Source: Kaistia dalseonensis (GTDB taxonomy: Bacteria > Pseudomonadota > Alphaproteobacteria > Rhizobiales > Kaistiaceae). From it: a DNA stretch of 64,000 nt. The stretch covers positions 124,001 to 188,000 of the forward strand of contig NZ_JAUSVO010000003.1 of assembly GCF_030814715.1 (NCBI RefSeq), given 5' to 3'. Within the stretch, counting starts at the first letter, position 1; every line of letters starts with the position of its first letter. The notes beneath the pieces are model-generated. The model was not told the origin of the DNA. It did no database searches and was given only the letters and a program-made list of their open reading frames with translations. Both the position numbers and the translations under genes were made by a program. Shown in pieces: positions 1 to 64,000 of the stretch.

Positions 1-12
1 GAGAGAACGCCC

Positions 13-1377
13 ATGGCCGGAAACCTGACGCTCAAGCAACTCGAGGCCGCGATCGCGGACGGCACGATCGATACTGTGATCGTCGCGTTTCCCGACATGC
101 AGGGTCGCCTCGTCGGCAAGCGCTTTACGGGCGCGTTCTTTCTCGACAGCGCGCTGCACGAGACCCATGCCTGCAATTATCTGCTGACCGTCGACATCGA
201 CATGGAGCCGGTGCCGGGCTACCAGGCCGCGAGCTGGGAGAAGGGCTATGGCGATTTCGTCCTGAAGCCCGATGTGTCGACGCTGCGCCGCATTCCCTGG
301 CTCGAGGGCACTGCCCTGATGCTCGCCGATGTCTGCGACCATCACGGCGAAGACCTGCCGCATGCTCCGCGCTCCATGCTGAAGGCGCAGTTGAAGAAGC
401 TCGCCGATCGCAAGATGTCGGCCTTCTTCGCCTCCGAACTCGAATTCTATGCCTTTGACGAGACCTATGAAGGCGCGGGCGAGAAACGCTGGCGCGACCT
501 CAAGACCATGGGCAACTACATCGAGGACTACCAGATCCTCCAGACGACCAAGAACGAGCCGCTGCTCCGCGCGATCCGCAACGGCTTGATGGGCGCCGGC
601 ATTCCGGTCGAGAATTCCAAGGGCGAATGGGGCCCCGGCCAGGAAGAGGTCAATGTCCGCTATGCGGAAGCCCTCGAAATGGCCGACCAGCACACCATCC
701 TGAAGAATGGCTGCAAGGAGATCGCCCATCTCCAGAACCGCGCCGTCACCTTCATGGCGAAGTGGCGCTACGATCTCGCCGGCTCGTCATCGCATATCCA
801 CTCCTCGCTCTGGGACGCTGGCGCCAAGACGCCGCTCTTCTCCGACCCGAAGGACCCGCTCGGCATGTCGGCGACGATGAAATCGTGGCTCGCCGGCCAT
901 CTCACCTACGCGAAGGACATGACCTATTTCCTCGCGCCCTATATCAACTCCTACAAGCGCTTCCAGGTCGGCACCTTCGCGCCGACCAAGGCTGTCTGGT
1001 CCGTCGACAACCGCACCACCGGCTTCCGCGTCGTCGGCGAAGGCAAGTCGATCCGCACCGAATGCCGCATTGGCGGCGCCGATCTGAACCCCTATCTCGC
1101 CTTCTCGGCGCTGCTCGCCGCTGGCCTCGCCGGGATCGACCAGAAGCTGGAGCTGGAGCCGGCCTTCGCGGGCGACGCCTATTATGGCAAGCGGCTGCGC
1201 GAAGTGCCGAAGACGCTGCGCGACGCCACCACCGCGCTCGACAAGTCGAAAGTCCTGCGCGCAGGACTCGGCGATGCCGTCGTCGAGCATTATCTGCATA
1301 CGGCGCGCTGGGAGCAGTTCGAATATGACCGCCGGGTCACGGACTGGGAGTTGCAGCGCGGCTTCGAACGGTATTGA
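13..1377 (+). CDS. Glutamine synthetase-like gamma-glutamyl-amine ligase
   Basis: 454 aa, the size of the bacterial GS type III/PuuA group that joins glutamate to an amine using ATP. The N-terminal beta-grasp part covers about residues 1-105 and the catalytic fold follows. Family signatures seen: SELEFY (141-146, metal-binding Glu), EWGPGQEEVN (205-214), GSSSHIHSSLWD (257-268, His loop for ATP/metal), an Asn-Arg-Thr segment near 333-335, and RIGGADLNPYLA (352-363). It is followed 64 bp later by an aldehyde dehydrogenase and then an iron alcohol dehydrogenase. That company points to catabolism of an amine or amino alcohol through a gamma-glutamyl intermediate rather than nitrogen assimilation. 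The substrate cannot be read from sequence. The start is ATG at 13; the upstream region lies outside the window. Confidence 0.85.
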   Translation: MAGNLTLKQLEAAIADGTIDTVIVAFPDMQGRLVGKRFTGAFFLDSALHETHACNYLLTVDIDMEPVPGYQAASWEKGYGDFVLKPDVSTLRRIPWLEGTALMLADVCDHHGEDLPHAPRSMLKAQLKKLADRKMSAFFASELEFYAFDETYEGAGEKRWRDLKTMGNYIEDYQILQTTKNEPLLRAIRNGLMGAGIPVENSKGEWGPGQEEVNVRYAEALEMADQHTILKNGCKEIAHLQNRAVTFMAKWRYDLAGSSSHIHSSLWDAGAKTPLFSDPKDPLGMSATMKSWLAGHLTYAKDMTYFLAPYINSYKRFQVGTFAPTKAVWSVDNRTTGFRVVGEGKSIRTECRIGGADLNPYLAFSALLAAGLAGIDQKLELEPAFAGDAYYGKRLREVPKTLRDATTALDKSKVLRAGLGDAVVEHYLHTARWEQFEYDRRVTDWELQRGFERY

Positions 1378-1441
1378 TACCGCCATCGGCGGAGCCGGCA
1401 CCACGCCGGCCCGCATCATTGAACGCTGCGAGATCTGATCC

Positions 1442-2845
1442 ATGAATGCGCCCGTCCTGAAGATCGTCACGCCGGTCGACGGCTCGCTCTATGCAGAGCG
1501 CCCGCTGGCGACCGAAGCCGAAGTGCTCGCCGCCCTGGAACGCGCCAAGGCCGCCCAACGCGCCTGGCGCTCGTCGACCATGGCCGAGCGGCAGACAATC
1601 GCCACCGCCTTTGTCGACGCCATGGTCGCCGAGAAGGACAAGGTTGCGGAACTGCTCGCCTGGCAGATGGGGCGGCCGATCCGCTACGGCCATGGCGAGA
1701 TGCGCGGCTTCGAGGAGCGCGCCCGCTACATGATCGAGATTGCGCCGGCGACGCTGGCCGATATCGATGTCGGCCCGAAGGAAGGCTTCAAGCGCTATAT
1801 CCGCCGCGAGCCCCTCGGCGTCTGCCTGAACCTGCCGGCCTGGAACTTCCCCTATATGACGGCGCTGAATGCCGTGCTGCCGGCGATCCTCGCCGGCAAT
1901 ACCGTGGTTATGAAGCATTCGAGCCAGACGGCGCTCGTCGCGGAGCATTTCGCCTCGGCCTTCGCCAAGGCGGGCCTCTGGCAGGATGTGTTCCAGTTCG
2001 TGAACATGTCGCATGAAGTGACCGACAAGGTCATTCGCTCGGGCCTCGTCGACCAGGTCGGCTTCACCGGCTCGACCTCCGGCGGCCGCCACATCATGGC
2101 CTCGGTCGCCGGCGCGACGAACTTCCCCGCGACCTGCCTCGAGCTTGGTGGCAAGGACCCGGCCTATGTGCGCCCCGATGTGAACCTGCCCTTCGCGATC
2201 GAGAACATCGTCGATGGCGGTTTCTTCAATTCCGGGCAGTCCTGCTGCGCCATGGAGCGCGTCTATGTCCACGAAGCCGTCTATGACGCCTTCGTCGAGG
2301 GCGTCGTCGCGACCGTCAACGCCTACAAGCTCGGCAGCCCGACGGATCAGGCGACGACGCTGGGTCCGGTCGTGCGCGCCTCCGCCGCCGATTTCATCCG
2401 TGCCCAGGTCGACGAAGCTCTTCGGGCTGGCGCGAAGGGCCTAATCGATCCGAAGAACTTCCCCGAGGCGAAGGTCGGCACCGCCTATCTTGCGCCGCAG
2501 GTTCTGGTCGATGTTGATCATTCCATGCGCTTCATGACGGAAGAGACCTTCGGACCGGCCTTCGGCATCATGAAGGTGAAGTCGGACGAGGAGGCGATCC
2601 GCCTCATGAACGATTCCGATTTCGGCCTGACCGCCGCGATCTGGACCGAGGATGTCGAGGCCGCCGAGGCGATCGGCGACAAGATCGAGACCGGCACCAT
2701 CTACATGAACCGCTGCGACTTCCTCGATCCCGCCCTCCCCTGGGTCGGCGTCAAGCAGACCGGCCGCGGCGCCACGCTCTCGCGCGTCGGCTATGAACAC
2801 CTGACCCGACCGAAGAGCTTCCACCTCAGAACCAAGACCTCCTGA
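1442..2845 (+). CDS. NAD(P)-dependent aldehyde dehydrogenase
   Basis: 467 aa, full-length ALDH superfamily. The Rossmann part includes LPAWNFPY (131-138). The general base is Glu234 in LELGGKDP, and the catalytic Cys is 268 in GQSCCA. It oxidises an aldehyde to the acid in the cytoplasm. It sits between the GS-like ligase and an iron-containing alcohol dehydrogenase with gaps of 64 and 48 bp, so the three are probably co-transcribed. The likely substrate is the aldehyde made by the alcohol dehydrogenase, perhaps still carrying a gamma-glutamyl group (inference). Superfamily assignment is secure; specificity is not. Confidence 0.88.
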   Translation: MNAPVLKIVTPVDGSLYAERPLATEAEVLAALERAKAAQRAWRSSTMAERQTIATAFVDAMVAEKDKVAELLAWQMGRPIRYGHGEMRGFEERARYMIEIAPATLADIDVGPKEGFKRYIRREPLGVCLNLPAWNFPYMTALNAVLPAILAGNTVVMKHSSQTALVAEHFASAFAKAGLWQDVFQFVNMSHEVTDKVIRSGLVDQVGFTGSTSGGRHIMASVAGATNFPATCLELGGKDPAYVRPDVNLPFAIENIVDGGFFNSGQSCCAMERVYVHEAVYDAFVEGVVATVNAYKLGSPTDQATTLGPVVRASAADFIRAQVDEALRAGAKGLIDPKNFPEAKVGTAYLAPQVLVDVDHSMRFMTEETFGPAFGIMKVKSDEEAIRLMNDSDFGLTAAIWTEDVEAAEAIGDKIETGTIYMNRCDFLDPALPWVGVKQTGRGATLSRVGYEHLTRPKSFHLRTKTS

Positions 2846-2893
2846 GCGGCTGCTCCCGACGAACAAACCGACCGAGACCACCAAGGACACGAC

Positions 2894-4069
2894 ATGCTCG
2901 ACCGTTACGCCTCGCTCACCGCGAACTGGTCCTATCCGACCGCCATACGCTTCGGCGCGGGGCGCATCGTGGAACTGCCGGCCGCGCTTGCTGCGGCCGG
3001 TATCAGGAAGCCGCTTTTCGTCACCGATCCTGGCCTCGCCAATCTTCCGATCGTCCGCAAGGCGCTCGCGATCCTCGACGAGGCCAAGATCCGCTACACC
3101 GTGTTCTCGCAGGTCGACGGCAATCCGACGCTGCGCAATCTCGATGACGGGCTGATCTCCTATAAGTCGGGCGAGCATGACGGTGTCATCGCCTTTGGCG
3201 GTGGCTCGGCGATGGATATAGGCAAGACGATCGCCTTCATGGCCGGCCAGACCCGCCCGGTCTGGGATTTCGAGGATCGCGCCGACTGGTGGACGCGTGC
3301 CGATGCGACCGCGATCGCGCCGGTCGTCGCCGTGCCGACGACCGCCGGCACAGGCTCCGAGGTCGGGCGCGCCACGGTCATCACCGACCCGGCCGATCAC
3401 ACCAAGAAGATCATCTTCCATCCGCTGATGCAGCCGAAGATCGTGATCGAGGATCCCGAGCTGACGCTCGATCTGCCGGCCAAGATCACGGCCTGGACGG
3501 GCATGGATGCGCTCTCCCATTCGCTCGAGGCGTGGTCGAGCCCATTCTTCCATCCGCTCTCGGCAGGCATTGCGCTCGAAGGCATGCGGCTGGTCAAGGA
3601 CTGGCTGCCGATAGCCTTCCGGGATGGGCATAATCTCGAGGCGCGCTCCTACATGCTGATCGCCTCTTCGATGGGCGCCGTCGCCTTCCAGAAGGGCCTC
3701 GGCGCGATGCATGCGATGAGCCATCCGAGCTCCAGCCTGCGCGGGACCCATCACGGCCTCACCAACGCTGTCGTGATGCCCTATGTGCTCAAGTTCAACC
3801 TGCCGGTGATCGAGGACAAGCTGGCGGCGCTCGCCCGCTATCTCGACCTGCCCGGCCAGAATGCGACGAGCGTGATCGACTGGGTCCTGGCCCTGCGGAG
3901 CGAGCTCGGCATCCCGCACACGCTGAAGGAGATCGGCGTCGACGAGAGCGTCCTGCCCGAGGCGGCACGGATGGCCGAGCTCGATCCTTCGACCGGCGGC
4001 AATCCCGTGCCGGTGACGGCAAAGGACTACGACGTACTCTTCCGCAATGCGATCAACGGGACGCTCTGA
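2894..4069 (+). CDS. Iron-containing alcohol dehydrogenase
   Basis: 391 aa, group III metal-dependent alcohol dehydrogenase. The nucleotide-binding GGGSAMD is at 102-108. Metal-ligand regions are the MDALSHSLEAW segment near residue 205 and the His-rich GAMHAMSHP and GTHHGLTNAV segments near 270-290, matching the Asp/His/His/His set of the family. It interconverts an alcohol and an aldehyde with NAD(P). It is third in a row after a gamma-glutamyl ligase and an aldehyde dehydrogenase, so it fits a ligase, alcohol oxidation, aldehyde oxidation series on an amino alcohol (inference). A hairpin follows the stop. Confidence 0.88.
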   Translation: MLDRYASLTANWSYPTAIRFGAGRIVELPAALAAAGIRKPLFVTDPGLANLPIVRKALAILDEAKIRYTVFSQVDGNPTLRNLDDGLISYKSGEHDGVIAFGGGSAMDIGKTIAFMAGQTRPVWDFEDRADWWTRADATAIAPVVAVPTTAGTGSEVGRATVITDPADHTKKIIFHPLMQPKIVIEDPELTLDLPAKITAWTGMDALSHSLEAWSSPFFHPLSAGIALEGMRLVKDWLPIAFRDGHNLEARSYMLIASSMGAVAFQKGLGAMHAMSHPSSSLRGTHHGLTNAVVMPYVLKFNLPVIEDKLAALARYLDLPGQNATSVIDWVLALRSELGIPHTLKEIGVDESVLPEAARMAELDPSTGGNPVPVTAKDYDVLFRNAINGTL

Positions 4070-4076
4070 AGCATCG

Positions 4077-4104
4077 GGGGTGCTGCCTTATCCGGCAGCG
4101 CCCT
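4077..4104 (+). terminator. Hairpin after alcohol dehydrogenase gene
   Basis: GGTGCTGCC (4079-4087) pairs with GGCAGCGCC (4094-4102) around a 6-nt loop, with one G-U pair and extra G-C pairs outside. It is followed by ctcttgc rather than a true T run. It lies between the dehydrogenase and the kinase gene, so it could be a weak terminator or processing site. Confidence 0.4.
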
Positions 4105-4161
4105 CTTGCACCGTCAGACGCGAGCGGCCATGAAAGGCGCCGTCGCGTCTGGAGGAAACGG

Positions 4162-5097
4162 ATGAGTGATTCAGTGAAGAGCCCCGACATCGTCTGCCTT
4201 GGCGAACCGCTGTTCGAGCTCAACCAGTCGGAGGACGATGCGCCGTTTCGGCCGGGCCATGGGGGAGACGCTTCGAACTGCGCCATCGCCGCCGCGCGCC
4301 AGGGTGCTTCGGTCGGCATCGTGTCGGCGCTCGGGACCGACAATTTCGGCCAGTCCTTCTTCAATCTCTGGGCTGCCGAAGGCGTCGACGCCAGCGCGGT
4401 GAAGCGCGATCCGGGCGCCCCGACGGGGATTTATTTCGTCACGCACGGCCCGGATGGCCATGTCTTTTCCTACAGGCGCGCCGGATCGGCCGCGAGCCGG
4501 ATGACGCCGGAGGAACTGCCGGCCGCCTATGTTCGTGGCGCGCGCGTGCTCCACACCTCGGGCATCAGCCAGGCGATCAGCTCTCCCGCTGCCGACCTCG
4601 TCTTTGCCGCGATCCACGCCGCGCGCGGCGCTGGCACGCTCGTTTCCTACGATACCAATCTGCGGCTTCGCCTCTGGCCGATTGATCGTGCCCGCGCCGT
4701 CATTCACGCCGCGGCCGGCCTCTCGGACATATTGAAGACCAGCTCCGACGATGCCAAGGAACTCTGCGGCCACACCGATCCCGATCGTATCGCCGATTTC
4801 TATCTCGGCCTCGGGCCGAAGATCGTCATCGTCACCCTGGGCGGTGAAGGCGCGCTTGTCGCGACGCCCACGAACCGCGCCCGCATCGCCGCCATACCGG
4901 TGAAGCCCGTCGATGCGACAGGTGCCGGCGACACGTTCGATGGTGCGTTCCTGTGCGAATATCTGCGCGAGGGAGATCCCTTCGCCGCGGCGCGCTACGC
5001 CAATGCCGCCGCAGGCCTCGCCACCGAAGGCTATGGCGCGGTCGCGCCAATGCCGCGGCGAGCAGCCGTCGAAGCAGCGCTCATCGAGCGGCGGTGA
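4162..5097 (+). CDS. PfkB-family sugar kinase, 2-keto-3-deoxygluconate kinase-like
   Basis: 311 aa ribokinase/PfkB fold. The N-terminal Gly-rich sugar-binding segment (HGGDASNCA) is near residue 35. The substrate-lid segment DTNLRLRLWP near 167 resembles KdgK enzymes. The C-terminal PfkB signature DATGAGDTFDGAF is near 251, with the catalytic Asp in GAGD. It would phosphorylate a ketodeoxy sugar acid such as KDG using ATP. Start ATG is preceded by GGAGG at 4151-4155. It follows the dehydrogenase gene by 92 bp with a hairpin between, so it may belong to a separate unit. No KDPG aldolase or uronate genes are nearby, so the substrate is uncertain. Confidence 0.75.
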   Translation: MSDSVKSPDIVCLGEPLFELNQSEDDAPFRPGHGGDASNCAIAAARQGASVGIVSALGTDNFGQSFFNLWAAEGVDASAVKRDPGAPTGIYFVTHGPDGHVFSYRRAGSAASRMTPEELPAAYVRGARVLHTSGISQAISSPAADLVFAAIHAARGAGTLVSYDTNLRLRLWPIDRARAVIHAAAGLSDILKTSSDDAKELCGHTDPDRIADFYLGLGPKIVIVTLGGEGALVATPTNRARIAAIPVKPVDATGAGDTFDGAFLCEYLREGDPFAAARYANAAAGLATEGYGAVAPMPRRAAVEAALIERR

Positions 5098-5158
5098 AAA
5101 CGTGTCGGCCCGCGACGTGGCGGCCGTGGATGGCGGAGGCGCGGTGAGGCCGCGCCGG

Positions 5159-6325
5159 ATGAAGCGCTGCGTGCTTTATCTCGGCGGCTATGATCCGGTC
5201 ACGCCACAGCGCTTCTTTGCCCGCCTCTGGCGACAGGCGGAGCGATTTCGTGCGACCTGGACCGTGGATTTCTCGGCAACACCCGAGCGGCCCTCGGCGG
5301 ATGGTGCGATCTGGTCGGCCGCCATCACCACGCGCACGGATGATTGGCAGACCGAGACGGATTTCCGCCTGCTGGCCTGGGACGATATCGTCAAAAGCGA
5401 TTTCGCCCGCCCATTGTGGCGCCGCCTGCCGCTCTCCTTCGGCGTGCTGGCCGATTTCATCGTCTCGGGCACCGTCTTCCGCTACTTCATGACGGCGTGG
5501 CGGTTCGGCCTCTATTTCATCTATCCTTATTTCATCGTCGCCCTGTTCATCGCCATCGCCGCCATCGTGGCGAAGCTGCTGCACCATTTCCTGCCCGTGC
5601 CCGGCGCTCTCCCCATCGGCCTCGCAGTTGGTCTCGCCGTCTTTCTCGGCTTGATGCGCTGGCCGGGGGAGCGCTGGTTCACCGGCCATCTACTCGATGC
5701 GCGAACCTTCATGGGCCAGTATTTGCGGGGCGACCGCCCCGACATGGAGGCGCGACTCGAGCGTTTCGCGGCCGAACTCGTCGCCATTCATCGAACGGGT
5801 GGCTTCGACGAGATCGTGCTGCTCGGGCACAGCCAGGGCAGCGTCTTCGCCCTCGAAATCGTCGATCGGGCCCTCAGGCTGGATCCGGAGGCCATGCGAT
5901 CGGGACCACCGACCACGATCGTCTCGGTCGGCTCATGCGTGCTGCAACTGGGGCTGCATCCGGCCGCCGAACCCTTCCGGCAACGCCTGCGCGCGCTCGC
6001 TCAAGAGCCCGCGCTGAGCTGGACGGAGTTCCAGGCCCTCACCGATACGGTGAACTTCTACAAGACCGATCCTGCGCGGCTGATGCGGCTCGGCGAGGGA
6101 ACGACCGGTCGCTTCCCGCTCATCCGCCTGGTGAAGATCCGCGACATGTTGCAGAGCGAGGATTACAGGCGCATCCGCAACTCGCTCTTCCGCGTCCACT
6201 ATCAGTTCGTTATGGGCAATACGCGGCGCTATCCTTATGATTTCTTCATGATCTGCTGCGGCCCCGAACGCCTGTCGGTCTGCTTCCCGACACCGAACTA
6301 TCCCGTCCGGGACGCGCAGATCTGA
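5159..6325 (+). CDS. Membrane-anchored alpha/beta hydrolase, unknown substrate
   Basis: About 388 aa from the ATG at 5159, which has GAGG nine bases upstream; a GTG at 5102 is an alternative. The N-terminus (KRCVLYLGGYDP) starts like a hydrolase strand. Two strongly hydrophobic segments lie near residues 114-144 and 148-165. They are followed by the nucleophile elbow GHSQG near residue 223, so the Ser there is the probable catalytic residue. The fold is thus split by a membrane hairpin. No family name was recognised; a lipase or esterase acting at the inner membrane is plausible. The methyltransferase-like gene follows 60 bp later on the same strand. Confidence 0.6.
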   Translation: MKRCVLYLGGYDPVTPQRFFARLWRQAERFRATWTVDFSATPERPSADGAIWSAAITTRTDDWQTETDFRLLAWDDIVKSDFARPLWRRLPLSFGVLADFIVSGTVFRYFMTAWRFGLYFIYPYFIVALFIAIAAIVAKLLHHFLPVPGALPIGLAVGLAVFLGLMRWPGERWFTGHLLDARTFMGQYLRGDRPDMEARLERFAAELVAIHRTGGFDEIVLLGHSQGSVFALEIVDRALRLDPEAMRSGPPTTIVSVGSCVLQLGLHPAAEPFRQRLRALAQEPALSWTEFQALTDTVNFYKTDPARLMRLGEGTTGRFPLIRLVKIRDMLQSEDYRRIRNSLFRVHYQFVMGNTRRYPYDFFMICCGPERLSVCFPTPNYPVRDAQI

Positions 6326-6385
6326 GCCGATCCGCCAGCCCGGCAAGGGCAGGCGGCCAAGAACAATCCGTGTCGAGGAGACCCC

Positions 6386-6970
6386 ATGACGCCGTCCATC
6401 GCCGAGATCATCTGGATCGCGGGTCTGATCGCCTGGGCCGTGATCCGCTATCCCTATACCCGCCGCTCGCGCCGGCATCGGATCGTCGGATCGGTCGAGC
6501 GCACGCGGCAGCAATCGCTGGTCGCGCTTTCCATGGTCGGTGTCGGCATCGTGCCGGCGCTCTATGCGCTCTTCGGTTTTCCCAAAGGGGCGGACCTGCC
6601 CTTCTCGCCCGTCGTCGCCTGGATCGGGGTGCTGGCGGTGCTCGCCTATCTGTTCTCGTTTTACCGCAGCCATCGCGATCTCGGCCATAACTGGTCGGCG
6701 ACGCTGGAAATCCGCGAGAAGCACGCCCTGGTGACAAGCGGCATCTACCACTATGTCCGCCACCCCATGTATGTCTCGTTCTGGCTGATGGCGGTGGCGC
6801 AGGCGCTGTTGCTGCAGAACTGGTTCGTGGGCCTCGCCGGGCTCGTCGGCATCGGCATCCTCTATTTCCTCCGGGTGAAGAAGGAGGAGAAGCTGATGCA
6901 GGATACGTTCGGCCTAGCCTATCGCGACTACGCAAAGAGAACCGCCCGGCTCATTCCCAAGATCTACTGA
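6386..6970 (+). CDS. Isoprenylcysteine carboxyl methyltransferase-family membrane protein
   Basis: 194 aa with several membrane segments (about residues 5-22, 45-65, 75-92, 130-155). The conserved C-terminal SAM-binding signature of ICMT/PEMT-type proteins is present: YHYVRHPMY near 128-136, then a hydrophobic stretch and an EEKLM plus YRDY element near 170-185. Bacterial members methylate unknown acceptors; the prenylcysteine name comes from homology only. GAGGAG lies just upstream of the ATG. Probably co-transcribed with the hydrolase before it, and followed at once by a strong terminator. Confidence 0.75.
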   Translation: MTPSIAEIIWIAGLIAWAVIRYPYTRRSRRHRIVGSVERTRQQSLVALSMVGVGIVPALYALFGFPKGADLPFSPVVAWIGVLAVLAYLFSFYRSHRDLGHNWSATLEIREKHALVTSGIYHYVRHPMYVSFWLMAVAQALLLQNWFVGLAGLVGIGILYFLRVKKEEKLMQDTFGLAYRDYAKRTARLIPKIY

Positions 6971-6985
6971 GACCCCAAACGACCA

Positions 6986-7010
6986 GAACCCGCCCTTCTG
7001 AGGCGGGTTC
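6986..7010 (+). terminator. Intrinsic terminator-like hairpin
   Basis: A perfect 9-bp stem: GAACCCGCC (6986-6994) and GGCGGGTTC (7002-7010) around a 7-nt loop, followed by cagtttcaca. It lies between the convergent methyltransferase-like gene and the zinc-binding protein gene and could serve both strands. Confidence 0.75.
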
Positions 7011-7044
7011 CAGTTTCACATCGATGGATCGCCGTCCCGGTGCG

Positions 7045-7968
7045 TCAGCTGCCGCTGATCGCCGAGAGCAACTGGCCCTCATTGTTCTCGAACATCTTCA
7101 CATAGGTCGGTGCGGGACCATCGGCGGGCGAAAGCGCATCGGAGAAGAGCTCGCCGCCGACCTTGACGCCGGTCTCGCGCGCAATCTGGTCGAGCAGGCG
7201 CGGATCGGAAATGTTCTCGACGAAGAGCGCCGTGATCTTCTCGTCCTTGATCTGGCGGATGATCTTGGCGATCGCCGCGGCGGAGACATCGCTCTCCGTG
7301 CTGAGCCCTTCCGGTGCAATGAACTTGACGTCATAGGCGGCGCCGAAATAGCCGAACGCGTCATGGCTCGTCACGATGCGCCTGCGGGCCTCGGGCAACT
7401 TGCCGAATTCGGCCGCAAGGCGCTTGTCGATCACGGCGAGCTGGGCTTCGAGCGCCGCGCCGTTCTTCGCATAGTCGGCCGCGTTCGCGGGATCGGCCGT
7501 GGAGAGGCCGGCGACGATGTTCTTTACATAGAGGATGCCGTTCTTCGGATCCTGCCAGGCATGTGGATCGAGCGCCTTGCCGGAAGCGTCATGCGCGAGC
7601 TCGGCCGCCTCGTCGGCATCGCCCGTCCAGACGCGGGGCTTCACGCCCTTGGTGGCGACGACCGTCTCGCCCTTGAAGCCGGAGACGCTGACCAGCCGCT
7701 CGAGCCAGTGCTCGAGACCGAGGCCGTTCTCGACGAGAACAGCCGCACTGCCGAGCGCCTTGGCGTCGGTCGGGCTCGGCTCGAACATATGCGCGTCGCC
7801 ATTGGGACCGACCAGCGTCACGACCTGGACATGGTCGCCGCCGACCTCCTGCGCGAGGTCGCCGAGGACCGAGAAGCTCGCCACGACCTTCAGCTTGTCG
7901 GCGGCGAACGCCGGGCTCGCAAGCCCCGCGGCGAGAACAGCCGCCATGAGAATACGCGATGCAGTCAT
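7045..7968 (-). CDS. znuA: Zinc ABC transporter, periplasmic binding protein
   Basis: 307 aa cluster A-I solute-binding protein with a Sec signal peptide (residues 1-22, ending AFA-A). The expected metal ligands are present: His60, His136, His202 and Asp277. The loop between the first two His ligands lacks the His-rich stretch seen in E. coli ZnuA, so it resembles the AztC/TroA-like branch. It is last in a minus-strand operon (His-rich small protein, ATPase, permease, binding protein), the gene order of aztABC. Zinc rather than manganese is supported by the Zur box upstream of the operon. The symbol is by function; aztC would be equally fitting. Confidence 0.85.
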   Translation of the reverse strand: MTASRILMAAVLAAGLASPAFAADKLKVVASFSVLGDLAQEVGGDHVQVVTLVGPNGDAHMFEPSPTDAKALGSAAVLVENGLGLEHWLERLVSVSGFKGETVVATKGVKPRVWTGDADEAAELAHDASGKALDPHAWQDPKNGILYVKNIVAGLSTADPANAADYAKNGAALEAQLAVIDKRLAAEFGKLPEARRRIVTSHDAFGYFGAAYDVKFIAPEGLSTESDVSAAAIAKIIRQIKDEKITALFVENISDPRLLDQIARETGVKVGGELFSDALSPADGPAPTYVKMFENNEGQLLSAISGS

Positions 7969-7999
7969 GAGTTCATTCCCTTGATGCAGAGTTGGACGA

Positions 8000-8872
8000 T
8001 CAGCCCCTCAAATGCCGCGTGCGCAGCATCTGTCTCAGAAAGCTTCCATGGCGCCCGACCAGGATCGAGCCGGCATGGATGACGCCAGCCGCCAGGATGA
8101 TGGCGGGCGAGGTCGGAACCTGGGTGTGGAACGACACGAGCAGCCCGATGAGCGACGACACCATGCCGATCGCCACCGCCGCCATGATCCGTCCGGCAAC
8201 CGTCTCGCTCCAGAACTGCGCCGAAGCCGCGGGCAGGATGATCAGGCCGACGACCATCAGGGTGCCCAGCGCATTGAAGCCGCCGACGAGGTTGAGCACG
8301 ACCAGCGCGAGGAACAGGAAATGCACGAGGCCGCCAGCGCCGCCGACGCTCTGCAGGAAGCCGGGATCGAAGCATTCCGCGACGAGCAGCCGATAGATCA
8401 GCGCGAGGGTCAGCAGCGTAACCGTCGCGATGCCGGCGATCAGGTAGAGCGCGGGATCATCGAGCGCGAGGACATTGCCGAAGAGCACATGCAGAAGGTC
8501 GATATTCGACCCTTTCAGCGACACGATCAGGACGCCGAGCCCGAGCGAGACCAGATAGAAAGCCGCGAAACTCGCATCCTCGCGCAGCGGCGTGCTGCGG
8601 GCGATCGCGCCGGCTCCCAGCGCCACGGCCAGACCGGCGACCACGCCGCCAAGGGTCATGGCGAAGAGCGAGAAGCCCGACAGGAGAAAGCCGATCGCCG
8701 CCCCCGGCAGGATCGCATGCGCCATGACGTCGCCCATCAGGCTCATGCGACGCAGAACCAGGAACACGCCGATCGGACCGCCCGAAAGCGACAGCGCGAC
8801 ACAGCCGATCAGCGCCCGCCGCATGAAACCGAATTCGACGAACGGGCCGACGAGAAGATCATATGCGGTCAT
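8000..8872 (-). CDS. znuB: Zinc ABC transporter permease
   Basis: About 290 aa from the ATG at 8872, chosen because it overlaps the stop of the ATPase gene (ATGA), a typical translationally coupled start. Hydrophobic throughout with about eight membrane segments, and of the ABC-3 permease family (segments such as RMSLMGDVMAHAILPG). It forms the inner-membrane channel for metal delivered by the binding protein encoded just downstream. In-frame sequence upstream of 8872 overlaps the ATPase gene in another frame and is not part of the protein. Confidence 0.87.
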   Translation of the reverse strand: MTAYDLLVGPFVEFGFMRRALIGCVALSLSGGPIGVFLVLRRMSLMGDVMAHAILPGAAIGFLLSGFSLFAMTLGGVVAGLAVALGAGAIARSTPLREDASFAAFYLVSLGLGVLIVSLKGSNIDLLHVLFGNVLALDDPALYLIAGIATVTLLTLALIYRLLVAECFDPGFLQSVGGAGGLVHFLFLALVVLNLVGGFNALGTLMVVGLIILPAASAQFWSETVAGRIMAAVAIGMVSSLIGLLVSFHTQVPTSPAIILAAGVIHAGSILVGRHGSFLRQMLRTRHLRG

Positions 8873-9624
8873 GCCGCCGGCCTCTCGCAGAGTTCGGCAT
8901 CGTCGTCGAACGCCTCCTGGAGGCGCCGGGCGCGGGCGAGATTGGCATCGGTCAGCACGGCCGACGTGGCACCCCATGCAACCGGCTCGCGCGCGATCAG
9001 CAAGGTCTCGGGGATATTTTCGCGAACGACGTCGAAATCATGCAGGACGGCGATCACGGTCCGCCCCTCCTGATGCCAGCGGCAGATCAGAGCCAGCAAT
9101 TCCTCGGTCGTGCGATCGTCGATCGCGGTGAACGGCTCGTCGAGCAGGATCAGCCGCGCATTCTGCAGCAGCAGGCGCGCGAACAGGACACGCTGGAACT
9201 GGCCGCCCGACAGCGTCCCGACATTGCGATCCTCGAAGCCCGACAGGCCGACCGCCGCGATCGCGGCCTCGACTTCGGCCAGTTCCGCCTTGCCGATACG
9301 CCGGAACGGGCCGGTCTTGCGCCAGAGGCCCATCGCGGCGAGATCGATGACGCGCATGGGAAAGCTGCGGTCGAGCGCGCTCTGCTGCGGCAGGTAGGCA
9401 ATTTCATTCCGCCCCGCGCCCTGGATCTGGATCCGTCCGCTATCGGGCTTGATCAGGCCGACCATGCCTTTCAGCAGCGTCGACTTGCCGGCGCCATTCG
9501 GCCCGACCAGGGCCGTGAACGAACCCGGCGCGAAGACGCCGGAGAGATGATGCACCGCCGGATGGCGGCGATAGGACAACGTCACGTCGGTGCACTGAAT
9601 GGATGGAGCCTGGGAACGCAACAT
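8869..9624 (-). CDS. znuC: Zinc ABC transporter ATP-binding protein
   Basis: About 251 aa ABC ATPase: Walker A GPNGAGKST (about 42-50), Q-loop at LPQQSALD, signature LSGGQFQR (about 139-146), Walker B with LILLDEP (about 159-165), and H-switch in AVLHDF. It powers the zinc importer. The start is ATG at 9624; a TTG directly before it is an alternative. It begins seven bases after the stop of the small His-rich gene and overlaps the permease gene by 4 bp, so the cluster is one operon under the Zur box. Confidence 0.88.
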   Translation of the reverse strand: MLRSQAPSIQCTDVTLSYRRHPAVHHLSGVFAPGSFTALVGPNGAGKSTLLKGMVGLIKPDSGRIQIQGAGRNEIAYLPQQSALDRSFPMRVIDLAAMGLWRKTGPFRRIGKAELAEVEAAIAAVGLSGFEDRNVGTLSGGQFQRVLFARLLLQNARLILLDEPFTAIDDRTTEELLALICRWHQEGRTVIAVLHDFDVVRENIPETLLIAREPVAWGATSAVLTDANLARARRLQEAFDDDAELCERPAA

Positions 9625-9631
9625 CAAAGCC

Positions 9632-9904
9632 TCACGCAGTCGCCCAGAAGACGGCGATCCAGAGCAGACCGCTCAGCACGACCGCGACCAGCAGCCGATC
9701 CAGCGCCGAGGCGAGGAAAAGCGAGGGCCGCGCCTGCTTCGCCGAAGGCTTCGCCGCGACACGCACTGGCCGCGCACGCGCTTCGTCGTGATGGCCATGC
9801 CCCTCATGATGATGCCCATGGGCTCCATCCTTCGTGAGCGCGACCGTCCCGACGGCGGCCGAATTGCCGTCGCGTCCGATCGGGTCCAGATCCACTGCCG
9901 CCAT
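9632..9904 (-). CDS. Small histidine-rich single-pass membrane protein
   Basis: 90 aa. Residues 27-40 carry seven His with Gly, Glu and Asp (GAHGHHHEGHGHHDE), a likely zinc-binding patch. A Lys/Arg/Ala linker follows, and one transmembrane helix (about 68-89) ends the protein. There is no cleavable signal, so a tail-anchored topology with the His patch on one face of the inner membrane is likely. It is the first gene of the zinc operon, and its start lies 28 bp from the Zur box. No named family was recognised. It may buffer or hand over zinc for the transporter, whose binding protein lacks its own His loop (inference). Confidence 0.7.
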   Translation of the reverse strand: MAAVDLDPIGRDGNSAAVGTVALTKDGAHGHHHEGHGHHDEARARPVRVAAKPSAKQARPSLFLASALDRLLVAVVLSGLLWIAVFWATA

Positions 9905-9931
9905 GCTGCTGCTCGCCTCGTGCCTCGATGC

Positions 9932-9954
9932 GAAATGTTATGTTATATCATTTC
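9932..9954 (-). promoter_or_regulatory. Zur box controlling the zinc operon
   Basis: A 23-bp imperfect palindrome with outer halves GAAATG and CATTTC and an inner TTAT/ATA core, closely matching the proteobacterial Zur consensus as known from the literature. It sits 28 bp upstream of the first zinc-operon start, where bound Zur with zinc would block transcription. Confidence 0.85.
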
Positions 9955-10252
9955 AGACAATGCAAGCGGATCGATGCGGTGAAATGGCCGCACGCTCCGG
10001 CAGCATCCGCGCTGCCGCTTCCTCCGAGCGGATGGGCCGAAATCGAGCTCCAATGTTGGAATTAGAATAATTTCAATCTCTTAGTCGTTTCTTGACTCGC
10101 CCGAACAACAGGAACAATGGTGCCTCATTCCATGACGCGTTGAGGTGCGCGCCGGTGCCGAGCCGGCTGCGAGATCAAGGCGTCAGCCCCATTCAACCGT
10201 CTGGTCGGCCATCCGCCGGACCGGTGCGCACAGCCCGCGGGAGGCTTGACTG
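9955..10252. other. Intergenic region between zinc and iron operons
   Basis: No gene seen. It carries an AT-rich partial palindrome (10062-10077) and a TTGACT hexamer (10092-10097) that could be a -35 box for the rightward operon, though no good -10 at ideal spacing was found. Divergent promoters for two metal operons probably share this stretch. Confidence 0.5.
10062..10077 (+). promoter_or_regulatory. Possible Irr/iron-control-element-like site
   Basis: TTAGAATAATTTCAA partly matches the rhizobial iron control element (TTTAGAA..TTCTAAA), with the left half good and the right half poor. It lies about 175 bp before the iron-associated operon. Weak on sequence alone. Confidence 0.3.
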
Positions 10253-10753
10253 ATGGCAACACGCCTGCCTTGCGGCATGATGTGCCGCTATCTCGATCGC
10301 CTGCCCGAGCGCCTCGTTGTTGAAGGTTTCCGCCGCTGGATGCAGGGGTGCGACCGCGGCTCGGTCGCGTGCTGGGAGATGGCCGCCAATCTCTTCACCG
10401 AAGAATTTGGACTGATCGAAGGCCACCGCATGCTGGGCGAGCTGGTGCAATGGGTCGATGCGTTGCGCGCCGGCATGGATCACCCCGCCGATCTGTCACC
10501 CTATGAATGCCCCCGCCTCTGCCGGGATGAGTGCGTCGCCGTCGCCATGATCGCGGCCTCGCAATCGGGCGACGCCAAGAGCCTTTCCACCGCGGTCAAC
10601 GCGTTCGTCCGGCCGGAAGCACGCGACGCCACCATGCGCGCGGCCCAGGCTTTCGCCCACGCCCTGGCCGAAACCGGCCTGATACTCATTCCCGTGCCCG
10701 ACGCCGTCATCCGCGATGTCGCGGAATGGCCGGGACGCCAGCAGTTTCATTGA
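10253..10753 (+). CDS. Conserved-looking hypothetical protein with seven cysteines
   Basis: 166 aa, no signal peptide, probably cytoplasmic and mainly helical. Cys at 7, 11, 33, 40, 86, 90 and 94; the last three form ECPRLCRDEC with regular spacing that could bind iron, an Fe-S cluster or zinc. GGGAGG lies eight bases upstream of the ATG. It ends 36 bp before the imelysin gene and is probably the first gene of that operon. No family recognised. Its position suggests a role in iron regulation or handling (inference). Confidence 0.6.
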   Translation: MATRLPCGMMCRYLDRLPERLVVEGFRRWMQGCDRGSVACWEMAANLFTEEFGLIEGHRMLGELVQWVDALRAGMDHPADLSPYECPRLCRDECVAVAMIAASQSGDAKSLSTAVNAFVRPEARDATMRAAQAFAHALAETGLILIPVPDAVIRDVAEWPGRQQFH

Positions 10754-10788
10754 AGCCTTTTGCCGGGCCTCGTTCCACGGAGACAACC

Positions 10789-12066
10789 ATGAACATCAGG
10801 AAGTTCCTCCTCGCGGCGTCCGCGACGCTCGCCATAGCCGCCGCCGCGCCGGCCTTCGCCGCCGATGCGCCGACGGCAGAGGCCGTCCTGAAGACCTATG
10901 CCGATATCGCCGAGGCGAAATATGCGGATGCGCTTTCCGGTGCCGTGGCGCTCGACAAGGCGATCGACGCGCTGATCGCGACGCCGAACGATACGACGCT
11001 CGCCGCCGCCCGTGCAGCCTGGAAGGCGTCGCGCCCCGCTTATATGGAGACCGAGGGCTATCGCTTCGGCAATGCGATCGTCGATGATTGGGAAGGCCGC
11101 GTGAACGCCTGGCCGCTCGACGAAGGCCTGATCGACTATGTCGACACCAAGAGCTATGGCAACAGCTCGGACGCCAACCCGCTCTACACGGCGAACGTCA
11201 TCGCCAACAAGGAATTGCAGATCGGTCCGGACAAGGTCGATGCGACCGTGATCAACGCCGAGCTGCTGCACAAGCTGCAGGAGGCCGGAGATGTCGAGGC
11301 CAATGTCGCCACCGGCTATCACGCGATCGAGTTCCTGCTCTGGGGCCAGGACCTGAACGGCACCGGCCCGGGCGCTGGAAACCGCCCGGCAACGGACTAC
11401 GACACCAAGAACTGCACCAACGGCAATTGCGATCGCCGCGCGGCCTTCCTGAAGGCGGCCAGCACCCTGCTGATCTCGGATCTGACCGAGATGGTCGGCG
11501 ACTGGAAGGCGGACGGCGAAGCCCGCAAGCAGCTCGCCGAGAAGGGCCCCGATGGCGGCCTCGTCACGATCCTGACCGGCCTCGGTTCGCTTTCCTATGG
11601 CGAGCTCGCAGGCGAGCGCATGAAGCTCGGCCTGCTCCTTCACGATCCGGAAGAGGAGCATGACTGCTTCTCCGACAACACCGCCAACAGCCATTATTAC
11701 GATCAGGCCGGAATGGTCTCGATCTGGCAGGCGAAATATACCCGCGCCGACGGCACCGTGATCGAGGGGCCGAGCCTCGAGGCCTATGCGGCTGCCAAGG
11801 ATCCGGCGGCGGCCAAGCGCGTCACCGACGCGCTCGCCAATACCACGGCCAAGATGCAGGTGCTGAAGGACACGTCGGATGCCGGCGAGGCCTATGACCA
11901 GATGATCGGCCCCGACAATCCCAAGGGCAACCAGATCGTGCAGGATGCGATCGACGGGCTCGTCGTCCAGACCCGCGCCGTCGAAGGCGTCGTCACGGCG
12001 CTCGGCCTGAAGATCGAGGTCGAAGGCTCCGACAGCCTCGACAATCCGGACGCCGTCGGCAAGTAA
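10789..12066 (+). CDS. Imelysin (M75) iron-regulated periplasmic/outer-membrane protein
   Basis: 425 aa from the ATG at 10789, chosen because it gives a clean signal peptide (residues 1-24, ending AFA-A) and has GGAG five bases upstream. Imelysin family: the hallmark GxHxxE motif is GYHAIE near 176-181, within GYHAIEFLLWGQD. Members such as IrpA and IcmP are iron-regulated and thought to bind iron or a ligand; peptidase activity is doubtful for most. It heads the exported part of an operon with a multicopper oxidase, a di-haem protein, a second imelysin and DUF1513, a layout known from iron-uptake loci. Confidence 0.87.
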   Translation: MNIRKFLLAASATLAIAAAAPAFAADAPTAEAVLKTYADIAEAKYADALSGAVALDKAIDALIATPNDTTLAAARAAWKASRPAYMETEGYRFGNAIVDDWEGRVNAWPLDEGLIDYVDTKSYGNSSDANPLYTANVIANKELQIGPDKVDATVINAELLHKLQEAGDVEANVATGYHAIEFLLWGQDLNGTGPGAGNRPATDYDTKNCTNGNCDRRAAFLKAASTLLISDLTEMVGDWKADGEARKQLAEKGPDGGLVTILTGLGSLSYGELAGERMKLGLLLHDPEEEHDCFSDNTANSHYYDQAGMVSIWQAKYTRADGTVIEGPSLEAYAAAKDPAAAKRVTDALANTTAKMQVLKDTSDAGEAYDQMIGPDNPKGNQIVQDAIDGLVVQTRAVEGVVTALGLKIEVEGSDSLDNPDAVGK

Positions 12067-12125
12067 GGACGAACGGCGCACCGCAGGCGGCGACGAAACG
12101 CTTGCGGGCGCCCGTTCCAACGTGT

Positions 12126-12150
12126 CATTGCCGGGCTCGCCCCGGCAATG
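12126..12150. repeat. Small palindrome between imelysin and multicopper oxidase genes
   Basis: CATTGCCGGG (12126-12135) and CCCGGCAATG (12141-12150) form a perfect 10-bp stem with a 5-nt loop. A similar element (ATGGCCGGG/CCCGGCCAT) occurs at 62560-62582, so it is probably a dispersed REP-like unit rather than a terminator; no T run follows. Confidence 0.6.
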
Positions 12151-12195
12151 AAGGAGTGGTGGTTCCATGACCGCCGTGAGAGTTCGCACCGTATC

Positions 12196-13650
12196 ATGAT
12201 CTCCCGCCGCACCCTTCTCGCCGGCACTGCAGCGCTCGCCGGCACGGCGCTCTTCGGCAGGCCCGGAAGCGCGCCGGCCTTCACGCGGCCCCTGCCGCCA
12301 GCCGCCGTTCCTGGCCCCGAGACGATTGTGTCGGTCGAGTTGAAGGCGGCCGAGCGGGCGCTTTCCCTCCCCTGCTTCGATGGCCACGCCCTGCCGATGT
12401 GGACTTTCGCGGACCAGGCGACGCCGCCCGTCATCCGCCTCGCTCTGGGCCAGCGCCTCAATACGCATCTCGTCAACGGATTGACGCGTCCGGGCGAGCA
12501 CGTCTCGATCCATTGGCACGGCATCCGCCTGCCAAACGATCAGGACGGCGTGCCCTATCTCGTGCAGAAACCCGTCGAACCGGGCGAAAGCTACGATTAT
12601 TCCTTCGTGCCACCCGACACCGGCACCTTCTTTTTCCACACCCATTGCAACACCGTCGAACAGCTCGGCCGAGGCCTTGCCGGCATCCTGATCATCGATG
12701 GCGACGCGCCCGAGCCCTACGACGCCGACGAACTGCTCGTGCTGAAGGACTGGCGCCTCAACGACGACAATACCGGCTTCCTGCCGTTTCTGACGCCCGA
12801 AGGCGCGGGCAAATCCGGCACGTTCGGCACGGTGCGCAGCGTCAACGGCATGGTCGAGCCTGACATCACGGTGCCGGCCTCGGGCGATGTGCGGCTCCGC
12901 ATCGTCAATATCGACCCGACACGCGTCTCCGAAATCGGGGTGGAGGGCGCCGAGGCGGCCGTCGTCGCGATCGATGGGCTCGCCTGCCAACCCTTCCCGC
13001 TCCGCTCCTGGCGGATGGGGCCGGCCATGCGTGCCGATCTCGTGATCCGCACCCCGGCCGATGGCGGTACGGCGACGCTGTTCGATTATTTCTCGGCCAA
13101 GCCCGTGCCGCTGGCGCGTTTCATGACCAAGGGACCGGCGCGCCGGACGACGCCGTTCGACCCCGCGCCGTTGGCATCGGCCCGCATCACCGCGCCCGAT
13201 CTCTCGGCGCCCGTCACGCCAATGACCTTCTCGGCGACTGCGACCGCGCAATCTGTCGCGAGTGCCGCAGGCGACGACCAGGGCTTTCTGGGTCCGCTCT
13301 GCCTGGCGGCGGGAACGTTCTGGGCGATCAACAAGGCGTCGTGGCCCGGCGGCGGCATGGACCAGATTCCGCCGCCTCTGCTGAAACTCGAGCGAGGCAG
13401 GAGCTATCGCCTGCAGCTCCGCAACGTGACGCCGCGCATGCACCCGATCCACATTCACGGCCACAGCTTCACGGTACTCAAATCGAACAAGCGCGAACTG
13501 CCGCCGCATTTCGCCGACACGGTCCTGCTGCTGCCTGAAGAGCGTGTGGACGTCGCCTTCGTCGCGGATAATCCCGGCCGGTGGATGCTCCACTGTCACA
13601 TCATCGAGCATCAGGAGACCGGCATGATGGGTTGGGTCGAGGTTGCGTGA
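12196..13650 (+). CDS. Tat-exported multicopper oxidase
   Basis: 484 aa from the ATG at 12196, chosen because it starts the twin-arginine signal MISRRTLLAG; an in-frame start at 12148 would bury it. All four copper-binding segments are visible: HWHG near 106, HTHCN near 149, HPIHIHGHSF near 416, and HCHIIEHQETGMM near 466, whose Cys, His and Met supply the type 1 copper. It oxidises a substrate with O2 in the periplasm; Fe(II) oxidation is likely from the neighbours. It is inserted within an imelysin operon that in other bacteria often lacks it. The previous gene ends 129 bp upstream. Confidence 0.88.
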   Translation: MISRRTLLAGTAALAGTALFGRPGSAPAFTRPLPPAAVPGPETIVSVELKAAERALSLPCFDGHALPMWTFADQATPPVIRLALGQRLNTHLVNGLTRPGEHVSIHWHGIRLPNDQDGVPYLVQKPVEPGESYDYSFVPPDTGTFFFHTHCNTVEQLGRGLAGILIIDGDAPEPYDADELLVLKDWRLNDDNTGFLPFLTPEGAGKSGTFGTVRSVNGMVEPDITVPASGDVRLRIVNIDPTRVSEIGVEGAEAAVVAIDGLACQPFPLRSWRMGPAMRADLVIRTPADGGTATLFDYFSAKPVPLARFMTKGPARRTTPFDPAPLASARITAPDLSAPVTPMTFSATATAQSVASAAGDDQGFLGPLCLAAGTFWAINKASWPGGGMDQIPPPLLKLERGRSYRLQLRNVTPRMHPIHIHGHSFTVLKSNKRELPPHFADTVLLLPEERVDVAFVADNPGRWMLHCHIIEHQETGMMGWVEVA

Positions 13651-13662
13651 GCGCGCGGAACC

Positions 13663-14877
13663 ATGAACTGGCGCATCAGGGCCCTCCTGCTCACACCATT
13701 CCTGCTGCCGGCTGCGGCGTTTGCGGCTGACGGCCTGAACGCGGCCATCGGCAAGGCGCTGTTCGATCGCTTCTGGGTCCAGGCCCCCTCCTCCACTGCC
13801 GCCAATGACGGGCTCGGGCCACTCTTCAACGAAAAGAGCTGCCAGAGCTGCCATTCCGGCAAGGCGCTCTCGGCGCGCATTGTCGCGCTGCCCGACGGTA
13901 CGCTGGAACCGCGGGGCCTCGCGACCCGTCTCGGCAGCGCCGATGGCATCCCGGATCCCGTCTATGGCCGCCAGATCCAGCCACGCGCCGTCACCGGCTT
14001 GATCAGCGAAGGTACCGTCGCCTATGCGCTCGGCCCGAAGCCGGCAAATCCCGTCCGCATCACCGTCACCCCATCGCGTGGACCGCTGGACCCCAGGACG
14101 CATCGTGGCGCCCGCCAGGCGCCGTCGCTCCGCGGGATCGGCCTGCTGGACGAAGTCGACGACAAGGCGATCGAGGCTCTCGCCGATCCGGACGACATGA
14201 ATGGCGACGGCATATCCGGGCGCGTGCGCTGGTTGACCGTTGACGGCAAGAGAGTGATCGGCCGCTATGGCTGGAAGGCCTCTGCGGCAACGCTCGAACA
14301 GCAGACGGCCGACGCCTTCATGCTCGATATCGGTCTTTCCAGCCCGCTGGCGCCCCACCCTTCAGGCGACTGCACGGCGGCCGAAGCCGATTGCCTCGCG
14401 GCGCCGAACGGGCGCAGTCCGGGTTTCGACGATGAAGAAATCTCGAACCAGATGATCGGCCTCGTCACCGCCTATCTGCACAGCCTGAAAGCGCCGCCGG
14501 CCCTTTCGTCGACGCCACCCGGCGCGGCGATCTTCGCCCAGGCGGGCTGCGCCGCATGCCATGTGCCGAGCCTGCCCACCCGCACGGGCGGAACGGTTGC
14601 GATCTATAGCGACCTGCTGCTCCATGATATGGGTCCCGCTCTCGATGATGGCGTTGGCGAGCCGGGCGTCGCGTCGTCGGAATGGCGGACCGCGCCCTTG
14701 ATGACGCTTTCGGTTCGCCGCGAGGCGGATCGGCGCTATCTTCACGACGGTCGGGCGGCAACGCTCGACGATGCGATCCGTGCCCATGGCGGCGAAGCCG
14801 ATGCGGCGCGCTCGAACTACGAAGCTCTTTCGGCGGCCGACCGGGCCGCGCTGATTGCCTTTCTGGAAACCTTATGA
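13663..14877 (+). CDS. Di-haem oxidoreductase (DUF1111/thiol oxidoreductase-like)
   Basis: 404 aa with a signal peptide (about 1-21, ending AFAA). Two c-type haem sites: CQSCH near residue 60 and CAACH near 296, as expected for the di-haem oxidoreductase (putative peroxidase) family. It is periplasmic and would move electrons, perhaps to or from iron handled by the imelysins. It starts 12 bp after the multicopper oxidase stop and its stop overlaps the start of the next imelysin (ATGA). Function is inferred from family and operon; no member has a settled reaction. Confidence 0.85.
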   Translation: MNWRIRALLLTPFLLPAAAFAADGLNAAIGKALFDRFWVQAPSSTAANDGLGPLFNEKSCQSCHSGKALSARIVALPDGTLEPRGLATRLGSADGIPDPVYGRQIQPRAVTGLISEGTVAYALGPKPANPVRITVTPSRGPLDPRTHRGARQAPSLRGIGLLDEVDDKAIEALADPDDMNGDGISGRVRWLTVDGKRVIGRYGWKASAATLEQQTADAFMLDIGLSSPLAPHPSGDCTAAEADCLAAPNGRSPGFDDEEISNQMIGLVTAYLHSLKAPPALSSTPPGAAIFAQAGCAACHVPSLPTRTGGTVAIYSDLLLHDMGPALDDGVGEPGVASSEWRTAPLMTLSVRREADRRYLHDGRAATLDDAIRAHGGEADAARSNYEALSAADRAALIAFLETL

Positions 14878-15968
14878 TCGCGATCACCAAACGCTTCCTG
14901 CTCCTGTCGCCGCTCCTGGTGCTGGCGCGTCGCGCCTTCGGACAGGATGCCGCGACCCCGGCGCCCAATGAGGCCGCGATGAAGGCGGTCACCCACAATG
15001 CGATCGACCGCTATATCCTGCCCTCCTATCAGGGGCTCGAAGCCGCGACGGCGACGCTGGTCTCCGCGATGAAAGCCGCCTGCCAGACGCCGACGGCCAC
15101 CCCGAGCCCGGCGCTCAAGAGCGCCTTCGAGGGCGTCATCAAGGCCTGGGCGCGGGTCGACTTTCTCCGTTTCGGCCCCATCGCCGAAAAGGGCCGGCTG
15201 GAGCGCTTCTCCTTCCTGCCGGACAAGCACGGCACGGGCGCGCGGCAACTGCGCCAGATCCTTGCAAAGCCCGATCCCGCCTTGCTGGAGCCGGGCATGA
15301 TTGCGACGCGCAGCGCCGCCGTGCAGGGCCTCCAGGCCTTCGAAAGCCTGACATTCGACGCGCCGGACGACGCCGAGACGGCGAGCTATCGCTGCACGCT
15401 CGCGCTCCGCATCGCCGAGAACCTGCACCAGATCGCGGACGACACGCTGGTTGAGTGGGCGCGGGATGGCGGGTGGCGCCAATTGATGGAGCAGCCGGGC
15501 GGCGACAACATCGTCTATCGCAACGCGACCGAACCGGTCATCGAGGTGTTGAAGGCGATCGTCACCGGATTGCAGCAGATGCGCGACCAGCGCCTGCTGC
15601 CTGCGCTGGGCAAGTCCTTCGATACGGCCAAGCCGGCGCGCGGCGCCTTCGTCAAATCCGGCATGGCGTTCCCCTATCTGCTGGCATCGAGCGCGGCGAT
15701 CGAAAGCCTGATCGAGCAATCCGATCTCTTCAGCCTGGCGCCCGCCGCCGCGCCGAAGCTCCTCGCCGAATCCAAAGCTGCGACCGCCGATTTCGAGAAC
15801 TCGATCAACGTCGGTTCGGACTGGCAGGCGGCCTTCGCCGACAAGGCCGCCTATGACAGTCTGCAGCATGCCTTCGACGTGCTGAAGACGATGGAGGACA
15901 TCTTCAACTACCAGTTCACGGCAGCGGCCGGCATCCAGCCCGGCTTCAACGCGCTCGACGGCGACTAG
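14874..15968 (+). CDS. Second imelysin-like (M75) protein
   Basis: 364 aa from the ATG at 14874, chosen for the 4-bp overlap with the previous stop and for the signal peptide it gives (about 1-23, ending AFGQ). It has the helical imelysin layout (AITRF-like N-terminus, SLTFDAPDD region, C-terminal FNALDGD) but no clear GxHxxE; the equivalent part reads FLPDKHGTGAR. It may bind a ligand differently from the first imelysin. Probably a partner of the di-haem protein and DUF1513 gene on either side. Confidence 0.82.
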   Translation: MIAITKRFLLLSPLLVLARRAFGQDAATPAPNEAAMKAVTHNAIDRYILPSYQGLEAATATLVSAMKAACQTPTATPSPALKSAFEGVIKAWARVDFLRFGPIAEKGRLERFSFLPDKHGTGARQLRQILAKPDPALLEPGMIATRSAAVQGLQAFESLTFDAPDDAETASYRCTLALRIAENLHQIADDTLVEWARDGGWRQLMEQPGGDNIVYRNATEPVIEVLKAIVTGLQQMRDQRLLPALGKSFDTAKPARGAFVKSGMAFPYLLASSAAIESLIEQSDLFSLAPAAAPKLLAESKAATADFENSINVGSDWQAAFADKAAYDSLQHAFDVLKTMEDIFNYQFTAAAGIQPGFNALDGD

Positions 15969-15979
15969 GACGAGCCGCC

Positions 15980-17095
15980 ATGGCAAGCTGGCGAAATGCG
16001 CTGTCAGCCCTGCTGCCCTTCCGAGCCGAAGCGGGCAGTGGCGTGGAGCAGCGCGCCGTCTTCGTGAGCTCGGCCCGGATCGGCCCTCGCCAGCACATCC
16101 TGCTCATGGTCGACGAAAACGGCGCCGAGATCGGCCGCACCAGGCTCTCCGGCCGAGGGCACGACATCGCGATCGATCCGGAGCGGAGTCGCGTCGTGGT
16201 CTTCGCCCGGCGCCCCGGCTATTTCGCGCTCGTCGTCGACGTGCCGTCCTGCGAGCCGGTCGCGACGATCACGCCGCCCGCCGGCCATCATTTTTTCGGC
16301 CATGGCGTGTTTTCGACCGATGGCCGGCTGCTCTATGCGACCGAGAATGCTTTCGACGGCGAGACGTCGCGCGGCGTCATCGGGGTCTATGATGCGAGCG
16401 GCGGCTTCAAGCGGATCGGCGAATTCGAGACGCATGGCGTCGATGCCCATGAAATCCTGCTCGCGCCGGACGGACGAACGCTCGTCGTCGCCAATGGCGG
16501 CATCGAGACCCATCCCGATTTCGGCCGGCAGAAGCTGAACCTCGCCGAGATGCGCCCGTCGATCGTCAAGCTCGACAGTACGACCGGTGACCTCCTCGGC
16601 GAGGCCGTTCTGACACCGACGCTCAACCGTCTCTCCATGCGCCACATGACCTTCGACAGTCAGGGCGCGGTCTGGTTCGGCTGCCAGTGGGAAGGCGATC
16701 GCACGGCCCGCCCGCCCTTGATCGGTCGTTTGACGGAGCGCGGCGCCGAACTCGTCGACATGCCCGATACCGCGACGGCGCTGGCGCGGAACTATATCGG
16801 CTCGGTGGTCGCGAGCCGCGATGGCGGCACGATCGCAGCCTCATCGCCGGTCGGCGGACAGATCTTCCTGTTCGATGCCGCCTCGCTGCGCTTCAGGAGC
16901 CATATTGCACTCGCCGACGGCTGCGGCCTCGCCGGCACGGATAACGATACGATCGTCGCCACGTCGGGCGATGGCCGCATGGTCCGCATCGACGACGACG
17001 CCATCGCCCCCGTCGCGCGGCGCGCCGAGCAGTTCGACAATCATCTGCGGCGGATCGAGAGCATTTCCGAGCGAAGTGGACACCGGTTCGCGTGA
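15980..17095 (+). CDS. DUF1513 beta-propeller-like protein
   Basis: 371 aa, 11 bp downstream of the imelysin-like gene and last in the iron-associated operon. Repeated blade-like segments (GVFSTDGRLLYATEN, HEILLAPDGRTLVVANGG, SVVASRDGGTIAASSPVGG) suggest a seven-bladed propeller. DUF1513 proteins regularly close imelysin/di-haem operons; their role is unknown. The N-terminus (MASWRNALSALLPF) is not a strong signal peptide; a Tat or Sec leader is not obvious. Confidence 0.8.
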   Translation: MASWRNALSALLPFRAEAGSGVEQRAVFVSSARIGPRQHILLMVDENGAEIGRTRLSGRGHDIAIDPERSRVVVFARRPGYFALVVDVPSCEPVATITPPAGHHFFGHGVFSTDGRLLYATENAFDGETSRGVIGVYDASGGFKRIGEFETHGVDAHEILLAPDGRTLVVANGGIETHPDFGRQKLNLAEMRPSIVKLDSTTGDLLGEAVLTPTLNRLSMRHMTFDSQGAVWFGCQWEGDRTARPPLIGRLTERGAELVDMPDTATALARNYIGSVVASRDGGTIAASSPVGGQIFLFDAASLRFRSHIALADGCGLAGTDNDTIVATSGDGRMVRIDDDAIAPVARRAEQFDNHLRRIESISERSGHRFA

Positions 17096-17118
17096 AGGAA
17101 ACGCGACACGTCAAATAG

Positions 17119-18348
17119 CTAGACGGCTCCGACCGCCGCCAGCCGCCTTTCCTCGTCGACGATATAGTCGCGGATGACCGGCACGTCGTCGCGACGCTCC
17201 GACAGCAGGATCTGGAAGACGAAGTTCGAGCCGTGCAGGAAGCCGAGTTCGACGGAAGCGAGGTAGAAATCCCACATCCGGCAGAAGCGGTCGCCCATCA
17301 TGGCGACGGCCTCCTCGCGCTTCGCCTCATAGGCGAGCCGCCAGTCGCGGATGGTCCAGTAATAGTGTAGGCGCAGGCTCTCCATGTCGGAACACCAGGT
17401 TCCGGTGCGCTCGAGCGAGGCAAACACTTCCGACAGCGCCGGGACATAACCGCCCGGGAAGATGTATTTGCGAATGAACGGCGCCGTCGTGCCGGGCGGC
17501 GACATGCGGCCGATGCAGTGGACGAGCGCAAAGCCGCCGGGCTTGGTCAGCCGCTTGATGGTGGAAAAGTAATTGTCAAAATTCGCGACGCCGATCGCCT
17601 CCATCATCGCGATCGAGACCACGCGGTCATAGGTCCCTTCGAGATTGCGATAATCCTGCTCGAGGAAGCTGACCTTGTCGGCGACGCCCTCCGCCACAGC
17701 CCGCTCGCGGGCGACGGCAAGCTGCTCCGGCGAAAGCGTCACCGAGGTGACCTTCACATCGTAATTGCGCGCCAGAAAGGTCGCGAGCGCGCCCCAGCCG
17801 GAGCCGATCTCGGCGATGTGCATGCCCGGCTCGAGCTTCAGCTTGGCCGCGATATGGCGAAGCTTGTCGATCTGGGCCTGATGCAGCCCGATATCCGGCG
17901 CCGAATAATAGGCGCAGGAATAGGTCATCGTGTCGTCGAGGAAGAGCCGGTAGAACTTCGGCGGGATGTCGTAGTGGTGGCGGATGTTCTTCGCGGCGAG
18001 ATCGACCGTGTTGCGCTGCTGGCTGCGCCGAACCGTGTGCCAGACCTTGCGCAGGGCCTTCTGGACGGGATGGGCGGCGAGGCCGGAGCGGTTGACCGAG
18101 AAGAGATAGAGCAGGTCGAAGATGGTCCCGCCATTCTCGACGGTCATGCGGCCGTCCATATAGGCTTCGGCCGTCTTGAGCTCCGGATTGAGGAAGATCT
18201 CGCGTTCGACCGCCTGGTCGGCGAAGCGAATCGTCACCTCCGGGCCGTTCTCGCCCGAGCCGAAACGATGTGATGTGCCCGCGTGATCGATCACGATGAG
18301 GCGGCCGTTCCGCACGAAGCGGGCCAGCAGATGAGACAGAAGGCGCAT
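17119..18348 (-). CDS. cfa: Cyclopropane-fatty-acyl-phospholipid synthase
   Basis: About 409 aa from the ATG at 18348, chosen because GGGGG lies six bases upstream; longer in-frame starts at 18354 and 18435 lack this. SAM-binding motif I (MHIAEIGSGWGALATFLA) is near residue 175-192. The active-site region (YDIPPKFYRLFLD, TYSCAYY) and the C-terminal WHCDMESLRLHYYWTIRDW-like segment, here WCSDMESLRLHYY, fit the Cfa family. It methylates unsaturated phospholipid acyl chains in place to form cyclopropane rings, usually in stationary phase or acid stress. Stands alone. Confidence 0.9.
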   Translation of the reverse strand: MRLLSHLLARFVRNGRLIVIDHAGTSHRFGSGENGPEVTIRFADQAVEREIFLNPELKTAEAYMDGRMTVENGGTIFDLLYLFSVNRSGLAAHPVQKALRKVWHTVRRSQQRNTVDLAAKNIRHHYDIPPKFYRLFLDDTMTYSCAYYSAPDIGLHQAQIDKLRHIAAKLKLEPGMHIAEIGSGWGALATFLARNYDVKVTSVTLSPEQLAVARERAVAEGVADKVSFLEQDYRNLEGTYDRVVSIAMMEAIGVANFDNYFSTIKRLTKPGGFALVHCIGRMSPPGTTAPFIRKYIFPGGYVPALSEVFASLERTGTWCSDMESLRLHYYWTIRDWRLAYEAKREEAVAMMGDRFCRMWDFYLASVELGFLHGSNFVFQILLSERRDDVPVIRDYIVDEERRLAAVGAV

Positions 18349-18455
18349 GATCATCCCCCGGATTCGGCCTGCGGTGATCAGACCGGGAAGCGCCGACCGA
18401 TGCAACCGGAAAGACACACCCGTTGACAGAGTCATGGGGATGGCGATCGCTCGCG

Positions 18456-19304
18456 TCAGCCGAGCTCGAAGCTGGTGACGCCAAAGATGCGCTCGATCGG
18501 GAGGCTCGGCGCGACACCGCGATACATGCGCGCGGTCTCGAATGATGGCGTGAGGCCATAGCGCTCGACGAGGCGAAGCGCGCCTTCATTCGGCTCCGGC
18601 GGGTCGATCACAAGCGCCGCGCCGCAGGCTTCGGCCGCCAGCGCCCGGAACAGAAGGTCGGCATCCTGCTCCGTCTCGGCGAAGAGCGGGCCGATCTTGA
18701 AGCCGTCGACCGCCGGCCGGATGACGCCATAGCCGCGAATCGTGCCATCAGCCACGAGCGCAAGGCCGCGCCGGCCGCCCGACGGCGCCAGCCAGAGATC
18801 AAGGAAGGCACGCCGCGCGGCCGGAAAGAACGCCGCGTCATAGGCCTGGATTCTCTCCGTCAGCGCCGGTTCGATCGTCACCAGACGCGGATCGTCCGGC
18901 CGTTCGACGGTGACGTGGCCGCCGAACCGGACATTGCGATAGGCGAACGCGAAGCCGGAGCGGCGGTAATTCTCCTGCTGGTCCACCACGCCGTCGAGCC
19001 CGACCGTGCGCGTGCCGAGATGGTCCATGCCCGCCTGCCAGGTCTGCCAGCCATAGCCCTTGCCGCGCCAAGCGGGCCGGCAGATGTAGAAGCCGAGAAA
19101 GCCGAAGCGGTCGCCATAGCGAACGACCGAGATGGCCGTGATCGGCTCGTCGTCGAGATAGCCCATCAGGAAGCCTCCGGGGTCAGCGGCGAGAAACGGC
19201 CCGGCGTCGCCGAGGCCGGGATTCCATCCCTCCATGCCGGCCCAGGAGATGGCGCGATCGAGGTCAGCCGGGGTCATGGTGCGGATCGAAAATGGGGCGG
19301 TCAT
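18456..19304 (-). CDS. GNAT-family N-acetyltransferase with C-terminal YitH-like domain
   Basis: 282 aa. The N-terminal GNAT fold (about residues 5-140) includes the acetyl-CoA loop RGKGYGWQTW near 82. The second half (about 160-280, with GLALVADGTIRGYGVIRP) matches the Acetyltransf_18-type domain that often follows it. The ATG at 19304 is preceded by GGGAG; a GTG directly before it is an alternative. The acceptor is unknown. Upstream, 19305-19525 is a divergent promoter region shared with an aldo/keto reductase gene, in which no operator was recognised. Confidence 0.8.
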   Translation of the reverse strand: MTAPFSIRTMTPADLDRAISWAGMEGWNPGLGDAGPFLAADPGGFLMGYLDDEPITAISVVRYGDRFGFLGFYICRPAWRGKGYGWQTWQAGMDHLGTRTVGLDGVVDQQENYRRSGFAFAYRNVRFGGHVTVERPDDPRLVTIEPALTERIQAYDAAFFPAARRAFLDLWLAPSGGRRGLALVADGTIRGYGVIRPAVDGFKIGPLFAETEQDADLLFRALAAEACGAALVIDPPEPNEGALRLVERYGLTPSFETARMYRGVAPSLPIERIFGVTSFELG

Positions 19305-19525
19305 CACGGCATCTCCCTCTGGCGGCGGGGTTGAGCCATATCAGCTTTCGCGCGTCGCCACGATCGTCCCTGACGCCCTTGCGCGGTCACGGGCGAGGCG
19401 GATAACGTTCCCGTCGAGGGATCCACTCGTCGGCAAGCCACAATCAGAATCCCACGGGGAACGCAAAAGAACCGAGGTGCCTTCGCTCCTGCGACGGCGC
19501 GTCGGACCATATTGGAGACGGCAGC

Positions 19526-20527
19526 ATGATCATCGAAAAACGGCCCGCCGGCCGCACCAGCCTTCGACTGTCCACCTTCGGCCTCGGCACCGCCACGCTG
19601 GGCGGCAATTTCAGGCCACCGATCGACGGCGCAGCCGCAAGATCGATCGTCGAGCGCGCGCTCGAGATCGGCATTTCCTATGTCGATACCGCGCCATTCT
19701 ATGGCTACGGCAAGGCCGAGCGCGTCGTGGGCGACGTACTGCGCCAGCATGAAGGCTGGACGCTGTCGACCAAGGTCGGCCGCCTGCTGAAGCCCCGCAC
19801 CAACCCGCGCGATGCGAACGACCAATGGGTCGATCCGCTGCCGTTCGAGCAGGTCTACGACTATTCCTATGACGGCGTCATGCGCTCGTTCGAGGACAGC
19901 CTGCAGCGCCTCGGCCTCGACCATATCGATATCCTGCTGATGCACGACATCAGCACCGAGACGCTTGGCCCGGAGCGCAAGGCCGAACTGTTCCCGATCG
20001 CCATGGATGGCGGCTACAAGGCGCTCGACCGCCTTCGCTCCTCCGGCGCGATCAAGGCGATCGGCCTCGGCGTCAATGAGTGGCAGGCGCTCGCGGAGGC
20101 GACCGAATATGGCCAGTGGGACTGCTTCCTGCTCGCCGGGCGCTATACGCTGCTGGAGCAGGAGCCGCTGCACACGCTCTTCCCGCTCTGCGAGAAGGCC
20201 GGCACGTCGATCATCGTCGGCGGTCCGTTCAATTCGGGCATCCTCGCCGGCCGCGACACCTGGAACTATGCGCGCGCACCGCAGGCCGTCATCGACCGCG
20301 TCAAGGCGATCGCGCGCGTCTGCGATGCGCATGGCGTGCCGCTTCCGGCAGCCGCCCTCGCCTTCCCGCTCGCCAATCCACTGGTGGCTAGCGTCATCCC
20401 CGGCCCGCGCGCCGCGTCCGAACTGGACGAAATCATGGGCTGGTGGACGACCGACATTCCCGGCTCGCTCTGGAGCGATCTGAAGAATGAGGGACTGATC
20501 GACGCAGCCGCACCTGTTCCGGCCTGA
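19526..20527 (+). CDS. Aldo/keto reductase, D-threo-aldose 1-dehydrogenase-like
   Basis: 333 aa TIM-barrel AKR. The catalytic set is present: Asp in DTAPFYGYG with Tyr four residues on (about 52-60), Lys in LSTKVGRLL near 88, and His in HIDILLMHD near 140. The combination with GRYTLLEQEPL later resembles D-threo-aldose (L-fucose) dehydrogenases, which oxidise the sugar C1 with NAD(P). It is not clearly in an operon; the next gene (TerC) is 124 bp away beyond a hairpin. Confidence 0.85.
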   Translation: MIIEKRPAGRTSLRLSTFGLGTATLGGNFRPPIDGAAARSIVERALEIGISYVDTAPFYGYGKAERVVGDVLRQHEGWTLSTKVGRLLKPRTNPRDANDQWVDPLPFEQVYDYSYDGVMRSFEDSLQRLGLDHIDILLMHDISTETLGPERKAELFPIAMDGGYKALDRLRSSGAIKAIGLGVNEWQALAEATEYGQWDCFLLAGRYTLLEQEPLHTLFPLCEKAGTSIIVGGPFNSGILAGRDTWNYARAPQAVIDRVKAIARVCDAHGVPLPAAALAFPLANPLVASVIPGPRAASELDEIMGWWTTDIPGSLWSDLKNEGLIDAAAPVPA

Positions 20528-20581
20528 CGAGGGCGTCGGTATACTGTATCTTGTTGCGGATTTGTAAACTTGTACTGGACA

Positions 20582-20618
20582 ATCGGGCCGAGATTCCCCA
20601 GATAGGGAGCGGCCCGAT
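20582..20618 (+). other. Strong hairpin between aldo/keto reductase and terC-family gene
   Basis: ATCGGGCCG (20582-20590) pairs perfectly with CGGCCCGAT (20610-20618). Inside, TCCC and GGGA can extend the stem. It is followed by cttccccttcc, not a T run. It could terminate the upstream gene or act as a leader element of the TerC gene 34 bp downstream. It does not match the yybP-ykoY manganese riboswitch as far as can be judged by eye. Confidence 0.5.
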
Positions 20619-20651
20619 CTTCCCCTTCCGCATCACGAGGCCTCTACCCCC

Positions 20652-21311
20652 ATGGAATTCCTGACGATGGATTTCGTCACCACGGAACTCGTCGCGCTGG
20701 CGACGGTCGTGTTGATCGATCTCGTTCTGGCTGGCGACAATGCGATTGTCGTCGGCATGGCAGCGGCGGGCCTGCCGCGCGAATTGCGCAACAAGGCCAT
20801 CGTCGCCGGCATTGCCGCCGCAGCGGTGCTGCGCATCATCTTCGCCCTGTTCGCGACCAAGCTGCTCGGCGTCATCGGCCTGACGCTCGCCGGCGGCATC
20901 CTTCTGCTTTGGGTCTGCTGGAAGCTCTGGCGCGAGCTCCGCTCCGGCCATCACGAGGAAGAAGAGCATATCCAGCATGCGCTGGCGGAATCGGCGGCTG
21001 CCGGCGCGCCGGGCCAGAAGACGTTCCGCCAGGCGCTGACGCAGATCGTCATCGCCGACGTCTCGATGTCGATCGACAATGTGCTCGCCGTGGCGGGCAC
21101 GGCGCGTGACCACACCTGGGTGCTGGTGATCGGCCTGGTGCTCTCGGTCGCGCTGATGGGTGTCGCCGCCAATTTCGTCGCCAGACTGCTGAAGCGCGCG
21201 CCCTGGATCGCCTATGTCGGCCTCGCGGTAATCGCATATGTCGCCTTCAAGATGATCTGGGATGGCGGACTGGAGATGTTCCACTTCGCCGACAAGGTCG
21301 GCATCGTTTGA
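20652..21311 (+). CDS. TerC-family integral membrane protein (YjbE-like)
   Basis: 219 aa with about six to seven membrane helices. Conserved acidic residues sit in the helices typical of the family: IDLVLAGDNAIVVG near 19-32 and IADVSMSIDNVLAVAG near 135-150. TerC/Alx/YjbE-type proteins export metals, notably manganese, or help metalate exported enzymes. The short size and two D-N motifs place it in the YjbE/YkoY subgroup. Its TGA overlaps a TTG start of the next membrane protein gene, so the two may be coupled. Confidence 0.85.
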   Translation: MEFLTMDFVTTELVALATVVLIDLVLAGDNAIVVGMAAAGLPRELRNKAIVAGIAAAAVLRIIFALFATKLLGVIGLTLAGGILLLWVCWKLWRELRSGHHEEEEHIQHALAESAAAGAPGQKTFRQALTQIVIADVSMSIDNVLAVAGTARDHTWVLVIGLVLSVALMGVAANFVARLLKRAPWIAYVGLAVIAYVAFKMIWDGGLEMFHFADKVGIV

Positions 21312-21916
21312 GCACCGGCCCGGCCGCCGCCGCGCGGATGACCGGGCTTTTCCCCCTGATGCTGGCCGCCTTTGCCTGGGGCCTCGCCGAGGCGACCTAT
21401 TTTCCGCTGGTCGCCGACATCCTGCTCAGCTTCGTCGCGCTCTGCTTCGGCCTTCGGGCCGGGCTTTGGTCGGCTCTTGGCGCCGCGATCGGAGCGGCGT
21501 GCGGCGGTCTCGTCCTGTACCGCCTGGCGGCCACGGACCCGATGGCGGCGCGGGCGATGCTCGACTCGGTCCCCTTCGTCTCAAGGGCGATGATCGCGAC
21601 CGGCTTCGCCGGCATCCAGTCCGCGGATTGGCCGCTCGCCATGCTCAAGGGCTCTGTCACCGGCATCCCCTACAAGGTCTTTGCCGTCGGGGCCGGCGAG
21701 AGCGGTCTTTCCGCCCTCGCCTTCTTCGCCGTCAGCATTCCGGTCCGGCTCGCCCGCTTCGCAGTCGTAGCCCTGATCATCGCGGTCGCGAGCCATCTCC
21801 TGTCGAAACGGCTCGCGCTCGCGGGCCGTGCCGTCGTGCTGGCGCTGTTCTGGATCGTCTTCTATGCCGAGTTCTGGCTGCGCTGGTCCGGCATGGAGGT
21901 GACCCTGATCCGCTGA
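21308..21916 (+). CDS. Hypothetical polytopic membrane protein
   Basis: 202 aa from a TTG that overlaps the TerC stop (TTGA), or 192 aa from the ATG at 21338. Four to five hydrophobic segments (about 12-30, 35-58, 125-145, 150-170, 178-195). The pattern FAWGLAEATYFPLVADILL and a conserved IPYKVFAVGAG are suggestive of a YqaA/SNARE-associated (DedA-like) fold, but this is not certain. It overlaps the TerC gene and is probably co-expressed. Converges with the following aldo/keto reductase gene, with only 2 bp between the stops. Confidence 0.65.
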   Translation: MSTGPAAAARMTGLFPLMLAAFAWGLAEATYFPLVADILLSFVALCFGLRAGLWSALGAAIGAACGGLVLYRLAATDPMAARAMLDSVPFVSRAMIATGFAGIQSADWPLAMLKGSVTGIPYKVFAVGAGESGLSALAFFAVSIPVRLARFAVVALIIAVASHLLSKRLALAGRAVVLALFWIVFYAEFWLRWSGMEVTLIR

Positions 21917-21918
21917 AA

Positions 21919-22926
21919 TCAGGCCTTCAGCATGCCGTCGATCGCGTAAGAATCGATCGCCGCCAGTTCGTCGGCGCTGAAGGCGAGGTTCTGCAGCGCG
22001 CCGACGGCATCCTCGATCTGCGAAACCTTGCTCGCCCCGATCAACGCACTGGTCATGCGCGGATCGCGCAGCACCCAGGAGAGCGCCATCTGCGCCAGGG
22101 TCTGGCCGCGCCGCTCGGCGATCTCGTTCAACCCCTTCACGCGGGCGAGGTTGGTATCCGACAGCACGCTCTCGTTCAGGAAATGCGAGTGGCGGATACG
22201 GCTGTCATCGGGAATGCCCTTCAGATAGCGATCCGAAAGCACGCCCTGCTCCAGCGGCGAGAACACGATGCAGCCCATGCCCTCGTCCTCGAGCGCATCA
22301 AGCAGGCTGTCCTTCTCGGTCCAGCGGTCGAGCATGGAATAGCGCGGCTGATGGATCAGGAGCGGCGTGCCGAGCGCGCGGGCGATGCGCGCCGCCTCGC
22401 GCGTCTTTGCCGAGGAATAGCTCGAAATCCCGACATAGAGCGCCTTGCCCTGGCGAACGATGGCGTCGAGCGCGCCGATCGTCTCCTCGAGCGGGGTCTG
22501 CGGGTCGAAGCGGTGCGAGTAGAAGATGTCGACATAGTCGAGCTTCATCCGCTTCAGGCTCTGCTCCAGGCTCGCGAAGAGATATTTGCGGCTGCCCCAT
22601 TCGCCATAGGGCCCCGGCCACATGTAGTAGCCGGCCTTGGTCGAGATGATCATCTCGTCGCGATACGGCTTGAAGTCACCCGTCGTCATCGTGCCGAAGA
22701 ACTCCTCGGCGGAACCGGGCGGCGGGCCGTAATTATTGGCGAGATCGAAATGGGTGATGCCGAGATCGAAGGCGCGATGGCACATGGCCCGCATCGTCTC
22801 GACCTTGCCGTCATAGCCGAAATTGTGCCAGAGCCCGAGCGAGATCGCCGGCAGCTTCAGGCCGGAGCGGCCGACACGGTTGTAGACCATCTGGTCGTAG
22901 CGATCATCGGCGGCGACGTAAACCAT
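21919..22926 (-). CDS. Aldo/keto reductase, glyceraldehyde-3-phosphate reductase-like (YghZ/MgrA)
   Basis: 335 aa from the ATG at 22926, chosen because GAGAGGAA lies just upstream and the protein then starts like YghZ. AKR14-type features: LGLWHNFG near 35, FDLANNYGPPPGSAEE near 65-80, the K in IISTKAGYYMWPGPYG near 104-118, and YSHRFDPQTPLEET near 150. Such enzymes reduce L-glyceraldehyde 3-phosphate or methylglyoxal with NADPH. It is divergent from the SDR gene, with a palindrome in the shared upstream region. Confidence 0.87.
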   Translation of the reverse strand: MVYVAADDRYDQMVYNRVGRSGLKLPAISLGLWHNFGYDGKVETMRAMCHRAFDLGITHFDLANNYGPPPGSAEEFFGTMTTGDFKPYRDEMIISTKAGYYMWPGPYGEWGSRKYLFASLEQSLKRMKLDYVDIFYSHRFDPQTPLEETIGALDAIVRQGKALYVGISSYSSAKTREAARIARALGTPLLIHQPRYSMLDRWTEKDSLLDALEDEGMGCIVFSPLEQGVLSDRYLKGIPDDSRIRHSHFLNESVLSDTNLARVKGLNEIAERRGQTLAQMALSWVLRDPRMTSALIGASKVSQIEDAVGALQNLAFSADELAAIDSYAIDGMLKA

Positions 22927-23077
22927 GGCATTTCCTCTCGGGCAGCGTGGGGGCTGTCTGGCGGCAGGGATGGAACAAGGGCGGGAGCGACGACCGGACG
23001 GCTCACCTCTTGCCGCCCTCAAATCATCGGATGAAAACCCATTTGCGCGTTGGCGGATCATCCGTCAAGCGGATATG

Positions 23078-23093
23078 AATCGATTAAATCGAT
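23078..23093. promoter_or_regulatory. Palindromic operator candidate, LacI-like
   Basis: AATCGATTAAATCGAT contains two ATCGAT halves around TAA. AT-rich palindromes with a central CG are typical of LacI-family operators. It lies directly before the SDR ribosome-binding site, in the region shared with the divergent aldo/keto reductase. No LacI gene is in the window. Confidence 0.4.
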
Positions 23094-23108
23094 CGAGAGG
23101 AGAACCCG

Positions 23109-23876
23109 TTGACGAGCAAACTCTTTGACCTGACGGGGCGCGTCGCACTCGTCACGGGGTCGAGCCGCGGCATCGGCCATGCAATCGCCCGGGCATTGGC
23201 CGAGGCCGGCGCGACGGTGGTGCTGAACAGCCGCGACCGGCTTGCGCTCGATACGGCGCAGGCGTCGCTTGCCGATACCGGCGCACCGATATTCCAGTCG
23301 CGCTTCGACGTGACCGATCCAGACGCCGTCGCCGATGCGGTGGCAACGATCGAGGCGGAGATCGGACCGATCGACATCCTGGTCAACAATGCCGGCCTGC
23401 AACGTCGCATGCCGCTCGAAGATTTCCCGCTCGAAGACTGGAAGCGCGTTCTCGCGACCAATGTCGACGCACCTTTCATCGTCGGGCAGGCGGTCGCCCG
23501 CCGCATGATCCCGCGTGGGCGCGGCCGCATCATCAATATCTGTTCGGTGACGAGCGAACTCGGACGCGCCACTATCACGCCCTATGCGACGTCGAAGGGT
23601 GCGGTGAAGATGCTGACGAAGAGCATGTGCGCGGAATGGGCCCGATATGGCCTCAATATCAACGGCATCGGGCCGGGCTGGTTCAGGACTGAGCTCAACA
23701 AGGCGCTGACGGAGAGCGAGGAATTCAACGCCTGGCTGGTGCAGCGCGCGCCGATGGGCCGATGGGGCGAATTGGAGGAGCTGGGCGGCGCGGCGGTGTT
23801 CCTCGCCTCCGACGCGTCGAGCTATGTCAATGGCCACATCCTCTATGTCGATGGTGGCGTGACGGCCGTGGTCTGA
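23109..23876 (+). CDS. SDR oxidoreductase, gluconate 5-dehydrogenase-like
   Basis: 255 aa classical short-chain dehydrogenase. Cofactor motif TGSSRGIG near 17-24, NNAG near 95, catalytic Ser in CSVTSELG near 143, and YATSK near 157-161. The C-terminus NGHILYVDGGVTAVV is of the usual form. The closest recognisable type is gluconate 5-dehydrogenase/2-keto reductase. The start is TTG, with GAGAGGAG about eight bases upstream; no ATG offers a complete nucleotide-binding strand. Confidence 0.83.
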   Translation: MTSKLFDLTGRVALVTGSSRGIGHAIARALAEAGATVVLNSRDRLALDTAQASLADTGAPIFQSRFDVTDPDAVADAVATIEAEIGPIDILVNNAGLQRRMPLEDFPLEDWKRVLATNVDAPFIVGQAVARRMIPRGRGRIINICSVTSELGRATITPYATSKGAVKMLTKSMCAEWARYGLNINGIGPGWFRTELNKALTESEEFNAWLVQRAPMGRWGELEELGGAAVFLASDASSYVNGHILYVDGGVTAVV

Positions 23877-23880
23877 CGTC

Positions 23881-26178
<2,298 letters not shown>

Positions 26179-26525
26179 CGGCCCTGATCCACCGCCGGGT
26201 GCGACGACCCTCGATGTTCGCGAAATCTGCCCATACTCGAACTTTGACCGTTTCCAAAGAGCGCGGAAGTTGCACAACCAAACCCGCACCCGCCGCATCG
26301 GTCAAGGCGGAAAATCGATATTCCTCAATGATGAAATGCAATGGTAACCGAATTGAGCATCGGCAGAATATTTGACTACCGAACTAACCGAAATATTGTT
26401 TCTTGATGAAACCTTTCGCGCCGTCGCACAGGCGCGAAAGATGCAGTATGGCCTCGCCGCGAAAATCGGCCGGAAGTACAATATTCTACATGCTGCAGTC
26501 GAAGCAGCTGCGGCGACCGCCCGCC
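26179..26525. other. Intergenic region upstream of the GGDEF-EAL gene
   Basis: No convincing gene. The left part should hold the minus-strand promoter of the c-di-GMP gene. The middle (26330-26410) is AT-rich, and a 10-bp hairpin lies at 26413-26440. A plus-strand reading frame from 26372 has low-complexity composition and no ribosome site. Confidence 0.5.
26413..26440 (-). terminator. Hairpin downstream of the epimerase gene
   Basis: CTTTCGCGCC (26413-26422) and GGCGCGAAAG (26431-26440) form a perfect 10-bp stem with an 8-nt loop. Read on the minus strand it lies 86 bp after the epimerase stop and is followed by a short T-containing stretch. Confidence 0.5.
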
Positions 26526-27377
26526 TCAGGTCATATCGCGCCAGGAGTGCTTGGGCGCGTAACCCAATACGGACTTGGCCTTGTCGATCGCCAGCAGGGT
26601 GTCGTTGGGGCCGAATTCGCGCTTGCGCGGAACACCCGGAAAGACCGCATCGAGCAATTCGTCATTGGGTCGGCTCATCACGCCGTCCTCATTGGCAATG
26701 ATGAAGGCCTCTGCGCCCTTCAACGGCGATTCAAGCGCCAGCCGCACCGCCTGCGCGGCATCGCGCGCGTCGATATAGGCCCAGAGGTTCCATTTGCGCC
26801 CGAGCACGTCCTCCTCGAAGGACGGGAACTTGGCATAGGCCTCCGGCGCCATGATGTTGGAGAAGCGAAGACCGAAGATCTTGAACGAGGGATCCCAGCG
26901 CACGAACTCCTTCGCCATCTCCTCCGACAGGAATTTCGACAGCGAATAGGCGCTCTCGGGACGCGGGCGATAATCCTCGTCGACCGGCACGTAGGGCGGC
27001 GGCGTATCGAAGGGGAGACCGAGCACCGTCTCGCTCGACGCCCACACCACATTGCGAATGCCGAGCACGCGCGCCGCCTCGAAGACATTATAGGTCGAGA
27101 TCATGTTGGTCTCGAAGATGACGTGGTTGGGCGCCAGGCCCGGCGCCGGGATCGCGGCGAGGTGCACGATGCCCGTCACCTTGGAGACGCGCTCGTCGAT
27201 CGCCGAGAGCGCCGCGATCGCCTGGCCGTAATCCGTCAGATCGGCGCGCGAGAACCGCACGCCCTGACCTGCGGGCTGCGGCGCGAAATCAATCGACGTG
27301 ACATCATAGCCATGCGCCACGAGGTCCTTGACCACCGCGCGGCCCAGAAGTCCGCTACCGCCCGTTACGACGATCAT
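26526..27377 (-). CDS. NAD-dependent epimerase/dehydratase
   Basis: 283 aa extended SDR. The N-terminal TGGSGLLGRAVV (about 5-16) binds NAD(P). The catalytic YSLSK is near 142-146, with Ser/Thr upstream in VWASSETVLG. Substrate unknown; nucleotide-sugar or UDP-type sugars are typical, but members also act on aldoses (uronate dehydrogenase-like proteins have this length). It stands alone and diverges from the DUF423 gene with 79 bp between starts. Confidence 0.82.
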   Translation of the reverse strand: MIVVTGGSGLLGRAVVKDLVAHGYDVTSIDFAPQPAGQGVRFSRADLTDYGQAIAALSAIDERVSKVTGIVHLAAIPAPGLAPNHVIFETNMISTYNVFEAARVLGIRNVVWASSETVLGLPFDTPPPYVPVDEDYRPRPESAYSLSKFLSEEMAKEFVRWDPSFKIFGLRFSNIMAPEAYAKFPSFEEDVLGRKWNLWAYIDARDAAQAVRLALESPLKGAEAFIIANEDGVMSRPNDELLDAVFPGVPRKREFGPNDTLLAIDKAKSVLGYAPKHSWRDMT

Positions 27378-27456
27378 GTTTATCCTCCCGCGATTTCATG
27401 ATTGAAGCAGTGCTTCAAGGGTAACGCCCGATGGGCGCTTCGAAAAGGAGAAATCC

Positions 27457-27807
27457 ATGGATCGCTCTTTGATCGCCGTCGCAGGCATAGCCGGCGCGAT
27501 CGGCGTGGCTCTCGCCGCGGCCGGCGCCCATCTGCCGGATGGCGGCCGACTCGCCATCGCCGGCAGCATGGCGATGGCGCAGGCGCCCGCCCTGCTGGCG
27601 CTCGGATTCTACTGGCCAAGCAATGGCCGGCTGCTCGGCCTTTCGGCCTGGGTCATCGCGCTCGGCCTCCTCGGTTTCGCCGGCGCGCTGATCTTCCACA
27701 GCCTCTCCGGCAGCGCCGCGCTCAGCTTCATCGCGCCGATCGGCGGCACCACCATGATCATCGGCTGGATCGGCGTCACCGTGGCGGCGCTGGTGACAAA
27801 ACGCTGA
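27457..27807 (+). CDS. DUF423 small membrane protein
   Basis: 116 aa with four hydrophobic helices (about 5-25, 38-54, 60-80, 92-113). The family pattern is seen: an N-terminal GAIGVALAAAGAH, then LALGFYWPS, GALIFHSLSGS and PIGGTTMIIGW. Function unknown; members are inner-membrane proteins found widely in Proteobacteria. GGAG precedes the ATG. The release factor gene follows 93 bp later. Confidence 0.8.
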   Translation: MDRSLIAVAGIAGAIGVALAAAGAHLPDGGRLAIAGSMAMAQAPALLALGFYWPSNGRLLGLSAWVIALGLLGFAGALIFHSLSGSAALSFIAPIGGTTMIIGWIGVTVAALVTKR

Positions 27808-27900
27808 GGGCTGGCCTTTCCGGCGCGTCTCGTCTATCGATGCGCCACCCCAAGCCATCTCAAGAATTGGCCATCCCAAGAATTGCCAGAAGACCACTCC

Positions 27901-29484
27901 ATGGATCAACCCATCGGACCCGTCGATCGTCGCCGGACCTTCGCCATCATCTCGCACCCCGATGCGGGCAAGACCACGCTGACCGAAAAGCTGCTGCTCT
28001 TCGGCGGCGCGATCCAGCTTGCCGGCGAAGTGAAGGGCAAGAAGGATCGGCGCCAGACACGCTCCGACTGGATGGGCATCGAGCGCGAGCGCGGCATTTC
28101 GGTCGTCACCTCGGTGATGACGTTCGAATATGGCGGCGCGATCTTCAACCTGCTCGATACGCCGGGCCATGAGGACTTCTCCGAGGACACCTATCGCACG
28201 CTGACCGCCGTCGATTCCGCCGTCATGGTGATCGACGCGGCCAAGGGCATCGAGGACCGGACGCGCAAGCTGTTCGAGGTTTGCCGTCTGCGCGATATCC
28301 CGATCGTCACCTTCATCAACAAGCTCGACCGCGAGACGCGCGACCCGTTCGACCTGCTCGACGAGATCGAGAAGACGCTGGCGCTCGACACCGCTCCGAT
28401 GACATGGCCGATCGGCCGCGGCCGCGACTTCGCCGGCACGTATGACATCGTCCGCCGCTGCGTGCGCAAGCTTGATTCCGATGGCGAGGAGTTGAAGGTC
28501 AGTGGTCCCGAGGACGCCTTCATCGACACGCTCACGACGCCCGAAGCGGTCGCCACCTTCCGCGAGGAAATGGAACTCATCGCCGGCGCCGCCAACGGCT
28601 TCGACATGGAGGCGTTTCGCGAAGGGCATCTGACGCCGGTCTATTTCGGCTCGGCGCTCAGGAATTTCGGCGTCCGCGACCTGATCGACGCCATGGCCGC
28701 CTATGCCCCCTCGCCGCGCCCGCAGCAGGCCGAGGGCCGCATCGTCGAACCGACCGAGCCGAAGATGTCCGGCTTCATCTTCAAGATCCAGGCGAACATG
28801 GACCCGAACCACCGGGACCGCATCGCCTTCCTGCGTGTCTGCTCCGGCCGGCTCCAGCGCGGCATGAAGGCCAAGTTGGTGCGCACCGGCAAGCCGATCC
28901 CGCTTTCGAGCCCGCAGTTCTTCTTTGCGCAGGACCGCCTGCTCGCCGACGAGGCCTATGCCGGCGACGTGGTCGGCATTCCGAACCACGGCACGCTGCG
29001 CATCGGTGACACGCTGACCGAGGGCGAGAACCTCGTCTTCCGTGGCGTGCCGAGCTTCGCGCCGGAAATCCTGCGCCGCATCCGCCTGCAGGACCCGATG
29101 AAGGCGAAGAAGCTGAAGGAAGCGCTGCAGCAGATGGCCGAGGAAGGCGTCGTACAGGTCTTCGTGCCGCATGACGGCTCGCCGGCGATAATCGGCGTCG
29201 TCGGCGCGCTGCAGCTCGATGTGCTCAAGGAGCGCATGCAGGCGGAATATGGCCTGCCGATCGATTTCGAGGCCTCGCGCTTCACGGTCTGCCGCTGGGT
29301 GACATCGACGGACAAGCTCGCGCTGGAGACCTTCGTCGAGCGTCACCGCTCCTCCATGGCCTCAGACCTGGACGGCGCCCCGGTCTTCATGGCGCCGTCG
29401 GCGTTCGAGCTGCGCTATGAACTCGACCGCACGACCGCGATCGTGGCGAGCGAGATCAAGGACTATCAGCGCGAGGCGGCCTGA
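27901..29484 (+). CDS. prfC: Peptide chain release factor 3
   Basis: 527 aa, matching RF3 (E. coli 529). The G1 motif SHPDAGKTT (about 18-26), switch region ERERGISVVTS, G3 DTPGHEDF, and G4 NKLDRE are all intact. The GTPase removes RF1/RF2 from the ribosome after peptide release. The ATG at 27901 is preferred over an upstream TTG since it gives the usual RF3 N-terminus (MDQPIGPVDRRRTFAIISHP). Confidence 0.93.
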   Translation: MDQPIGPVDRRRTFAIISHPDAGKTTLTEKLLLFGGAIQLAGEVKGKKDRRQTRSDWMGIERERGISVVTSVMTFEYGGAIFNLLDTPGHEDFSEDTYRTLTAVDSAVMVIDAAKGIEDRTRKLFEVCRLRDIPIVTFINKLDRETRDPFDLLDEIEKTLALDTAPMTWPIGRGRDFAGTYDIVRRCVRKLDSDGEELKVSGPEDAFIDTLTTPEAVATFREEMELIAGAANGFDMEAFREGHLTPVYFGSALRNFGVRDLIDAMAAYAPSPRPQQAEGRIVEPTEPKMSGFIFKIQANMDPNHRDRIAFLRVCSGRLQRGMKAKLVRTGKPIPLSSPQFFFAQDRLLADEAYAGDVVGIPNHGTLRIGDTLTEGENLVFRGVPSFAPEILRRIRLQDPMKAKKLKEALQQMAEEGVVQVFVPHDGSPAIIGVVGALQLDVLKERMQAEYGLPIDFEASRFTVCRWVTSTDKLALETFVERHRSSMASDLDGAPVFMAPSAFELRYELDRTTAIVASEIKDYQREAA

Positions 29485-29503
29485 CCACCTCGCCGCGCGC
29501 ATT

Positions 29504-30034
29504 CTAGTCGAATGCGTAGTCGAGGTGCACGACACCCGACCCGAATGTTTGCGCGCCGATCAGCCTGATGCTGCGCGCAAACCCATTGGGCGGGAAGGTC
29601 GGATGGCCGCCACCCACAATCTCGGGCACGACGAAGAGCTCCAGCCGGTCGAGCGCGCCACGCGCGATGAAGGCCTGCTGCAGCTTGCCGCCGCCCACGA
29701 TCCAGACATCGCCATCATCAAGCCCGCGCAGTTCGGCGACGAGCGCGTCAATGTCACGATCCCAGACGGTCAATGGCCCCATCGGATCATCCAGCGGCCG
29801 AGACGTCACGATGAAGGCGCGCTTGCCGGGATAGAGCCAGCCGAGACCATAGCCGGCGATCTCGTCATAGGTCGTGCGGCCCATCACCACCGTGGCGATG
29901 TCCGCGATGAAGCGGTCATAGGCACGATCGCCGAAATCGACGCCATCATATTTCCGCAGCCAATCGATGCCGCCGCCGGGAGAGGCGATATAGCCGTCGA
30001 CGCTCACACCCATATAACCGCGAATACGCGCCAT
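29504..30034 (-). CDS. Dihydrofolate reductase/RibD C-terminal-family protein
   Basis: 176 aa. It has the YwjB/YyaP-type pattern of small RibD_C reductases: GVSVDGYIA near 9-17, VVMGRTTYDEI near 49-59, and VWIVGGGKLQQAF near 109-121 for NADPH. Substrate unknown; not the main DHFR. It is divergent from a TetR regulator gene with a 64-bp gap holding a palindrome, a pairing that suggests direct regulation. Confidence 0.83.
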   Translation of the reverse strand: MARIRGYMGVSVDGYIASPGGGIDWLRKYDGVDFGDRAYDRFIADIATVVMGRTTYDEIAGYGLGWLYPGKRAFIVTSRPLDDPMGPLTVWDRDIDALVAELRGLDDGDVWIVGGGKLQQAFIARGALDRLELFVVPEIVGGGHPTFPPNGFARSIRLIGAQTFGSGVVHLDYAFD

Positions 30035-30059
30035 CGACCGATCCTTCCTCGCCTGATAT

Positions 30060-30090
30060 GATTTATAAACGAATATTCATTCATTAATTG
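30060..30090. promoter_or_regulatory. AT-rich divergent promoter/TetR operator candidate
   Basis: The gap between the reductase and TetR genes contains the palindrome GAATATTC (30071-30078) in an AT-rich stretch with ATTCATTCATTAATT. Short TetR-family operators are palindromic and sit here, between divergent genes. Confidence 0.5.
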
Positions 30091-30098
30091 GAGGTCAA

Positions 30099-30674
30099 GT
30101 GGCTCGTACGCGATCCGTGACCGACGCCGTGTTGCTCGAGGCCGCCATGGCCGTGATGAGCCGCGCCGGCGCCGATGGCGTGACCTTCGCCGCCGTCTCG
30201 GCCGCGACCGGGCTGGCGCCGGCAACGCTGGTGCAGCGCTTCGGCAGCAAGCAGGGTCTGGTCAAGGCCGCGCTGCGGCACGCTTGGGACCAGCTTGACG
30301 CCGCCACAGAGGCCGCCGCCGCTGCCACGCCCGCGACGGCCGAGGGCGCCGTCGCCTTTCTCATCCGCCTCTCCGGCGATTATCCCGAGCAGGACGAAGC
30401 CTATGCCGACCAGCTCCTCGTGCTGCGCGAGGACCTGCGCGATCCGGAGTTTCGCGCGCGCGGGAGCGCCTGGGGCGCACGGCTTCGGGCCGTTCTCGCG
30501 CCGCGCCTCGCCGACGCCACCGGACCGCGCGAGGATCTGGCGCGCGAGATGATCACGCTCTGGCAGGGCGCCGTGCTCTGGTGGGCCTTCGAGCGCGATG
30601 GTGCGATCATCGACCATGTCCGGGCGACGCTGCTGCGCTGGCTCGACCGCATATCGCACGATCGAGGCATCTGA
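30099..30674 (+). CDS. TetR-family transcriptional regulator
   Basis: 191 aa. The N-terminal helix-turn-helix (about residues 8-52) contains GVTFAAVSAATGLAPATLVQRFGSK, read in part as the TetR signature. The C-terminal ligand-binding helical domain is divergent, as usual. Start is GTG at 30099 with GAGG four bases upstream. Likely represses the divergent RibD_C-family reductase gene and itself. Confidence 0.87.
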   Translation: MARTRSVTDAVLLEAAMAVMSRAGADGVTFAAVSAATGLAPATLVQRFGSKQGLVKAALRHAWDQLDAATEAAAAATPATAEGAVAFLIRLSGDYPEQDEAYADQLLVLREDLRDPEFRARGSAWGARLRAVLAPRLADATGPREDLAREMITLWQGAVLWWAFERDGAIIDHVRATLLRWLDRISHDRGI

Positions 30675-30786
30675 ACGCCCCAACGTTGTCAAGAATGCCG
30701 GATCCTGAACGCGGCTTCGTTGCGCTGTTGAATGTGGCATCCGAATCTAATAAGCCGCCCAGTATTCTCCGACACGGGGCAGCTTC

Positions 30787-31761
30787 ATGAGCGAGCTAGC
30801 GGTCTTCAGCGGTCACGCCAACCCCGAGCTCGCCGCGGCGATCTGCTCCGAACTCAGCGTCCCGCTGCTGCCCACGCGGCTGAAGCGCTTTTCCAATGAT
30901 TGCCTCGAAGTCCAGCTTCAGGCCAATTGCCGCGACCAGGACGTCTTCCTGATCCAGCCGCTCAATACGCCCGTGCAGGAAAATCTCTTCGAGTTGCTGT
31001 TGATGCTCGACGCGGCGCGCGGCGCTTCCGCCAAGCGCATAACGGCGGTCATTCCGTATTTCTCCTATGCCCGCTCCGACAAGAAGGATGCGCCGCGCAT
31101 CTCGATCGCCGGGCGTCTCGTCGCTGACCTGCTCGCGACTGCGGGCGCCGATCGCGTGCTGACCATGACGCTGCACTCGCCGCAGGTGCACGGCTTCTTC
31201 AGCGTGCCTGTCGACCAGTTGCACGCGCTCGACGAATTGTCGGCCCATTTCCGCACTTACGACCTCGGCCGGGCGGTCGTCGTCTCGCCCGACCTCGGCA
31301 ACGCCAAGACCGCAGCGGCCTTCGCCAAGCGGCTGAACATCCCCGTCGCCGCTGCCGCCAAGGAACGGATCAGCGATACGCAGGTGCGGATTTCCGCGCT
31401 GATCGGCGACGTGCGCGACCGCGACGTCATCGTCCTCGACGACGAGATCGCCAGTGGCGGATCCATACTCGAATTGATGCAGCATCTGCGCGCCGGTGGT
31501 GCCCGCTCGGTTCGCGTCGCGACGACTCACGGTATCTTCGCCGGCGAGAGCCTCAAGCGGCTGGCGCAGGAACCCGACATTGCCGAGATCGTCTGCACCA
31601 ACACCGTGCCGATGCCGGAAGAGAAGCGGTTGCCGAAGCTTACCGTTCTGTCGGTCGCTCCGGCATTGGCCGAGGCGATGCGGCGCATCAATTGCGGTGA
31701 GTCCGTCAGCGCCCTGTTCTATGCCGAGCCCGGCGAAGCGCGGGCGGCCGCCGCCGAATAG
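30787..31761 (+). CDS. Ribose-phosphate pyrophosphokinase paralogue
   Basis: 324 aa with the Prs fold: N-terminal FSGHANPELA, ATP-site RISIAGRLVADLL, and the PRPP-binding loop VIVLDDEIASGGSI near residue 216-229. In housekeeping Prs the loop usually reads DDMIDTAGT, so this is a divergent paralogue. It makes PRPP from ribose 5-phosphate and ATP, or a related reaction. It stands between a TetR gene and a YjbR-like gene without an obvious pathway context. Confidence 0.85.
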   Translation: MSELAVFSGHANPELAAAICSELSVPLLPTRLKRFSNDCLEVQLQANCRDQDVFLIQPLNTPVQENLFELLLMLDAARGASAKRITAVIPYFSYARSDKKDAPRISIAGRLVADLLATAGADRVLTMTLHSPQVHGFFSVPVDQLHALDELSAHFRTYDLGRAVVVSPDLGNAKTAAAFAKRLNIPVAAAAKERISDTQVRISALIGDVRDRDVIVLDDEIASGGSILELMQHLRAGGARSVRVATTHGIFAGESLKRLAQEPDIAEIVCTNTVPMPEEKRLPKLTVLSVAPALAEAMRRINCGESVSALFYAEPGEARAAAAE

Positions 31762-31784
31762 CGTCCGCCAGACGAAGGACAGCC

Positions 31785-32141
31785 ATGCCCGTAACGGTGG
31801 ACGATCTGCGTGGGTTGTTCCTGCGCTTGCCGGACACGCGCGAGGGCCTGGCCCACGGCACCATCGCCTTTTATGTCGGCAAGAAGTTCCTCGGCCGCTT
31901 TCGCGATGACGATACCGTCTTCGCCATGCCGGTCGGCTTCGACGAGCGCGACATGCTGATCACGATCGAGCCGGAGGTGTTCTTCACGCTGGATCATTAT
32001 CGCGGTTACCCCTATGTCCTGATCCGGCTGGCCGAGACGACGCCGGAGCGGCTGGAGCCGATCGTCATGCGATGCTGGCGCAGCCATGCGCCGCGGAGGG
32101 TGCTGAAGGCCTTCGATGCCGGCAAAACCAACGAAACATGA
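31785..32141 (+). CDS. MmcQ/YjbR-family protein
   Basis: 118 aa. It shows the CyaY-like YjbR layout: N-terminal helix with LPDTREGLAHGTIAFYVGKKF, central strands FAMPVGFDERDMLI, then HYRGYPYVLIRL and a C-terminal helix with RCWRSHAPRRVLKAF. Often annotated DNA-binding, but without a known function. It begins 23 bp after the PRPP synthetase gene, so the two may be co-transcribed. Confidence 0.82.
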   Translation: MPVTVDDLRGLFLRLPDTREGLAHGTIAFYVGKKFLGRFRDDDTVFAMPVGFDERDMLITIEPEVFFTLDHYRGYPYVLIRLAETTPERLEPIVMRCWRSHAPRRVLKAFDAGKTNET

Positions 32142-32237
32142 GCGCAACGTCATGGAATGGGCCGATTGAGCGCGCCATGATGCTCGGATACTGATTCACC
32201 AAACGACATCGCCTCGATGTCGGTTCTGGAGGTTGTG

Positions 32238-33443
32238 ATGCGCAAGGCCGGGCTGCGGCTCCTGACAATGTTCCTGCTGGCGACGGCGAGCGGCGCCGCC
32301 TCCGCGGCGAGTTGCAACGATCCCTCGGGCTTTCCGGCCTGGCTCGACGGCGTCAAGAGGGAAGCGGCGGCGAGCGGCATCTCGGCGGCGACGATCTCCT
32401 CCGCGCTCGATGGCCTCACCTTCGCGCCCGACGTGATCAAGAAGGATCGCGCGCAGAGCGTGTTCGCGCAGAGCTTCCTGCAGTTTTCCGATCGCATGGT
32501 CGCCAAATACCGCCTGCAGCAGGGCGCGGCGCTGATCAAGAAATACGGCAATGTCTTCGCCCGCATCCAGAAGGATTACGGCGTCCCGGCGCCGGTCATC
32601 GTCGGCTTCTGGGGACTGGAGACCGATTTCGGCGCCAATCTCGGCGACATGCCGACGCTGCGCTCGCTGGCGACGCTCGCCTATGATTGCCGTCGGCCGC
32701 AGCTCTTCCACGACCAGCTGATGGCGGCCCTCGCCGTGATCGAGCGGGGCGACCTTGCGGCGGCGCAGATGAAGGGCCCCTGGGCCGGCGAGCTCGGCCA
32801 GGTCCAGTTCCTCGCGACGCATTACCGCGATTTCGCCGTCGACTATGACGGTGATGGCCGCCGCGACCTGATCAACAGCGTGCCTGATGTGCTCGCCTCG
32901 GCCGCCAATCTGCTCGTCCATGAGGGCTGGCAGGCCAACCAGCCCTGGCTGACCGAAGTGCGCGTACCCGCCACCATGGACTGGAAGGAAGCCGACCTTT
33001 CGATCCAGAAGCCGGTTTCGACCTGGCAGCAACTGGGCGTCGTGGCGGCTCCGGGCTCGAAGCTCGGCCCGGCCGGCATGCCGGCGGCGCTGATCCTGCC
33101 AATGGGCCGCAAGGGCCCGGCCTTCCTCGCCTATCCGAACTTCAACGTCTACCTCGAATGGAACCAGTCCTTCGTCTATGCGCTGACGGCGGCCTATTTC
33201 GCGACCCGCCTCGCCGGCGCGCCGCCGGTCGGACGCGGCAGCGGCGCGGAATCGCTCTCCTACAAGGAGACGATCGAGCTGCAGAAGCTGCTCGACGCGC
33301 GCGGCCATGATGTCGGCAAGGTCGACGGCATGATCGGCGTCGGCACGCGCGCCGCGACCAAGGCGATGCAGATCGAGCTCGGCATGCCGGCCGATTCCTA
33401 TCCGGACGCGGAACTCCTGGCACGCCTGCGCGCCGGGAACTGA
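32238..33443 (+). CDS. Lytic murein transglycosylase (MltB family) with PG-binding domain
   Basis: 401 aa from the ATG at 32238, chosen because GGAGG lies five bases upstream and it begins a signal peptide (about 1-24, ending ASA-A); an ATG at 32217 is less likely. The catalytic Glu is in FWGLETDFG near residue 135, and the MltB/SLT2 pattern GPWAGELGQVQFLATHYRDFAVDYDGDG-like segment follows near 180. A peptidoglycan-binding domain (about 340-398, ETIELQKLLDARG...DGMIGVGTRAATK) ends it. It cleaves peptidoglycan to anhydromuropeptides in the periplasm. Confidence 0.9.
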   Translation: MRKAGLRLLTMFLLATASGAASAASCNDPSGFPAWLDGVKREAAASGISAATISSALDGLTFAPDVIKKDRAQSVFAQSFLQFSDRMVAKYRLQQGAALIKKYGNVFARIQKDYGVPAPVIVGFWGLETDFGANLGDMPTLRSLATLAYDCRRPQLFHDQLMAALAVIERGDLAAAQMKGPWAGELGQVQFLATHYRDFAVDYDGDGRRDLINSVPDVLASAANLLVHEGWQANQPWLTEVRVPATMDWKEADLSIQKPVSTWQQLGVVAAPGSKLGPAGMPAALILPMGRKGPAFLAYPNFNVYLEWNQSFVYALTAAYFATRLAGAPPVGRGSGAESLSYKETIELQKLLDARGHDVGKVDGMIGVGTRAATKAMQIELGMPADSYPDAELLARLRAGN

Positions 33444-33478
33444 CCGGCTCGGCCCGGTAGGGACAGGGAGTTGAAGCC

Positions 33479-34129
33479 ATGACGGATCGGATGGACGGGG
33501 AGGCCGGAACCGAGCCCGAGGACGCGCTGATGACCGGCTCCGGCGCGCCGGTCAGCGCGCCGCGGACGCTCGAGCAATCGATCGGCGCGCAGGTTCGCCT
33601 CCACCGCAAGCTCAACAACCTGACCGTCGCCGGGCTCGCCACCGCCGCCGGCATTTCGAACGGCATGCTGTCCAAGATCGAGAACGGCCAGATCTCGCCC
33701 TCGCTCGGCACGCTGCAGACGATCGCCTCGACGCTCAACGTGCCGCTGACGCTGCTCTTCTCGGCCTATGAGGAGCGGCGCGACTGTTCCTATGTGAAGG
33801 CCGGCCAAGGCGTCGTCATCCAGCGCCGGGGCACCAAGGTCGGCCATCAATATGAGCTGCTCGGCCATGCGCTCGCCGGCGAAATCGTCGTCGAGCCCTA
33901 TCTGATCACGCTGACGGAAGAAGCCGCGCCCTATACCGCCTTCCAGCATGACGGGCAGGAATTCATCTACATGCTGACCGGCACCGTCGATTATTTCCAC
34001 GCCGGCGAAACGTACCGGCTCGAACCCGGCGATGCGATCCTGTTCGATTCCGGCGCCCCGCACGGACCCGAGACACTGGTCGAAGCGCCGATGACGTATC
34101 TGTCGATCATCATCTATCCCCGAGGATAG
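33479..34129 (+). CDS. XRE-family regulator with C-terminal cupin domain
   Basis: 216 aa. Helix-turn-helix at about residues 35-90 (LNNLTVAGLATAAGISNGMLSKIENG, quoted in part) and a cupin sensing domain at about 130-212 (HDGQEFIYMLTG, LEPGDAILFDSGAPHGP). This type commonly controls amine and amino acid catabolism. It lies upstream of the N-methylglutamate operon, separated from it only by a toxin-antitoxin pair, and is the best candidate for the operon's regulator (inference). A palindrome at 34809-34825 may be its operator. Confidence 0.87.
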   Translation: MTDRMDGEAGTEPEDALMTGSGAPVSAPRTLEQSIGAQVRLHRKLNNLTVAGLATAAGISNGMLSKIENGQISPSLGTLQTIASTLNVPLTLLFSAYEERRDCSYVKAGQGVVIQRRGTKVGHQYELLGHALAGEIVVEPYLITLTEEAAPYTAFQHDGQEFIYMLTGTVDYFHAGETYRLEPGDAILFDSGAPHGPETLVEAPMTYLSIIIYPRG

Positions 34130-34154
34130 TGTTGGCAGCCTGATATTGCGGACA

Positions 34155-34179
34155 AGACGTATCATGATAAGATACGTCT
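34155..34179 (+). promoter_or_regulatory. Operator of the HigBA-type toxin-antitoxin pair
   Basis: A perfect inverted repeat: AGACGTATC (34155-34163) and GATACGTCT (34171-34179) with a 7-bp spacer, 21 bp before the toxin start. It is the expected site for autorepression by HigA. Confidence 0.75.
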
Positions 34180-34199
34180 CGATCCGTTGGTAGGCTGAG

Positions 34200-34481
34200 A
34201 TGATCCGCTCGATCAAGGACAAGCGCATCGAGGCCGTCATCGCTGGCAAGGCCCCAAAGGGTTTTCCAGCCGATCTGGTGCGTGCGGCCCAACGCAAACT
34301 TGCCATGATTGCGGCGGCCGTCTCGCTCGACGACCTTCGTTCGCCACCGGCGAACCGACTTGAGGCGCTGAAGGGCGACCGGGCCGGGCAACATTCGATC
34401 CGGATCAACGACCAGTTTCGGCTCGTGTTCCTCTGGAAGGATGGCGGCGCGGATCAGGTCGAGATTGTGGATTACCATTGA
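34200..34481 (+). CDS. higB: HigB/RelE-type toxin
   Basis: 93 aa. It has the RelE-superfamily host-inhibition pattern of the HigB plasmid-maintenance type: N-terminal MIRSIKDKRIEAVIAG, AQRKLAMIAAAVSLDDL, then PPANRLEALKGDRAGQHSIRINDQFRLVF and a C-terminal DQVEIVDYH (each given in part). Such toxins cut mRNA on the ribosome. The gene order toxin-antitoxin is that of higBA. Its TGA overlaps the antitoxin ATG by one base. Confidence 0.88.
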   Translation: MIRSIKDKRIEAVIAGKAPKGFPADLVRAAQRKLAMIAAAVSLDDLRSPPANRLEALKGDRAGQHSIRINDQFRLVFLWKDGGADQVEIVDYH

Positions 34482-34786
34482 TGGAGCAAACGATGCGCAT
34501 CACCCCGCCCATCCACCCTGGCGAAATTCTCCGGGACGAATTTCTCGGCCCTTATCAGCTGACGGCCTATGCGCTGGCGCGAAATCTCAATGTGCCACGC
34601 ACGCGGATCGAGCGCCTTGTACGCGAACTGACACCCGTCACGCCGGACACCGCCTTGCGGCTCGGGCGCTATTTCGGAACGACTCCGGAATTCTGGATGA
34701 ACCTCCAGATCGCCTTCGACCTTGCGAGCGAGGAACAGGCCAAGATGGCGGAAATCGAAGCCATCGCGCCGAGAGATGCGGCGTGA
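34481..34786 (+). CDS. higA: HigA-type antitoxin, XRE helix-turn-helix
   Basis: 101 aa from the ATG at 34481, which overlaps the toxin stop (TGATG); a TTG one codon earlier and an ATG at 34493 are alternatives. The HTH (about residues 24-75) includes YALARNLNVPRTRIERLVR and TALRLGRYFGTTPEFWMNLQ. It would neutralise the toxin and repress the pair at the upstream palindrome. The pair separates the XRE-cupin regulator from the methylamine operon. Confidence 0.88.
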   Translation: MEQTMRITPPIHPGEILRDEFLGPYQLTAYALARNLNVPRTRIERLVRELTPVTPDTALRLGRYFGTTPEFWMNLQIAFDLASEEQAKMAEIEAIAPRDAA

Positions 34787-34808
34787 ATTCTCCCTGAAAT
34801 TTCCTGAT

Positions 34809-34825
34809 AAGAAAAATACTTTCTT
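34809..34825 (+). promoter_or_regulatory. Candidate operator before the N-methylglutamate operon
   Basis: Inverted repeat AAGAAA-AATAC-TTTCTT, flanked by two CCTGAT direct repeats (34803 and 34826). It lies just upstream of the predicted -35 box and could bind the XRE-cupin regulator. Confidence 0.45.
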
Positions 34826-34830
34826 CCTGA

Positions 34831-34859
34831 TTGACGGGATTGGAGACCTTCGTTAGCAT
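34831..34859 (+). promoter_or_regulatory. Sigma-70-like promoter of the N-methylglutamate operon
   Basis: TTGACG (34831-34836) and TAGCAT (34854-34859) are separated by exactly 17 bp, 32 bp upstream of the first operon start. GGAG at 34878-34881 is the ribosome site. Confidence 0.6.
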
Positions 34860-34891
34860 TTCGGCATCGTGCTTGACGGAGTTCGGTGTAG

Positions 34892-35791
34892 ATGTGCGGC
34901 ATTGTCGGCCTGTTCCTGAAGGATGCGTCGCTCGAGCCGGAGCTTGGCGCCATGCTCGCCGGAATGCTCGGCGTCATGTGTGATCGGGGGCCGGATTCCG
35001 CCGGCTTCGCAGTCTACGGCGCCGGCGAGACGGGCCAGCTCAAGCTGACGCTGCGCGGGCCTGCCGGAACGGTGTTCAGCGGCCTCCAGTCCGCTCTGGA
35101 TGAGGCGGCCGGCGCGCGCGTTGCAATCGTCGCGCGCGACACGCACGCCGTCATCACCATTCCCGCGACCCGCGAATTCGCCATCCGCACCGCGCTCGCG
35201 CAGATCGCGCCCGATATCACGGTGGTCGGCGTCGGCGCGCGCATGGAGCTCTACAAGGAAGTCGGCCTTCCCTCCGACGTCGCAATCCGCTTCGGGCTCG
35301 ACCGCATGGCCGGCACGCACGGCATCGGCCATACCCGCATGGCGACCGAAAGCGCGGTCACGACCGATGGCGCCCATCCCTTCTCGACCGGCACCGACCA
35401 GTGCCTAGTCCATAATGGCTCGCTTTCGAACCACGCATCCCTCCGCCGCGACCTCGTGCGCGAGGGGCTTTCCTTCTCGACCGACAATGATTCCGAAGTT
35501 GCCGCCGCCTATCTGACCAGCCGCATGCGCGAGGGCGACAGTCTGGGCGAAGCGCTCGAACATTCGCTGAAGGATCTCGACGGCTTCTACACCTTCGTCG
35601 TCGGCACCGAGACCGGCTTCGGCGTGTTGCGCGATCCGATCGCCTGCAAGCCGGCCGTCATGGCCGAGACCGATCGCTATGTCGCCTTCGGCTCGGAATA
35701 TCGCGCCTTGGCCGGCCTGCCCGATATCGAGCATGCGCGCATCTGGGAGCCCGAGCCGGCCAGGGTCTATTTCTGGGACCGCGCCGCATGA
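34892..35791 (+). CDS. mgsA: N-methylglutamate synthase subunit A (class II glutamine amidotransferase-like)
   Basis: 299 aa beginning MCGIVGLF, with Cys2 as the N-terminal nucleophile after Met removal, and class II GATase segments GHTRMATES near 150 and HNGSLSNH near 173. It is the GlxB/MgsA subunit, homologous to the amidotransferase part of glutamate synthase. With MgsB and MgsC it would transfer methylamine from gamma-glutamylmethylamide to give N-methylglutamate. It heads an eight-gene operon; the stop overlaps the mgsB start by 4 bp. Assignment rests on family plus the complete gene set downstream. Confidence 0.9.
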   Translation: MCGIVGLFLKDASLEPELGAMLAGMLGVMCDRGPDSAGFAVYGAGETGQLKLTLRGPAGTVFSGLQSALDEAAGARVAIVARDTHAVITIPATREFAIRTALAQIAPDITVVGVGARMELYKEVGLPSDVAIRFGLDRMAGTHGIGHTRMATESAVTTDGAHPFSTGTDQCLVHNGSLSNHASLRRDLVREGLSFSTDNDSEVAAAYLTSRMREGDSLGEALEHSLKDLDGFYTFVVGTETGFGVLRDPIACKPAVMAETDRYVAFGSEYRALAGLPDIEHARIWEPEPARVYFWDRAA

Positions 35792-36489
35792 CCTCCGATC
35801 CGTTCGTCTTCGACCTCGCGCACCAGACCGTGCGTGATTTGAATGCCGCGCTGCATGCCTTGCCGCCCGGCAGCAATGAAACGCTCTGGCGCGTGGAAAA
35901 TCCGCGCGGGCTGCATGCGATCGCGGCCGGCGTCGATGCTGATGCGGCGATCGAGATCGGCGGGTCGGTCGGCTATTATTGCGCCGGCATGAACAAGCGC
36001 GCGGCGATCACGGTGCGCGGCAATGCCGGCGTCGGCGTCGCGGAAAACATCATGTCCGGCCGCGTCCACATCAAGGGCGATACCAGCCAGGCGGCCGGCG
36101 CCACCGGCTGCGGCGGCACGCTCTTGATCGACGGCAATGCCTCGGCCCGCTGCGGCATTTCGATGAAGGGCGTCGATATCGTCGTGAAGGGCTCGGTCGG
36201 CCATATGTCGGCCTTCATGGCGCAGGCCGGCACGCTGACCGTGCTGGGCGACGCCGGCGAAAGCCTGGGCGATTCCATCTACGAGGCCCGGCTCTATGTG
36301 CGCGGTGCGGTGAAGAGCCTCGGCGCCGATTGCATCGAGAAGGAGATGCGCGATGAACACCGCGCTCAGCTCTTCGAAAAGCTCAGCCTGGCGGGCCTAG
36401 CCGGCGAAGTCGATGTGTCCGAGTTCCGCCGCTATGGCTCGGCGCGGACGCTCTATCATTTCCACATCGACAATCTCGGCAACTATTAG
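35788..36489 (+). CDS. mgsB: N-methylglutamate synthase subunit B (GltB C-terminal GXGXG domain)
   Basis: 233 aa, matching the GXGXG beta-helix domain of glutamate synthase large subunit as a separate protein (GlxC/MgsB). Repeated Gly turns are seen: EIGGSVGYYCAGMN, ITVRGNAGVGVAENIMSG, GCGGTLLIDGNASARCG, VKGSVGHMSAFMAQAG. Overlaps mgsA by 4 bp. Expected to bind between the amidotransferase and FMN subunits. Confidence 0.9.
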   Translation: MTSDPFVFDLAHQTVRDLNAALHALPPGSNETLWRVENPRGLHAIAAGVDADAAIEIGGSVGYYCAGMNKRAAITVRGNAGVGVAENIMSGRVHIKGDTSQAAGATGCGGTLLIDGNASARCGISMKGVDIVVKGSVGHMSAFMAQAGTLTVLGDAGESLGDSIYEARLYVRGAVKSLGADCIEKEMRDEHRAQLFEKLSLAGLAGEVDVSEFRRYGSARTLYHFHIDNLGNY

Positions 36490-36523
36490 GATTTCGGCAT
36501 GGACAGCCCAACATTTCCGAAGG

Positions 36524-36631
36524 CCGTCATCCCGGGCGAAGCGCAGCGCAGACCCGGGACCCATACAGCCGAAGCGCCCATCGACGGCGGGCCTCAGGCT
36601 GGATGGGTCCCCGCTTTCGCGGGGATGACGG
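36524..36631. repeat. Palindromic repeat family B, copy 1
   Basis: A 108-bp element whose ends CCGTCATCCC and GGGATGACGG are inverted. Inner hairpins include CCCGGG..CCCGGG and CCCCGCtttcGCGGGG. It fills most of the gap between mgsB and mgsC. A second copy with the same ends lies at 62618-62729. Confidence 0.85.
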
Positions 36632-36689
36632 AACCTTCGAGGACAACGCGAACCAGAAAGGCCATCGACCCGGCATGGCGAGGCCGAGC

Positions 36690-38027
36690 ATGACCGAGAA
36701 GCCCGCAGCGCCGCGCACCCTCCCCCGCCACTCCGCGACCTTCGACGATTATACGCTCTCCGAAATCCGCCGCGCGGCCGCGACCGGCATCTATGACATT
36801 CGCGGCGGCGGCGCGAAGCGGAAGGTGCCGCATTTCGACGACCTGCTCTTTCTCGGCGCCTCGATCTCGCGCTATCCGCTCGAAGGCTATCGCGAGGCCT
36901 GCGGGACCAATGTCGTGCTCGGCTCGCGCTTCGCGAAGAAGCCGATCGAGCTCAAGATTCCGATCACCATTGCCGGCATGAGCTTCGGCTCGCTCTCGGC
37001 CAATGCCAAGGAAGCGCTCGGCCGTGGCGCCTCGGCCATGGGCACGTCGACGACGACGGGCGATGGCGGCATGACGAATGAGGAGCGGGGCCATTCGAGC
37101 CTGCTCGTCTATCAGGTCCTTCCCTCGCGCTATGGCATGAACCCGGACGATCTGCGCCGTGCGGATGCGATCGAGGTCGTCGTTGGCCAGGGCGCGAAGC
37201 CCGGTGGCGGCGGCATGCTGCTCGGCCAAAAGATCTCCGAGCGCGTCGCCGGCATGCGGACACTCCCCGTCGGGATCGACCAGCGCTCGGCCTGCCGCCA
37301 TCCCGACTGGACCGGCCCGGACGATCTCGAAATCAAGATCGAGGAACTGCGGGAGATCACGGATTGGCAGAAGCCGATCTATGTGAAGGTCGGCGCCGCG
37401 CGGCCCTATTACGATACGGCGCTCGCGGTCAAATCCGGCGCCGATGTCGTCGTGATCGACGGCATGCAGGGCGGAACCGCCGCAACGCAGGACGTATTCA
37501 TCGAGAATGTCGGCATACCGACGCTGCCGGCCGTGCGGCAGGCGGTCAAGGCGCTGCAGGATCTGGGGCTTCATCGCAAGGTGCAGTTGATCGTCTCGGG
37601 CGGCATCCGCAACGGCGCCGATGTCGCGAAAGCCTTGGCGCTCGGCGCCGACGCCGTCTCGATCGGCACGGCGGCGCTGGTCGCGATCGGCGACAATGAT
37701 CCAGCGCTGGAGGCCGAATATCAGGCGCTCGGTTCGACCGCGGGCGCCTATGACGACTGGCAGGAGGGCCGCGACCCGGCCGGCATCACGACGCAGGACC
37801 CCGACCTGATGGCCCGGCTCGATCCAGTGCTCGCCGGAAGGCGGCTTGCCAATTATCTCGCCGTGCTGACGCTGGAGGCGCAGACGATCGCGCGCGCCTG
37901 CGGCAAGAGCCACGTCCACAATCTCGAGCCGGAGGACCTGGTGGCGCTGACCATCGAGGCCGCCGCCATGGCCGAGGTTCCGCTGGCCGGGACGAACTGG
38001 ATACCGGGGAAGAACGGCGGGTTCTAG
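36690..38027 (+). CDS. mgsC: N-methylglutamate synthase subunit C (glutamate-synthase-like FMN subunit)
   Basis: 445 aa from the ATG at 36690; an ATG at 36675 is close, and one at 36603 lies inside the palindromic repeat and is rejected. It matches the FMN-binding glutamate synthase domain found alone as GlxD/MgsC: ITIAGMSFGSLSANAKEALG near 90-110, TTTGDGGM, GQGAKPGGGGMLLGQKIS near 167-185, and the phosphate-binding SGGIRNGADVAKALALGADAVSIG near 300-325. Together with MgsA and MgsB it forms N-methylglutamate from gamma-glutamylmethylamide. It is separated from mgsB by a palindromic repeat and from gmaS by three tandem repeats. Confidence 0.9.
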   Translation: MTEKPAAPRTLPRHSATFDDYTLSEIRRAAATGIYDIRGGGAKRKVPHFDDLLFLGASISRYPLEGYREACGTNVVLGSRFAKKPIELKIPITIAGMSFGSLSANAKEALGRGASAMGTSTTTGDGGMTNEERGHSSLLVYQVLPSRYGMNPDDLRRADAIEVVVGQGAKPGGGGMLLGQKISERVAGMRTLPVGIDQRSACRHPDWTGPDDLEIKIEELREITDWQKPIYVKVGAARPYYDTALAVKSGADVVVIDGMQGGTAATQDVFIENVGIPTLPAVRQAVKALQDLGLHRKVQLIVSGGIRNGADVAKALALGADAVSIGTAALVAIGDNDPALEAEYQALGSTAGAYDDWQEGRDPAGITTQDPDLMARLDPVLAGRRLANYLAVLTLEAQTIARACGKSHVHNLEPEDLVALTIEAAAMAEVPLAGTNWIPGKNGGF

Positions 38028-38044
38028 GCCTCGATGAAGCGCAC

Positions 38045-38499
38045 GATCAGCCCTCTCTCCCGCGAAGCGGGGGAGAGTTGGAGAGGGGGTTGAAGCGCCG
38101 TGACATCGGGATTTCCAACCCCGAAGCCTGAGCACGCGAGCCCCCTCCCGGCCTCCCCCGCAAGCGGGAGAGGAGAAGGAAGCAGGTGGGCGAGCCGCAC
38201 GATCAGCCCTCTCTCCCGCAAAGCGGGGGAGAGTTGGAGAGGGGGTTGAAGTGCCGTGACATCGGGATTTCCAACCCCGAAGCCTGAGCACGCGAGCCCC
38301 CTCCCGCCCCCCCGCTACGCGGGAGAGGAGAAGGAAGCAGGAGGGCGAGCCGCACGATCAGCCCTCTCTCCCGCAAGGCGGGGGAGAGCTGGAGAGGGGG
38401 GTTGAAGTGCCGTGATATCGGGATTTCCAACCCCGAAGCCTGAGCGCGCGAGCCCCCTCCCGGCCTCCCCCGCTACGCGGGAGAGGAGAAGAAAGGAAG
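38045..38499. repeat. Three tandem copies of palindromic repeat family A
   Basis: Units begin at 38045, 38201 and 38356, giving periods of 156 and 155 bp. Each has a left hairpin (CTCTCCCGC..GCGGGGGAGAG), a middle CGGGATTTCCAACCCCG and a right hairpin (CCCCCGC..GCGGGAGAGG). Left and right parts are also inverted copies of each other. Loops differ between units (gaa, aaa, aag) while stems are kept. It fills the mgsC-gmaS gap. No ORF in it is credible. Confidence 0.9.
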
Positions 38500-38598
38500 T
38501 CCGCGGCCCTTTGTGCGGAAGCCGGCACGACACTTGAATGACCGACGGCCGGACACGCGAAAACGCGGGCGGACCGGAACAGCAGGGAAACGGGGATC

Positions 38599-39900
38599 AT
38601 GGCGATCGATCTGGCGGAAACCGCCAAGGCGAAGGGGATCAGATATTTCCTGATCTCCTATACCGACCTCTTTGGGACGCAGCGCGCGAAGCTGGTGCCG
38701 GCCCAGGCGATCGGCGAGATGCAGAAGGCCGGCGCGAGCTTCGCCGGTTTCGCCACCTGGCTCGACATGACGCCGGCAGACCCCGATGTCTTCGCCGTGC
38801 CCGATCCGGAGAGCCTGATCCAGCTGCCCTGGAAGCCGGAGGTCGGCTGGCTCGCCGCCGATCCGTGGATGGGCGGCAAGCTCGTCGCGCAGGCGCCGCG
38901 CAACGTGCTGAAGAAGCAGATCGCAGCCGCCGCAGCGCTCGGCTACCAGATGAAGACCGGCGTCGAATGCGAGTTCTTCCTCGTCACGCCGGATGGCAAG
39001 GCGATCTCTGACGCGGCCGACTATCAGGCCAAGCCCTGCTACGACCAGTCGGCGCTGATGCGGCGCTACGATGTCATCACGGAAATCTGCGACGCCATGC
39101 TGTCGCTCGGCTGGCAGCCCTACCAGAACGATCATGAAGACGCGAACGGCCAGTTCGAGATGAACTGGCACTATGACGACGCGCTCGTCACCGCCGATCG
39201 CCATGCCTTCTTCAAATATATGGCGAAGTCGATCGCCGAGAAGCACGGGCTGCGCGCCACCTTCATGCCCAAGCCCTTCGCCGCGCTGACGGGCAATGGC
39301 TGCCACGCACATATCTCGCTCTGGAAGGACGGCGTGAACGTCTTCGAGGCGGCCGATGGCGAGCTCGGCGTCTCGAAGCTCGGCTATCATTTCCTCGGCG
39401 GCCTGCTGGCGCATGCCGGCGCCTTCGCCGCGCTGACCAATCCGACCGTCAATTCCTATAAGCGCATCAATGCGCCGGTGACGCGCTCGGGCGCCACATG
39501 GTCGCCGAACACGATCAGCTATACCGGCAATAACCGCACCCACATGATCCGCATTCCCGATGCCGGCCGGTTCGAATTGCGCCTCGCCGATGGCGCCGCC
39601 AACCCCTACCTGCTGCAGGCGGCGATCCTCGCGGCCGGTCTGGATGGGCTGGCGAAGGAGACCAGCCCCGGCCAGCGGCTCGATCTCAACATGTATACGG
39701 ACGGCCACAAGGTGAAGGGCGCCAGGAAGCTGCCGCTCAACCTGCTCGACGCGCTCCGCGCCTTCGAGAAATCGAGCCTGCTCGCCGAAAGCCTCGGGCC
39801 GGAATTCGTCACTGCCTATGCGAGGCTCAAGATGGGCGAATGGAACGATTATGCCGGCCACTTGACCGAATGGGAGCGCGCGGCCACGCTGGATTGTTGA
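38599..39900 (+). CDS. gmaS: Gamma-glutamylmethylamide synthetase (GS type III)
   Basis: 433 aa glutamine-synthetase fold lacking the long GSI N-terminus. Motifs: ECEFFLVTP near 120-128 (metal Glu), HEDANGQFEMNW near 177-188, NGCHAHISLW near 233-242, and FELRLADGAANPYL near 325-338. It joins glutamate and methylamine with ATP. It lies between mgsC and mgdA on the same strand, with repeats on both sides. Assignment as GmaS rather than another GS-like ligase depends on the flanking mgs and mgd genes. Confidence 0.9.
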   Translation: MAIDLAETAKAKGIRYFLISYTDLFGTQRAKLVPAQAIGEMQKAGASFAGFATWLDMTPADPDVFAVPDPESLIQLPWKPEVGWLAADPWMGGKLVAQAPRNVLKKQIAAAAALGYQMKTGVECEFFLVTPDGKAISDAADYQAKPCYDQSALMRRYDVITEICDAMLSLGWQPYQNDHEDANGQFEMNWHYDDALVTADRHAFFKYMAKSIAEKHGLRATFMPKPFAALTGNGCHAHISLWKDGVNVFEAADGELGVSKLGYHFLGGLLAHAGAFAALTNPTVNSYKRINAPVTRSGATWSPNTISYTGNNRTHMIRIPDAGRFELRLADGAANPYLLQAAILAAGLDGLAKETSPGQRLDLNMYTDGHKVKGARKLPLNLLDALRAFEKSSLLAESLGPEFVTAYARLKMGEWNDYAGHLTEWERAATLDC

Positions 39901-39928
39901 GGCTCGCTCCGGCGCCGTGGAAGCGCTC

Positions 39929-40062
39929 GATGAGCCCTCTCTCCCGCGACGCGGGGGAGAGTTGGAGAGGGGGCGCCTCACGGGGTGGAGGGCGCAACCG
40001 TCGACTGTTCCCATGCGAGCCCCCTCCCGGCCTCCCCCGCTTCGCGGGAGAGGAGAAGAAAG
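39929..40062. repeat. Palindromic repeat family A, single copy between gmaS and mgdA
   Basis: It has the same left (CTCTCCCGCgacGCGGGGGAGAG) and right (CCCCCGCttcGCGGGAGAGG) hairpins as the triplicated units, with a different 60-bp centre. Its right end AGGAGAAG lies 6-13 bases before the mgdA ATG and may supply that gene's ribosome-binding site. Confidence 0.88.
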
Positions 40063-40068
40063 AGCTGA

Positions 40069-41325
40069 ATGACCGACCGCTACTCGTTTCTCTCCATCCT
40101 CAAGGAAGCCTTCTCCGGCCAGAAGGGCTGGGAGCCGGTCTGGCGCGAGCCGGCGCCGAAGCGGGACTATGAGGTCGTGATCGTCGGCGGTGGCGGCCAT
40201 GGGCTGGCGACCGCGCATTACCTCGCCAAGGAACATGGCATCACTGATGTCGCCGTGGTCGAGAAGGGTTATCTCGGTTCCGGCAATGTCGGCCGCAACA
40301 CCACCATCGTGCGCTCCAACTATCTGCTCGACGGCAATATTCCCTTCTACGAACTGTCGATGAAGCTCTGGGAAGGGCTGGAACAGGACCTGAACTACAA
40401 CGCTATGGTCAGCCAGCGCGGCGTGCTCAACCTCTTCCATTCCGACGCCCAGCGCGACGCCTATGCGCGGCGCGGCAATGCCATGCGGCTCAACGGCGTC
40501 GATGCCGAATTGCTCGACCAGGCGGCGGTCAAGAAAATGCTGCCCTTTCTCGATTACGACAATGCGCGCTTTCCAATCCAGGGCGGGCTGATCCAGCGGC
40601 GCGGCGGCACGGTGCGCCATGATGCCGTCGCCTGGGGCTATGCGCGCGCGGCCGACCGGCGCGGCGTCGATTTGATCCAGAATTGCGAGGTCACCGGCAT
40701 CACGGTTGAAGGCGGCAGGGCGATCGGCGTCGAGACGACGCGCGGCTTCATCGGCGCGAAGAAGGTGGCGCTCGCCGCCGCCGGCAATTCATCCCGCGTC
40801 GCGGCGATGGCCGGGCTTCGCCTGCCGATCGAGAGCCATGTGCTGCAGGCCTTCGTCTCGGAAGGGATCAAGCCCTTCATCGACGGCGTGGTGACCTTCG
40901 GCGCCGGCCATTTCTATATCAGCCAGTCCGACAAGGGCGGCCTCGTCTTCGGCGGCGATATCGATGGCTATAATTCCTATGCCCAGCGCGGCAATCTTCC
41001 CACCATCGAGGATGTCTGTGAGGGCGGCATGGCGCTGATGCCGCGGATCGGGCGCGTGCGCTTGCTCAGGCATTGGGGCGGGCTGATGGACATGTCGATG
41101 GATGGCAGCCCGATCATCGACAGAACGCCGGTCGACGGTCTCTATCTCAATGCCGGCTGGTGCTATGGCGGCTTCAAGGCGACCCCGGCCTCGGGCTTCT
41201 GCTTCGCCCATCTGATCGCCCGCGACGAACCGCATCCGGACGCTGCTGCGCTGCGGCTCGATCGTTTCGCACGCGGAACGCTGATCGACGAGAAGGGTGT
41301 CGGCGCGCAGCCGAACCTGCACTGA
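40069..41325 (+). CDS. mgdA: N-methylglutamate dehydrogenase subunit A (sarcosine oxidase beta-like)
   Basis: 418 aa, the size of heterotetrameric sarcosine oxidase beta (SoxB). The FAD-binding VIVGGGGHGLATAHYLA begins near residue 37, followed by EKGYLGSGNVGRNTTIVRSNY near 65-85, the flavin-attachment and active-site region of the family. The C-terminal half (LMDMSMDGSPIIDRTPVDGLYLNAGWCYGGFKATPASG, in part) is typical. It would oxidise N-methylglutamate. MgdB starts one base after its stop. Confidence 0.92.
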   Translation: MTDRYSFLSILKEAFSGQKGWEPVWREPAPKRDYEVVIVGGGGHGLATAHYLAKEHGITDVAVVEKGYLGSGNVGRNTTIVRSNYLLDGNIPFYELSMKLWEGLEQDLNYNAMVSQRGVLNLFHSDAQRDAYARRGNAMRLNGVDAELLDQAAVKKMLPFLDYDNARFPIQGGLIQRRGGTVRHDAVAWGYARAADRRGVDLIQNCEVTGITVEGGRAIGVETTRGFIGAKKVALAAAGNSSRVAAMAGLRLPIESHVLQAFVSEGIKPFIDGVVTFGAGHFYISQSDKGGLVFGGDIDGYNSYAQRGNLPTIEDVCEGGMALMPRIGRVRLLRHWGGLMDMSMDGSPIIDRTPVDGLYLNAGWCYGGFKATPASGFCFAHLIARDEPHPDAAALRLDRFARGTLIDEKGVGAQPNLH

Positions 41326-41326
41326 C

Positions 41327-41611
41327 ATGCGCATCCCCTGCCCCTCTTGCGGTGAACGCGGCCATGAGGAATTCGCCTATCTGGGCGATGCCTCGCTCGT
41401 GCGGCCCGACCCGACGGCGCCGGACGCCGAGGCGCGCTTCGCCGACTATGTCTATCTGCGCGACAATCCGGCGGGCGCATTGCGCGAACTCTGGTATCAC
41501 GCCGCCGGCTGCCATGCCTGGCTGGTGGTGACGCGTGATACGCGGACCCACGAAATCTCCGGTGTCGAACCGGCCAAGGCCGCAGCCTTGCGCCGCCAAG
41601 AGGCCGGCTGA
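41327..41611 (+). CDS. mgdB: N-methylglutamate dehydrogenase subunit B (sarcosine oxidase delta-like)
   Basis: 94 aa from the ATG at 41327, just after the mgdA stop. It is the small zinc subunit: CPSCGERGHEEF (from residue 4) with Cys5, Cys8 and His12, then GALRELWYHAAGCHAWLVV near 55-73 supplying a further Cys/His, as in SoxD. It bridges the larger subunits. mgdC starts 2 bp after its stop. Confidence 0.9.
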   Translation: MRIPCPSCGERGHEEFAYLGDASLVRPDPTAPDAEARFADYVYLRDNPAGALRELWYHAAGCHAWLVVTRDTRTHEISGVEPAKAAALRRQEAG

Positions 41612-41613
41612 TC

Positions 41614-44589
41614 ATGGCCGAGCAGCCCTTTCGCCTGAAGCAGACCGGCCGCCTCGGCACGGAAAAGCCGCTCGCCTTCACCTTCGACGGCAAGCGTTAC
41701 GAAGGCATGGCGGGCGACACCCTCGCCTCGGCATTGCTCGCCAATGGCGTCCAGCTGGTCGGGCGCTCGTTCAAATATCACCGCCCGCGCGGCATCTTTT
41801 CCGCCGGCTCGGAGGAGCCGAACGCGCTGGTCGAGCTGCGCTCCGGCGCGCGGCGCGAGCCCAACACACGTGCGACCATGATCGAGCTTTATGACGGGCT
41901 CGACGCGCGCAGCCAGAACCGCTGGCCGTCGCTCAGCCTCGATCTTCTGGCGGTGAATTCGCTCGCGGCGCCAATCCTTTCCGCCGGCTTCTACTACAAG
42001 ACCTTCATGTGGCCGTCCCAGTTCTGGGAGAAGGTCTACGAGCCGCTGATCCGCCGCGCCGCCGGTCTCGGCCGCGCGGCGCAGGAGGCCGATCCCGACC
42101 ACTACGAGAAGGCGACCGCCTTCTGCGACGTGCTCGTCATCGGCGCTGGCCCGGCCGGGCTGATGGCGGCGCTCGCGGCTGGGCGCGCGGGCGCGCGCGT
42201 GATCCTGGCGGAAGAGGATTTCCGCCTCGGCGGCCGCCTGCTCGGCGACCGGCGCCGGCTCGACGGCCAGCCCTCGCCGCAATGGGTGGCGCAGATCGAG
42301 GCGGAACTGGACGAAATGCCCAACGTCCGCATCATGACGCGGACGACCGTGTTCGGCGCTTACGACGGCGGCGTCTATGGCGCGCTCGAGCGTGTCTCCG
42401 ACCACCTGCCCGAGCCCCTGCCCTTCACGCCGCGCCAACGGCTCTGGCACATTATCGCCCGGCGCACGGTCCTCGCCGCCGGCGCGATCGAGCGGCCGCT
42501 GCTCTTCGGCAATAATGACCGGCCGGGCGTCATGCTCGCCGGCGCCGTCCGCACCTATCTGAACCGCCATGCTGTCGCGCCGGGTGGCCGCGCCATCGTC
42601 TTCGCCACCAATGACGACGCCGCCCGCACGGTTGCCGACCTGACCGCCGCCGGCATCGCCGTAGTCGCGCTGGTCGATCCGCGCCCGCGGCCGCCATCGA
42701 GTTCGATCGACCTCGCCGATCGCGTCGGCGCGGCCTTCGTCACCGGCATCATCAGCCGCGCCATCGGCCTCCGCCAGGTCGAGGCCGCCGTGGTCGAAAC
42801 CGATCGCGGCCGCACCATCGTCTACGATTGCGATCTGATCGCCGTCTCCGGCGGCTGGAATCCGAGCATCCATCTCTCGACCCATCTCGGCGGCAAGCCG
42901 GTCTGGAACGAAGACCGCGCCGCCTTCCTGCCCGGCACGCCGCCGCCCGGCACGACGGTCATCGGCGCCGCCGCCGGCGATTTCGCGCTTCGCGACTGCC
43001 TCGCCGAGGGCGCCCGCGCCGGGCTGGACGCAGCCGAGGGGGAGGGCTTCGACGGCGACGAGCCCGCTTTGCCCGAGGTCGACCCGGAAGGAACCGGCAT
43101 CGGCCCGCTGCTCACCACGACGGCCGCGCGCGGCAAGACCTTCGTCGATTTGCAGAACGACGTGACGGTCAAGGATGTCGAGCTCGCCAATCGCGAGGGC
43201 TTCCACGCGGTCGAGCATCTGAAGCGCTACACGACGCTCGGCATGGCGACCGATCAGGGCAAGACGGCGAATGTGCTCGGTCTCGCCCTGATGGCGGAGC
43301 TGACCGGCAAGCCGATCGCGGCGATCGGCACCACCACCGCGCGCCCGCCCTTCACGCCGGTCGCGATCGGCGCGCTGGCCGGCCATCATCGCGGCAGGGA
43401 TTTCAGGCCGACGCGGCTGACGCCCTCGCATGACTGGGCGGCGCGGCAGGGGGCCGTCTTCGTCGAGGCAGGCCAATGGCTGCGCGCCCAATATTTCCCG
43501 CGTCCCGGCGAGGCGGACTGGCTCGCGACAGTCAACCGCGAGGTCAACGCGGTGCGGACGTCGGTCGGCGTCTGCGATGTCTCGACGCTCGGCAAGATCG
43601 ATATCCAGGGCGCCGACGCCGCGACCTTCCTCGACCGCGTCTACACCAACACCTTCTCGACGCTGCCGGTCGGCAAGGCGCGCTACGGACTGATGCTGCG
43701 CGAGGACGGCTTCGTCATGGATGACGGCACGACCGCGCGGCTCGCCGACGACCATTTCTTCATGACGACCACGACCGCCAACGCCGCCAAGGTGATGCAG
43801 CATCTCGAATTCTGCCATCAATGGCTCTGGCCGGAGCTCGATGTCGCGCTCGTATCGGTTACCGAGGCATGGTCGCAATATGCAGTGAGCGGGCCGAAAT
43901 CACGCGATGTGCTGCGCACCGTGATCGATCCCGAGCACGATATCTCCGATGCCGCCTTCCCCTATATGGCGGCGGGCGCGATCTCGGTCGGCGGCATTCC
44001 GGGCCGGCTCTTCCGCCTCTCCTTCTCCGGCGAACTGGCCTATGAGATTGCCTTGCCAGCGTCTTACGGGAATGCGTTGATTCAAGCTCTGATGGAAGCC
44101 GGCGCGCCGTTCGGCATCGTGCCCTATGGCACAGAAGCGCTCGGCGTCATGCGCGTGGAAAAGGGTCATGTCGCCGGCAACGAGCTGAACGGCACCACGA
44201 CCGCGCATGATCTGGGTCTTGGCCGCATGGTCTCGGCGAAGAAGGACTTCATCGGCCGCACGCTCGCCAACCGCGCCGCGCTGATCGATACGAACCGCCC
44301 GCGCCTTGCGGGCTTCCGCCCCGTCGACCGCACGGAGCGGCTCCGCGCCGGCGCCCATTTCATCCAGCTGGATACCGAGGCAGTGGCGGCCAACGATCAG
44401 GGCTACATGACCTCGGTCGCCTTCTCGCCGACGCTCGGCCACTGGATCGGCCTCGGCCTGATTTCGGGCGGCGAAAAGCGGATCGGCGAGATCGTGCGCG
44501 CCTATGATCCGGTTCGAAATGGCGATATCGCGGTCGAGATCGTGGCGCCGGTCTTCGTCGATCCGGAGGGAGTAAAGCTCCGTGGCTGA
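41614..44589 (+). CDS. mgdC: N-methylglutamate dehydrogenase subunit C (sarcosine oxidase alpha-like)
   Basis: 991 aa, typical of SoxA. Domains in order: a 2Fe-2S ferredoxin-like fold without the cluster cysteines (about 15-105, GDTLASALLANG), a pyridine-nucleotide/FAD oxidoreductase part with IGAGPAGLMAALAAG near 174-188, a second dinucleotide region near 310, and a C-terminal GcvT/T-protein domain (about 600-980) that binds tetrahydrofolate. The folate domain would trap the methyl carbon as methylene-tetrahydrofolate. Its stop overlaps the mgdD GTG start by 8 bp. Confidence 0.92.
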   Translation: MAEQPFRLKQTGRLGTEKPLAFTFDGKRYEGMAGDTLASALLANGVQLVGRSFKYHRPRGIFSAGSEEPNALVELRSGARREPNTRATMIELYDGLDARSQNRWPSLSLDLLAVNSLAAPILSAGFYYKTFMWPSQFWEKVYEPLIRRAAGLGRAAQEADPDHYEKATAFCDVLVIGAGPAGLMAALAAGRAGARVILAEEDFRLGGRLLGDRRRLDGQPSPQWVAQIEAELDEMPNVRIMTRTTVFGAYDGGVYGALERVSDHLPEPLPFTPRQRLWHIIARRTVLAAGAIERPLLFGNNDRPGVMLAGAVRTYLNRHAVAPGGRAIVFATNDDAARTVADLTAAGIAVVALVDPRPRPPSSSIDLADRVGAAFVTGIISRAIGLRQVEAAVVETDRGRTIVYDCDLIAVSGGWNPSIHLSTHLGGKPVWNEDRAAFLPGTPPPGTTVIGAAAGDFALRDCLAEGARAGLDAAEGEGFDGDEPALPEVDPEGTGIGPLLTTTAARGKTFVDLQNDVTVKDVELANREGFHAVEHLKRYTTLGMATDQGKTANVLGLALMAELTGKPIAAIGTTTARPPFTPVAIGALAGHHRGRDFRPTRLTPSHDWAARQGAVFVEAGQWLRAQYFPRPGEADWLATVNREVNAVRTSVGVCDVSTLGKIDIQGADAATFLDRVYTNTFSTLPVGKARYGLMLREDGFVMDDGTTARLADDHFFMTTTTANAAKVMQHLEFCHQWLWPELDVALVSVTEAWSQYAVSGPKSRDVLRTVIDPEHDISDAAFPYMAAGAISVGGIPGRLFRLSFSGELAYEIALPASYGNALIQALMEAGAPFGIVPYGTEALGVMRVEKGHVAGNELNGTTTAHDLGLGRMVSAKKDFIGRTLANRAALIDTNRPRLAGFRPVDRTERLRAGAHFIQLDTEAVAANDQGYMTSVAFSPTLGHWIGLGLISGGEKRIGEIVRAYDPVRNGDIAVEIVAPVFVDPEGVKLRG

Positions 44590-45322
44590 GATCGTGCTTT
44601 CCCCCACCAGCGCCTTCGCCGGCATCCCGCGCGGCCGCAGCGGACAGACGGACGGCCCGCCGGGGGTCATCGCGAGCGAGCGCACCGATCTGGCTATGGC
44701 GACAATCATCGCCCGCAAAGGCCAATCCGCCGCGCTCCGCGACACCGTGCGCGAAATCTATGGCCTGAAGCTGCCGATCCGCCCGACTTGGGTTGGGAAT
44801 GACGAACTCGCCTTCCTCTGGTCCGGCCCCGACCAATGGCTCGCCCTCGCCACCGGCACAATCGGCCCCCTCTCCCCCTTGCGGGAGAGGGTTGGGGTGA
44901 GGGCCTTCGCTTCCTTTGAAGACGCCGCCAGCGAAACGACAGCAAGCAAGGCCCTCACCCCACCCTTTCCCACAAGAGGGAGAGGGAGTCCGGCTGGTGG
45001 CTTTGTCGATATCGAGACCGAACTGCGCGAGTCGATCGGCGCCTTCGCCGCGATCTCCGCGCAAGGCGACGGCCGGGCCGTGCTGCGCCTCTCCGGCCCG
45101 AATGTCCACGATACGCTCGCCAAGGGCCTGCCCATCGATCTGCACGAAAGCGCGTTCAAGCCCGGCGATGTGGCGATCACGCAGATCGCCCATATCGGCG
45201 TCACGATCCGTCAGATCGACTCCTCACCGACCTACGAGATCATCCTCGCCCGCTCGCTCAGCCTGAGCTTCTGGTCATGGCTCGTCGCCTCGTCCGGCGA
45301 GTTCGGCCTCGATTTCACGTGA
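44582..45322 (+). CDS. mgdD: N-methylglutamate dehydrogenase subunit D (sarcosine oxidase gamma-like) with in-frame repeat insertion
   Basis: 246 aa from a GTG at 44582 that overlaps the mgdC stop. N-terminal GSGTRFGL-like parts (SERTDLAMATIIARKGQ) and GPDQWLALATG near 83-93 belong to the SoxG family; the family resumes at VDIETELRESIGAF near 141 and runs to SSGEFGLDFT. Between them, residues of about 95-138 (PLSPLRERVGV...PFPTRGRGS) are encoded by a palindromic repeat (44868-44986) and are not family sequence. Without it the protein would be near 200 aa, closer to usual SoxG size. The frame stays open, so the subunit may still be made. Its 3' end overlaps that of the convergent SDR gene. Confidence 0.85.
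   Translation: MAEIVLSPTSAFAGIPRGRSGQTDGPPGVIASERTDLAMATIIARKGQSAALRDTVREIYGLKLPIRPTWVGNDELAFLWSGPDQWLALATGTIGPLSPLRERVGVRAFASFEDAASETTASKALTPPFPTRGRGSPAGGFVDIETELRESIGAFAAISAQGDGRAVLRLSGPNVHDTLAKGLPIDLHESAFKPGDVAITQIAHIGVTIRQIDSSPTYEIILARSLSLSFWSWLVASSGEFGLDFT
44868..44986. repeat. Palindromic repeat inserted in the mgdD coding sequence
   Basis: Arms 44868-44907 and 44948-44986 are inverted repeats with about 90% match over 39 bp, around a 40-bp centre. Arms begin CCCTCTCCC and end GGGGTGAGGGCCTT, resembling repeat family A in composition and hairpin layout but with a different sequence. The element is read through in frame. Confidence 0.88.
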
Positions 45323-46061
45323 TCGAATAACCGCCATCAATGACGAGCGTCGTCCCCGTGACGAAGCTCGCAAGCGGCGAGGCCAGATAGAGCACGCCGC
45401 CGACGAGATCCTCCGGCTTGCCCCAGCGCTTCAGCGCGGTGCGCGCCAGGATTGGCTCGGATCGCGCGGGGTCGGCGCGGAGCGGCGCCGTCAGCACCGT
45501 CTCGATCCAGCCCGGCGCGATCGCGTTGACGCGAATGCCATCGGCCGCAAACGCAATGGCGAGCGATTTGGTCAGTTGCGAGATGCCGCCCTTCGACGCG
45601 GCATAGCCCGGCACCAGCCCGCCGCCGAAAAAGGAGAGCATCGAGGCGAGGTTGACGATCGATCCGCCATTCCTGGCCAGAAGCGGCCGCGCGGCGGTCG
45701 CGACGCGCATGGCGCCGGAAAGGTTCACGTCGAGCACCGCATCGAAAATGTCGGGATCGAGCTCTTCGCCACGCCGGATCACGCCGGCCGCATTCACCAC
45801 GACATCGAGCGCCGGCAGGCCGCCGACCAGTTGATCGACCGCCGCCCGGTCGCGCACGTCGAGCCGGCGGAGATCGGCCGCGGCGAGCGGATCATCCGCG
45901 AGCGCATCGATCTCGCCCTGCGCGAATCCGACCGCCAAGACGTTTGCGCCCGCTTCCAGAAAGCCGCGCGCGATCGCGGCGCCGATGCCGGATGTCCCGC
46001 CCGTGACCAGCACGCTGCGGCCGGCAAACCATGGTGCCGCCCATTCTCCCGATATGCTCAT
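45315..46061 (-). CDS. SDR-family oxidoreductase
   Basis: 248 aa classical SDR: TGGTSGIG near 20-27, NAAGV near 90, catalytic Ser in ASMLSFFGG near 137, YAASK near 151-155, and the usual C-terminal TGTTLVIDGGYS. It lies 6 bp after a cupin protein gene on the same strand and is probably co-transcribed with it. Substrate unknown. Its stop overlaps the 3' end of the convergent mgdD gene by 8 bp. Confidence 0.87.
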   Translation of the reverse strand: MSISGEWAAPWFAGRSVLVTGGTSGIGAAIARGFLEAGANVLAVGFAQGEIDALADDPLAAADLRRLDVRDRAAVDQLVGGLPALDVVVNAAGVIRRGEELDPDIFDAVLDVNLSGAMRVATAARPLLARNGGSIVNLASMLSFFGGGLVPGYAASKGGISQLTKSLAIAFAADGIRVNAIAPGWIETVLTAPLRADPARSEPILARTALKRWGKPEDLVGGVLYLASPLASFVTGTTLVIDGGYSIT

Positions 46062-46067
46062 GAGGCC

Positions 46068-46565
46068 CTACCGCACGAACTGGTCGACGTAATCGGCGCC
46101 GAGGCCGACATCGATGTAGTGCTTCCGGCACATGTCGATCTTGGTGAACACGTCCTCATAGCCGACATGCTTGTTGTCGCCGTCGAGATAGATCATGCAG
46201 CCGGTGATGTTGAAGAAGGTGATCATCTCGGCGCAATCGTCCGGCACGGTCAGCGTGTGGATCTCGCCCGGCGGCTCGAAGACATAGGAGCCTTCACTCG
46301 CGATCCAGTCATGCTCGAGATAATGCCATTTGCCCTTGAGCACGAAGCCGTGCACCGGGTTTGGGTGCAGGTGGCGCGACAGCACGCCGGAGCGGCGCAC
46401 GCGCAGCAGGTTGCACCATTGGCCATGGCGCGTATTGAGCATCAGCGGCCGGAACCAGACATCCGGCGCCTGCGGCACCCAGACGCGCTCATCCTCCGGT
46501 ATCGCCGCGACTGCGATCTCGGGCGCGGCGAGCTGGTGCGCCGAGCCCTTCATGAACTGATACAT
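46068..46565 (-). CDS. Cupin protein of the 2,4'-dihydroxyacetophenone dioxygenase family
   Basis: 165 aa from the ATG at 46565, chosen for the GGGAGGAAG upstream; an upstream in-frame start at 46601 is less likely. Cupin motif 1: SRHLHPNPVHGFVLKGKWHYLEH near 68-90, with His ligands and Glu/His at the end; motif 2: FEPPGEIHTL near 102. DAD-type enzymes cleave a C-C bond beside an aromatic ketone with Fe and O2, but many members have other substrates. Forms a two-gene operon with the SDR. Confidence 0.78.
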   Translation of the reverse strand: MYQFMKGSAHQLAAPEIAVAAIPEDERVWVPQAPDVWFRPLMLNTRHGQWCNLLRVRRSGVLSRHLHPNPVHGFVLKGKWHYLEHDWIASEGSYVFEPPGEIHTLTVPDDCAEMITFFNITGCMIYLDGDNKHVGYEDVFTKIDMCRKHYIDVGLGADYVDQFVR

Positions 46566-46759
46566 GCGTCTTCCTCCCGTAACGCTTCTTTGCCGAGACA
46601 CTGCCCCGAACCGCGCCGCCCTCCAAGCCCGTCCATGGACGCGGAAAGAAAATCCCTCCGCCCGCGGGATGTTGGGCGCTGATTTCTTCGGTACGCGGAT
46701 TGCATGACCTATCTTCCAGGATTAGACCCGCGCAGCGATCCGAAACGGAGGGATCAACC

Positions 46760-47305
46760 ATGTCGAGATTGATCATCCCTGGCTGGCAAGGCTCCGGCAT
46801 CGGTCATTGGCAGCGATTCTGGGCCGAGCTCGACGCGGATTCGCGTGTCGTCGAACAGGACGAGTGGGATTTTCCCGTGCTCGAAGACTGGATCGTCCGG
46901 CTCGACGGCGCGGTCCGGCAGGCGCCGGGATCGATGCTGGTCGTGCACAGCCTGGGCTGTCTGCTCGTCGCCCATTATGCCGAGCGCTTTCCCGATGCGC
47001 CGGTCGGCCGCGCGCTGCTGGTGGCGCCGCCGGATATCGATGCCCTGCCGAGCGACCATACGCTCGCCGGATTTCAGCCCGCGCCCCTCGCCGCCCTGCC
47101 CTTCCCGAGCCTCCTCGCCCTCAGCCGGAACGACCCCTACATCACCTTCGAGCGTGGCCGCCTCCTCGCCGAGCGCTGGGGCTCCGAATTTGCCGATCTC
47201 GGCCGCGCCGGCCATGTGAACACCGAGAGCGGCCATGGCCGCTGGGACGAAGGCTTCCGCCTCGCCGACCGCCTCAGCGGCATGAAGACCCGCGCAGCCG
47301 CCTGA
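46760..47305 (+). CDS. RBBP9/YdeN-family alpha/beta hydrolase
   Basis: 181 aa from the ATG at 46760, chosen for GGAGGGA six bases upstream. Family pattern: N-terminal LIIPGWQGSGIGHWQRFW, nucleophile VVHSLGCLLVAHY near 63-75, acid region LSRNDPYITFERG near 123-135, and catalytic His in AGHVNTESGHGRW near 155-167. Small serine hydrolase, substrate unknown. Stands alone. Confidence 0.87.
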   Translation: MSRLIIPGWQGSGIGHWQRFWAELDADSRVVEQDEWDFPVLEDWIVRLDGAVRQAPGSMLVVHSLGCLLVAHYAERFPDAPVGRALLVAPPDIDALPSDHTLAGFQPAPLAALPFPSLLALSRNDPYITFERGRLLAERWGSEFADLGRAGHVNTESGHGRWDEGFRLADRLSGMKTRAAA

Positions 47306-47652
47306 AGGGGCTTATGCCCGCCCGTCGGCCTTGCCCGGCTGAGCCATTCCGGCCAGGCATCGTCATGCCGATCTGGCATCCTTGACCGATAGCGATCGCC
47401 TCGCCTGCCCGCTTTCTGTGTGAAACGGGGTCGGACCGCGTGCCCTGCCCGACGACGAAAGCTTTCGCGCACGACGGACGAGATCGGCGAAACGAACTAC
47501 TCGCGGATGTCGAAACTTTGAAAACCACTACCTTTATAGAAATAGTCCGCATTCATAGGCTTGTCACACGGTCGGATGATCGACCGTCGCGGCGATTTCA
47601 GGATCGGCTTGCCCCGCGCCAACAACGGCTAAGCCCCGAGGGGAGCACGCAC
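47306..47652. other. Long upstream region of the taurine transporter
   Basis: No gene seen. It should contain the tauA promoter: a TTGAAA (47518-47523) with an AT-rich stretch after it (TTTATAGAAATAG) is the most promoter-like place, though spacing to a -10 box is not ideal. The six-codon leader ORF follows. Confidence 0.45.
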
Positions 47653-47673
47653 ATGACCAACCGGCTCTGTTGA
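47653..47673 (+). CDS. Six-codon leader ORF ending in cysteine (MTNRLC)
   Basis: ATG ACC AAC CGG CTC TGT TGA, preceded by GAGGGGAG with about eight bases spacing, and 112 bp upstream of tauA. A good ribosome site in front of so short a frame ending in Cys is unlikely by chance in front of a sulfur-compound transporter. It could sense cysteine or Cys-tRNA supply by ribosome stalling, as Cys-rich leader ORFs do in mycobacteria. A small hairpin (ACCGC/GCGGT at 47692-47705) follows it. No expression evidence. Confidence 0.5.
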   Translation: MTNRLC

Positions 47674-47785
47674 CGCGCCGAACACGGCGCCACCGCTTTC
47701 GCGGTCTTCCAAACCCATTTCGTCTTTCGAGCGCGCGGCCGTCCAGCCGATGAGCCCTTGTGCGCCCATTTCAGGATCAAATCCC

Positions 47786-48802
47786 ATGTCCCGTTTCACG
47801 CGTCGAACTTTCGTCGCCAGCGTCGCCGCCGTCGGCTTGACGCTCGCCGCCGGCGTCCAGGCCCGCGCCGACGACACCAAGCTCACCATCGCCTACCAGA
47901 CCGTGGTCGAGCCCTCCAAGATCCCGCAGGCCGACGGTACCTATGAGACCGCCACCGGCGCCAAGATCGACTGGAAGAAATTCGATTCCGGCGCCGACGT
48001 GATCGCCGCCATCGCCTCCGGCGCGGTCGATATCGGCTATGTCGGCTCCAGCCCGCTCGCTGCCGCCGCCAGCCGCGAACTACCGATCGAGACCTTCTTC
48101 ATCGTCGGGCTCATCGGCGAATCCGAGGCGCTGGTCGTGCGTGACGGCGCCAAGATCACGGAGCCCAAGGACCTCGTCGGCAAGAAGATCGCCGTGCCCT
48201 TCGTCTCGACCACCCATTACAGCCTGCTCGCGGCGCTGAAGCATTGGGACATCGATCCGAAGTCGGTCGAGATCCTCAACCTGCGTCCGCCGGAGATCGC
48301 GGCCGCCTGGGAGCGCGGCGATATCGACGCGGCCTATGTCTGGGATCCGGCGCTCGGCAAGATCAAGGAAAACGGCAAGGTCCTGACGAGTTCGGCCGAA
48401 GTCGCCAAATGGGGCGCTCCCACCTTCGACGCCTGGATCGTCCGCAAGGATTATGCGGAGAAGCATCCCGAAGTCGTGAAGCAGTTCGTCAAGGTCACCG
48501 GCAAGTCCTATGCGGACTTCAAGGCCAATGGCGCCAAATGGGACGCCAAGTCGCCCGAGGCCGCCAAGATCGCCAAGCTGACAGGCGCCAAGGTCGAAGA
48601 CGTCCCGGCCCTGCTGCTCGGCTATCACTTCCCCCTCCTCGAAGAGCAGGCCTCGGCCGAACTTCTCGGCGGCGGCACCGTCAAGGCGATCGCCGATGCC
48701 TCGGCCTTCCTGAAGGAACAGGGCAAGATCCCGGCCGTGCTTCCCGATTATTCCGGCTACGTCACGGCCAAATTCGTCACTGACGCCCTCGCGTCGAACT
48801 GA
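47786..48802 (+). CDS. tauA: Taurine ABC transporter, periplasmic binding protein
   Basis: 338 aa from the ATG at 47786, chosen because it starts a clean Tat/Sec-type signal (MSRFTRRTFVASVAAVGL...ARA-D, about 1-26). TauA hallmarks: AYQTVVEPSKIPQADGTYE, then KIDWKKFDSGADVIAAIASGAVDIGYVGSSP (in part) and FVSTTHYSLLAALKHW. It binds taurine in the periplasm for TauBC. Taurine serves as sulfur, carbon or nitrogen source; no tauD or xsc gene is in the window. Confidence 0.92.
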   Translation: MSRFTRRTFVASVAAVGLTLAAGVQARADDTKLTIAYQTVVEPSKIPQADGTYETATGAKIDWKKFDSGADVIAAIASGAVDIGYVGSSPLAAAASRELPIETFFIVGLIGESEALVVRDGAKITEPKDLVGKKIAVPFVSTTHYSLLAALKHWDIDPKSVEILNLRPPEIAAAWERGDIDAAYVWDPALGKIKENGKVLTSSAEVAKWGAPTFDAWIVRKDYAEKHPEVVKQFVKVTGKSYADFKANGAKWDAKSPEAAKIAKLTGAKVEDVPALLLGYHFPLLEEQASAELLGGGTVKAIADASAFLKEQGKIPAVLPDYSGYVTAKFVTDALASN

Positions 48803-48837
48803 AGTCGTCGCGGCTGGCGGCCGCCGCGACGCGACTG

Positions 48838-48873
48838 GGCCCGTTCCGCGAACCCTCTGGCGCGGAACGGGCC
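48838..48873 (+). terminator. Strong hairpin between tauA and tauB
   Basis: GGCCCGTTCCGCG (48838-48850) and CGCGGAACGGGCC (48861-48873) form a perfect 13-bp stem with a 10-nt loop, followed by tcttcgcgtttt. A partial terminator or 3' stabiliser here would give more binding protein than ATPase and permease, as is common for ABC operons. Confidence 0.75.
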
Positions 48874-48959
48874 TCTTCGCGTTTTCGGGGGGCTCGCTCC
48901 AGACCCTCCATCAAGGGGGTGACCGAGCGGAGCGCTCCAAGCCTGCAGGAGAAGCGGAA

Positions 48960-49730
48960 TTGCCCCATCTGACCCTCGATTCGATCTCGCTCAGCTATGA
49001 TGGCGGTGCGCCGGTGCTCGCCAATGTCTCTCTCGGGCTGCGCTCGGGCGAATTCGTCGTCGTGGTGGGACGATCGGGCTGCGGCAAGACCTCGCTTCTG
49101 AACCTCGCCGCCGGCTTCGTCACGCCCACGAGCGGCCGCGTCCTTGTCGACGATGCCGCTGTGAAGGGTCCCGGCGCCGATCGCGCGGTCGTCTTCCAGG
49201 ACGACGCGCTGTTTCCCTGGCTGTCGACGGCGGAAAATGTCGCCTTCGGGCCGCGCCTTGCCGGCATCGGCGCGGCCGAGCGACGGCGGATCGCCGATGA
49301 ACGGCTCGCCATTGTCGGCCTGCCCGGCCTTGGCGACCGGCCGATCTGGCGCCTTTCCGGCGGCCAGCGCCAACGCGTCGGCCTGGCACGCGCGCTTGCG
49401 GCCAACCCGACCTTCCTGCTGATGGACGAACCGCTCGGCGCGCTCGATGCGATGACGCGCGAGGCCATGCAGGAATTGCTGCTCGATGTCTGGGGTCGCA
49501 CCCAAGCCGGCTTCCTGCTGATCACGCACGGCGTCGAGGAGGCGCTGTTCCTCGCCACCCGCATCGTCGTGATGGCGCCCGGCCCCGGCCGCATCGTCCG
49601 CACGCTCGCCGTCGATTTCGGCAAGCGTCGGCTCGCCGGCGAAAGCGCCCGCGCGATCAAGGCGAGCGCGGACTTCGTCGCCGCGCGCGAAAGCCTGCTC
49701 GACGCCATCTTCGAAAGGGAAGCCGCATGA
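48960..49730 (+). CDS. tauB: Taurine ABC transporter ATP-binding protein
   Basis: 256 aa, start TTG with AGGAG upstream. Walker A GRSGCGKTS near 38-46, Q-loop FQDDALFPWLS near 79-89, signature LSGGQRQRVGLARAL near 133-147, Walker B FLLMDEPLGALD near 153-164, and H-switch THGVEEAL near 189. It closely follows the nitrate/sulfonate/taurine ATPase type. Its stop overlaps the tauC start by 4 bp. Confidence 0.9.
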   Translation: MPHLTLDSISLSYDGGAPVLANVSLGLRSGEFVVVVGRSGCGKTSLLNLAAGFVTPTSGRVLVDDAAVKGPGADRAVVFQDDALFPWLSTAENVAFGPRLAGIGAAERRRIADERLAIVGLPGLGDRPIWRLSGGQRQRVGLARALAANPTFLLMDEPLGALDAMTREAMQELLLDVWGRTQAGFLLITHGVEEALFLATRIVVMAPGPGRIVRTLAVDFGKRRLAGESARAIKASADFVAARESLLDAIFEREAA

Positions 49731-50572
49731 GCCTCGATCTCGCCGAAGCCGTGCTCGCACCGGCCGATCAGGCCGCGCCGGCAAAGGAGACCACGACCCG
49801 CACCAAGCGGTCGATCGTGCCGATCGTCACCGCGCTGACGCTCGCGCTGCTGCTCGGCGCTTGGCAGGTCGCGGCGACGCTGAAGCTGGTCTCGCCCGTC
49901 TTCCTGCCGGCGCCGATCGATGTCGCGCATCAGTTCGTGACGGTCGCACGCGATGGCTTCGTCGATGCCACGCTGCTGCAGCATCTGCTGGCGAGCCTCG
50001 GCCGCGTCTTCGCCGCCCTCCTCGCCGCGACGCTGGTCGCCGTTCCGATCGGCTTCGCCATCGGCTCGAGCCCGATCGGGCGCGGCATCTTCGACCCGCT
50101 GATCGAAATCCTTCGACCGATCCCGCCGCTCGCCTACCTGCCGCTCGTCATCATCTGGTTCGGCATTAGCGAGCCATCCAAGATCCTGATCATCGGCATC
50201 GCTATGCTGGCGCCGATCGTGATCGCGACCGCCACGGGCGTGAAGGGCGTCGCGACCGACCGGCTGAACGCCGCCCGCGCGCTCGGCGCGACCAAGGCGC
50301 AGTTGCTGCGCCATGTCGTGCTGCCGAGTGCGCTGCCCAGCATATTGGTCGGCATACGCATCGCGCTCGGCACGGGCTGGTCGACGCTGGTCGCGGCCGA
50401 GTTGGTCGCCGCCTCGCGTGGACTCGGCTTCATGATCCAGTCGGCCGCGCAGTTCCTCGTCACCGATGTCGTGATCATGGGCATATTGGTGATCGCGGCC
50501 GTCGCCTTCGCCTTCGAGGCGGCGATCCGCCTGCTCGAGCGCTGGCTGGTGCCCTGGGCCGGCAAGGCCTGA
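49727..50572 (+). CDS. tauC: Taurine ABC transporter permease
   Basis: 281 aa with about six membrane helices. The BPD-transport signature EAA-loop is GVATDRLNAARALGATKAQLLRHVVLP near 166-190 (in part). The length and the RPIPPLAYLPLVIIWFGISEPSKI segment near 126-148 are typical of TauC/SsuC. Overlaps tauB by 4 bp and ends the transporter operon. Confidence 0.9.
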   Translation: MSLDLAEAVLAPADQAAPAKETTTRTKRSIVPIVTALTLALLLGAWQVAATLKLVSPVFLPAPIDVAHQFVTVARDGFVDATLLQHLLASLGRVFAALLAATLVAVPIGFAIGSSPIGRGIFDPLIEILRPIPPLAYLPLVIIWFGISEPSKILIIGIAMLAPIVIATATGVKGVATDRLNAARALGATKAQLLRHVVLPSALPSILVGIRIALGTGWSTLVAAELVAASRGLGFMIQSAAQFLVTDVVIMGILVIAAVAFAFEAAIRLLERWLVPWAGKA

Positions 50573-50695
50573 CGCCGTCTCCGATCGGTCCCCCCGAACC
50601 GGCCGGCTGACATTTCACCTTCGCCCGCAAGCGCGGTATGAAGAGGCCAGAGAACTGGCCGCAATGGTCAGGGAGGGTTCTCGGGGAGAGACAAC

Positions 50696-51250
50696 ATGAC
50701 CATCTGGATCGTGCTGGCCGTCATCGTCGTGGCCGTCCTTTATGGCGTCACGCTCTATAACGGCCTGGTCCGCAAACGGAACCTCGTCCATGAGGGCTGG
50801 AGCGGCATCGATGTCCAGCTGAAACGCCGGGCCGATCTGATCCCCAATCTGGTCGAGACGGTGAAGGGCTATGCCGCGCATGAGAAGGCGATCTTCGAGG
50901 ATGTCGCCGACAAGCGCGCCGCCTCGATGCAGGCCGGCGACGTCAAGAGCCAGGCCGCCGCCGACCAGGCGCTTTCCGGCGCGCTCGGCCGGCTGATCGC
51001 GATCTCCGAGGCCTATCCGGAACTGAAGGCCGACGCCAATTTCCGCGAACTGCAGGGCCAGTTGGCCGAGATCGAGGACCAGATGCAGATGGCGCGCCGC
51101 TATTATAACGGCACCGTCCGCGACCTGAACATCGCCGTCCAGTCCTTCCCCGCCGTGCTCGTCGCCGGCCCGCTCGGCTTCCATGCCGAGCCGTTCTACG
51201 AGATCGAGGATCGCGCGAGCGCCTCGATACCGCCCAAAGTGTCGTTCTAG
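50696..51250 (+). CDS. LemA-family protein
   Basis: 184 aa. One N-terminal membrane segment (about 2-20) is followed by helices with the LemA signature YNGLVRKRNLVHEGWSGIDVQLKRRADLIPNLVETVKGYA (seen from residue 21; quoted in parts here). Function not settled; members are membrane-anchored helical proteins usually paired with DUF2207 or TPM-domain proteins, as here, where the DUF2207 gene begins 9 bp after its stop. Confidence 0.9.
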   Translation: MTIWIVLAVIVVAVLYGVTLYNGLVRKRNLVHEGWSGIDVQLKRRADLIPNLVETVKGYAAHEKAIFEDVADKRAASMQAGDVKSQAAADQALSGALGRLIAISEAYPELKADANFRELQGQLAEIEDQMQMARRYYNGTVRDLNIAVQSFPAVLVAGPLGFHAEPFYEIEDRASASIPPKVSF

Positions 51251-51259
51251 ATCGGCGGC

Positions 51260-53149
51260 ATGATGCGCCGCCTCATCCTGGGAATTGCGCTGCTCGTCGC
51301 GGCCCTCGCGCCGGCCATGGCGGAGGAGCGCATCCTGCGCTTCGTCAGCGATGTCACGGTCGAGAAGAACGGCGATCTCGACGTCACCGAGACGATCCGG
51401 ATCGTCGCCGAGGGAGACCAGATCCGCCACGGCATCCTGCGCGACTTCCCCACGAGCTATATCGGACCGGACGGCGCCTCGATCGTCGTCGGCTTCTCCG
51501 TCCTGTCGGTCGAGCGCGACGGCGCGGCCGAACCCTATGCGATGGAATCGCTCGGCAATGGCGAGCGCATCCGCATCGGCTCGGCCGATAGTTTCATCGC
51601 ACCGGGCGAGCACGAATACGCCATCCGCTACCGCACGACGCGCCAGATCGGCTTCTTCGACACCTATGACGAGCTCTACTGGAACGCGACCGGGACGGAC
51701 TGGACCTTTCCGATCGAAAAGGTGGAGGCGCGGATCACCCTGCCCCAGCCGGTCCCGTTCGGAAAGACCGCCGTCTATACCGGGCCGCAGGGCGCCAATG
51801 GCCGCGATGCGCTGGTGGCGTCGAGCACGCCCGGGCAAATCGTGTTCCGCACCATCATGCCGCTGCCGCCCGGCAGCGGGCTGACCGTCGCCGCCGCATG
51901 GCCGAAGGGCGTGGTCGAGCCACCGACCAGCGGCCAGCGCACCTTATGGTGGCTCAGCGACAATCTCGCCGCCCTGCTCGCGATCGCCGGCACGATCGGT
52001 GGCCTCGGCTATTTCCTGGTCGCCTGGCAGCGGGTCGGCCGCGATCCGGAGCGCGGGCCGGTCATCCCGCTGTTCTCGCCGCCCGAAGGCCTCTCGGCGG
52101 CGGCGACGCGCTATATCGCCGAGATGGATTTCGACAACCGTGCCTTCACCGCCGCGATCGTCGACCTCGGCGTGCATGGCCGGCTGAAGCTGACCGACAA
52201 TGAACGCCAGCTGGTACTTTCCCGGCAATCCGGCGGCAAGCCCATCGCCGCGCCGGAACAGGCCGCCGAGCAGGCGCTGTTCCGCGGCGCCGACGAGCTT
52301 GTCGTCGCGCAGGCGAACCATGTCGCCTTGTCGAGTGCCCGCGGCGCGTTGCGGGGCGGACTGGCGGCAGCCTATGCCGGCACGATCTTCCGCTGGAACA
52401 AGGGCTGGCTTTCGGCCGGCGTGGCGCTGACGCTCGCAATATATGGGGCCGTCGCGGTCGGCCTCTTCCTCACCTCCGGCGGCGATCGCGGCGTCGCTAC
52501 GCTGGTCGGGCTGGTGTTCGCTTCCGTGCCGAGCATCGTCATCGCCACCGCCCTCGGCGCCGATCGAAGCGGCGGCGGGCTGTTCGCCCGCATCATCGGC
52601 TTCCTGATCGTGACGGTCTTCGCGGTCGCTTTTGCCGGCGCGGGCATCGGCGCGGTCGTCTCGGTCGCACGCGGGCCACTCGACTATGTCACCCTGCTGC
52701 TCCCCTTCGCGCTCATGCCGGCGCTCACCTCCTCCTTCTTCTGGATGCGCTCGCCGACACCGGCCGGCCAGAAGCTGCGCGACGCGATTGCCGGCTTCCG
52801 CCACTATCTCGGCATTGCGGAGGAGCATCGGCTGGACGTGCTCCACCCGCCGGAAAAGACGCCCGAACTCTTCGAGCGCTACCTGCCCTATGCCATCGCG
52901 CTCGACGTCGAAAACGCCTGGGCGGCGAAATTCGCCGACGTCCTCGCCGCGGCCGGCGCCTCGGCGGCGGTGGCGCACTGGTACATGACGAGCAGCCATC
53001 GCGACGCGACGGGGCTGGTCAACCGGCTGGGATCGAGCCTGTCGCAAAGCGTCGCCGCGGCGGCAACGGCGCCGGGTTCGAGCTCAGGCTCTTCGGGCGG
53101 CGGCTCGTCGGGCGGTGGCGGCGGCGGTGGCGGCGGATCGGGCTGGTAA
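51260..53149 (+). CDS. DUF2207 membrane protein with Gly/Ser-rich tail
   Basis: 629 aa. Signal peptide (about 1-21, ending AMA-E), an extracytoplasmic beta-rich DUF2207 domain (about 25-225, with DVTVEKNGDLDVTETIRI), a membrane helix near 233-255, a cytoplasmic stretch, then further hydrophobic segments near 385-405, 410-430, 445-470 and 475-495, and a C-terminal low-complexity tail of Gly and Ser ending GSGW. Such tails are common in the family. Paired with LemA; role unknown, perhaps in envelope stress or modification. Confidence 0.87.
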   Translation: MMRRLILGIALLVAALAPAMAEERILRFVSDVTVEKNGDLDVTETIRIVAEGDQIRHGILRDFPTSYIGPDGASIVVGFSVLSVERDGAAEPYAMESLGNGERIRIGSADSFIAPGEHEYAIRYRTTRQIGFFDTYDELYWNATGTDWTFPIEKVEARITLPQPVPFGKTAVYTGPQGANGRDALVASSTPGQIVFRTIMPLPPGSGLTVAAAWPKGVVEPPTSGQRTLWWLSDNLAALLAIAGTIGGLGYFLVAWQRVGRDPERGPVIPLFSPPEGLSAAATRYIAEMDFDNRAFTAAIVDLGVHGRLKLTDNERQLVLSRQSGGKPIAAPEQAAEQALFRGADELVVAQANHVALSSARGALRGGLAAAYAGTIFRWNKGWLSAGVALTLAIYGAVAVGLFLTSGGDRGVATLVGLVFASVPSIVIATALGADRSGGGLFARIIGFLIVTVFAVAFAGAGIGAVVSVARGPLDYVTLLLPFALMPALTSSFFWMRSPTPAGQKLRDAIAGFRHYLGIAEEHRLDVLHPPEKTPELFERYLPYAIALDVENAWAAKFADVLAAAGASAAVAHWYMTSSHRDATGLVNRLGSSLSQSVAAAATAPGSSSGSSGGGSSGGGGGGGGGSGW

Positions 53150-53160
53150 CGTCTGCCCGC

Positions 53161-54234
53161 TCAGTGGAACGACAGGTTCGCGATGACGGGCAGATGGTCG
53201 GAGCCGAAATCGCTGCCGACATGCATGCCCGCCAGCCCGATATTCCCCGTCACGGCAATATGGTCGATGGGGGAGCCGAGCGCGGGCGGCGCGCCGAATT
53301 CGCGGAAGAAGCGCGTCGGGCTGGGCCACGCCCTGCCATCGGTCGCAAACGCGCCGGCATCGACCAGGAAGCGGCGATAGAAGGGCGACCAGGACGGCGT
53401 GTTCCAATCGCCTGAGACGATGACATCCGCCGTCGCCTCCTCCTTGCGCACCATCGCGGCGATCTGCGCCAGATAGAGATTGCGCGACCGCCAACCAGCC
53501 CAGGAGCGCGGCGTCGGCGGATGGATCGCATAGATGACCAGCGGCCGCGTCGCGCCCGGCCGATCGACCTCGACGCGGAGCGGCACGCCGCCGCCGATCT
53601 CGGGACGGGGCCAACCGGCAGAAAAGTTCAATTGCGTCGCGCGGAGCGGATAGCGGCTCGCGACCACCACGCCTTCCTGAGGTCCGAACTCCGGACCGAC
53701 GACATGGTCCAGGCCCGGGATCGCCTTGAACACGGGCTGCCAGTGCCCGCCAGCCTCGGCGCCGACGATGATATCGGGCTTCGCATCCGCCACGAGGCGC
53801 AGGAACGCGTCGGCATGGTGGTTGTCGAACAGGACGTTGGCGCTCATCACGCGCAGGTCGGCCGGACCTTGGGCAGCGACGCCTTGGGCAGCGGCCGCGG
53901 CCGGCACGGACCGTATGATCAGCGGATAGGCGGCGATGATGAGCACGACGAGGCCCGCAACCGCGCGCAACGGCGATTGCGACAACAGCGCGAAGAGCAG
54001 CACGAGAAGAGCGAGCGCGGCGATATGGGGGCGGAAGAAATTCGTCATGTCGAACAGCCAGGCCGACATGCCGAAATAGCCTGCTACCGCGAGACCGAAT
54101 ACGACCAGAACAGACGCATCGAAAGCGAAACGGCTCGCCGCGATCAGGAGCGGCGGCAGGAACGACCAGACGGACGCGTCCGACGCGACAGCACTCAACA
54201 TGACGCTGTCCTGCGACGCCTGATCGTTCGACAT
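53161..54234 (-). CDS. Endonuclease/exonuclease/phosphatase-family protein with N-terminal membrane region
   Basis: 357 aa. Three hydrophobic helices (about 25-52, 55-68, 72-105) are followed by an EEP domain: MSANVLFDNHHADAFL near 130, PDIIVGAEAGG near 155, SGDWNTPSWSPF near 270, and the C-terminal SDHLPVIANLSF. The His, Asp and Asn catalytic set is visible. The fold cleaves phosphodiesters; the membrane anchor suggests a periplasmic or lipid-linked substrate rather than DNA. Stands alone; 54235-54349 upstream holds no recognised site. Confidence 0.85.
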   Translation of the reverse strand: MSNDQASQDSVMLSAVASDASVWSFLPPLLIAASRFAFDASVLVVFGLAVAGYFGMSAWLFDMTNFFRPHIAALALLVLLFALLSQSPLRAVAGLVVLIIAAYPLIIRSVPAAAAAQGVAAQGPADLRVMSANVLFDNHHADAFLRLVADAKPDIIVGAEAGGHWQPVFKAIPGLDHVVGPEFGPQEGVVVASRYPLRATQLNFSAGWPRPEIGGGVPLRVEVDRPGATRPLVIYAIHPPTPRSWAGWRSRNLYLAQIAAMVRKEEATADVIVSGDWNTPSWSPFYRRFLVDAGAFATDGRAWPSPTRFFREFGAPPALGSPIDHIAVTGNIGLAGMHVGSDFGSDHLPVIANLSFH

Positions 54235-54349
54235 GGAGACCGCACCCGCTTGCAGACCGGCGCGGCCTGATGCTGCGCTGCAGCGAAATTAGCGCAGTTT
54301 GTGCGCCGCGGCGAGCCCCGTCTTGGGCCGCAGGCCGGCCGACACAGCG

Positions 54350-55771
54350 TTATTTCTGCGCCTGCGGATTGCTGCCATCGGCCACGCGGCGCTTCAGCCC
54401 GTCGAGAATCTTGGCCGCAAGCGCGTCATAATCCCCGTCGAAATGATGGCCGCCCGTCGTCTTGATCAGTTCCGCGCCGGTGCCATCGAGCTTCGGACAG
54501 ACCGTATCGTCCTCCTCCTCGCCATAGATGCACTGGATGAGCGACGGCTTGATCAGCTTCAGGTCCGGCAGCGTCTGCCCGTCGCTGGAATTGGTGCCGA
54601 GGAACTCGCCGACCGAAATCTCGTAATCGACATCCGGCGACAGGCCGAGCAGCGATATCTCCGCCACCTGGTCCTTCTCCTCGACGGCGAGATTGTTATA
54701 GGCCGAGGGCAGGATATCCGCGCCGAAGGAATAGCCGATCAGCACGACGTGATCGATGCCCCATTTCTCGGTGTAGGTATCGATGATCCGCTTCAGGTCG
54801 GCCGCCGTCTGGGCCGGCTCCTTCTTCGACCAGAAATAGCGCAGCGAGTCGACGCCGACGACCGGGACGCCCTGCTTCTGCAACGCTTCGCCGATCGACT
54901 TGTCGATATCGCGCCAGCCGCCATCGCCGGAATAGATCACGGCCATGGTGGAATATTTCGGCGTCGCTTCCAGTTCGACCAGCGGCAGGTCTGCCAACGG
55001 ATCGTCGCTGGTCGATTTCGGCGCGAGGATCCGCTCGAGCCTTGCCTCGAGCGCCGCGAACGCGCCGACGCTTGCGTCCTTGGACTTGATCTTGAAGCCC
55101 TGGTTCTGCAACTCGACGACATGGGCGCGGCCATCGGCGGGCGCGGCGGATGTGTAGAGCACGTCGACCGGATTGGTCAGGTCGCCCGTCGCGAGCCCAT
55201 AGACGCTCTCACCATTCTCCACCGTGCGCGGCGCGTCGGTGCAGAGCGGCTTCACCAGCGGGATCGCCTTGGCCGGATCGATGGCGACGGTGTGCCCGAT
55301 CGTGGCGTCCGGCGTCTGCGCCGCAATGGCGAGGCCGAGCGTGCCGGCAATGCCGACGCCGGCAATGATCGGCGAATGATAGTTCGGCGTGCCGAGCGCG
55401 CGCTGGATCTGATGCGACAGGTCCTCGATATCGGAAACGAGGTAAACGCACTCGTCCTCCTTGTCGACCTCGAGGCCGGCGAAGAATTTCGGCGTGTCGA
55501 CACCGACGACGATCGCGCCCGATTTCTGCAGCGTCGCGGCCAGCGTCTCCTCATTGGCCGACCAGCCGCCCTTATCGGAAAACAGGAACACCGCGCCCGT
55601 GACATCACCCTTGGGCAACAGGATCTCGGGCTTGCCGAGCAGGCCGGCGGTGAACTGCGGCGGCGTGGCGGCGGCGGGATTTGCCGTGGCGGCCGCCGGC
55701 GCGGCATCCTGCGCGAAGGCGGGAGCGACGAGGCATGACGCGATGAGAGCCAGAGCGAGACGACGCATCAT
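54350..55771 (-). CDS. acvB: AcvB/VirJ-family protein, probable lysyl-phosphatidylglycerol hydrolase
   Basis: 473 aa from the ATG at 55771, chosen for the 4-bp overlap with the mprF stop and the signal peptide it starts (about 1-22, ending AFA-Q). Two AcvB-type halves follow. The C-terminal alpha/beta-hydrolase-like part has VIYSGDGGWRDIDKSIGEAL near 285-304 and the nucleophile in IGYSFGADILP near 353-363. In Agrobacterium and rhizobia AcvB is encoded with the lysyl-PG synthase and removes lysine from lysyl-phosphatidylglycerol in the periplasm. The same operon layout is seen here. Confidence 0.88.
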   Translation of the reverse strand: MMRRLALALIASCLVAPAFAQDAAPAAATANPAAATPPQFTAGLLGKPEILLPKGDVTGAVFLFSDKGGWSANEETLAATLQKSGAIVVGVDTPKFFAGLEVDKEDECVYLVSDIEDLSHQIQRALGTPNYHSPIIAGVGIAGTLGLAIAAQTPDATIGHTVAIDPAKAIPLVKPLCTDAPRTVENGESVYGLATGDLTNPVDVLYTSAAPADGRAHVVELQNQGFKIKSKDASVGAFAALEARLERILAPKSTSDDPLADLPLVELEATPKYSTMAVIYSGDGGWRDIDKSIGEALQKQGVPVVGVDSLRYFWSKKEPAQTAADLKRIIDTYTEKWGIDHVVLIGYSFGADILPSAYNNLAVEEKDQVAEISLLGLSPDVDYEISVGEFLGTNSSDGQTLPDLKLIKPSLIQCIYGEEEDDTVCPKLDGTGAELIKTTGGHHFDGDYDALAAKILDGLKRRVADGSNPQAQK

Positions 55772-58464
55772 TTCCCCACAACACCCTTGAGGCCGCCGCT
55801 GATCAGCACGGTCACGTCGGTCAGCGCGAGCGCGGGGCTCGCGCCACCGGACATGACGAGATAGCGGGGTTGCCATTCGGGCTGGAACTTCGCCTTGAAG
55901 GCCCTGAGCCCATTGAAATTATAGAACCGCTCGCCGTGCTCGAAGACGGCGCGGCCCATGCGATGCCAGAACGGCGCGGCCGGGCTCTCGGCGAGGCCGG
56001 AGAGCGGCGCCATGCCGAGATCGAACCAGTGATAGCCCTCGCTCTTCAGCCTGAGCAGCAGGCAGACGAAGAGATATTCCATCGTGCCGGGCGGTACGTC
56101 GGGCGCAAAACGCATCAGATCGACGGTCGCTTCCTGCTTCTGGTTGGTCGTGAGCAGCGTCGCGAAGGCGACGATCCGCCCCTCGCGCCGGATCACCGCC
56201 GCCGGCAGGCCGGACACATAGGTGCGGTCGAAGGCGCCGAGCGAGAAGCGCTTTTCGCGCGCCCTGTGCTCCGACAGCCAGAGATTGGAGACGGCCTGCA
56301 GCGCGTCGATCTCGGCCGTGACCTCCTCCGGCGTGAGCAGGTCGAAGGAGAGGCCGTCGCGCGCGCCGCGATTATGGGCGTGGCGCAGGCTGGCGCGCTT
56401 GGCGCCCTTCAAATCGAACTGGGTCAGGTCGACCTGCGCCGCCTCGCCGAGCTTGTAGGCGCGCAGGCCGCAATCGGCATAGAGCGACAGGTTCTGCGGC
56501 TGAACCTGATAGAACACCGCGCGCCCGCCGGCGGCATGCGCCATCTCGACGAACTGCCAGACCAACTCCGGCCAGGCCTTGCGCGGCCCGACGGGATCGA
56601 ACAGTGCGACCCAGGAATGGGCCTGGCGTCCGAACATGATGAAGGCCGAGCCGTCCTCGGAGAAGAGCAGCGTCTTGTCGCCCATGCGCACCAGATTGGC
56701 GTCGGGATGGGGCTGATGGGCGACGATTTCAGTCGCCAGGCGGATCTCCTCCGCCGTCGGCAGGCCCGTCTTGCCCTTGGAGGGCCGCAGCAGCGACCAG
56801 CCCGCAATCAAGCCCGAGGCGATGACGACACCCAGCAGGGCGCGAAGGCTGCGCGGCGCTTCCTCGGAGAACTCGAACTGCCACCAGAGCTCGTGCGAAT
56901 AGTCGACATCGCTATAGACGAAGAACAGCACCGCGACGGCGCAGATCACGACCGTCGCCATGGCGAGCAGCCAACCCGGCGAAAGCCGCTGGTGCAATAG
57001 CGAGGCGGGCCGGGTGAACTCGCGCCGCGTGGCGAACAGCGCGCAGAAGAGCAGCGTCAGCGCGATCGATTCGGTGATCGCGAGCGCCTTCAGGAGCGAC
57101 AGAACAGCCGAGACGCCGACGATACAGATGGCCGCCCACCAGGCGCCGTCCAGCCGATGGGCGAGTCCGCGCGCGATGACGATCAGGCAGAGGCCGAGCA
57201 CGCTCTCGATGAAATGCGCGCTTTCCAGGATCGGCAGCGGCAGGATGTTCGAGAGCAGGTCGAGCCGCTCATCGGCAGCCGGCGTCACGCCGGAGAGGAT
57301 CAGCACCGCGCCGAGCGTCAGCGTCAGCGCGGAGAGGACGCGTGGCGACAGGCGTGCGCCTGTCCGAAGCAGGCGCGAGGCGCGCGGCCCGGCGGCGGCG
57401 CGCCGCACCTCCATGGTCGCCACCAGCGCCGAGGCGACGATCAGCGGCAGGCCGTAATAGATGATGCGATAGAGGAAGAGCGCGGAGAGGATCTGGTCGA
57501 GCGGCGCGGTGCGGCCGATCACGGCGACGATCACCGCCTCGAACACGCCGAGCCCGGCCGGGACATGGCTCGCCACGCCGAGGCCGATCGCGACCGCGAA
57601 CACGGCGACGAAGGCCGGCAGGTCGACCGAATTGGCCGGCAGCAGCACCCAGAGGACCGCCGCCGAGGTCGTGACGTCGATCAGCGTGCCGATGAACTGC
57701 GCGATCATCATGCCGGGGCCGGGCAAGGTGATCGCCATGCCGCGGAAGCCGACCCGGCCGCTGCCGAAGGCCGAATAGGCGACGAGCGCGACCAGCCCCA
57801 GCAGCGTCGCGACACCGAGGCCGGTGAGCAGCACCGGCGGCAGGTTGATCGGCGCCGCGACCTCGCTGGCGTTGAAGACGAGGCCCAGCGCCGTCACGCC
57901 GCCGAGGCCGAGGCCGAAGGCGACCGTAATGAAGGCGACGACGCGGCCGACATCGGCCGGCTCGAAGCCCATGCGCGAATAGAAGCGATAGCGGATCGCG
58001 CCGCCGGTCAGCGGGCCGAAACCCGCCATATTGCCGACCGCATAGGAGCAGAACGCCGTCAGCGCCACCAGCGGCAGCGGCACGCGGCGGCCGATGTAGC
58101 GAATAGCGGTATAGTCATAGACCGTGAGCGACAGAAAGCTCAGGAAGGTCAGCACGATGGCGGCGACGATCGCCGAGATCGGCGTCGCATGCAGCGCGCT
58201 GATCACATCGTCATAGCGCACCTCGCGGATCAGCTTGCTGATCGCTAGCCAGACCAGGACCAGCACCGCAATGGCGACGACGCCGGTGATCGCCGGACGC
58301 CAGGGCGCGATCGCGTCGCCAATCCGCCTCAACCGTCCCGGCGGCGGCGCGACTGACGGATCGTCATTCGCAGCAATCGGGACGACGACGGTCGCCGGCT
58401 TCTCGCGGCGTTGCTCGACCCTGCTCTCGCGCGGCCTTTCGGACATCAAGACGTCTTCGATCAT
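55768..58464 (-). CDS. mprF: Lysyl-phosphatidylglycerol synthase/flippase
   Basis: 898 aa; an ATG at 58446 gives a slightly shorter protein. The N-terminal two thirds (about 45-545) hold some 13-14 membrane helices with the MprF flippase pattern (FCSYAVGNMAGFGPLTGGAIRYRFY, in part, near 135-160). The cytosolic C-terminal DUF2156 synthase domain (about 590-880) includes GDKTLLFSEDGSAFIMFGRQ (in part) and HWFDLGMAPLSGL near 815-827. It adds lysine from Lys-tRNA to phosphatidylglycerol, lowering envelope negative charge. Forms an operon with acvB (rhizobial name lpiA). Confidence 0.92.
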   Translation of the reverse strand: MIEDVLMSERPRESRVEQRREKPATVVVPIAANDDPSVAPPPGRLRRIGDAIAPWRPAITGVVAIAVLVLVWLAISKLIREVRYDDVISALHATPISAIVAAIVLTFLSFLSLTVYDYTAIRYIGRRVPLPLVALTAFCSYAVGNMAGFGPLTGGAIRYRFYSRMGFEPADVGRVVAFITVAFGLGLGGVTALGLVFNASEVAAPINLPPVLLTGLGVATLLGLVALVAYSAFGSGRVGFRGMAITLPGPGMMIAQFIGTLIDVTTSAAVLWVLLPANSVDLPAFVAVFAVAIGLGVASHVPAGLGVFEAVIVAVIGRTAPLDQILSALFLYRIIYYGLPLIVASALVATMEVRRAAAGPRASRLLRTGARLSPRVLSALTLTLGAVLILSGVTPAADERLDLLSNILPLPILESAHFIESVLGLCLIVIARGLAHRLDGAWWAAICIVGVSAVLSLLKALAITESIALTLLFCALFATRREFTRPASLLHQRLSPGWLLAMATVVICAVAVLFFVYSDVDYSHELWWQFEFSEEAPRSLRALLGVVIASGLIAGWSLLRPSKGKTGLPTAEEIRLATEIVAHQPHPDANLVRMGDKTLLFSEDGSAFIMFGRQAHSWVALFDPVGPRKAWPELVWQFVEMAHAAGGRAVFYQVQPQNLSLYADCGLRAYKLGEAAQVDLTQFDLKGAKRASLRHAHNRGARDGLSFDLLTPEEVTAEIDALQAVSNLWLSEHRAREKRFSLGAFDRTYVSGLPAAVIRREGRIVAFATLLTTNQKQEATVDLMRFAPDVPPGTMEYLFVCLLLRLKSEGYHWFDLGMAPLSGLAESPAAPFWHRMGRAVFEHGERFYNFNGLRAFKAKFQPEWQPRYLVMSGGASPALALTDVTVLISGGLKGVVGK

Positions 58465-58646
58465 GGTCTACCCGAGCGCGCGGCACCAAATCGCCGGCTG
58501 GATCCGGCTCGAGAGGCGCGACCGCCCTTGCTTGGGTTGCGTTGTATGCAGTGTGAAGAGCCCCGAATTGGGCCGCATTGAGGCCGCAGCGGCGCAACAG
58601 GCAACAGTTTCCGTCGCCGATCACGCCAAAGTGTAGCGAGCGGGGC

Positions 58647-59900
58647 TCAGACCCACTCGCCCATCCGCATGATCGGCTCCGAGCGACCGTCAAACCCGAT
58701 GCCGTCAATGTCGATGTGGCCCGATCCGATCATCCAATCAATGTGGATCAAGCTCTTATTGGCGCCCTTGGCGGCCAGTTCTTCGGGGCTCATCTTGTCG
58801 CCGCCGCGGATGCACTTGGCGTAAGCTTGGCCGAGCGCGATATGGCAGGCCGCGTTCTCGTCGAAGAGCGTATTGTAAAACAGAAGACCGCTCGCCGAGA
58901 TCGGCGAAGAGTTCGGCACCAGCGCGACCTCGCCCAGCCGGCGCGAGCCCTCGTCGGTATCGAGCACCTTGGACAGCACGTCGGCGCCCTTGCGGGCCGT
59001 CGCCTCGACGATGCGGCCTTCCTCGAAGCGCACCGCAATGTCCTCGATCAGCGTGCCCTGGTAGGAGAGCGGCTTGGTGCTCGTCACATGGCCCGAGACG
59101 CGGTCCTTGTGCGGCGTGGTGAAGACTTCCTCGGAGGGGATGTTCGGGTTGCAGACGATGCCGTTCTTGGCCGTCGACGCGCCGCCTTCCCATTCATGGT
59201 CGTCGGCGAGGCCGACGGTCAGATCCGTGCCGGGCCCGATGAACCGCACGGCCGCGTATCGCTTGTCGTTCAGGAGCTTGGTGCGGGCGTGCAGCGCCTT
59301 GTTGTGCTCCGCCCAGGCCGCGATCGGATCGACGCGGTCGACGCGCGAAGCGGCGAAGATCGCATCCCAGAGCTTGGCGACGCCGATCGAGTCGGGCTCG
59401 TTCGGGAACACCGCCTTGGCCCAGGAGGGCGTCGCATAGGAGGCGATCGTCCAGTTGATGTCGAAGCCGGCGATCAGTTCCAGCGCCGGCTGGTAGGCCT
59501 TCGAGCGCGCACGATTGGCGCGCGAGACCTTGTCCGGGTCCTGGCCCGACAGCAGCGACGGGTTCTCGCCGGCGATGGCGAGGCGTGCCGCGCCGTTCCT
59601 GAAGGCCGAGGCCATGCCGTCATAGAGCCAGCCCGACGCGACGTCGAACGAGCCGTCCGGCGCGTGCTTGAAGCGCATCAGCGTCGATTCTTCATCCGAG
59701 AACAGCGTCGTCACCAGCGAGGCGCCGGCCTTGTAGGCATGTTCGGTGATGCGGCGGACCAGCGGCAGCGCGTCGATCGACGCGGTCATGACCAGTTCCT
59801 GCCCCTTCTCCAGACCGAGCCCGACCCGAACCGCGACTTCGCCGAGGCGGTCGAGCTTCACGTCGTGGGTCAGGAACGGGTCGCGTTGAACGATGGTCAT
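58647..59900 (-). CDS. M29-family aminopeptidase
   Basis: 417 aa, of the length of AmpS/aminopeptidase T. Metal-ligand regions of the family: NIPSEEVFTTPHKDRVSG near 250-267 (Glu and His), RFEEGRIVEATARKG near 290, EVALVPNSSPIS near 318, and HIALGQAYAKCIRGG near 348 with IHIDWMIGS near 378. Releases N-terminal residues from peptides in the cytoplasm. Followed on the same strand by nothing close; the MFS gene upstream ends 55 bp away. Confidence 0.9.
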   Translation of the reverse strand: MTIVQRDPFLTHDVKLDRLGEVAVRVGLGLEKGQELVMTASIDALPLVRRITEHAYKAGASLVTTLFSDEESTLMRFKHAPDGSFDVASGWLYDGMASAFRNGAARLAIAGENPSLLSGQDPDKVSRANRARSKAYQPALELIAGFDINWTIASYATPSWAKAVFPNEPDSIGVAKLWDAIFAASRVDRVDPIAAWAEHNKALHARTKLLNDKRYAAVRFIGPGTDLTVGLADDHEWEGGASTAKNGIVCNPNIPSEEVFTTPHKDRVSGHVTSTKPLSYQGTLIEDIAVRFEEGRIVEATARKGADVLSKVLDTDEGSRRLGEVALVPNSSPISASGLLFYNTLFDENAACHIALGQAYAKCIRGGDKMSPEELAAKGANKSLIHIDWMIGSGHIDIDGIGFDGRSEPIMRMGEWV

Positions 59901-59955
59901 GGCAAGAACTCCAATGGCGCTATGGGCCGAGATATCAGGCTCGCGGCCGACCGCG

Positions 59956-61392
59956 TCAAGAGCGAGGCGCAGCCGTGGCGCTTTCGCGGCGGCGATGCTT
60001 GCTCACGATGGCTCCGGCATCGTGCGGCAGCGCAAAACTGTCGACGAGCCCCAGGATCGCCACGCCGCCGATAATCAGGAAGGCGGTGTGGAAGTCGGAG
60101 AGCGTCAGCGTCGCCGTTTCGGTCGTCGCGAACATGTCGGACAGGCGCAGCGCGATCGCACCGAGCGCAATGCCGAGGCCGAAGGTGATCTGCTGCACCA
60201 GGCTGAACAGCGTATTGGCGCCGGCCATCTTCTCCTGCGGAATATCGACGAAGGCGATGGTGTTGATCGCCGTATATTGCATCGACCGCGCCGCGCCGGA
60301 GAGGACGAACACGACAACGAGGATCGCGGGCGGGGTCTCCGGCGTCAGGAAGGCGCAGGCGAACATGGTCAGGATGAAGAAGATGCCATTGCCGATCAGC
60401 GTCGTGCGGAAGCCGAAGGTCCTGAGGACCCAGCTCGTGCCTGGCTTCATGCCGAGATTGCCGGCAAAGAGCGCCAGCACATAGAGGCCGGCCTGGAACG
60501 GATCGAGCCCGAAGCCGATCTGCAGCATCAGCGGCAGCAGGAAGGGCACGGCGCTGACGGCGGTGCGGAAGAGCGATCCGCCCCTCATCGTCACGGCGAA
60601 GGTCTGCACCGAGAGGCCCCAGAGATCGGGCATCGGATGGGCGTGGTGGCGCGAATGGCGCAAGGCGGCCCAGCCGAACACCACGCTCGCCGCGAGGATG
60701 CCGGCCCCGACCAGCCATTTCGTCTCCGTCTGCCCGACCAGGTCGAGGCCGTACATCAGCCCGGCGCAGGCAAGGCTCGTCAGCACGAAGCCGATCCAGT
60801 CGAAGGTCGGGCGCATGAGGCTGCGATCGTTAGGGATCAGCCAGAAGGAAAGCGCCAGCGCCGCGATGCCGAGCGGCAGGTTCAGGAGAAAGATCCAGTG
60901 CCAAGAGGCATAGGTGGTGATGAAGCCGCCGAGCGGGGGCCCTAGGATCGGGGCGGAGAGAGCCGGCCAGGTCAGCGTCGCAATGGCGCGCATCAGCTCG
61001 GCCTTGCTCGTGTTGCGCAGCACGACCAGCCGGCCGACCGGCACCATCATCGCGCCGGCTGCGCCCTGCAGGATGCGCGCGAGCGTGAAGGAGACGAGGC
61101 CTTCGCTGATCGCGCAGAGGAGCGAGGCGAGCGTGAAGATCGCGACGGCGGTGGCAAACACCGTCCGCGCGCCGAAACGGTCGGCCACCCAGCCGCTGGC
61201 CGGAATGAAGATCGCGAGCGTCAGCATATAGGCCGACATGCCGACATTCATGTCGACGGCCGAAACGCCGAAGGAATGCGCCATTTGCGGCAGGGCGGTC
61301 GCGATCACCGTGCCGTCGAGGTTCTCCATGAAGAAGGCACCGGCGACGAGATAGGCGATCCAGTTCGATTTACGCGCGTCTGAAAGGGTCAT
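59956..61392 (-). CDS. MFS exporter, DHA2/EmrB-like
   Basis: 478 aa from the ATG at 61392; in-frame sequence upstream runs through palindromic repeats and is not coding. About 14 membrane helices. The first helix has NLDGTVIATALPQMAHSFG near 24-42, the usual DHA2 motif D1, followed by GWVADRFGARTVF near 75-87 (motif A) and motif C GPPLGGFITTY near 145. Drug or metabolite exporter of unknown substrate. Composition and codon use match its neighbours. Confidence 0.87.
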   Translation of the reverse strand: MTLSDARKSNWIAYLVAGAFFMENLDGTVIATALPQMAHSFGVSAVDMNVGMSAYMLTLAIFIPASGWVADRFGARTVFATAVAIFTLASLLCAISEGLVSFTLARILQGAAGAMMVPVGRLVVLRNTSKAELMRAIATLTWPALSAPILGPPLGGFITTYASWHWIFLLNLPLGIAALALSFWLIPNDRSLMRPTFDWIGFVLTSLACAGLMYGLDLVGQTETKWLVGAGILAASVVFGWAALRHSRHHAHPMPDLWGLSVQTFAVTMRGGSLFRTAVSAVPFLLPLMLQIGFGLDPFQAGLYVLALFAGNLGMKPGTSWVLRTFGFRTTLIGNGIFFILTMFACAFLTPETPPAILVVVFVLSGAARSMQYTAINTIAFVDIPQEKMAGANTLFSLVQQITFGLGIALGAIALRLSDMFATTETATLTLSDFHTAFLIIGGVAILGLVDSFALPHDAGAIVSKHRRRESATAAPRS

Positions 61393-61595
61393 GCCGGGGA
61401 ATATTCTGGTGGGCCTCGACCTCTCATCGCGCGTTCCCCGCCGCAGGACAAGGAAATCATCATCAAGGGAGTGTTGCCAAGCGGGAAAGGATCGGGCGGA
61501 TGGTGGGAGATGTGGGGGCCGCGCGGGAGGGCAGTTTGGCAGAGGGGCACGGCCACGCTGGACCAGATATGACGGCGGGGCAGCGGCTCCGCTTA

Positions 61596-61783
61596 ACCCG
61601 CCCCCGGAGGGCGGGTCGAAAGTGCGGAGCACTTTCGGGGCGGGGGTAGCTTCGGCCCTTGCCGAAGCGTGCTTGGCGGTTGGTGTCGGCGGATGTCGGA
61701 TAGGACAGGGGACGGCCCGATCAACGCGCCCCCTCCCCAAAACCGCTTCGCGGTTTTGACCCTCCCTCAGGGGGAGGGTTTGG
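61596..61783. repeat. Five-hairpin 188-bp repeat family C, copy 1
   Basis: Five consecutive palindromes: ACCCGCCC/GGGCGGGT (61596-61616), CGAAAGTGC/GCACTTTCG (61617-61637), GCTTCGGC/GCCGAAGC (61649-61668), AAAACCGC/GCGGTTTT (61739-61757) and CCCTCCC/GGGAGGG (61760-61778). Direct copy at 62255-62442 with four differences. The last five codons and the stop of the DUF559 gene lie inside the fifth hairpin. Region 61393-61595 before it holds no recognised gene. Confidence 0.92.
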
Positions 61784-62147
61784 GCCGGCGCTGGCGGGCC
61801 AACTCCGCTAGGACGGCCCAGACGCCGTCCATGTTCTGCACGATATCGCGATTGGTGAAGCGAAGCACCTGATAGCCTTGCGCCTGCAGCCAGGCCGTGC
61901 GGCGCGCGTCGGCGGCCACGGCTTCGTCGTCGAAATGCTGGCCACCATCGGTCTCGACGATCAATCGCAGTTCCGCACAGAAGAAATCGACGATGAAGGG
62001 ACCGATCGGCACCTGCCGGCGAAACTTGAAGCCACGCAGTTTCTGACGGCGCAGATGCATCCAGAGATGGAGTTCCGCCTCCGTCATGGCCTTGCGCATC
62101 GATTTCGCAAAACCACGCAAGCGCGGCTCGACCTCGCGTCGCGGCAT
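61767..62147 (-). CDS. DUF559 protein, VSR-like PD-(D/E)XK endonuclease fold
   Basis: 126 aa. DUF559 pattern: AKSMRKAMTEAELHLWMHLR near 14-33, FKFRRQVPIGPFIVDFFCAELRLIVETDGGQH (about 40-71; seen as FIVDFFC and LIVETDGGQH), then RTAWLQAQGYQVLRFTNRDI. The Asp in VDFFC and Glu/Asp in ETDG are the likely metal-binding residues of a very-short-patch-repair-like nuclease. Start ATG at 62147 with GGGG upstream. The C-terminus (RRPKPSP) is encoded by the edge of the five-hairpin repeat. It sits exactly between two direct copies of that repeat, in the manner of a repeat-associated nuclease. Confidence 0.87.
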   Translation of the reverse strand: MPRREVEPRLRGFAKSMRKAMTEAELHLWMHLRRQKLRGFKFRRQVPIGPFIVDFFCAELRLIVETDGGQHFDDEAVAADARRTAWLQAQGYQVLRFTNRDIVQNMDGVWAVLAELARQRRPKPSP

Positions 62148-62254
62148 GATGACCCCAATACCTGTCTCTGACGCCGATCATTCGACAGGCACAAGTTGTC
62201 GTAAAGCGCGATCACGAGCCAGCGGTCGATTCTTGTAGGATGAGGCGCCGTCAA

Positions 62255-62442
62255 ACCCGCCCCTGGAGGGCGGGTCGAAAGTGCGCAGCACTTTCGGGGC
62301 GGGGGTAGCTTCGGCCCTTGCCGAAGCGTGCTTGGCGGTTGGTGTCGGCGGATGTCGGATAGGACAGGGGACAGCCCGATCAACGCGCCCCCTCCCCAAA
62401 ACCGCTTTGCGGTTTTGACCCTCCCTCAGGGGGAGGGTTTGG
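62255..62442. repeat. Five-hairpin 188-bp repeat family C, copy 2
   Basis: Same length and order of five palindromes as the copy at 61596. The four differences fall in three hairpin loops and one unpaired spacer, and no stem base is changed. It lies 659 bp from copy 1 in the same orientation, beyond the DUF559 start. No gene overlaps it. Confidence 0.92.
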
Positions 62443-62559
62443 ATCGAGCTTGGGGTGACGCTTGTGGTCCAACATCTGAGCCGTCATGCCCGCATTATTG
62501 TCGGCATCCACGTCTTGCTTGCGATCGTGGTGCGCCGGGCCCCTGTCAGGAAGGTGTGG

Positions 62560-62582
62560 ATGGCCGGGACAAGCCCGGCCAT
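62560..62582. repeat. Small palindrome, same type as at 12126
   Basis: ATGGCCGGG (62560-62568) and CCCGGCCAT (62574-62582) around acaag. Typical dispersed REP-like unit in a 624-bp non-coding stretch (62148-62771) that is mostly repeats. Confidence 0.65.
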
Positions 62583-62617
62583 GACGGTTCGAGCGACCCG
62601 CCCAACCCGGCCACAGG

Positions 62618-62729
62618 CCGTCATCCCGGGCGGAGCGAAGCGGAGACCCGGGATCCATCCAGCCTGAGCGGTTCTTGCCTGTCACAACCGAGGCCTCGGC
62701 TGAGGTCCCCGCTTTCGCGGGGATGACGG
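62618..62729. repeat. Palindromic repeat family B, copy 2
   Basis: Ends CCGTCATCCC (62618-62627) and GGGATGACGG (62720-62729) match the copy between mgsB and mgsC. Shares the inner CCCGGGC..ACCCGGGA and CCCCGCtttcGCGGGG hairpins; the centre differs. Confidence 0.85.
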
Positions 62730-62771
62730 CACGGGATGGGGAAGACGGCGCGTCATCGGCCAGCCGCGCCG

Positions 62772-64000
62772 TCAGCCCGGCGCGCGCTTCGAGGGCGTCG
62801 CCCTGGGCGTGAACGCAAAATCCGCGTCGAACGGGAAGACGGGCCGCGTGCGCCGCACATTGGCGATGCGGGGAATGTCCTGGTCGACCACGCCTTCCGA
62901 CAGCGCCATCAGGTTCGGATTGGCGAGTGGTGCGAGTTCCGGCGAGAGATAGCCGGACTTGACGACGACGAGATCGAAATCGCCCGGATGGAAACCGAAC
63001 TTGGTGAAGTCGGCAATGTCGTGGAACGGGCGCCGGCGCGCGGTCAGGATGATGGTCGCATCCCCTGCCCGCACCACGGCCTCGCGCCGGGCCGGCTCCG
63101 CAACGTCGAGCAGGACGGCGACCTCCGCCACTACGCTGACCGGCGTGCTCGACGGGTCGAGCGTCGCGCCGATCGAAAGCGTGACCGTGGCCCCGACGCC
63201 GGCAGCATAGGCAGCCTCCGTCGCGGGCGCGTCGGTGATGCCGGCAAAGACCGCCTTGCCGTGGCTCGCGCCTCGCGCAAGGACGGCGCCGAGCACGTCG
63301 GCCCGGTCGCCGACGCCGCCGCCGGTCGGGTTATCGCCCGATTCGGCGAAGATGACGGGCTTGGTGCCCGCCTCGGCGGCCCAGTCGAGGCATTCCTCGA
63401 TCGAGCCGGTCTTCGGCCCGAAGACGAAATCGTTCCGCGCCTCCCAACAGGCCGCGGCGAGCTTTACCGCCTCGGCGGCGAGCACGGCCCGGTCCGTGCC
63501 GGTCATGATGATCGAGGCGGTGGCGCGTGGCTCGTCGGCCCAGACATAGCCGACCATGATCGAGGCATCGAGCACGCCGGGCACGGCATCGACTTCCGGC
63601 AGGCGCGCATAGAGCGATTTCGCCGGCTCGTCGACCGTGCTGGTCCGCTCGCCCGGCAGCAACACAGGCACCTTGGCCCAGACCACGAAGGGCCTGACAT
63701 CGGTGGTGAGGCGCTGATGGAGCAGCGCCAGTGCTCGCCGCTTGGTCTCGGTGACGTCGATATGCGGCGCGGTGCGATAGGCGGAGAACATGTCGATCGC
63801 GTCGATGACGCGCTCGCTCACATTGCCGTGCAGGTCGTAGCTCGTCGAGATCGGACATTCATCGCCGACGATCGCCCGCGCGGCGGCGATCCAGTCGCCC
63901 TCGGCATCGTCCATGCCCTCGACATTCATCGCGCCATGCATGGCGAGATAGAGCCCGTCGATCGGCAGGCTCGCCTGCAGGCGGTCGAGAAACTCCGCCT
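62772..64000 (-). CDS. M81-family metallopeptidase (MlrC-like), 5' end cut by window edge
   Basis: At least 409 aa; the frame stays open to position 64000 (in-frame residues ...LPIDGLYLAMHGAMNVEG), so the true start lies outside and any ATG inside, such as 63941, is internal. The MlrC N-terminal domain shows YLAMHGAMNVEGMDD and CPISTSYDLHGNVSE with His ligands, then YRTAPHIDVTETKRRA; the C-terminal MlrC domain has FAESGDNPTGGGVGD and FDLVVVKSGYLSPEL. Family members cleave linear microcystin or act on other small substrates; the natural role here is unknown. Confidence 0.87.
   Translation of the reverse strand, partial: AEFLDRLQASLPIDGLYLAMHGAMNVEGMDDAEGDWIAAARAIVGDECPISTSYDLHGNVSERVIDAIDMFSAYRTAPHIDVTETKRRALALLHQRLTTDVRPFVVWAKVPVLLPGERTSTVDEPAKSLYARLPEVDAVPGVLDASIMVGYVWADEPRATASIIMTGTDRAVLAAEAVKLAAACWEARNDFVFGPKTGSIEECLDWAAEAGTKPVIFAESGDNPTGGGVGDRADVLGAVLARGASHGKAVFAGITDAPATEAAYAAGVGATVTLSIGATLDPSSTPVSVVAEVAVLLDVAEPARREAVVRAGDATIILTARRRPFHDIADFTKFGFHPGDFDLVVVKSGYLSPELAPLANPNLMALSEGVVDQDIPRIANVRRTRPVFPFDADFAFTPRATPSKRAPG

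Follow-up and report, generated by a model that had tools for sequence, protein, structure and literature searches.

DUF559 nuclease-family genes and their flanking palindromic repeats: a possible nuclease–REP partnership in Kaistia and other bacteria

REP elements are common bacterial repeats. An enzyme family, the RAYTs, is tied to them in passages of PMC3116915, which describe several repeat types per genome, each gene lying beside its own type, and call RAYTs single-copy. Two large REP superfamilies bear a GTAG or a CGTC tag, according to part of PMC3733652, and Br-REP1/2 of Bradyrhizobium are palindromic repeats from Alphaproteobacteria (PMC5082802, in part). DUF559 proteins appear elsewhere in the literature: excerpts of PMC12907096 propose T:G mismatch repair, tied to a cytosine methylase, for the Caulobacter protein VsrA (CCNA_02930), and one DUF559 gene is assigned to the EDxHD homing family in a portion of PMC9403480. 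No report linking DUF559 to REPs was found by title and start of abstract among the matches listed in the open PMC literature.

The locus described here lies in a 64-kb window (the whole stretch of DNA analysed, 64,000 nucleotides from Kaistia dalseonensis). It resembles the REP/REPIN–RAYT systems outlined in passages of PMC3116915 in its inverted palindromic units, predicted hairpin and clover folds and many dispersed copies, and, as with RAYTs, the enzyme gene sits beside its own repeat type in genomes holding several types. Unlike in RAYT systems, the enzyme is a DUF559 (PF04480) protein and not a Y1/HUH one, and RAYT (PF01797) was found in 0 of the 14 genus genomes searched. The units also differ from RAYT-linked REPs in being pyrimidine/purine-rich hairpins with a purine tail, and, unlike the RAYTs called single-copy in that source, the DUF559 gene can occupy two sites per genome. 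In its sequence profile and its invariant E, D, ExDG and H residues the protein resembles the EDxHD/Vsr-like nucleases (3r3p, 3hrl and Vsr 1cw0), from which it differs as a single short domain flanked by REPs. It shares the DUF559 domain with VsrA, whose proposed role in mismatch repair with a cytosine methylase sets that protein apart (PMC12907096, in part). The window repeat and Br-REP1/2 are both alphaproteobacterial palindromes with different consensus sequences, and a search for words beginning with "nuclease" gave none in PMC5082802. The best reading of the locus would be an analogue of RAYT–REP in which a Vsr/EDxHD-like nuclease takes the place of the Y1 transposase. The association of DUF559 genes with repeats suggests that the two are partners in a way so far unrecognised, which may serve to spread or maintain the repeats.

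The window cassette and its predicted nuclease

The features of the cassette are as follows.

61595..61783, + strand: REPIN-like repeat copy 1, two inverted REP units (h1-h2-tail ... tail-h2-h1) with a central hairpin
61596..61616, + strand: copy 1 hairpin 1 (h1 left)
61617..61637, + strand: copy 1 hairpin 2 (h2 left)
61649..61668, + strand: copy 1 hairpin 3 (centre)
61738..61758, + strand: copy 1 hairpin 4 (h2 right)
61759..61779, + strand: copy 1 hairpin 5 (h1 right), holding the DUF559 stop codon
61767..62147, - strand: DUF559 (PF04480) nuclease-family gene, 126 aa, profile match E 5.4e-38
62254..62442, + strand: REPIN-like repeat copy 2, 4 differences from copy 1
62255..62275, + strand: copy 2 hairpin 1
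62276..62296, + strand: copy 2 hairpin 2
62297..62305, + strand: copy 2 left G-rich tail, centre base matching the h1 arm; the tails pair in the predicted clover fold
62308..62327, + strand: copy 2 hairpin 3
62387..62396, + strand: copy 2 right C-rich tail, pairing with the left tail in the predicted clover fold
62397..62417, + strand: copy 2 hairpin 4
62418..62438, + strand: copy 2 hairpin 5

The original prediction, of two direct repeats 659 bp apart around one DUF559 gene, is borne out, with a core of 189 bp in each copy and 659 bp between their starts. The five palindromes it placed in each repeat are present, and, as it held, the four differences between the cores fall in three hairpin loops and one unpaired spacer, with none in a stem; a 199-bp frame contains eight differences, the extra four lying within its first 10 bp. 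Hairpin five had been said to contain the last five codons and the stop. At 61759-61779 it encloses the stop and, whole, three codons before it (P, S, P) rather than five; the fifth-last codon straddles the end of the copy 1 repeat.

The two ends of the repeat are inverted copies of one unit, composed of hairpin h1, hairpin h2 and a purine-rich tail, and isolated units elsewhere in the same genome match both ends, on opposite strands, by BLAST. The 5.18-Mb genome contains 48 BLAST matches to the repeat, a count that includes partial matches and matches of one place on both strands; 18 of the 48 are near full length, nine at 90-100% identity and nine at 71-76%. Substitutions among the nine close copies number 22 over 20 loop columns, 6 over 84 stem columns and 40 over 85 other columns, so that loop changes far exceed stem changes, as was expected if structure is under selection. 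Across 23 aligned copies from this and related genomes, 98.9% of stem cells pair, a figure that 0 of 500 shuffles equalled. Nine pairs and 39 cells in these stems are altered on both sides, and such compensatory changes support the predicted stems; additional pair types were no more numerous than usual (146/500 shuffles). Folded as single-strand DNA, copy 2 is predicted to form a clover with its two tails paired (z -6.5), and folding copy 1 with RNA parameters favoured one long hairpin (z -5.8). An Rfam scan of 60500-63500 matched no family. Judged on its sequence, the repeat is a dispersed, multi-copy palindromic element, a doublet of inverted units with the predicted capacity to fold as a hairpin or clover.

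The gene is one of four DUF559 genes in its genome. The family profile matches the structures 3hrl (E 3.7e-33) and 3r3p (E 1.5e-4), the latter a mobile-intron protein that we take to be the I-Bth0305I domain, and matches Vsr 1cw0 weakly (E 0.79). Residues E25, D54, E65, D67, H71 and D80 are invariant across 16 aligned relatives and are probably catalytic. With its family profile match and these conserved acidic and His residues, the protein is a predicted nuclease of the DUF559/EDxHD-Vsr-like kind. Of 26 within-clade pairs, 25 have a dN/dS of 0.08-0.29 and one is saturated; dS is high in many, and the low ratios suggest purifying selection on DUF559 genes. The profile search also brought up Cholera/LT B-subunit chains (E 0.03-0.15), which were taken as noise, and a defence-system reading was rejected because the PADLOC matches were weak (E 0.0004 and 0.0009).

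Repeats beside DUF559 genes across genomes

For each gene, the 400 bp upstream were compared with the 400 bp downstream by blastn (E<=1e-5), the start being the start codon nearest the domain and the last 75 ORF bases outside the domain being included. Three sets were used: 21 stand-alone genes from 14 genus genomes, excluding 4 hits in long fusion proteins; 79 loci from 120 genomes of the order (84 minus 5 too short), excluding the window's own genome and weak or fragment hits; and 31 named loci from multiple phyla (32 minus 1 too short), including a few genes with broken frames and one locus, L044 of Kaistia defluvii, that duplicates a genus locus (same protein as L088 of G003). Both flanks shared a repeat at 17/21 genus, 48/79 order and 21/31 named loci. 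The named set divides into 10/14 positives in Mesorhizobium and 11/17 in other taxa, among them, by record titles, Nitrospira, Chloroflexi, Phycisphaerales, Planctomycetaceae, Bacteroidales and Myxococcales. As controls, DUF1330 genes of the order sample (30 loci, one too short; not a mobile gene) gave 0/29, and far flanks, 600-1000 bp out, gave 0/21, 0/76 and 0/29 in the three DUF559 sets and 0/28 at DUF1330 loci. In a phylum-level draw of 24 new loci, the test was positive for 2/6 from the order itself, 3/6 from the class's other orders and 6/12 from beyond the class, giving 9/18 outside the order, with 0/23 far flanks positive. Among ten named plasmid-collection records, hand-chosen among the matches listed (44 records had hits), three passed the flank test and seven had at least one REP-like unit nearby; these loci include a Deinococcus pair at 98%.

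A second scan, for pyrimidine-rich hairpins of at least 8 pairs within 300 bp of the gene, found REP-like hairpins at 18/21 genus, 69/79 order and 24/29 named DUF559 genes, against 0/29 controls, and on both sides of the gene at 10, 39 and 18 loci, respectively. No REP-like hairpin occurred in 95.7 kb of DUF1330 loci. The 64-kb window itself has three such sites, two of them within the repeat-gene cassette. The remaining pyrimidine-rich hairpin, at 44868-44891, has the tail GGGTGAGGG; the genome's four DUF559 genes all lie elsewhere.

Where oriented units occur on both flanks, they are inverted in 44 of 53 loci (9/9, 21/28 and 14/16). Flanking by a cognate inverted REP is RAYT-like behaviour, and the sequences indicate that DUF559 genes display it. 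The stop codon lies within the flanking repeat at 17 of the 86 flanked loci, an overlap that the original prediction had set as a test. At L081, L089 and L090, the repeat encodes the DUF559 C-terminus (e.g. ...SPLPEGEVDGEAGG), and REP sequence thus becomes protein. An E. coli DUF559 gene (L298, NZ_OL790696.1) ends, just after 1860, in CCCTCTCCCTGAAAGAGCGAGGGGG, apparently a decayed REP that encloses the stop.

The relation between REP type and DUF559 subfamily was measured on cross-genus pairs of 65 flanked genus and order loci, with orthologous sites shared between genera kept in; because whole-ORF C-termini can be REP-encoded, the comparison was limited to the domain. Mean domain similarity was 0.504, 0.474, 0.473 and 0.473 for the 10, 25, 50 and 100 most REP-similar pairs, against 0.436, 0.429, 0.438 and 0.439 when REPs were permuted between the DUF559 loci within each genome (possible for 46 loci in 17 genomes), and 0 of 2000 shuffles reached the observed value at any of the four cut-offs. 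When every cross-genus pair is counted, REP and protein similarity show a weak rank correlation (0.07; equalled in 75/1000 full and 185/1000 same-genome shuffles), indicating that the match is close-range. Each DUF559 subfamily thus tends, on this comparison, to go with its own repeat type.

Repeat and gene also co-occur. One common REP hairpin, written as the pattern CTCTCCCN{3,12}GGGAGAG, was counted in the 120 order genomes, and three or more copies were found in 34/42 genomes with a full DUF559 gene, 5/12 with weak or broken genes only and 9/66 with none (full versus none, Mann-Whitney p 1e-11; rho 0.61). The comparison within families gave just 11 up and 4 down, and the reversed pattern averaged 0.1-0.5 per genome. 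Eight of the 42 genomes with a full gene have fewer than three copies, and some of these carry another REP type, e.g. G019 (L121). DUF559 hits with internal stops occur at G085:C4:353065-353371 and G088:C1:1201521-1201694, in two of the 12 genomes with weak or broken genes only; these two keep 34 and 11 pattern REPs.

Occupied sites, empty sites and repeats without a gene

The window cassette recurs in its own genome at C4, beside ispG, in a gap-free alignment of 848 bp at 97.3% identity, rising to 98.7% in the part that the repeats enclose. On its left, 300 bp have no similarity to the C4 region, and the right flank is similar in pieces. More repeat-like stretches lie to the right of the cassette, at 62443-62742, resembling sequence beside the C4 cassette.

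Both sites are found without the insert in other species of the genus, as the original prediction would have it. By eye, the ispG site holds a same-clade DUF559 gene, followed by a conserved gene, in G003, G004 and G006 as well; in G001, G008 and G013 ispG is joined to the conserved gene, REP and DUF559 both being absent; in G010 a single REP is present and the DUF559 gene is not; and the other six genus genomes have different ispG neighbours. The window site is empty in G009 and G012, where an M81 peptidase gene is followed by an MFS transporter gene (77% and 76% identical) and both REP and DUF559 are missing between them. The neighbour at that site is a different one in G005 and G011, and a close M81 copy is lacking from the remaining nine genomes. 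At these sites REP and gene are present or absent together, and the five empty sites (three ispG, two M81-MFS) suggest that REPs arrive with or after the gene. By eye, no target duplication is clear at the ispG site, and the right border in the window is blurred by other repeats; neither a cut site nor a target duplication was found in the loci compared.

Repeats unlinked to DUF559 had been named as evidence against a partnership. The link proved general across genomes, yet some genomes hold many repeats without a matching gene. Type-A repeats are numerous without clade-A DUF559 in G007 (34 matches) and G010 (36). Type-B repeats, with 23-92 matches in 10 of the 14 genus genomes, are numerous without a type-B-flanked DUF559 in G001 (81), G003 (77), G008 (67) and G011 (37), rough counts with at most 40 candidates per genome scored and clades assigned by eye. 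One type-B REPIN of 128 bp keeps 97% identity between species (L089; G001, G006 and G010); in G001 it matches the query at 97%, yet no type-B-flanked DUF559 was found there. REPs can therefore persist, and perhaps spread, without the matching gene.

How gene and repeat might be linked

We propose, with a probability of roughly 0.58, that gene and repeats belong together as a single REP/REPIN-type system of nuclease and repeat, in which the nuclease would nick REP DNA and host repair would spread the REPIN. The proposal draws on the flank enrichment over controls, the inverted pairs, the subfamily match, the co-occurrence, the empty sites and the lack of RAYT, together with the two-site cassette, the low within-clade dN/dS, the invariant acidic and His residues and the similarity to a mobile-intron protein. 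We infer that the DUF559 protein cuts REP DNA and that such cutting causes spread. First, REP DNA would become single-stranded or extrude as a hairpin or clover. Second, a DUF559 enzyme dedicated to its own REP type would nick at or near the folded or single-stranded REP. Host repair or recombination would then copy the REPIN to another site and, occasionally, the gene between two REPINs would be copied along.

Through such a system, DUF559, a large family of previously unassigned function that is non-homologous to RAYT, would gain a role and a REP superfamily of its own, and the REPs of genomes without RAYT would have an explanation. Repeat spread could also be tested in vitro, a protein of 126 residues and a DNA of some 50 bp being enough. 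A broader version, somewhat less probable than an even chance, is that DUF559 as a whole is a second class of REP-mobilising PD-(D/E)XK enzymes, found in several phyla with a REP for each subfamily and accounting for much C/G-rich palindromic content; if true, DUF559 REPs would explain much of that content in alphaproteobacterial and other genomes.

The closest rival to nicking is homing into REPs, by a free-standing homing nuclease that cuts alleles lacking the gene, with REPs serving as target and homology arms and spreading otherwise. The profile match to 3r3p, the EDxHD homing-family assignment noted above (PMC9403480, in part), the near-identical direct REPINs on both sides of the window gene, the presence of the cassette at two sites and the lone REP at the ispG site of G010 would all fit. 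Against it, the five empty sites carry no REP. Flanking units are also mostly inverted, not the halves of one split target, and repeat matches in the window's genome far exceed its genes (48 against 4). We consider homing unlikely.

We give still less weight to the idea that REP-rich intergenic regions tolerate insertions and that DUF559 genes just accumulate there as passengers. Genomes rich in REPs without DUF559 do exist, other repeats also adjoin the window cassette, and REP-like units also turn up at other places in the genus, whose M81 and ispG loci gave 34 calls over 150.9 kb (both strands, ispG-site REPs included), so the background is not zero. An accumulation of this sort sits poorly with the control genes (0/29) and far flanks (0/126), with a match between REP type and subfamily that exceeds same-genome shuffling and with order-wide co-occurrence. 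DUF1330 is non-mobile and was drawn from the order and not the genus, so this comparison weakens the passenger account and does not close it.

Slightly less probable again is a host function, in which a Vsr-like mismatch nuclease is kept for repair and the REPs act on expression or protect the transcript. The Caulobacter VsrA work (PMC12907096, in part) and the purifying selection on DUF559 genes lean this way, as do several genes with apparently the same neighbours, by eye, in different genus members. A host gene of this kind is hard to reconcile with patchy presence (a full copy in 42/120 genomes) with several paralogues in many genomes and with a REP type that varies with subfamily, and a role in expression leaves dispersed REPs that track gene presence unexplained. 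An unseen transposase (RAYT or IS) that spreads the repeats, with DUF559 incidental, is very improbable: in some genomes REPs do persist without a matching DUF559, but PF01797 is in 0/14 genus genomes, and flanking enrichment and subfamily matching speak against it.

A minor point concerns the tail of the unit as a possible copy of a hairpin arm, which appears clear in type A. Of 46 units there, 45 could be scored, and in 43 of these the tail's centre base agrees with the h1 arm. A crude scan for the likeness gave a weak signal (26/162 versus 2/157), and oriented units gave a modest one, with 6.58 of 9 positions matching against a shuffled mean of 6.30 (highest shuffle 6.38).
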